From IMG/VR virus record IMGVR_UViG_3300032291_000037, positions 1 to 20,339 of that record: a stretch of DNA of 20,339 nt; one strand, given 5' to 3'. The notes under the pieces were generated by a model. It worked only from the letters and a program-made list of their open reading frames with translations. It made no database searches and was not told the origin of the DNA. Made by a program: the position numbers and the translations under genes. Shown piece by piece: positions 1 through 20,339 of this stretch. Position 1 is the stretch's first letter, and each line of letters begins with the position of its first letter. The stretch comes from a virus.

Positions 1-1
1 G

Positions 2-202
2 ATTGAAAAAAATCTTGCGGGTGCTAGAAGCGGCAGTAGTGCAACAGATACACGGTCTGCGAATGAGCGTATGCGCGAAGCTATTGGCCTTAAAAAGGGT
101 GGCGCGGTCAAGAAGATGGCTTCGGGTGGTATGACCTCTTCGGCTTCTAAACGTGCTGACGGTATTGCCACCAAAGGCAAGACCCGCTGCAAAATTTGTT
201 AA
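2..202 (+). CDS. Small basic phage protein, 5'-truncated (RADG-motif C-terminus)
   Basis: Open from the left edge to TAA at 200-202, giving the last 66 residues of a protein whose start lies outside the window. The visible part is polar, then lysine- and glycine-rich (residues 31-43 include KKGGAVKKMASGG), and ends with RADGIATKGKTRCKIC. The next gene ends in almost the same way (RADGCITKGHTKGRMV), so the two share a C-terminal motif. Similar short C-terminal motifs occur in small basic proteins encoded among virion genes of aquatic phages; that is family recollection, and no function is known to me. A nearby AAGGA at 201-205, overlapping the stop, serves the next gene. The full length cannot be judged. 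Confidence 0.7.
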   Translation: MEKNLAGARSGSSATDTRSANERMREAIGLKKGGAVKKMASGGMTSSASKRADGIATKGKTRCKIC

Positions 203-211
203 GGAACCGTC

Positions 212-436
212 ATGGCAACCAGAGAAGAACTCCTGCAAGCGGCTAAAGACGCAAAAGACCAGCCGAAGATTGACGCGGCGTATGAGGCTTCATTGACCAG
301 CACTGAGATGGCTCCAAAGCCAGAGAAGAAGCCTGTTGTAAAGCCCATGCCCAAGCCCAAAAAGATGGCTGGCGGCGGTGTCACTCGTGCTGATGGCTGC
401 ATCACCAAGGGCCACACAAAAGGTCGGATGGTGTAA
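212..436 (+). CDS. Small basic phage protein with RADG-motif C-terminus
   Basis: A 74-residue protein. The ATG at 212 is preceded by AAGGA at 201-205 with 6-base spacing, which supports this start. Residues 1-30 look helical and charged. Residues about 34-51 are a proline/lysine linker (PKPEKKPVVKPMPKPKK), and residues 52-74 carry MAGGGV followed by RADGCITKGHTKGRMV. The tail closely parallels the C-terminus of the preceding truncated gene, suggesting either paralogues or a shared docking or processing tag. No enzymatic motif is visible. Its place at the head of a run of structural genes suggests a minor virion or assembly protein, but this is inference. Confidence 0.8.
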   Translation: MATREELLQAAKDAKDQPKIDAAYEASLTSTEMAPKPEKKPVVKPMPKPKKMAGGGVTRADGCITKGHTKGRMV

Positions 437-438
437 CC

Positions 439-717
439 ATGTTAGCCAGCCGTGGCATGGGGGCCATAAACCCTAAGAAAGTGCCCAAAGCCCGAGTCGT
501 AAAGAAGCGGGACGGTGACTATCCGGTGGACATGTACGCCGAAGGCGGCAAGGTTAATGCGGCGGGCAACTACACAAAGCCAAGTCTTCGTAAGAGGATT
601 GTGAGCCAAGTAAAAGCCGCTGCAACGCAGGGCACGGGGGCAGGCCAGTGGTCAGCCCGTAAAGCTCAACTTGTGGCCAAGAAGTACAAAGCCGCAGGCG
701 GGGGGTATCGAGATTGA
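439..717 (+). CDS. Small basic phage protein, first half of a probable two-part family
   Basis: A 92-residue, strongly basic protein. ATG 439 follows the previous stop by 2 bases and has no good ribosome binding site, so translation is probably coupled; ATG 457 is an alternative start. Residues 33-39 read YAEGGKV, an A-x-G-G motif found in other proteins of this window. Residues 47-92 (KPSLRKRI ... GQWSARKAQLVAKKYKAAGGGYRD) match a pattern I recall from many aquatic phage genomes, where it is often joined in one protein to the W-x-x-Q-K-W-R-T-K-S-G-K domain. Here that second domain is in the next, overlapping gene. There is a run of six G at 700-705 just before the stop. Function unknown; a DNA-associated role is only a guess from the charge. 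Confidence 0.85.
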   Translation: MLASRGMGAINPKKVPKARVVKKRDGDYPVDMYAEGGKVNAAGNYTKPSLRKRIVSQVKAAATQGTGAGQWSARKAQLVAKKYKAAGGGYRD

Positions 718-947
718 AAGCACCTCAGAAATCCCTCAAAGACTGGGGTGACCAAAAATGGAGAACGAAAAGTGGTAAAAAATCTTCTGAAACAGGCGAA
801 AGATACCTTCCAAGCGCTGCGATTAAAAGTCTCAGCCCTGCTGAGTACGCTGCAACGACCAAAGCCAAGCGAGCAGGAAAAGCCGCCGGGAAGCAGTTCG
901 TAGCACAGCCAAAACGTATTGCAAAGAAAACAGCAGGGTTTAGATAA
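714..947 (+). CDS. Small basic phage protein with QKWRTKSGK motif, TTG start (second half of probable split gene)
   Basis: A 77-residue basic protein. The only start fitting the conserved N-terminus is TTG at 714-716, which overlaps the TGA of the previous gene (TTGA). GGGGG at 701-705 could act as a weak ribosome binding site. Residues 9-22 contain LKDWGDQKWRTKSGKKS, then GERYLPSAAIKSLSPAEYAATT and a C-terminal KGK/AGKQFVAQPKRIAKKT-type tail. This matches a short domain of unknown function I recall from phages (possibly the Pfam group DUF6321; number not certain). The stop overlaps the ATG of the next gene (TAATG). The frame stays open upstream into the G6 run, so a -1 slip would fuse it to the preceding gene. 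Confidence 0.85.
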   Translation: MKAPQKSLKDWGDQKWRTKSGKKSSETGERYLPSAAIKSLSPAEYAATTKAKRAGKAAGKQFVAQPKRIAKKTAGFR

Positions 948-1870
948 TGGCAACTACCTCCGGCGCTTCCGCATTTAACCTTGACCTGACAGAGTTGGTT
1001 GAGGAGGCGTTTGAACGCGCCGGTAGCGAACTGCGTACCGGCTATGACCTGCGGACTGCTCGCCGCAGTCTGAACATCATGTTCGCTGATTGGGCCAATC
1101 GCGGCATCAACATGTGGACGATTGAGCCGGGCACCATCAACTTTGTGCAGGGCCAGAACACTTACGCGCTGCCATCTGACACCATCGACCTGCTTGAGCA
1201 CGTCATCCGTACTGGTGGTAACGCAGCGTCTACACAGGCGGACTTGACCATCACTCGGATCAGCGTCTCCACCTACGCTACGATCCCAAACAAAATCCAG
1301 CAGGCACGGCCTATTCAAATCTGGATTCAACGGTACAACGCACAGAGTTCACCTACTGGCCTGACGCTGAACGGCACCATTACCTCTACGGCTACGACCA
1401 TCACCCTCAGTTCTACTGTGGGCCTACCCGCATCTGGCTTTGTCAAAATTGACAACGAGACCATCAACTACGGCTACATCTCAGGGAATACCCTGAATAA
1501 CTGCTTCCGTGCTCAAAATGACACCACCGCAGCCGCACATACCACTGGTGCAGCCGTGTATTGGGAGCAGCTACCCGCCGTCACTGTCTGGCCAACGCCC
1601 GATGGTTCGCAGCCCTATACGCTGGCTTACTGGCGTCTACGCCGCACTCAGGATGCCGGTGGCGGTGTCAACGTCATGGACGTCCCATTCCGGTTTGTGC
1701 CTTGCATGGCAGCGGGCTTGTCCTATTACTTAGCAGGCAAGATTCCTTCAGGTTTTGAACGCCTGCCTATGCTCAAAGCCCAATATGACGAGGCTTGGCA
1801 GAATGCCGCCGACGAGGATCGTGAAAAAGCTGCGGTGCGATTCGTGCCGCGTCAGATGTTTATAAGCTGA
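947..1870 (+). CDS. Head-tail adaptor / tail accessory factor-like virion protein (P22 gp4-like role)
   Basis: A 307-residue protein, start ATG 947 overlapping the previous stop by one base (TAATG). Residues 11-45 (LTELVEEAFERAGSELRTGY, then LRTARRSLNIMFADWANRGI) form a helical N-terminus typical of podovirus adaptor proteins that dock below the portal. It continues with a beta-rich segment around TYALPSDTIDLLEHV. Residues 138-206 look like an inserted beta domain (TSTATTITLSSTVGLP ... KIDNETINY ... CFRAQNDTTAAAH). After it comes VWPTPDGSQPYTLAYW and a helical C-terminus. Family knowledge: such adaptors join the portal to the tail. The assignment rests on pattern and gene order, with the second adaptor-like protein and the nozzle-type protein downstream. 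An exact match to P22 gp4 is not claimed. Confidence 0.75.
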   Translation: MATTSGASAFNLDLTELVEEAFERAGSELRTGYDLRTARRSLNIMFADWANRGINMWTIEPGTINFVQGQNTYALPSDTIDLLEHVIRTGGNAASTQADLTITRISVSTYATIPNKIQQARPIQIWIQRYNAQSSPTGLTLNGTITSTATTITLSSTVGLPASGFVKIDNETINYGYISGNTLNNCFRAQNDTTAAAHTTGAAVYWEQLPAVTVWPTPDGSQPYTLAYWRLRRTQDAGGGVNVMDVPFRFVPCMAAGLSYYLAGKIPSGFERLPMLKAQYDEAWQNAADEDREKAAVRFVPRQMFIS

Positions 1871-1871
1871 T

Positions 1872-2258
1872 ATGGGCAACAGGTTCGCCAGTGGTAAGAA
1901 CTCGATCAGCGAGTGTGATCGCTGCGGGCAGCGCTTTAAATTAAAGCTGCTGAGGAAAGAGGTTATCAAGACTAAGACGTACAATTTGCTTGTGTGTCCT
2001 GAGTGCTGGGACCCCGATCAACCGCAGCTTCAATTGGGTATGTATCCAGTTGATGATCCGCAAGCTGTGCGTAACCCACGTCCAGACCGTAGCTATGTGG
2101 CTTCGGGGCTTTTGGCAAATGGATACCAAGGCGAGGGCAGTAGGAATATTCAGTGGGGTTGGAACCCTGTGGGTGGCTCTAGGTTTTTTGATGACACGCT
2201 GACACCAAATCTCTTGGCTTTAGGCGTGCAAATTGGTACAGTTACGGTTACCACTTAA
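1872..2258 (+). CDS. Zinc-ribbon-like phage protein (two CxxC pairs)
   Basis: A 128-residue protein beginning 2 bases after the previous stop. Residues C15-x2-C18 and C42-x2-C45 form a four-cysteine knuckle pattern (ECDRCG ... VCPECWDPD), likely binding one zinc ion. The rest is proline- and glycine-rich: residues 53-75 (LQLGMYPVDDPQAVRNPRPD) and an aromatic stretch near residue 93 (IQWGWNPVGG). I recall this layout as a conserved small virion-region protein in aquatic podovirus-like phages, without a named function. Its position between two adaptor-type proteins suggests a neck or connector accessory role (inference). A DNA- or RNA-binding regulator is the alternative, given the zinc ribbon. 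Confidence 0.8.
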   Translation: MGNRFASGKNSISECDRCGQRFKLKLLRKEVIKTKTYNLLVCPECWDPDQPQLQLGMYPVDDPQAVRNPRPDRSYVASGLLANGYQGEGSRNIQWGWNPVGGSRFFDDTLTPNLLALGVQIGTVTVTT

Positions 2259-2262
2259 GGAG
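2257..2262 (+). promoter_or_regulatory. Strong ribosome binding site (AAGGAG)
   Basis: AAGGAG overlaps the TAA of the zinc-ribbon gene (2256-2258) and sits 6 bases before ATG 2269. It is the main support for calling the short 53-residue gene that follows. Confidence 0.75.
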
Positions 2263-2268
2263 TGAAAG

Positions 2269-2430
2269 ATGGACGCAAAGAAAGCAGTGCGAAAGCACGA
2301 AGCAAACATGCACCCCGGCAAGACGCCGACAAAAATGCGTGCGGGTGGTAAGACCAACGCCGACATGCTCAAGATGGGCCGTGGTTTGGCTAAAGTAGCC
2401 AACCAGAAGTCGCCCGGTCGGAAAGGCTAA
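2269..2430 (+). CDS. Small basic phage protein, 53 aa
   Basis: ATG at 2269 with an AAGGAG site 6 bases upstream, TAA at 2428-2430; 53 residues. The translation starts MDAKKAVRKHEANMHPGK and continues with TKMRAGGKTNADMLKMGRGLAKVANQ. It is very lysine/arginine-rich and probably helical. Residues 23-28 carry an A-G-G-K motif like those in neighbouring small proteins. Comparable proteins with a KTN-x-x-M-x-K-M-G-R core occur in related aquatic phages as I recall, always small and unannotated. Its placement among connector genes suggests a minor virion or assembly component (inference). Confidence 0.8.
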   Translation: MDAKKAVRKHEANMHPGKTPTKMRAGGKTNADMLKMGRGLAKVANQKSPGRKG

Positions 2431-2432
2431 TC

Positions 2433-2693
2433 ATGGCCAAGTACAGCAAAAAGATCGGCGGCAAAGAAGTTGGTGATGCCAGCGTCTATGCTGAGCCACA
2501 CACAATGACCGGCAAGAAGCTCCCCGCGCAGGAAGCCGGTATCAGCGACAACAAGAAGTACATGCGTGAAGCAAACGTCTCTGTTGGCAACAATCACAGC
2601 AACGACTACAAGCCGACCAAGACCTCGGGCATCAAAATCCGTGGCACTGGCGCAGCTACCAAGGGCCTGATGGCTCGTGGCCCAATGGCGTAA
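2433..2693 (+). CDS. Small basic phage protein with conserved RGTGAATKG tail
   Basis: An 86-residue protein, ATG at 2433 two bases after the previous TAA, so probably translated by coupling. It starts MAKYSKKIGGKEVGDASVYAE and ends with KTSGIKIRGTGAATKGLMARGPMA. The IK-x-RGTGAATKG-x-x-ARGPM ending is a pattern I recognise from small proteins in many aquatic phage structural modules; their function is unknown. The composition (Lys, Gly, Asn, Ser) suggests a largely disordered protein. There are no membrane segments, cysteines or enzymatic motifs. Confidence 0.8.
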   Translation: MAKYSKKIGGKEVGDASVYAEPHTMTGKKLPAQEAGISDNKKYMREANVSVGNNHSNDYKPTKTSGIKIRGTGAATKGLMARGPMA

Positions 2694-2696
2694 AGC

Positions 2697-3389
2697 ATGA
2701 CATACACCGAGCTTGTAGCGGCAATTCAGTCGTACACAGAAAATCAGTTCCCAGCTACATATCTGGCGAACGGTTCTACCGTGTCCAGCACAACCCAGAT
2801 TAATACTCTGATTGAGCAGGCCGAGCAGCGCATCTACAACTCGGTGCAGTTCCCGTCTATTCGCAAGAACGTGACAGGCAGCATCACAGCTAACAACAAG
2901 TACTTGGCTTGCCCGAGTGACTTCTTGGCTACGTATTCGATTGCTGTCATTGACGCTACAGGTGCGTACGAGTTTTTGCTGAACAAAGATGTGAACTTCA
3001 TCCGTCAGGCGTACCCACAGCCCACAGATACAGCCATCCCCAAGTACTACGCGCTATTTGGCTCGCAGAGCAATGACCCGAACGAGTTGACGTTTATTCT
3101 TGGCCCTACGCCAGATGCAACGTACAGTGTTGAACTCCACTATTACTACTACCCTGAGTCGATCACAACTGCCGCCTCTGGTCAGACATGGCTGGGCGAC
3201 AACTTTGACTCTGTGCTGCTGTACGGCAGCTTGGTTGAGGCCATGACGTACATGAAGGGCGAGGCTGATATGGTCACGCTGTACAACACCAAATACAACG
3301 AAGCTCTTGCACTCGCAAAACGTCTGGGTGACGGTATGGAGCGTCAAGACGCTTATCGTTCCGGCCAATATAGACAGGCAGTAACATGA
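2697..3389 (+). CDS. Phage adaptor (head-tail connector) protein, tail-tube-A / SU10-adaptor-like
   Basis: A 230-residue protein with its start 4 bases after the preceding stop. The N-terminus (MTYTELVAAIQSYTEN) followed by INTLIEQAEQRIYNSVQFP at about residues 36-54 is the helical signature of short-tailed-phage adaptor proteins. The middle is beta-rich (TGSITANNKYLACPSDFLAT; PKYYALFG). Residues about 138-155 (SVELHYYYYPESI) lead into WLGDNFDSVLLYGSLVEAMTYMKG, which also matches the family as I know it. Such proteins form the ring between portal and nozzle. The stop TGA overlaps the next ATG (ATGA), indicating coupled translation. A single-pass search against adaptor profiles would settle it; confidence is good from the pattern. 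Confidence 0.8.
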   Translation: MTYTELVAAIQSYTENQFPATYLANGSTVSSTTQINTLIEQAEQRIYNSVQFPSIRKNVTGSITANNKYLACPSDFLATYSIAVIDATGAYEFLLNKDVNFIRQAYPQPTDTAIPKYYALFGSQSNDPNELTFILGPTPDATYSVELHYYYYPESITTAASGQTWLGDNFDSVLLYGSLVEAMTYMKGEADMVTLYNTKYNEALALAKRLGDGMERQDAYRSGQYRQAVT

Positions 3390-3832
3390 CCATCGCACAA
3401 ACCGCAACGACCAGCTTTAAAGTTGAACTGCTCCAAGCAATTCACAGCTTTGGCCCTACGTCCCCCGACACCTTTAAGATTGCGCTTTACACAGCGGCGT
3501 CTACGATTGGCCCGGCTACGACTGTATATACAACAACTGCTGAAGTTGTTGGCGCAGGTTACACGGCGGGCGGCAACACACTTGCCATCTCCACAAGCCC
3601 AACCTCGGGCAACAATACGGCAAACATTCCCACGGCGTTTGTCAGCTTCTCCAATACGTCTTGGACAAGCGCATCGTTTACGGCTCGCGGCGCTTTGATT
3701 TACAACAGCACCGAGGGCAACAAGTCCGTGGCGGTGTTGGACTTTGGCGCAGATAAAACTGTTTCCAACGACACGTTCCAGATCATTTTCCCAACCGCCG
3801 ATGCCACCAGTGCAATCGTCAGAATCAGCTAA
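3386..3832 (+). CDS. Beta-rich phage virion protein, 148 aa
   Basis: Starts at ATG 3386, overlapping the previous TGA by 4 bases. The 148-residue product has no charged N-terminus or membrane segment and is Thr/Ala/Ser-rich. It shows alternating hydrophobic strands: FKIALYTAAS near residue 32, EVVGAGYTAGGNTLAI near 54, ARGALIYNS near 103 and VLDFGADKTVSNDTFQIIFP near 118. The GYTAGGN-x-L ... ARGALIYN ... LDFG pattern is one I recall as a conserved structural protein in podovirus-like phages near fibre genes. It could be a small tail or head-decoration protein. No experimental function is known to me. Confidence 0.75.
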   Translation: MTIAQTATTSFKVELLQAIHSFGPTSPDTFKIALYTAASTIGPATTVYTTTAEVVGAGYTAGGNTLAISTSPTSGNNTANIPTAFVSFSNTSWTSASFTARGALIYNSTEGNKSVAVLDFGADKTVSNDTFQIIFPTADATSAIVRIS

Positions 3833-3844
3833 ACAGGAGCTTTT

Positions 3845-4417
3845 ATGCCTATCGAAAACAGCAAAACTCAAGATGCCGTGCAAGCTGGCATGATCGCTAA
3901 CAAGCAAGCGTTTGACACCCTTGGCGCTGGCGGCGTGTACTCCGTTGAGTGCGTTGGCCCTGACGGTCAAGTCAAATGGACGGACACGTTCCACAACCTC
4001 GTTATGAACACGGGCGTGCAGGACATGGTCACGGATTACTTTAAGGGTATTTCATACACTGCCACACCTTTCTTGGGTCTGGTAACCGGCCCCGGTTCGG
4101 GCACCACATTTGCTGCTGGAGACACGCTGGCTAGCCATGCTGGCTGGACGGAAAGCTCCGCCTACGCTGGTGCTCGTAAAGCAGCGGTATTTGGCACGGC
4201 CACTACCGCCAACCCATCGGTGATCTCAAACTCGGCCTCCCCAGCGTCGTTTGTTATGAACGCCACCGTCACAATCGCTGGTGCGTTCCTGTGTACCGTG
4301 GATAGCGGCACCTCTGGTATTTTGTTCTCTGCCGGTGACTTTACTGGCGGCGACAAGAATGTGGACAGCGGCGACACACTGAACGTCACCTACACATTCT
4401 CCCTGACTGCTACCTAA
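3845..4417 (+). CDS. Beta-rich phage virion protein, 190 aa
   Basis: A 190-residue protein. AGGAG at 3835-3839 lies 5 bases before ATG 3845. Residues 30-60 (GVYSVECVGPDGQVKWTDTFHNLVMNTGVQDMV) and the later TLASHAGWTESSAY and DFTGGDKNVDSGDTLNVTYTFSL segments form a recognisable phage structural pattern: W-x-D-x-F-x-N-L-V, then a D-T-L-A-S-H-x-G-W block, then a terminal G-D-T-L-x-V-T-Y strand. It sits just before repeat and fibre proteins, so a tail or fibre-associated virion role is likely (inference). No enzymatic motif is visible. Confidence 0.75.
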   Translation: MPIENSKTQDAVQAGMIANKQAFDTLGAGGVYSVECVGPDGQVKWTDTFHNLVMNTGVQDMVTDYFKGISYTATPFLGLVTGPGSGTTFAAGDTLASHAGWTESSAYAGARKAAVFGTATTANPSVISNSASPASFVMNATVTIAGAFLCTVDSGTSGILFSAGDFTGGDKNVDSGDTLNVTYTFSLTAT

Positions 4418-4427
4418 AGGCGGATAG

Positions 4428-5120
4428 GTGTTTGGCTACGCAACATTTGCCCAAGCCCCTTTTGCTGCTTTAGGTGGCGGGGGCGCGGTGCTTGACGTTG
4501 CAGTAGCCGAGACCGGAAGTTCTGCAAGTACCACAACCCTTTTTGGGAATGTGCTGATTGCCACCAATGCAGAGACTGCGTCCACTGCGGCGGCTGTCAA
4601 TACCATCAACAATATCTTTAACCCACTCACCGCTGAAGCGGCGTCTGGTTCTTCGGCACAGACAGCACAAGTTACTTTTGCAGCATTGATAGCAGAGGTG
4701 GCATCAACTCAAGCAGCCCAGACAGTTATTGCGACGATGTTGGGGAGTGTGGCGGAAGGCGCTACGGCACTTGCTACGCCAACGGCCAGCGCGGTGTTTC
4801 TTGCGTCTATTCTGGAGGCTGCGTCAGGGGCAGATGCTAATACTGCCAGCAAGTTGGTTGTTGCCAGTATTTCAGAGGCTGCGTCTGGAGCGGCAGCGGT
4901 AACCAACACTGCTGTTTTTAACGGAGCAGTGGCTGAGGTAGCCTCCGCTGTAGCGGCGTTTACGGCACTGCGAGAAGCCAACGTGTATCCGACCGGTGTT
5001 CAGCTTTATGTGTACATCGGCGGCGCTCTTGTGTGGGCAGTAATTGATGACAGCCAAACACCAAACTGGCAAAATATAAGCACTACGCAGGCTCCCGGCT
5101 GGACCATCCTGCCATCGTAA
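4428..5120 (+). CDS. Repeat-containing phage tail protein (eight ~20-residue repeats)
   Basis: A 230-residue protein starting at GTG 4428, preceded by AAAGGCGG at about 4416-4423; no ATG fits better. The N-terminus MFGYATFAQAPFAAL is a pattern I associate with phage tail proteins. Residues 28-190 consist of eight imperfect repeats of 20-21 residues, each starting near a conserved Glu (E28, 49, 70, 90, 110, 130, 150, 170) in the pattern E-A-A-S-G-x-x-A-x-T followed by a hydrophobic stretch. The C-terminal part (VQLYVYIGGALVWAVIDD, then NWQNIS and GWTILPS) is a compact beta module common in phage tail proteins. It is probably a fibre or tail accessory, with repeats forming a regular shaft (inference). 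Confidence 0.75.
   Translation: MFGYATFAQAPFAALGGGGAVLDVAVAETGSSASTTTLFGNVLIATNAETASTAAAVNTINNIFNPLTAEAASGSSAQTAQVTFAALIAEVASTQAAQTVIATMLGSVAEGATALATPTASAVFLASILEAASGADANTASKLVVASISEAASGAAAVTNTAVFNGAVAEVASAVAAFTALREANVYPTGVQLYVYIGGALVWAVIDDSQTPNWQNISTTQAPGWTILPS
4509..4997 (+). repeat. Eightfold protein-level tandem repeat (60-63 bp units)
   Basis: Eight in-frame units of 20 or 21 codons, phased on a conserved glutamate. DNA identity is high only locally: GAGGCTGCGTC occurs at both 4817 and 4877. Most copies have diverged in DNA while keeping the E-[AV]-A-S-x-x-x-A pattern. Confidence 0.7.
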
Positions 5121-5129
5121 GGAACAAAA

Positions 5130-8100
5130 ATGGCATTCGTTGTAAAAGACCGCGTTAAAGTTACGACCACCACCACGGGCACAAGCGACTTCACCCTTGG
5201 GAGCGCTTCGCTTGGGTTCCAAAACTTCTCCGTTATTGGAGACGGTAACGTCACTTATTACGCCGCTGTGGATGCAATCACAGGCGACTGGGAGGTGGGC
5301 ATTGGCACGTACACCACGGCTGGCCCCACGCTTACACGGACAACGATTCTTGAGTCCAGCGCCGGGGGCAGTAAGGTCTCTTTCAGCGCAGGTTCCAAGG
5401 ATGTGTTTGTAACGTACCCAGCAGAGCGTGCGGTTTATTTGGATACGGCAGGGTCTGCTGTAACCGTTTTAGATATTGGCACGCTTGGTGTCAGCACTGC
5501 GAACATTACAACGGCAAACATTACGTCCGGCACGATTTCCACGGCTCCAACCAGCAACACAGATATTGTCAACAAGCAGTACGCTGACGCTATTGCATCC
5601 GGCATTCACTTCCACGAAGCTGTGGAGTTGGCAACTACCGCAGCGCTCCCAGCCAATACCTACAACAACGGGACATCCGGGGTAGGGGCAACGCTTACAG
5701 CAAACGCCAACGGCATTTTGTCTGTGGACTCAACGGTTACTGTTGTCGCAAACCGGGTGCTGGTCAAGAACGAAGCCACGCAAGCAAACAACGGTGTTTA
5801 CACAGTTACGCAGGTTGGCACCGCTGGAACGCCATACATACTGACTCGCGCTACTGACTTTGACACTGTTGGCACAGGGGTTGACCAGATTGACGAGGGC
5901 GACTTCTTCTTGGTAACCAGCGGCACGGCCAACGCCAATACTGCTTGGGTGCAGCAGACTGCGCCTCCGATAACAATTGGCACAACAGCGATTGTTTTCC
6001 AGCAGTTTTCCGCACCTATTACGTACACGGCTGGTACAGGGTTGAGCGAATCCCCAACCTACACATTTAACATAGCCAACACAGGTACACCGGGCACATA
6101 CGGCTCCGCCTCCAACGTCCCCGTGTTTGTCACCAACGCGCAAGGTCAGGTTACCAGCGTCACGAACACAGGCATTGCCATCGCATCTGGGGCGGTCTCT
6201 GGGCTGGCCGCATCGGCCACAACGGACACAACCAACGCATCCAACATCACCTCGGGTACTTTGCCCAGTGGGCGTATCTCGGGTTCCTACACCGGCCTCA
6301 CAGGCACAGGCGCACTGGCCGCAGGCTCGTTGGCTACGGGGTTCACCGCAGTCTCTGCCCCACTGGGTGGCACAGGCCAGACCTCCTATGCTGTGGGTGA
6401 CCTGATCTACGCAGACACCACTACGTCTCTGGCTAAACTGGCCGACGTGGCTGTTGGCAATGCTCTGATTTCCGGCGGTGTTGGCTCGGCCCCAAGCTAC
6501 GGCAAGATCGGTCTGGCAACTCATGTCAGCGGCACCCTGCCGGTAGCCAACGGCGGTACAGGCGTTACGTCTTCTACGGGCACAGGCTCTGTAGTTTTGA
6601 GTGACAGCCCAACTTTGGTTACCCCCGCTCTTGGTACTCCAGCATCCGGCGTGGTGACGAACTTGACAGGCACGGCCTCCATCAACATCAACGGCACTGT
6701 AGGGGCTACTACAGCGTCAACAGGCTCCTTTACGTCCCTCGCCTACAGCACCACGCTGACAGGCGGCACGGGCATCGTCAATCTTGGCAGCGGTCAGTTC
6801 TACAAAGACGCAAGCGGCAATGTGGGGATTGGGACAAGTAGCCCCGCAGCACTGCTTGATATCAACGGCTCATCAGGGTGGGCAGGAGGAACAACAGGAA
6901 ATGTTGCAAACATTAAAGGTGCTAACGCTACGGTAACCCAAGGTGGCAACCTAAGAGTTCTTGCGTCTACTGCGTTTGGTGCTGATATTGGTGGCTCTAT
7001 TGCGCTGGGTGGTCAGTACACAAGCGGATTTTATTTGGACTTTGCTCAAATTTCTGGGCGCAAAGAAAACGCTACTGACAATAACACAGCAGGATATCTA
7101 GCCTTTGCTACAAGAACAAATGGTGGCAATACTACAGAACGTATGCGTATCGACTCCAGTGGCAATGTGGGGATTGGGACGAGTAGTCCAAATGGTTTGC
7201 TTCATGTAAACGGAACTATTAACATTGGGTCGCAAACGCAAAACTCTACATCTACCGCCCTATTGGAAAATAGAGTTACTTCAGACCCATCTACTACGGC
7301 TAGAGCCGCCATTACTTTAGGTACAACAGCTGGCACATCAAGTAGTGATAGTTACATTGCATTTACAACTAATCAATATGGTGTAAGTCGTGCAGAGCGC
7401 ATGCGTATCGATCCCAGCGGTAATGTGGGGATTGGGACGAGCGCCCCCGTAACCAAACTGAATTTAATTGATGCCTTGTCTGGTGGGCAGTTATTGGTTG
7501 CGACCAATCAAACAGATGCAACAGAAAAATACGGCACATTTGGAACTCAGCACTACACAAATGCTGAAGAACCAGCGCTTGGTATGGCGGCTCAATCTAA
7601 TGCGACTGACAACATCATTTTGGTGGGTGGCGCACTTAGTGAGTTTAACGCAGCGACTCAAGTTCGTTTCTATACAGCGGCAAATAACACGACTGTCACT
7701 GGCACAGAGCGCATGCGTATCACCAGTGCTGGTGGCGTGTCGTTTGGTGCTACCGGGACTGCGTACGGAACATCAGGCCAAGTTTTGACTTCTGGGGGAA
7801 ATGTACCGCCTACTTGGACAACTCCCACATCCGCAGTTATCGGTACAACTACACAAGTTGCGTACAACAACGCCGGAACAATGGCTGGCTCTGCCAACCT
7901 GACCTTCAACGGCACCAACTTGACCTGCGGCGGAACCGTTACGGCCAACTCCGATGAGCGCTTGAAGACCAACTGGCGTGATCTGCCTGAGAACTTTGTT
8001 GAACGACTCGCGGATGTCAAACACGGCGTCTATGATCGGACAGACATTGAGGCAACGCAGGTCGGTGTTTCGGCGCAGTCGCTGCAAGCCTTGCTGGAAC

Positions 8101-8234
8101 AGGCTGTTTTGGCTGGTGAGGACGGCACTTTGTCCGTAGCTTACGGCAACGCCGCATTGGTGGCTTGTATTCAATTGGCCCAAAGAGTTGTCGCGTTGGA
8201 GCAAACCGTGGCAAAATTGACTAAAGGTATTTAA
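5130..8234 (+). CDS. Tail fibre protein with C-terminal S74 intramolecular chaperone (self-cleaving)
   Basis: A 1034-residue protein; AAGGA at 5119-5123 supports ATG 5130. Residues 1-110 (MAFVVKDRVKVTTTTTGTSDF ... WEVGIGTYTTAGPTLTRTT) are a tail-attachment N-terminus shared by many aquatic phage fibres. Residues about 158-290 form a beta domain (NRVLVKNEATQANNGVYTV). A long Thr/Ser/Gly-rich shaft follows with GGTG and SPTLVTPALGTP elements. NVGIGTS-x-P turns lie at residues 564, 679 and 765, two preceded by ERMRID. The C-terminus begins SDERLK at S941-K946 and ends with QRVVALEQTVAKL, a short coiled coil. This matches S74 chaperone domains, in which a Ser-Lys dyad cuts just before the Ser after trimer folding. 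The mature fibre would end at residue 940. The receptor is unknown. Confidence 0.93.
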   Translation: MAFVVKDRVKVTTTTTGTSDFTLGSASLGFQNFSVIGDGNVTYYAAVDAITGDWEVGIGTYTTAGPTLTRTTILESSAGGSKVSFSAGSKDVFVTYPAERAVYLDTAGSAVTVLDIGTLGVSTANITTANITSGTISTAPTSNTDIVNKQYADAIASGIHFHEAVELATTAALPANTYNNGTSGVGATLTANANGILSVDSTVTVVANRVLVKNEATQANNGVYTVTQVGTAGTPYILTRATDFDTVGTGVDQIDEGDFFLVTSGTANANTAWVQQTAPPITIGTTAIVFQQFSAPITYTAGTGLSESPTYTFNIANTGTPGTYGSASNVPVFVTNAQGQVTSVTNTGIAIASGAVSGLAASATTDTTNASNITSGTLPSGRISGSYTGLTGTGALAAGSLATGFTAVSAPLGGTGQTSYAVGDLIYADTTTSLAKLADVAVGNALISGGVGSAPSYGKIGLATHVSGTLPVANGGTGVTSSTGTGSVVLSDSPTLVTPALGTPASGVVTNLTGTASININGTVGATTASTGSFTSLAYSTTLTGGTGIVNLGSGQFYKDASGNVGIGTSSPAALLDINGSSGWAGGTTGNVANIKGANATVTQGGNLRVLASTAFGADIGGSIALGGQYTSGFYLDFAQISGRKENATDNNTAGYLAFATRTNGGNTTERMRIDSSGNVGIGTSSPNGLLHVNGTINIGSQTQNSTSTALLENRVTSDPSTTARAAITLGTTAGTSSSDSYIAFTTNQYGVSRAERMRIDPSGNVGIGTSAPVTKLNLIDALSGGQLLVATNQTDATEKYGTFGTQHYTNAEEPALGMAAQSNATDNIILVGGALSEFNAATQVRFYTAANNTTVTGTERMRITSAGGVSFGATGTAYGTSGQVLTSGGNVPPTWTTPTSAVIGTTTQVAYNNAGTMAGSANLTFNGTNLTCGGTVTANSDERLKTNWRDLPENFVERLADVKHGVYDRTDIEATQVGVSAQSLQALLEQAVLAGEDGTLSVAYGNAALVACIQLAQRVVALEQTVAKLTKGI
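6811..7445 (+). repeat. Three dispersed direct repeats in the fibre gene (NVGIGTS units)
   Basis: The sequence AATGTGGGGATTGGGAC occurs at 6819, 7164 and 7422. The second and third copies are each preceded by a near-identical GAGCGCATGCGTATC-like stretch (about 7137 and 7397), and this element recurs without the turn near 7707. Units are about 345 and 258 bases apart. Such repeats are typical of S74-type fibres and could support recombination between fibre modules. Confidence 0.75.
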
Positions 8235-8235
8235 C

Positions 8236-9075
8236 ATGGCAAGCACCTACTCACCCTCACTGCGGATTGAACTGATTGGCGCTGGCGAACAGGCCGGTAC
8301 GTGGAACACCACGACCAACACCAACCTCGGCACGATCATTGAGTCGTCTATTGCGGGGTATGTGTCGGTGTCCGTTACCTCGGCCAACCAAGCCTTCACT
8401 GCGCTGGACGGTGCGCCCGACCAAGCGCGAAACGCTGTCATTGCACTGACCACTACAACCACCGCCAACTTCGCCGTCTACGCTCCGCCGCAAGAGAAGA
8501 CTTACATCATCTACAACACCACCGCTTACACAGCGACAATCTACAACTCCACGGTGTTGGGCAACACAACCGCAGCAGGCACGGGGATTGCGGTAGTTGC
8601 GGGTAGTAAGGTATTGGTGTTTAGTGACGGAACTAATTTTTACAGTACAAGCGCAGCCGACCTGACCGGCGCAATCACTTCAGTTGGCACCGTCACTTCT
8701 CTCGGCTCGTTTACATCTGCTCAACTGCTAGGTGCGCTCACTGACGAAACAGGTACGGGCGCAGCGGTTTTTGCCACAAGCCCTACGCTGGTAACTCCTG
8801 CTTTGGGTACACCCTCGGCTTTGGTTGGTACAAACATTACTGGCACAGCGGCAGGTCTAAGCATCGGCGGTAACGCAGCAACGGCCACACTGGCAACCAA
8901 CGCAACGAACGCTACAACGGCAGCGGCAGCTACAACACTGGTTACGGCGGGGTTCTCAATCGTAGAGTCAGGCGGTAAGTTGTTGTTTAAGTACGGCGCA
9001 ACAACAATTGCGTCAATGGACGCTTCGGGTAACCTAATTGCGTTGGCGGATATTACCGCTGGCGGCACACCTTAA
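8236..9075 (+). CDS. Tail fibre-like protein lacking an S74 domain
   Basis: A 279-residue protein starting 2 bases after the fibre stop. Residues 1-40 (MASTYSPSLRIELIGAGEQAGTWN, then TNTNLGTIIESSIAGY) are a well-recognised N-terminal module of phage fibre proteins. A domain with APPQEKTYIIYNTT follows at about residues 84-97, then an Ala/Thr-rich shaft. Residues 182-193 (SPTLVTPALGTP) repeat a stretch of the upstream 1034-aa fibre (its residues 493-504). The C-terminus (GKLLFKYGATTIASMDASGNL) is a short beta tip seen at fibre ends. It has no SDxRLK motif, so it is not self-processed that way. It is probably a second fibre or fibre-tip subunit (inference). Confidence 0.85.
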   Translation: MASTYSPSLRIELIGAGEQAGTWNTTTNTNLGTIIESSIAGYVSVSVTSANQAFTALDGAPDQARNAVIALTTTTTANFAVYAPPQEKTYIIYNTTAYTATIYNSTVLGNTTAAGTGIAVVAGSKVLVFSDGTNFYSTSAADLTGAITSVGTVTSLGSFTSAQLLGALTDETGTGAAVFATSPTLVTPALGTPSALVGTNITGTAAGLSIGGNAATATLATNATNATTAAAATTLVTAGFSIVESGGKLLFKYGATTIASMDASGNLIALADITAGGTP

Positions 9076-9080
9076 AGGAG
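9075..9080 (+). promoter_or_regulatory. Strong ribosome binding site (AAGGAG)
   Basis: AAGGAG begins at the last base of the preceding TAA and sits 6 bases before ATG 9087. It is among the best ribosome binding sites in the window and fixes the start of the 125-aa fibre-tip protein. Confidence 0.75.
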
Positions 9081-9086
9081 ATATAG

Positions 9087-9464
9087 ATGGCAATCTTAAC
9101 ATCAGCAGGCATTACCTTCGGGGATTCCACCACGCAAACAACGGCGGCAACAGCGCCTACAACTGCAACTGTGTTAGCGGCAACAGCGGGAGCTACAGCG
9201 GGTGCAGTCGGTACTTATGCGTATTTAGGGGGTTCTGGCGGCACTACAGCCTTTGCTGCCGGGACAACTTATGCTGGAAGCGGTTTGGCTTATGCTGGTT
9301 TTGCAAGGAGTAATGCCTCTTTTGCCCAAACTTCTCAACACACAATAACAAGTGGTGGCGCTGGCGCAGGTGTTTCTGGTACTTGGCGAGCAATGGGTAG
9401 CAATAACTCAGTTATTTGTGGCGAAACCCCGCGCAACTCTACTTTATTTCTACGTACAGTTTAA
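9087..9464 (+). CDS. Short fibre-tip / receptor-binding-like protein
   Basis: A 125-residue protein with a strong AAGGAG site before ATG 9087. The N-terminus (ILTSAGITFGDSTTQTTAA) is a motif I know from C-terminal parts and small separate subunits of phage tail fibres. The middle is Gly/Ala/Thr-rich (GTYAYLGGSGGTTAFAAG). The C-terminus (VSGTWRAMGSNNSV ... NSTLFLRTV) matches a GTWR-x-MG ... LF-x-R ending common in aquatic phage fibre tips. It is probably a host-recognition subunit acting with the two upstream fibres. The host receptor cannot be predicted. Confidence 0.75.
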   Translation: MAILTSAGITFGDSTTQTTAATAPTTATVLAATAGATAGAVGTYAYLGGSGGTTAFAAGTTYAGSGLAYAGFARSNASFAQTSQHTITSGGAGAGVSGTWRAMGSNNSVICGETPRNSTLFLRTV

Positions 9465-9465
9465 A

Positions 9466-9470
9466 AAGGA
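9466..9470 (+). promoter_or_regulatory. Ribosome binding site (AAGGA) that sets the start at 9476
   Basis: AAGGA lies 5 bases before ATG 9476. The in-frame upstream ATG at 9416 lies inside the previous gene and would add 20 non-conserved-looking residues (MWRNPAQLYF...), so 9476 is preferred. Confidence 0.7.
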
Positions 9471-9475
9471 AAATT

Positions 9476-9733
9476 ATGCACGCAGCACTTACATCACTGA
9501 CAAACCCAGTTTGGTCAAACGCGGCGCACACCACAATTGACTGCTTGATTACAACATCACAATTTGGCGCTGAAGTCTTGCCATTTACTGCTGACCAAAA
9601 CGATGTTGAGGCGCATGGCCGCGCCATCTTTGCCGATATTGTTGCTGGTGCTTATGGCGCAATTGGTGAGTATGTTGCCCCGCCAGAGCCTGAAAATAAT
9701 CAGCCAACAACGACAGGCTCACAAACGCTATGA
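9476..9733 (+). CDS. Small tail-fibre-associated phage protein, 85 aa
   Basis: An 85-residue protein; AAGGA at 9466-9470 decides the start. It begins MHAALTSLTNPVWSNAAHTTIDCLI, continues with FGAEVLPFTADQNDVEAHGRAIFADI at about residues 30-55 and ends in an acidic Pro-rich tail. This layout (N-x-V-W-S-N ... L-P-F-T-A-x-x-x-D-x-E-x-x-G-R-x-I-F) is a short conserved protein placed next to fibres in many phages of this type. It may be a fibre-assembly or tail accessory protein, but I know of no demonstrated role. Its TGA overlaps the ATG of the next gene (ATGA), so the two are translationally coupled. Confidence 0.75.
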   Translation: MHAALTSLTNPVWSNAAHTTIDCLITTSQFGAEVLPFTADQNDVEAHGRAIFADIVAGAYGAIGEYVAPPEPENNQPTTTGSQTL

Positions 9734-10008
9734 TTCAAGTAGGGCCAATGCACATGGTCACCTATGACGGAGCAGTGATGAATGTTTACCACTGCAACAA
9801 AGGTCAAGGCTTGCCGCGCCACGAGCATATTTACGCTCACTTGACCATGTGTCACGCTGGTAGCTGCGTGGTTCGCAAAGAAGGCCGTGAGCTTGTGATG
9901 ACAAAAGACACACAGCCGGTGAACCTGACGGCAGCAGAGTGGCACGAAATTGAAGCGCTTGAGGATGGCACAGTATTTGTCAATGTATTTTCTGAAGGCA
10001 AGGTCTAA
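9730..10008 (+). CDS. Cupin-like small protein
   Basis: A 92-residue protein overlapping the preceding gene by 4 bases. The sequence G25-x-G-L-P-R-H31-E-H33-I-Y-A-H37 followed by CHAGSC fits cupin motif 1 (G-x5-H-x-H-x3-4-E-x6-G), with His37 where Glu is usual. Residues 68-87 (AAEWHEIEALEDGTVFVNVF) supply the motif 2 histidine, H72. Together they suggest a small single-domain beta barrel with metal ligands H31, H33, H37 and H72. Cupins bind metals and can be enzymes or plain binding proteins; the substrate is unknown. The gene lies between fibre and lysis genes, so it may be a virion tail accessory or act on the host (inference). Confidence 0.75.
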   Translation: MIQVGPMHMVTYDGAVMNVYHCNKGQGLPRHEHIYAHLTMCHAGSCVVRKEGRELVMTKDTQPVNLTAAEWHEIEALEDGTVFVNVFSEGKV

Positions 10009-10013
10009 CGTGC

Positions 10014-10172
10014 ATGGACGCTCTGCCGCCTCCACCCCCAGTGGCGCAAGCTCTCGCGCCCGTATTTGAGTGCGTGAGGTGGTCATGGTCATCTGACCGC
10101 AAAGAGGTCTGGTGCTTGAGGTGGAGGGAAAAAGGAAAACCTGAACCTAAGAAGGTAGCGGAAAGTGATTGA
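10014..10172 (+). CDS. Small proline-rich ORF, 52 aa
   Basis: ATG 10014 lies 5 bases after the cupin stop, and TGA 10170-10172 overlaps the GTG start of the next gene by 8 bases. The 52 residues start MDALPPPPPVAQALAPVFECVRW and continue with WSSDRKEVWCLRWREK to a Lys/Pro tail. It has two Cys (near residues 20 and 34) and five Trp, with no clear membrane segment. Without it there would be a 156-base gap in an otherwise gap-free operon, and its ends fit the coupling seen elsewhere, so I take it as real. Function unknown. Confidence 0.6.
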   Translation: MDALPPPPPVAQALAPVFECVRWSWSSDRKEVWCLRWREKGKPEPKKVAESD

Positions 10173-10635
10173 CCCCTTAACAGCGCTAGCAGGTATACAG
10201 GCAGCAGTTGCGCTTATTAAGAAGGTCAGCAAGACTGTTGACGATGTGTCCTCGCTCGGCCCTGTGTTGGGCAAGTACTTTGACGCCAAGTCCACGGCTA
10301 CCAAGGCGGTTGTTCAGGCCAAGAAGTCCAAATCATCAATGGGCACGGCCATCCAGATTGAAATGGCGTTGGATCAGGCCAAGCGCTTCGAGGATGAGTT
10401 GCAGCTTCTGTTTATGCAGTCCGGCAAGATAGACGTCTGGAACAAGATCAAGTCCAGAGCAGCAGCGTTGGATGTAGAGTCTGCACATGATGCGCGGCGG
10501 GAGCGTGAGGCAGCAACAAAGCGCAAGCAAGAGATTGACGAGGTTGTTGAGTTGACCTTGCTGGCGGTTATCTTTTTCAGCTTGGTCGGGGTGATCTTGT
10601 ATTTCACCATTGGCATCCTTGAGCAGCAAAGATGA
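10165..10635 (+). CDS. Phage membrane protein with C-terminal transmembrane helix (lysis-region)
   Basis: A 156-residue protein with start GTG 10165, which overlaps the preceding small ORF; no nearby ATG preserves the conserved N-terminus (MIDPLTALAGIQAAVALIKKV). Residues 20-125 are helical and charged (VDDVSSLGPVLGKYFDAKS; RREREAATKRKQEIDE). Residues about 130-152 form one hydrophobic helix (LTLLAVIFFSLVGVILYF). The soluble part probably faces the cytoplasm with a C-terminal anchor. The DPLTALAGIQAAVALIKK ... SLGPVLGKYFDAKS pattern recurs in aquatic phages just before holin genes as I recall. It may assist lysis or DNA entry; neither is shown. Confidence 0.75.
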   Translation: MIDPLTALAGIQAAVALIKKVSKTVDDVSSLGPVLGKYFDAKSTATKAVVQAKKSKSSMGTAIQIEMALDQAKRFEDELQLLFMQSGKIDVWNKIKSRAAALDVESAHDARREREAATKRKQEIDEVVELTLLAVIFFSLVGVILYFTIGILEQQR

Positions 10636-11240
10636 GCGACGAGCGTTTAAACCTAGTTGACAAGGTGCTGGCGTATGTCAGCAGCCCCTTCCGTCTCTTT
10701 GCAATGGTGCTCATGGCAGTCCTCACGTTTGCAGGCTACTTTGTATATACAAACCAAGAGTTGTTGATAGGGGCGTACAAGGAGTCCAAGAAGATTCCGT
10801 CCATTGCCGAAGACCGCGTAGAAGACGCAGCGGCGCACTTGTTTAAACAGTCGGGTGCTCAGGTAGTCGCAATCTTCAAAGTGAACTCGATGTTTGGCAC
10901 GCGCATTCTGCACCGGGCCTACGCCAAAGACGGCAGGGACAAAACAAACGACGGGCTGGACGTGGGTCTGTTTACACAGAACGCAGGCAACAACTCTGAT
11001 GTGGTCAAGCTCATGGCGAACGAGATTCCGTGCAGCGAGTACAAATCAGCGCAGTCGGAAATGGGCTTGTGGTACATCGCCAAGGGCGTTACCTACACGT
11101 GCCGTATCAGTGTCCCGCCGGAGCCGGGCAGGTTTGTTGGGCAGATCACAGTCGGATGGGCTACTCAGCCCGAGGACATGGACAACACCCGCGCCATGCT
11201 TCAAATCGCAGCAACCATGCTTTCAAGGAGTAAACAGTAA
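10632..11240 (+). CDS. Phage membrane-anchored protein with N-terminal transmembrane helix
   Basis: A 202-residue protein overlapping the previous stop by 4 bases (ATGA). Residues about 18-39 (SPFRLFAMVLMAVLTFAGYF) form one membrane helix after a short N-terminus. The remaining 160 residues are soluble and mixed alpha/beta (AAAHLFKQSGAQVVAIFKVNS; LWYIAKGVTYTCRISVPPEP). Two Cys occur (EIPCSEY, TYTCRIS). The soluble domain probably faces the periplasm if the helix is a signal anchor. The TAA overlaps the holin ATG (TAATG). Sitting directly before the holin and endolysin suggests a lysis accessory, but no lipobox is present, so it is not an obvious spanin. Function unknown. Confidence 0.75.
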   Translation: MSDERLNLVDKVLAYVSSPFRLFAMVLMAVLTFAGYFVYTNQELLIGAYKESKKIPSIAEDRVEDAAAHLFKQSGAQVVAIFKVNSMFGTRILHRAYAKDGRDKTNDGLDVGLFTQNAGNNSDVVKLMANEIPCSEYKSAQSEMGLWYIAKGVTYTCRISVPPEPGRFVGQITVGWATQPEDMDNTRAMLQIAATMLSRSKQ

Positions 11241-11737
11241 TGGATTGGCTTAAACAAATTGCGCCCACAATTGCCACGGCAATGGGCGGTCCACTGGCGG
11301 GGATGGCGGTCTCGGCTATCTCCAAGGCAATCGGCGTGGACCCAGACAAGGTAGGCGACCTGATCTCCAGCAACAAGCTGTCAGCCGAGCAAATTGCTCA
11401 AGTCAAAATGGCCGAAATCGAGTTGCAAAAACAAGCGCAGGAGCTTGGCCTCAACTTTGAAAAGCTGTCTGTAGAAGACAGGAAGTCTGCGCGTGACATG
11501 CAGGCCGCTACAAGATCAATCGTGCCACCTGCACTGGCTGCAATCATCACTGTTGGGTTCTTTGGCATTTTGGGCATGATGCTGTTCGGCAAGGTTGACG
11601 GCAGCAACCCAACGATCTTGATGATGCTGGGCAGTTTGTCCACCGCTTGGACGGGCATCATTGCTTACTACTTTGGCTCCTCTGCTGGCTCACAGGCCAA
11701 GACAGACCTTCTTTCTAAGGCTCCGGCAATCAAATGA
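11240..11737 (+). CDS. Holin, three-transmembrane type
   Basis: A 165-residue protein, ATG 11240 overlapping the previous stop by one base. The N-terminus (APTIATAMGGPLAGMAVSAIS, about residues 8-28) is amphipathic/hydrophobic. A charged helix follows (residues 49-92, EQIAQVKMAEIELQKQAQELG), then two strong membrane helices at about 95-117 and 124-146. This matches the 3-TM holin family (Pfam Holin_3TMs) described for gene-transfer-agent and phage release. It would form pores in the inner membrane at a set time and let the endolysin reach the cell wall. The next gene, an endolysin, overlaps by 4 bases (ATGA), a classic holin-endolysin pair. Confidence 0.88.
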   Translation: MDWLKQIAPTIATAMGGPLAGMAVSAISKAIGVDPDKVGDLISSNKLSAEQIAQVKMAEIELQKQAQELGLNFEKLSVEDRKSARDMQAATRSIVPPALAAIITVGFFGILGMMLFGKVDGSNPTILMMLGSLSTAWTGIIAYYFGSSAGSQAKTDLLSKAPAIK

Positions 11738-12156
11738 CACCACACTTCACCCTTGCGGAACTGACCGCTACCAGCCACCGTCAGTTTGACAACACGCCAA
11801 ACGAAGCCGAGACTGCCAACCTGCAACGACTTGCCGAGTTCTTGGAGCAAGTCAAAGAAGCGCTGGATGGCAAACCCATCATGGTCAACAGCGCCTTTCG
11901 GTCAAAACAAGTCAACGACAGCGTTGGCTCCAAAGACACCTCTCAGCATAGGATTGGGGCCGCTTGTGACTTCCGTGTTCCCGGAATGACTCCTGATGCT
12001 GTGGTACGCGCAGTTATTGCTGCGGGTTTACCCTTTGACCAAATCATCCGTGAGTTTGATGCTTGGACGCATATCAGTGTGACAAACACACCGGACGGAA
12101 CTCCGCGCAGGCAGGCGCTTATCATTGACAAAGCAGGCACTCGACCTTTTGCCTGA
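11734..12156 (+). CDS. Endolysin, M15-family zinc peptidase
   Basis: A 140-residue single-domain protein. It starts MTPHFTLAELTATSHR, the usual N-terminus of phage M15 peptidases. The zinc motif S-x-H-x-x-G-x-A-x-D is at residues 70-79 (SQHRIGAACD, ligands H72 and D79). The third ligand is H113 in AWTHIS, with D109 or E107 as the likely catalytic acid. NSAFRSKQVN at 52-61 is the substrate-side strand. Members (Pfam Peptidase_M15_3) cut peptide bonds in peptidoglycan. No signal peptide or wall-binding domain is present, so export depends on the holin encoded just upstream. Its normal size for a Gram-negative phage endolysin supports such a host. Confidence 0.92.
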   Translation: MTPHFTLAELTATSHRQFDNTPNEAETANLQRLAEFLEQVKEALDGKPIMVNSAFRSKQVNDSVGSKDTSQHRIGAACDFRVPGMTPDAVVRAVIAAGLPFDQIIREFDAWTHISVTNTPDGTPRRQALIIDKAGTRPFA

Positions 12157-12174
12157 TACGTGGGAAAATGAATT

Positions 12175-14106
12175 ATGCCACTCCAAAAACTCCAGTTCCG
12201 GCCCGGTGTAAACCGAGAGTCCACCACCCTTGCCAATGAAGGCGGTTGGTTTGAAAGCGACAAAGTGCGCTTTCGCTCGGGCTCGGCGGAGAAAATTGGC
12301 GGCTGGGTTGCCGACACTGGCACATCTAATGCTGCGCTGGCTCCTCCTACGGGTTCGTTCTGGGGTACTTGCCGGTCTTTGTGGAACTGGATCACGCTGT
12401 CTAGCTACAACCTGTTGGGCGTTGGCACAAACCTCAAGTTCTATATCCAGAACGGCACTGGCGGCACTTTTTACGACATCACCCCAATTCGCAGCACCAC
12501 GGCTGCTGGTGATGTAACTTTTGCCGCCACCAACGGCTCAACCACCCTGACAGTTACCGATGCCGCGCACGGAGCGCAGGCTGGAGACTTTGTTACATAC
12601 AGTGGCGCGGTCAGCCTTGGCGGGGTAATTACCGCCACCGTGCTTAATAAAGAGTATCAAGTAGCGTCCGTCACCAGCAATAACGTCTACACAATCACCT
12701 CTACCGTTGCAGCAAACGCTTCGGATGTTGGTAATGGCGGCAGCGCTACCGTTGGTGCGTACCAAATCACAACCGGCTCGGATGTTTCTACAGTCAGCGT
12801 GGGTTGGGGTTCCGGCGGCTGGGGCGGTATAAACACAGGGTATACAAGCACAGGTTGGGGCTCACCCTCTCCCGCCGGTGTTGGTTTTGGTACTCAGCTT
12901 CGGTTGTGGAGTCAGTCTAACTATGGCGAGGACTTAATTTTTAATCCAAGGGGTGGTGGCCTGTATTTGTGGGAGGTTAACGCCAACCCAAACATTTTTG
13001 ACCGGGGTACTCTGCTGACCACGGGGGACACCCCAGACTTTTGCAACGTAGTTATGGTGTCGGACGCCTCACGTTTTGTCATTGGTTTTGGTGTAAACGA
13101 CTACGGTTCCGCCGTACAAAACCCAATGTTGATACGCTGGTCAGATCAAGAAGATTACACGCAGTGGACACCGGCTATTACCAATCAAGCGGGTAGCTAC
13201 CAACTTAGCCACGGTTCGCAGATCGTAACCGCCATGCAGGCTCGGCAGGAGATTTTGGTCTGGACAGACTCCGCGATTTATTCCATGCAGTATCTGGGCG
13301 CTCCGTTTGTCTGGGGTTTTCAGCTTCTTGCCGACAACCTATCTATTGCCAGTCAGAACGCAGCGGCTACGGCCAACAACATCACGTACTGGATGGGTGT
13401 GGACAAGTTCTACATGTATTCCGGTCGCGTTGAAACGCTGCCCTGCACACTGCGCTCCTATGTTTACAACGACATCAATATGTCGCAAGCGTCCCAGTTC
13501 TTTGCTGGCACAAACGAGGGGTTCAATGAGGTCTGGTGGTACTACTGCTCGGCCAATTCCGACACCATCGACAAGTACGTGGTGTACAACTACCTTGAGC
13601 GCATCTGGTACTACGGCACGTTAAACCGCACTGCTTGGCTGGACAGTCCTCTGCGTGTGGAGCCTATGGCGACCACCTACGGCAATCAGCTTGTGTATCA
13701 CGAGACTGGTGTGGATGACGGCACGACCAACCCACCTTCACCAATTACTGCGTATGTGCAGTCTTCGGACTTTGACATCGGGGATGGGCACAACTTTGGG
13801 TTTGTCTGGAGGCTCATCCCTGACGTGACGTTTGACGGCTCCACGGTTAATGCTCCTGCGCTGGACTTCACGGTCCGACCTCGGCAGTTCCCCGGCTCCA
13901 ACTACGGCAACTCAAACAATCCCGAAGTGGTGAGCACTGTGAGCTACGCCGGACAACGTACGTACAACGTACAGCAATTTACCGAACAGGTCTATGTCAG
14001 GATTCGGGGGCGTCAGATGGCGTTCAAAGTTGGCTCTGACACGCTCGGCACAGCTTGGCAGCTTGGGGTTCCCCGTATTGAAGTACGACCAGACGGCAGA
14101 AGGTAA
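12175..14106 (+). CDS. Tail nozzle / DNA-stabilisation-type virion protein (P22 gp10- or T7 gp12-like role)
   Basis: A 643-residue beta-rich protein. The start MPLQKLQFRPGVNRESTTLANEGGWFESDKVRFR is a strongly conserved pattern in this family. Residues about 113-198 look like an inserted beta domain (TFAATNGSTTLTVTDAAHGAQAGDFVTYSG ...). It is followed by a Gly/Trp-rich loop at about 208-232. The core continues with WSDQEDYTQWTP, HGSQIVTAMQARQEILVWTDSAIYSMQY, YWMGVDKFYMYSGRVETLPC, NEVWWYY-type strands and RTAWLDSPL. These repeated strands suggest a beta-propeller-like platform closing the tail, as in podovirus nozzle proteins. It sits after the lysis cassette, an order known in some phages. The ribosome binding site is weak (GGGAAAATG). 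Confidence 0.78.
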   Translation: MPLQKLQFRPGVNRESTTLANEGGWFESDKVRFRSGSAEKIGGWVADTGTSNAALAPPTGSFWGTCRSLWNWITLSSYNLLGVGTNLKFYIQNGTGGTFYDITPIRSTTAAGDVTFAATNGSTTLTVTDAAHGAQAGDFVTYSGAVSLGGVITATVLNKEYQVASVTSNNVYTITSTVAANASDVGNGGSATVGAYQITTGSDVSTVSVGWGSGGWGGINTGYTSTGWGSPSPAGVGFGTQLRLWSQSNYGEDLIFNPRGGGLYLWEVNANPNIFDRGTLLTTGDTPDFCNVVMVSDASRFVIGFGVNDYGSAVQNPMLIRWSDQEDYTQWTPAITNQAGSYQLSHGSQIVTAMQARQEILVWTDSAIYSMQYLGAPFVWGFQLLADNLSIASQNAAATANNITYWMGVDKFYMYSGRVETLPCTLRSYVYNDINMSQASQFFAGTNEGFNEVWWYYCSANSDTIDKYVVYNYLERIWYYGTLNRTAWLDSPLRVEPMATTYGNQLVYHETGVDDGTTNPPSPITAYVQSSDFDIGDGHNFGFVWRLIPDVTFDGSTVNAPALDFTVRPRQFPGSNYGNSNNPEVVSTVSYAGQRTYNVQQFTEQVYVRIRGRQMAFKVGSDTLGTAWQLGVPRIEVRPDGRR

Positions 14107-14108
14107 GC

Positions 14109-14381
14109 ATGAGCAACCCCTTAGTACGCGCTCCGCGCTTGCCGACTGCACCGGTTGAGTACGATGCTCAATTTATGGCAGCGTTGCTTAACGCTTTGCG
14201 TCTGTACTTCAATCAATTGGACAACCCCGGCGCTATGCAGGGTTCCAGCTTGAACTTAGATTTAAACACGCTCCCAACTGACGCCGATCTGGCTACTTTA
14301 AGGCTTGGCGATGTGTACAGAGACACGCAGGATGGCGTGCAAGCTACGAGTCAAATGCTTCGCATAAAGACATCATTATGA
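14109..14381 (+). CDS. Small conserved virion protein, 90 aa
   Basis: A 90-residue protein; AAGG at 14100-14103 precedes ATG 14109. The N-terminus LVRAPRLPTAPVEYDAQFMAALLNALRLYFNQLDNPG is a pattern recurrent in aquatic podovirus-like phages (P-x-x-P-x-E-Y-D ... L-L-x-x-L-R-L-Y-F-N-Q-L-D-N). The C-terminal part (RLGDVYRDTQDGVQATSQMLRIK) contains a short GDVYRD strand pair also common in phage virion proteins. Directly following the nozzle-type gene, it may be a tail-tip or trimeric accessory protein (inference). It ends in TGA at 14379-14381. The following 34-base gap is the longest in the window. Confidence 0.75.
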   Translation: MSNPLVRAPRLPTAPVEYDAQFMAALLNALRLYFNQLDNPGAMQGSSLNLDLNTLPTDADLATLRLGDVYRDTQDGVQATSQMLRIKTSL

Positions 14382-14415
14382 TAAACTCGACCCACCCCCG
14401 ATTTCAGAGGATTCC

Positions 14416-16386
14416 ATGAACCAACAATCTGCACAAGGACTCGCTTCGCTTGGTCGCGGACCGGACTCCATGCTGGTCCACATGGCCCCCGGGGAAGTAA
14501 AAAGCCTCCAGCAACTTGCGATGGCTCACGGCGGTTCTCTCACAATCAACCCAGAAACAGGTCTGCCAGAGGCAGGCTTTCTGTCGTCTCTGCTGCCCAT
14601 GCTTATTGGCGGGGGCTTGACCGTCGCTTCTGGGGGCGCTTTATCTCCCCTTATGGCTGGCTTGATAACCGGCGGCGGTTACGGACTGGCTACAGGCAGT
14701 CTGAAAAAAGGTCTAATGGCTGGCTTTGGCGCTTATGGTGGTGCTGGTCTTGGTTCTGCTCTTGCGGGTGCGGGGGCTACACAAGGACTTATAGCCGGAA
14801 ATGCGGCCTCTCAAACGGCTATGGGGAGTGCGGCCAACGCTAAAGATTTGCTATTGGCCCGAGGGGCTGAAACCGCCGCGCCGGGTATGTTTGGAAACGC
14901 AGCAGCTAATTTTAGCAACGCGGGTGCTGGCATTACAGGGCTAGGTTCTGAAGCTGGCCGTAACGCTTTTATGTCCCAAATTGGCGGGGCTAAAGGTTTG
15001 GGTATGGCTGGACTCGCGGCAGCGGCTCCAATGATGATGCAAACAACTACCCAACAGCCAGAGATTAAGTCTGACGCCAATATGGGTCAGCGATATAAGT
15101 TTGATGCCGGAGCGCTGACGCCCACACCTCCCCCTGACGTGCCCGGGTATAACAACCAAGGCCAAAACTTTGGTAAAGAACGGCAGTATTTCAACCCGAT
15201 GTACAGGCCAATTGACAACGACGCGGCTAGAAAGCTATACGGTTTTGCATCCGGCGGGCCAGTAGAAGCCATGTCCGACGCAAATTCAATTGGCATGAAC
15301 ACTGGCTACCCACAGGCCGATATAACTACAGGCGCATACGCAACTCCGTACCAACAACCAATCAGCCGAGATATGCTTCCTTACGCTGGCCAACCGCAAT
15401 TTGCCGAAGGCGGCGAAGTTGACAGCTATACCTACGACCCCGTTACGCAGATGTACACCAAGAAGGGTGGCGAGGGAGCCACGATGGTTTCGCCTGTTGG
15501 TGGTATTTCTGGGGCCAGTGCTGGTGGCGTTGACGCAGTTCAAAGTGGTTGGGACAAAATGAGCGATGCTGAAAAAGCCGCTTATTACGCTGAAAACCCA
15601 ACAATGGCGGGCATTACTCAGTTAGGCCAAAAAGGTTTTGGGCTTACCTCAGCAGGTATGGCCCAAAATTATTTATTCCCAGAATTTGTTGAAAGAATGA
15701 GTACTATAGCGCGTGGATACGACCCAGCCAATCTTTCGTACGGGGGCGGGTCAAGGGCCGAACAAAACGCACTGCAAGCCGCCATGAGCAGTCCGAATAC
15801 AGGGGTGGGTATCCCCGGCGAGTCCGCAGGCATAGGTGAAGGCATTGGCGGTGGAGACATCAGCGGTCAAAGCGAAGGCACTCCTGCGCTGGCCCAAGGC
15901 GGTATCGCTAATCTTGGGGACTACTCCGATGGCGGCAGACTTCTGCGTGGCCCCGGCGATGGCGTAGCGGAACTCCCTGACGGTGCCTTTGTTGTTCCGG
16001 CCAGAATAACCTCGGAGATCGGCAACGGGTCTACCAATGCAGGCGCACAAGAACTGTTTGCAATGGAACAACGACTTTTGGGCAAAAACGCACAGCCTGC
16101 AAATCTCGGTCGTTATTCCGGTGGCGGCAATCTCGTACGAGGCAAAGGCGACGGCGTTTCTGACAGCGTGCCAGCAACCATTGGCAAACGACAGCCAGCG
16201 CGTATTGCTGACGGCGAAACCATAATTTCACCACAAGCGGTTAAAAAACTAGGTAACGGCTCGACTGAGGCTGGTGCTCGTAAGCTGTACGCCATGATGG
16301 ACAGGGTTCAAAAAGCTCGTAAGAAGACAGTGGGTAAAGGCAAGGTAGCAGCTAACAGCCGCTCGGCTAAGTACCTACCCGCATGA
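14416..16386 (+). CDS. Large Gly/Ala-rich virion protein with duplicated C-terminal GxGDGV module (probable internal/ejection protein)
   Basis: A 656-residue protein; AGAGGA at 14404-14409 supports ATG 14416. Residues 13-56 (RGPDSMLVHMAPGEVKSLQQL, AMAHGGSLTINPETGLPEAGF) are a conserved N-terminal module. Residues about 57-215 are Gly/Ala/Leu-rich and hydrophobic, able to form membrane-active helices. The middle is Pro/Tyr/Gln-rich with A-x-G-G-x-V motifs (FASGGPV at 277, FAEGGEV at 329). Residues 499-554 and 563-631 are diverged copies of one module (GG-x-L-x-RG-x-GDGV ... GNGST-x-AGA-x-x-L-x-AM). Similar modules occur at the C-termini of tape-measure and other large virion proteins. It is probably packaged in the capsid or tail and delivered with DNA (inference). 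Confidence 0.75.
   Translation: MNQQSAQGLASLGRGPDSMLVHMAPGEVKSLQQLAMAHGGSLTINPETGLPEAGFLSSLLPMLIGGGLTVASGGALSPLMAGLITGGGYGLATGSLKKGLMAGFGAYGGAGLGSALAGAGATQGLIAGNAASQTAMGSAANAKDLLLARGAETAAPGMFGNAAANFSNAGAGITGLGSEAGRNAFMSQIGGAKGLGMAGLAAAAPMMMQTTTQQPEIKSDANMGQRYKFDAGALTPTPPPDVPGYNNQGQNFGKERQYFNPMYRPIDNDAARKLYGFASGGPVEAMSDANSIGMNTGYPQADITTGAYATPYQQPISRDMLPYAGQPQFAEGGEVDSYTYDPVTQMYTKKGGEGATMVSPVGGISGASAGGVDAVQSGWDKMSDAEKAAYYAENPTMAGITQLGQKGFGLTSAGMAQNYLFPEFVERMSTIARGYDPANLSYGGGSRAEQNALQAAMSSPNTGVGIPGESAGIGEGIGGGDISGQSEGTPALAQGGIANLGDYSDGGRLLRGPGDGVAELPDGAFVVPARITSEIGNGSTNAGAQELFAMEQRLLGKNAQPANLGRYSGGGNLVRGKGDGVSDSVPATIGKRQPARIADGETIISPQAVKKLGNGSTEAGARKLYAMMDRVQKARKKTVGKGKVAANSRSAKYLPA
15910..16308 (+). 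repeat. Tandem diverged duplication of a C-terminal protein module
   Basis: Copy 1 covers about 15910-16077 (56 codons) and copy 2 about 16102-16308 (69 codons). Both contain a GG-x-L-x-RG-x-GDGV start and a GNGST-x-AGA end. Copy 1 lacks the SDSVPA segment present in copy 2, and copy 2 has an extra TIGKRQPA-like insertion before the shared P-A-R-I. Confidence 0.7.
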
Positions 16387-16811
16387 ACATGTTTCTAGTC
16401 CCGATGGGACAGGTGTATGCAACGCTACCCGCGCTGATGCCCCACTTGGAAACTTCGGCGGAATGGACAAAAGGGCGTGCCGGGGTTGATGATCTTGTCA
16501 GGTTTATCGTCAACGGTCAGATGCAGTTGTGGGTGGTTGTGGAAGACAATACGATCTTGGGCCACACCATTACAGAGATTAAGCAGTACCCACAGTGCAA
16601 AATGCTGGTTGTCCAGTACTGCGCTATGGAGATAGGTACTCTGGAGAAGGTAGAAGATCACATGCAGGACTTGGCCGCAAGATTTGCCAAGGATGCAGGT
16701 TGCACTGGGATTGAATTTATTGGGCGTCCGGGGTGGCGCAACACAGCAAATAAGTACGGGTACACAACGCAGAGCGTGACGTATCAGAAGTTTTTTAAGG
16801 ATGAGCTATGA
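16383..16811 (+). CDS. GNAT acetyltransferase-like phage protein
   Basis: A 142-residue protein overlapping the previous stop by 4 bases (ATGA); ATG 16389 is an equally possible start. The order of elements fits a GNAT fold: an N-terminal helix pair (TLPALMPHLETSAEW), VDDLVRFIVNGQMQLWVVVED at about residues 35-55, a beta strand pair (LGHTITEIKQYP; MLVVQYC) and a C-terminal helix plus strand (LAARFAKDAGCTGIEFIGRPGW, then KYGYT). The acetyl-CoA loop Q/R-x-x-G-x-G/A is not clearly present, so catalytic activity is uncertain. This family is regularly encoded beside large ejection proteins in T7-like and aquatic phages, where it may be a virion component rather than a soluble enzyme (inference). 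Confidence 0.7.
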   Translation: MNMFLVPMGQVYATLPALMPHLETSAEWTKGRAGVDDLVRFIVNGQMQLWVVVEDNTILGHTITEIKQYPQCKMLVVQYCAMEIGTLEKVEDHMQDLAARFAKDAGCTGIEFIGRPGWRNTANKYGYTTQSVTYQKFFKDEL

Positions 16812-19129
16812 GCTATTCACGTCGGCAACTTTACGCATTTGGCGAACCCCTTGGAGATTCTGTCACTCGCAAAGAGGGTGGCCGGGTTGTTTATGGTGAT
16901 GGTGGCGGCTCACCTGCTCCATCTTCTTCACAGACTCAAGTTTCTGAACTGCCTGAGTGGGCTAGAGGCTACGCTAAAGACACGCTGGCTAAAGCTGGTG
17001 CCCTTACGGATTTAAGCCAGAACCCATACAAGCCTTACGAAGCCAACCGCATCGCTGGTTTCAGCCCTTTGCAGCAGCAAGCTCAACAGCAAGCCGCCGG
17101 TATGCAGACCTCTGGCCTGACGGGTCTTGGTGGGCAGTTGGCTGGCGCAGCCACGATGGGCGCTCTCGGTTCTCAATACGACCCAACACAGTTCCAAGCA
17201 GGCCAGTTTGGTGGGGACTCCGCACAGCAGTACATGTCTCCGTACATGCAGAATGTGGTCGATATTCAGCAGCGTGAAGCCCAACGCCAAGGCGACATTG
17301 CCGGTACGCAGCTAGCCAGTCAAGCAACCAAGTCCGGTGCTTTTGGTGGGGGCCGTCAGGCCATTATGCAGGCCGAGGCAGCGAGAAATTTAGCTACCCA
17401 AAAAGGCGACATCCAAGCTAGAGGTCTTCAGTCTTCCTACGAGCAGGCGCAAAACCAATTTAATGCAGACCAAGCTCGCCGCATGCAGGCGCAGCAGCTT
17501 TCGGAGCAGTCCAAACAATACGGCGCTGGCTACGGCATGCAGGGTCTCCAGACCGCGCTTCAGGGTGCTGGTCAAATGGGTACGCTCGGTGGTCAGCAGT
17601 TTGCTCAAGGCATGGACATCAACAAGCTCCAGTCAGCTTACGGCGGTCAACAGCAGGCGCTGGAACAACAAGGTCTGTCGCAAGCTTACCAAGACTTCCA
17701 AACCGCGCAGAACTATCCATACAAGCAGTTGGGCTTCATGTCCGACATGATCCGTGGTTTGCCGCTTGGTCAACAGTCCACCTCGCAGATATACGAAGCT
17801 CAACCCGGTATGGCTCAGCAGTTGGGCTCACTCGGCATGGCTGGCTATGGCCTGTCTAAGTTTATGGCCGAAGGCGGTATGGCTTACGCTGGCGGTGGCG
17901 GTGTAGACAGCGCTGAAAATGTAGCCGACATCGTTGGCTCACTGTCTCCAAAACAATTAGAGCAATCTCTGGCAGCAGCCCAAGCCCGTGGGGATACTGA
18001 GCAAATTAGAGCTATCCAAGACGAGATGGGCTTTCAGGCTTCGTTGAAGAACGGCTTGGCCAGTACTGTAACCCCCGATATGGCTGAGCGTATGGCTGGC
18101 GGCGGTGTTGTTGCGTTTGCTCGTGGTGGGTTGCAGGACACGCTAAAAAGTCTTTCCGCTTTGGGCGATAAAGAAATTACAAACACTCCCGAAGAACGGC
18201 AAGCTGGCATTACTGCGGCATTGCCCGGGATAAAAGCTATGTACGGTGAGAGCGCTCTGGCTCCTATAGCCAAAGAAATATCCGCAGAACGTAAAGCGCT
18301 TGATGCTAAAGGTGATATCCCCGCCGAAGCCTATTTTGCCGCAGCCGCAGGTATGTTGAAGGGTCGTGGCCTTGTTGCTGGGCTTGCTAACGCCGGTATT
18401 GAAGGGGGCCAAGCAGCCTCAAAAGCTAAAAAAGAAGCTCGTGAAGCTAGCCGCCTTCTGCGTGCCTCAGAAATTCAACTTGCCACTGCCGACCAGCAAC
18501 GTCAAGACGGACAGATTGCCAAGGCCGAAAACAGCTATGAGAAGGGCAAAGCATCAGCGGAGAAAGCTCTGGAGCGCACAATTGGTGTGAAGGAGAAAAT
18601 TGCTCAGTTGGAAACCACTATCCGGGGTCAAGATGTGCAAGCTGCTACCAGCGCAGCGGCGTCCGCAAAACCGACGGACTTGGACAAGCAGACTAAGATT
18701 CGTTACGCCGCCGCTCTGGAGGCTGGAGAACCCCCTAATGCCGCAACTATGTCTAAGGCTGCTCAACAAGCAGCAAGCGATCTGGGTCGATATCCGGGCG
18801 AAGCACGGGTAGAAGCTGCTGGGGCTAAGCTAGATCAGGGTGTTAGGGAGAAAGCGACTAAGGCCGTGGATGACGTAATTATGATGGACAAAAAGTACAG
18901 GGACTTGCAAAAAACAGATGCCCCTGCTGCTGAAAAATACCGTACTGAGAAAATTTTACGAGAAACAGCCCGCTTGATGGGTGGTTCTGGTGCTCCCGCT
19001 GCCGGTGCTCCCGCTGCCGGTGCTCCCGCTAAGCCGTCTATGCAAGTGTTTATGGACGCGGCGAGAAAAGCTAACCCCGGTGTTTCTGACGCAGATTTGG
19101 CGGCATACTACAACTCCAAGTACAAGTAA
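16808..19129 (+). CDS. Large Gln/Ala-rich virion protein (probable internal/ejection protein)
   Basis: A 773-residue protein; AAGGA at 16797-16801 and a 4-base overlap support ATG 16808. The N-terminus (RRQLYAFGEPLGDSVTRKEGGRVVYGDGGG) resembles a small separate protein of other phages, here fused. Residues about 45-340 are Gln/Gly/Ala-rich and helical, with AIMQAEAARNLATQKGDI and long Q-rich stretches. A-x-G-G motifs lie at 353-367 (MAEGGMAYAGGGGV) and 429-442 (MAGGGVVAFARGGL). Residues about 538-620 are strongly charged and probably coiled coil. An Ala/Pro/Gly repeat at 728-741 precedes a conserved C-terminus (FMDAARKANPGVSDADLAAYYNSKYK). There is no enzymatic motif. It is probably packaged and delivered with the genome (inference). 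Confidence 0.75.
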   Translation: MSYSRRQLYAFGEPLGDSVTRKEGGRVVYGDGGGSPAPSSSQTQVSELPEWARGYAKDTLAKAGALTDLSQNPYKPYEANRIAGFSPLQQQAQQQAAGMQTSGLTGLGGQLAGAATMGALGSQYDPTQFQAGQFGGDSAQQYMSPYMQNVVDIQQREAQRQGDIAGTQLASQATKSGAFGGGRQAIMQAEAARNLATQKGDIQARGLQSSYEQAQNQFNADQARRMQAQQLSEQSKQYGAGYGMQGLQTALQGAGQMGTLGGQQFAQGMDINKLQSAYGGQQQALEQQGLSQAYQDFQTAQNYPYKQLGFMSDMIRGLPLGQQSTSQIYEAQPGMAQQLGSLGMAGYGLSKFMAEGGMAYAGGGGVDSAENVADIVGSLSPKQLEQSLAAAQARGDTEQIRAIQDEMGFQASLKNGLASTVTPDMAERMAGGGVVAFARGGLQDTLKSLSALGDKEITNTPEERQAGITAALPGIKAMYGESALAPIAKEISAERKALDAKGDIPAEAYFAAAAGMLKGRGLVAGLANAGIEGGQAASKAKKEAREASRLLRASEIQLATADQQRQDGQIAKAENSYEKGKASAEKALERTIGVKEKIAQLETTIRGQDVQAATSAAASAKPTDLDKQTKIRYAAALEAGEPPNAATMSKAAQQAASDLGRYPGEARVEAAGAKLDQGVREKATKAVDDVIMMDKKYRDLQKTDAPAAEKYRTEKILRETARLMGGSGAPAAGAPAAGAPAKPSMQVFMDAARKANPGVSDADLAAYYNSKYK
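18989..19030 (+). repeat. 15-bp tandem repeat, 2.8 copies
   Basis: GGTGCTCCCGCTGCC occurs twice (18989-19003, 19004-19018) and a third time in 12 of 15 bases to 19030. It encodes the G-A-P-A-A linker before the C-terminal domain of the 773-aa protein and probably varies in copy number. Confidence 0.85.
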
Positions 19130-19138
19130 GGGTTCCTC

Positions 19139-20339
19139 ATGCCGATCATCGACCCGTTTGAGGCGCAACAACCGCAGCGGAGGGGTATCGTTGATCCCTT
19201 TGCGGCGCAGCCTGTCCTAAATATTGTTGACCCTTTTGTACAAAAAGAAGAACGCCCAGAAGACCAGTCAATCCTGCGAAGCGTAGCGGACGTCCCACTC
19301 AAGATAGGGGCTGGCGCGGTTACCGGCGTACGGCTTATTGCCGACGCATTCGGTGCGGGTAACGAAGTCTCTGAAAACCTCAAAGGGGCGGAAGACTGGA
19401 TTGGTGCGCTCTACAGTGCTCAGTCTAAGAAAGACTCCAAAGAAGTCGCTCGCATTATGAAGGATGCCGAGGACAAAGGCGTGGGCGATCAAATTGCAGC
19501 GGCGCTCAAGGCATTTTCTGTTGCCCCCGTAGACCTCGTTACCAACGCACTTGGCACATCAGCCCCAGCCATCATTGCCGGTCTTGGTGCAACATTGTTC
19601 GGAGCACCCGTGCTTGTGGGTTCAGGTCTAGCTGCCGGTGTCGGTGCGACTATGGGTGCGGGTACAGTCAAAAGCTCCATCTACGACGCGGTCAAAGAAG
19701 AGTTATCCAAAACCAAAATGCCGCCTGAGCAGATAGAAGCTCGCGCTAAGTTGGCCCAAGACTACGATGGTAAAAACCTCGGGCTTATTTTGAGTGGTGC
19801 TGCACTCGGCACTATTGGCGCAACTACTGGTTTTGAACCCGCCGCCGCTCGCCAGCTAGCCAGACAAATTGCTGCTAAAGGGGCGAAATCTGAAGCGGTG
19901 GATATTGCGACTAGAGAAGCCACTGAGTTAGCCGCTAAACGCGGTATTACTAAGCAAGGTGCTTTAACAGGCGCAAAAGAATTTGCTGGCGAAGCCGCCG
20001 AGGGTGGGCAAGAACAATACGCTCAGAACGTAGCTTTGCAACGAGAAGGCTTTGACGTTCCTACTATGCGTGGTGTAGTGGGTGCAGCTACGCTTGAAGG
20101 TACAGCCGGTTTTGGTTTGGGTGCTTTAGGTGGTGGGCGAGAAGCCGCTAGAGCCAAACGAGAACTTGCCGTTGAAGACGCCGCCGCAGAAATAGACAAA
20201 CTTAATAAAGGCACGACTACAACAGTGCGTCCTCCAGCGGCAGAGGGCGAAGCGCCTACTCTGGAAACTGTACCTGCGGAGCCTACTGGTCAGCCGGACC
20301 CAGAGCGCGTTGCTCAACTTAAAACCGTATTTGAAAATA
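19139..20339 (+). CDS. N-terminal part of a probable large internal/ejection virion protein (truncated by window end)
   Basis: Starts at ATG 19139, with AAGGG at 19127-19131 upstream, and stays open to the window end (400 codons). Residues 5-7, 19-21 and 31-33 read DPF within I/V-I/V-DPF motifs, forming a threefold N-terminal repeat. Next comes VPLKIGAGAVTGVRLIADAFGAGNEVSENLKGAEDW, then SAQSKKDSKEVARIMKDAEDKGVGDQIAAALKAFSVAP. Residues about 139-177 and 215-232 are Gly/Ala/Leu-rich and hydrophobic, possibly membrane-active. Residues 267-400 are charged and Ala-rich, ending in a Pro/Glu linker. Proteins starting this way in aquatic phages are, as I recall, very long ejection or 'polyvalent' proteins with several enzymatic domains. 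Those domains would lie beyond the window. Confidence 0.75.
   Translation, partial: MPIIDPFEAQQPQRRGIVDPFAAQPVLNIVDPFVQKEERPEDQSILRSVADVPLKIGAGAVTGVRLIADAFGAGNEVSENLKGAEDWIGALYSAQSKKDSKEVARIMKDAEDKGVGDQIAAALKAFSVAPVDLVTNALGTSAPAIIAGLGATLFGAPVLVGSGLAAGVGATMGAGTVKSSIYDAVKEELSKTKMPPEQIEARAKLAQDYDGKNLGLILSGAALGTIGATTGFEPAAARQLARQIAAKGAKSEAVDIATREATELAAKRGITKQGALTGAKEFAGEAAEGGQEQYAQNVALQREGFDVPTMRGVVGAATLEGTAGFGLGALGGGREAARAKRELAVEDAAAEIDKLNKGTTTTVRPPAAEGEAPTLETVPAEPTGQPDPERVAQLKTVFEN

Follow-up and report, generated by a model that had tools for sequence, protein, structure and literature searches.

The closest described counterparts of the locus analyzed here are the consecutive ejection proteins of phages P22 and T7. 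P22 hybrids carrying the Sf6 gene 16 alone or the Sf6 gene 20 alone yielded no plaque-forming phage, while those with both were functional (PMC10883804). Sf6 gp16 was present in the non-functional P22 particles carrying Sf6 gene 16 alone, and gp20 nonsense mutations deleting the last 33 or 66 residues resulted in non-functional virions (PMC10883804). The authors inferred that a gp16-gp20 interaction is required, and the hybrids, as reported there, show that the two proteins must match. In P22 lacking gp20, gp16 fell from 11.9 to 6.0 copies, and the gp20:gp16 ratio of P22 was given as ~30:12 (PMC4992974). In T7, a "tape" in the N-terminal part of gp16 stitches the C-termini of gp15 (PMC8954989). 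LPD38 and LPD39 were described as domains of polyvalent, co-injected proteins (PMC5512222).

In P22, Sf6, HK620 and CUS-3, an ejection or tunnel gene is followed by the last ejection gene, the same order as in the window, by which we mean the whole stretch of 20,339 bases analyzed here.

The large-protein gene at the end of the window

The right end of the record falls inside the gene of a large protein, of which the 5' part is present (19139-20338, plus strand). The frame starts with ATG and is free of stops for 400 codons, up to the record end. It directly follows the gene of a 773-aa protein (16808-19129, plus strand), a predicted penultimate ejection protein by its match to PHROG 4287 "DNA ejection protein" (E 1.8e-13), and the proposed partner of the large protein. 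The same module holds a structural protein, a tail-fibre-like gene and an endolysin. The tail-fibre-like protein (5130-8234) has a C-terminal Peptidase_S74 intramolecular chaperone (E 1.1e-7). In 10 loci checked, a gene for 357-837 aa ended just ahead of the gene corresponding to the large one; in cyanophage Pam1, a small gene sits between the two.

The first 36 residues of the large protein (19139-19246, plus strand), a putative docking tag, contain three copies of an I/V-DPF motif. These are IIDPF at residues 3-7 (19145-19159), IVDPF at residues 17-21 (19187-19201) and IVDPF at residues 29-33 (19223-19237), all on the plus strand. DPF itself occupies residues 5-7, 19-21 and 31-33 (19151-19159, 19193-19201 and 19229-19237), exactly where the original prediction had placed it. 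The internal repeat was significant (p = 0.01, 300 shuffles), and the proline codons of the three copies were all unlike (CCG, CCC, CCT). A conserved body follows the tag (19247-20338, plus strand), in which two Gly/Ala-rich hydrophobic stretches can be read from the sequence at about residues 141-177 and 213-231 (~19559-19669 and ~19775-19831); from such stretches, the original prediction had suggested a putative membrane insertion. The body had a weak, possibly compositional match to PHROG 2206 (virion RNA polymerase, E 6.8e-4). A Pfam search with the 400-aa piece gave no match, and neither did a comparison with the cultured-phage collection at E 1e-5.

Relatives of the large protein were found in 59 loci from viral contigs. 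The original prediction had suggested that further domains may lie past the window and had allowed for a frame that stops soon after it. The relatives speak against such a stop, as the frame was complete in 49 of the 59 and coded for 1,782-3,497 aa. Further domains were present in all four full-length relatives scanned, with LPD39 in three and LPD38 in one, all over the cut-off; a GNAT domain occurred besides LPD in L021, and L051 had a DNA methyltransferase match. LPD39 was over the cut-off in 15 of 34 records. Among five DPF-tagged proteins found by their tag, it passed in L086, just missed in L074 and was absent from L083, L085 and L091. The near relatives L002 and L007 had LPD39 together with "DarB-like antirestriction" family matches over roughly their C-terminal two fifths. 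L007 also had a virion-RNA-polymerase-family match at residues 649-1050, and its residues 837-1031 were similar to phiKMV-type internal virion proteins (lowest E among the matches listed, 1e-7). Because of the LPD38/LPD39, DarB-like and phiKMV-type matches in its relatives, the window gene most likely codes for the final ejection protein of a short-tailed phage, and its largest. The virion role predicted earlier is thus supported by homology, and by gene order through the PHROG 4287 protein upstream. Five more distant cultured relatives (Mwe-JY07, ZX1, PEp14, POI1126 and phikF77) showed no repeated N-terminal motif by eye.

A repertoire of repeated, exchanged tags

The first ~30-80 residues of the relatives were of many unlike types, most of them built from two or three copies of a short motif. 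The motif types include I/V-DPF, NFFDQFD, WWxxAPL, LDFSKFG, GRDFSAELFG, FSFEEA, LPEGFxLE, GWETIVP, WTPPADAV, GLFDDILEE, FDPDxYL and SPxEWLA, and some tags are small domains (the KYPQY, xPdG and TGEVLFLV types). Judged from these sequences, exchangeable N-terminal tags number about two dozen, the DPF stretch being one of them. Repeats were significant (p ≤ 0.01) in 35 of the 44 non-redundant N-termini, the window included, that remained of 60 (window and relatives) after removal of near-duplicates. The same test was significant for none of the 44 at residues 101-160 of the same proteins and, among 157 N-termini taken from other genes of these loci, for 7.

Recent DNA slippage is not favoured as the source of the repeats, with the same codon used at 149 of 309 identical residues, compared to 116.7 expected from codon usage. 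The tag was also considered as a signal common to several cargoes of one phage. This was rejected: no other gene in the loci checked had at least two motif copies, and in 10 of 11 contigs not even a single copy lay outside the tagged gene (in the eleventh, G011, the contig end cuts the tagged gene).

The shortest tagged protein had 205 aa and the longest exceeded 2,000 aa, the tags also heading much shorter proteins without Pfam matches. For the KYPQY tag, no Pfam family scored above its cut-off, the best PDB match by sequence had an E value of 0.049, and the best by fold (Foldseek, E 4) was no credible relative. The DPF class was found in none of the cultured phages searched, with short queries of limited sensitivity, and was confirmed in no bacterial genome contig.

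Tags were unlike even between bodies at least 90% identical. On a tree of the 330 residues after the tag (49 rows, with L031 and L044 left unassigned by the patterns), the fewest reported tag-label changes numbered 32. L002 (FFDQF) and L003 (WW) were identical in the tree columns used, yet had unlike tags, and the DPF-tagged window adjoins them. DPF and WW tags were found on other first domains as well. One first domain type, NPFTGALGRVASLAG...AVPLSGISEEDI, stands behind three tags (WETIVP, DPF and WW) in L060, L074, L076 and L095, so that the first domains, too, undergo exchange.

When the DNA of near-identical relatives was aligned, the exchanged block was seen to start inside the end of the upstream gene, not at the start codon. 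In the window, the approximate cassette spans the upstream gene end, a 9-base gap and the tag (19000-19240, plus strand); it differs from L002, L003 and L004, with flanks alike. We also considered whether the tag tracks other neighbours, which was not seen in a comparison of the window with L004. These two differ in their tags, yet identity reaches 89-94% in four of the five genes upstream. The fifth, a 656-aa gene (14416-16386) with 63% identity, seems to undergo exchange of its own.

Contigs G023 and G024, 90% identical over 46.7 kb, fail to match over the upstream gene's last 21 residues and the tagged gene's first 51. Their tagged proteins also mismatch at residues 522-1246. The 836-aa and 301-aa genes, by their order probably those of the portal and the major capsid protein, are 97-99% identical although tag and tail are swapped. 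Some further parts of the virion module differ as well, namely a 218-aa gene next to that of 301 aa (44%), a 196-aa gene (42%) and the tail-fibre region.

Matching of tags and upstream C-tails

Tag class and the class of the upstream protein's C-terminal tail match across loci. The DPF tag pairs with the tail type FxxAARKANPGVSDADLxAYYNxKYGK, the WWxxAPL tag with AEFDKLPxGTxFIAPDGTxRxKP, the FFDQFD tag with AxIxALKxNPxLxxxFDxKYGxGAAxxYLG, and the KYPQY tag with a short ending, DPLGxR. In the DPF class, the upstream proteins range from ~360 to 1,100 aa and are quite unlike in sequence, and several different bodies lie downstream. In the window, the tail is formed by the last 31 residues of the 773-aa protein (PSMQVFMDAARKANPGVSDADLAAYYNSKYK, 19034-19126, plus strand), a putative docking domain for which AlphaFold predicted two helices.

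Co-variation was measured on 60 non-redundant loci out of 77. Similarity between tags correlated with similarity between C-tails (Mantel r = 0.852, 0/5,000 permutations). For a control segment of the upstream protein (71-104 residues before its end), r was 0.26 (also 0/5,000 permutations), and therefore relatedness contributes something. Among 160 locus pairs with similar tags, the C-tail was similar in 151 and the control segment in 10; among 1,610 pairs with dissimilar tags, C-tails were similar in 21. All 16 pairs with dissimilar tags but a similar control segment had dissimilar C-tails. Exceptions with similar tags and dissimilar tails were the xPdG loci L042, L048 and L049 and the pair L017/L084. 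The original prediction had named the 773-aa protein as a partner to test, and it is this protein's last ~31 residues that co-vary with the tag. Its reading of the motif as a repeated docking peptide gains strong, indirect support from the co-variation; the motif it described belongs to a set of many tags that can replace one another.

The pairing also had predictive power in new loci, gathered by scans with tag-only alignments. A tail HMM built from four FFDQF discovery loci matched near the upstream C-terminus at 53 of the 58 new loci (by distinct tail, 43 of 47) and at 1 of 150 others, that one (L024) being an FFDQF locus itself. For KYPQY, the first-set motif D[PA]LG was present in the last 25 residues in 62 of 80 loci, three of which were discovery contigs. 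The pattern [DN]P[LFVW][GNKR][ILM], widened only after inspection of the locus list, occurred within the last 15 residues at 75 of the 77 new loci, or in 55 of 57 tails when each distinct one is counted once (0.125 expected after shuffling). Elsewhere, it was found in 0/58 FFDQF, 0/22 DPF and 0/12 WW loci and in 3/39 others, a count consistent with the three KYPQY loci of the discovery set that this group contains. The DPF tail HMM (five discovery tails) recognized 12 of 13 held-out loci, with 1/176 cross-class matches, and the WW tail HMM (four discovery tails) 4 of 4, with 0/185; these held-out loci were already counted in the co-variation set and include near-duplicates (L088/L090, L095/L096). 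Misses thus amounted to 5/58 for FFDQF, 2/77 for KYPQY and 1/13 for DPF. Two new WETIVP loci conformed too, by eye.

Cultured phages showed the same pairing. In the four examined among 34 matching records, the module's last large protein starts with a KYPQY tag, and the upstream genes end with NDPLGIR (BA3 and Vibrio phage 1.183.O), NDPLGLR (Ruegeria phage 45A6) and, with a short extension, NDPLGLRKRKK (HTVC106P). In Ruegeria phage 45A6 (L068, 7434-8855), the annotated gene ahead of the tagged protein lies in another frame than the NDPLGLR-ending one, and there may be an error here in the annotation or in the sequence. The FFDQF tail query returned four cultured records. Pam1, with a single FFDQF copy, and two others fit, FFDQF heading a large downstream gene. 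CRP-171 does not: its gp36 was matched at the N-terminus (E = 2), and the motif was not found upstream. Pam1_16 (L307, 4422-7175), annotated as "mediator of RNA polymerase II", is by tag and position probably the last ejection protein of Pam1.

P22 and its relatives can be sorted in the same way. P22, MG40, APSE-1 and two Vibrio phages (5 of 71 records) share both the gp16 tag type TA[NK]GKxFxFP[DE]GT and the gp20 ending type SG[IV]xFxVE, on gp20 bodies only 20-68% identical. Sf6, HK620 and CUS-3 have another gp16 tag, AKAWKDVxASPQYQAL, and the gp20 ending FSSLWGD. MG40 and Sf6 gp16 were 81% identical beyond residue 60 (over the part of MG40 gp16 compared) and 23% in the tag; in Sf6 and HK620 gp16, the body was 28% and the tag 86% identical, and the gp20 tails followed the tags. 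For HK620 and CUS-3 gp16, our global alignment gave 77% beyond residue 60, compared to a published 26%, and this pair was left out of the argument. By sequence, then, P22/MG40 and Sf6/HK620/CUS-3 form two tag-tail classes, and these agree with the published results on gp16/gp20 hybrids. The gp16 N-tag and the gp20 C-tail would be the putative gp16-gp20 interface of P22.

Docking model, alternatives and known systems

We consider it very probable that tags and tails are motif-domain docking pairs, which join consecutive ejection proteins and are swapped as a single cassette spanning the gene junction. In the window, the DPF repeats would be the peptide half of a matched pair, and the ~31-residue helical C-tail of the 773-aa penultimate ejection protein the other half. 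Two to three motifs per large ejection protein could hold two to three copies of the upstream tunnel protein, and the repeats would give avidity. The paired proteins would act jointly during DNA ejection, in building the transperiplasmic conduit. Coded across the junction of two genes, the pair would be exchanged between phages as one short unit, letting very different large proteins attach to very different tunnel proteins.

Physical contact between tag and tail is what we infer from the sequence relations. AlphaFold models of tail-tag read-through chains showed no docking; in these, the motif peptides had low confidence (pLDDT 47-61) and the domains were folded (block pLDDT 75-91). In the modelled chain of the window, the C-tail formed two helices, 9-19 and 25-37 (block pLDDT 75-88); the KYPQY tag formed four (pLDDT 87-91). 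The alignment for the DPF model came from C-tail rows only, the tag having no alignment depth.

Tag and tail lie within ~250 bases, and the exchanged block covers both. Their adjacency in the DNA alone therefore raises co-inheritance, and adjacent gene ends could be copied together without tag and tail ever touching. This can explain part of the co-inheritance, but neither the matched classes between unrelated flanks, such as those of the DPF class, nor the genetics of P22 and Sf6, in which gp16 and gp20 must match and mismatched Sf6 gp16 is nevertheless present in particles (PMC10883804). A small domain often standing opposite a motif is likewise not accounted for, and we regard linkage as improbable as the sole explanation. 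Alternatively, both tag and tail could be loading signals that bind a portal, scaffold or other virion protein and vary with it. P22 ejection proteins are reported to require scaffold for procapsid entry (PMC8402733), residues 1-16 of N4 gp52 to sit in the lumen of the head-tail adaptor (PMC12633501), and the 218-aa, 196-aa and tail-fibre genes of G023 and G024 do differ. On the other hand, the probable portal and capsid genes of this pair are nearly the same despite the swap, the repeated motif is confined to the tagged gene in the loci checked, and mismatched Sf6 gp16 still enters P22 particles (PMC10883804), so that we find such a third partner very improbable. Least credible of all, and hardly to be expected, is recognition of the tag by an envelope or cytoplasmic protein of the host, with the tag tracking host range. 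The tail-fibre differences between G023 and G024 would suit it, but the KYPQY class spans phages of Thalassomonas, Vibrio, Shewanella, Ruegeria and Pelagibacter, and the matching C-tail would be left unexplained.

Under the docking model, the stage at which matching counts can be narrowed. P22 gp16 enters virions without gp20, and docking is therefore unnecessary for loading. Because loss of gp20 only halves gp16, at a gp20:gp16 ratio favouring gp20, matching probably matters mainly after loading, at conduit formation.

A wider reading, which we hold tentatively and about which we are rather divided, is a plug-and-socket code. It would comprise dozens of mutually exclusive pairs in one pool common to unrelated short-tailed phages, with lock and key reversible, and ~250 moved bases would attach any large cargo to any tunnel. 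The roles seem to occur in both arrangements: in one, the second protein carries the DPF motif and the first a helical C-tail; in the other, the second protein carries the helical KYPQY tag and the first ends with a DP[LF]-type motif. LPxGF motifs occur on either side, as tag or tail. Profile comparison gave 63% for the WW tail and the xPdG tag; with hhalign, homology between the DPF C-tail and the KYPQY tag had a non-significant probability of 12-18%. That DPF/C-tail and KYPQY/DPLG are a single pair type with reversed roles is only suggested, by the likeness of the motifs and the similar helical models. In one KYPQY-tagged locus (L302, upstream of 2567), the upstream gene ends with NDPFKIRKK, a DPF-like variant of DPLG and a possible bridge between the two pair types.

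The docking model addresses how ejection proteins recognize each other, and why they are so mosaic and still functional. Tag-tail pairing would explain which DNA-injection proteins can cooperate, and offers an interface of ~15-35 residues per side that can be tested in P22 and in uncultured phages. It would further provide a rule for finding the partners of unannotated large phage proteins, and a modular means of attaching a cargo protein to the phage ejection machine.

In polyketide synthases, a C-terminal tail docks with the N-terminal tag of the next protein in class-matched pairs, coded at neighbouring gene ends. The function is different there; in the phage pairs, one side is often a motif in two to three copies, and the two sides seem able to exchange roles, unlike in polyketide synthase docking. 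The capsid targeting sequence of T4 is an N-terminal peptide on injected proteins as well, but it sends its cargo to the head core, whereas the P22 data argue for matching that acts after loading. A literature search of titles and abstract openings, with thin coverage of subscription papers, returned no description of the tags or of matched tails. The polyvalent LPD38-LPD39 proteins are of the same kind as the tagged body in the window relatives; in the text available, Iyer et al. 2017 (PMC5512222) describe their domains and their processing by peptidases, but neither repeated motifs at the N-terminus nor matching tails. The T7 tape consists of gp16 residues 157-228 (PMC8954989), unlike the N-terminal tag of the window family. 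Most similar to the window pair are gp20 and gp16 of P22, consecutive ejection proteins that must match and act together, with the C-terminal 33 residues of gp20 being essential; their interface, left unplaced in the available text of that study (PMC10883804), is here put at the gp20 C-tail and the gp16 N-tag and extended to many unrelated pairs. An interaction between consecutive ejection proteins is thus already known from T7 or inferred for P22, and a many-typed, exchangeable docking cassette across a gene junction appears to be new.
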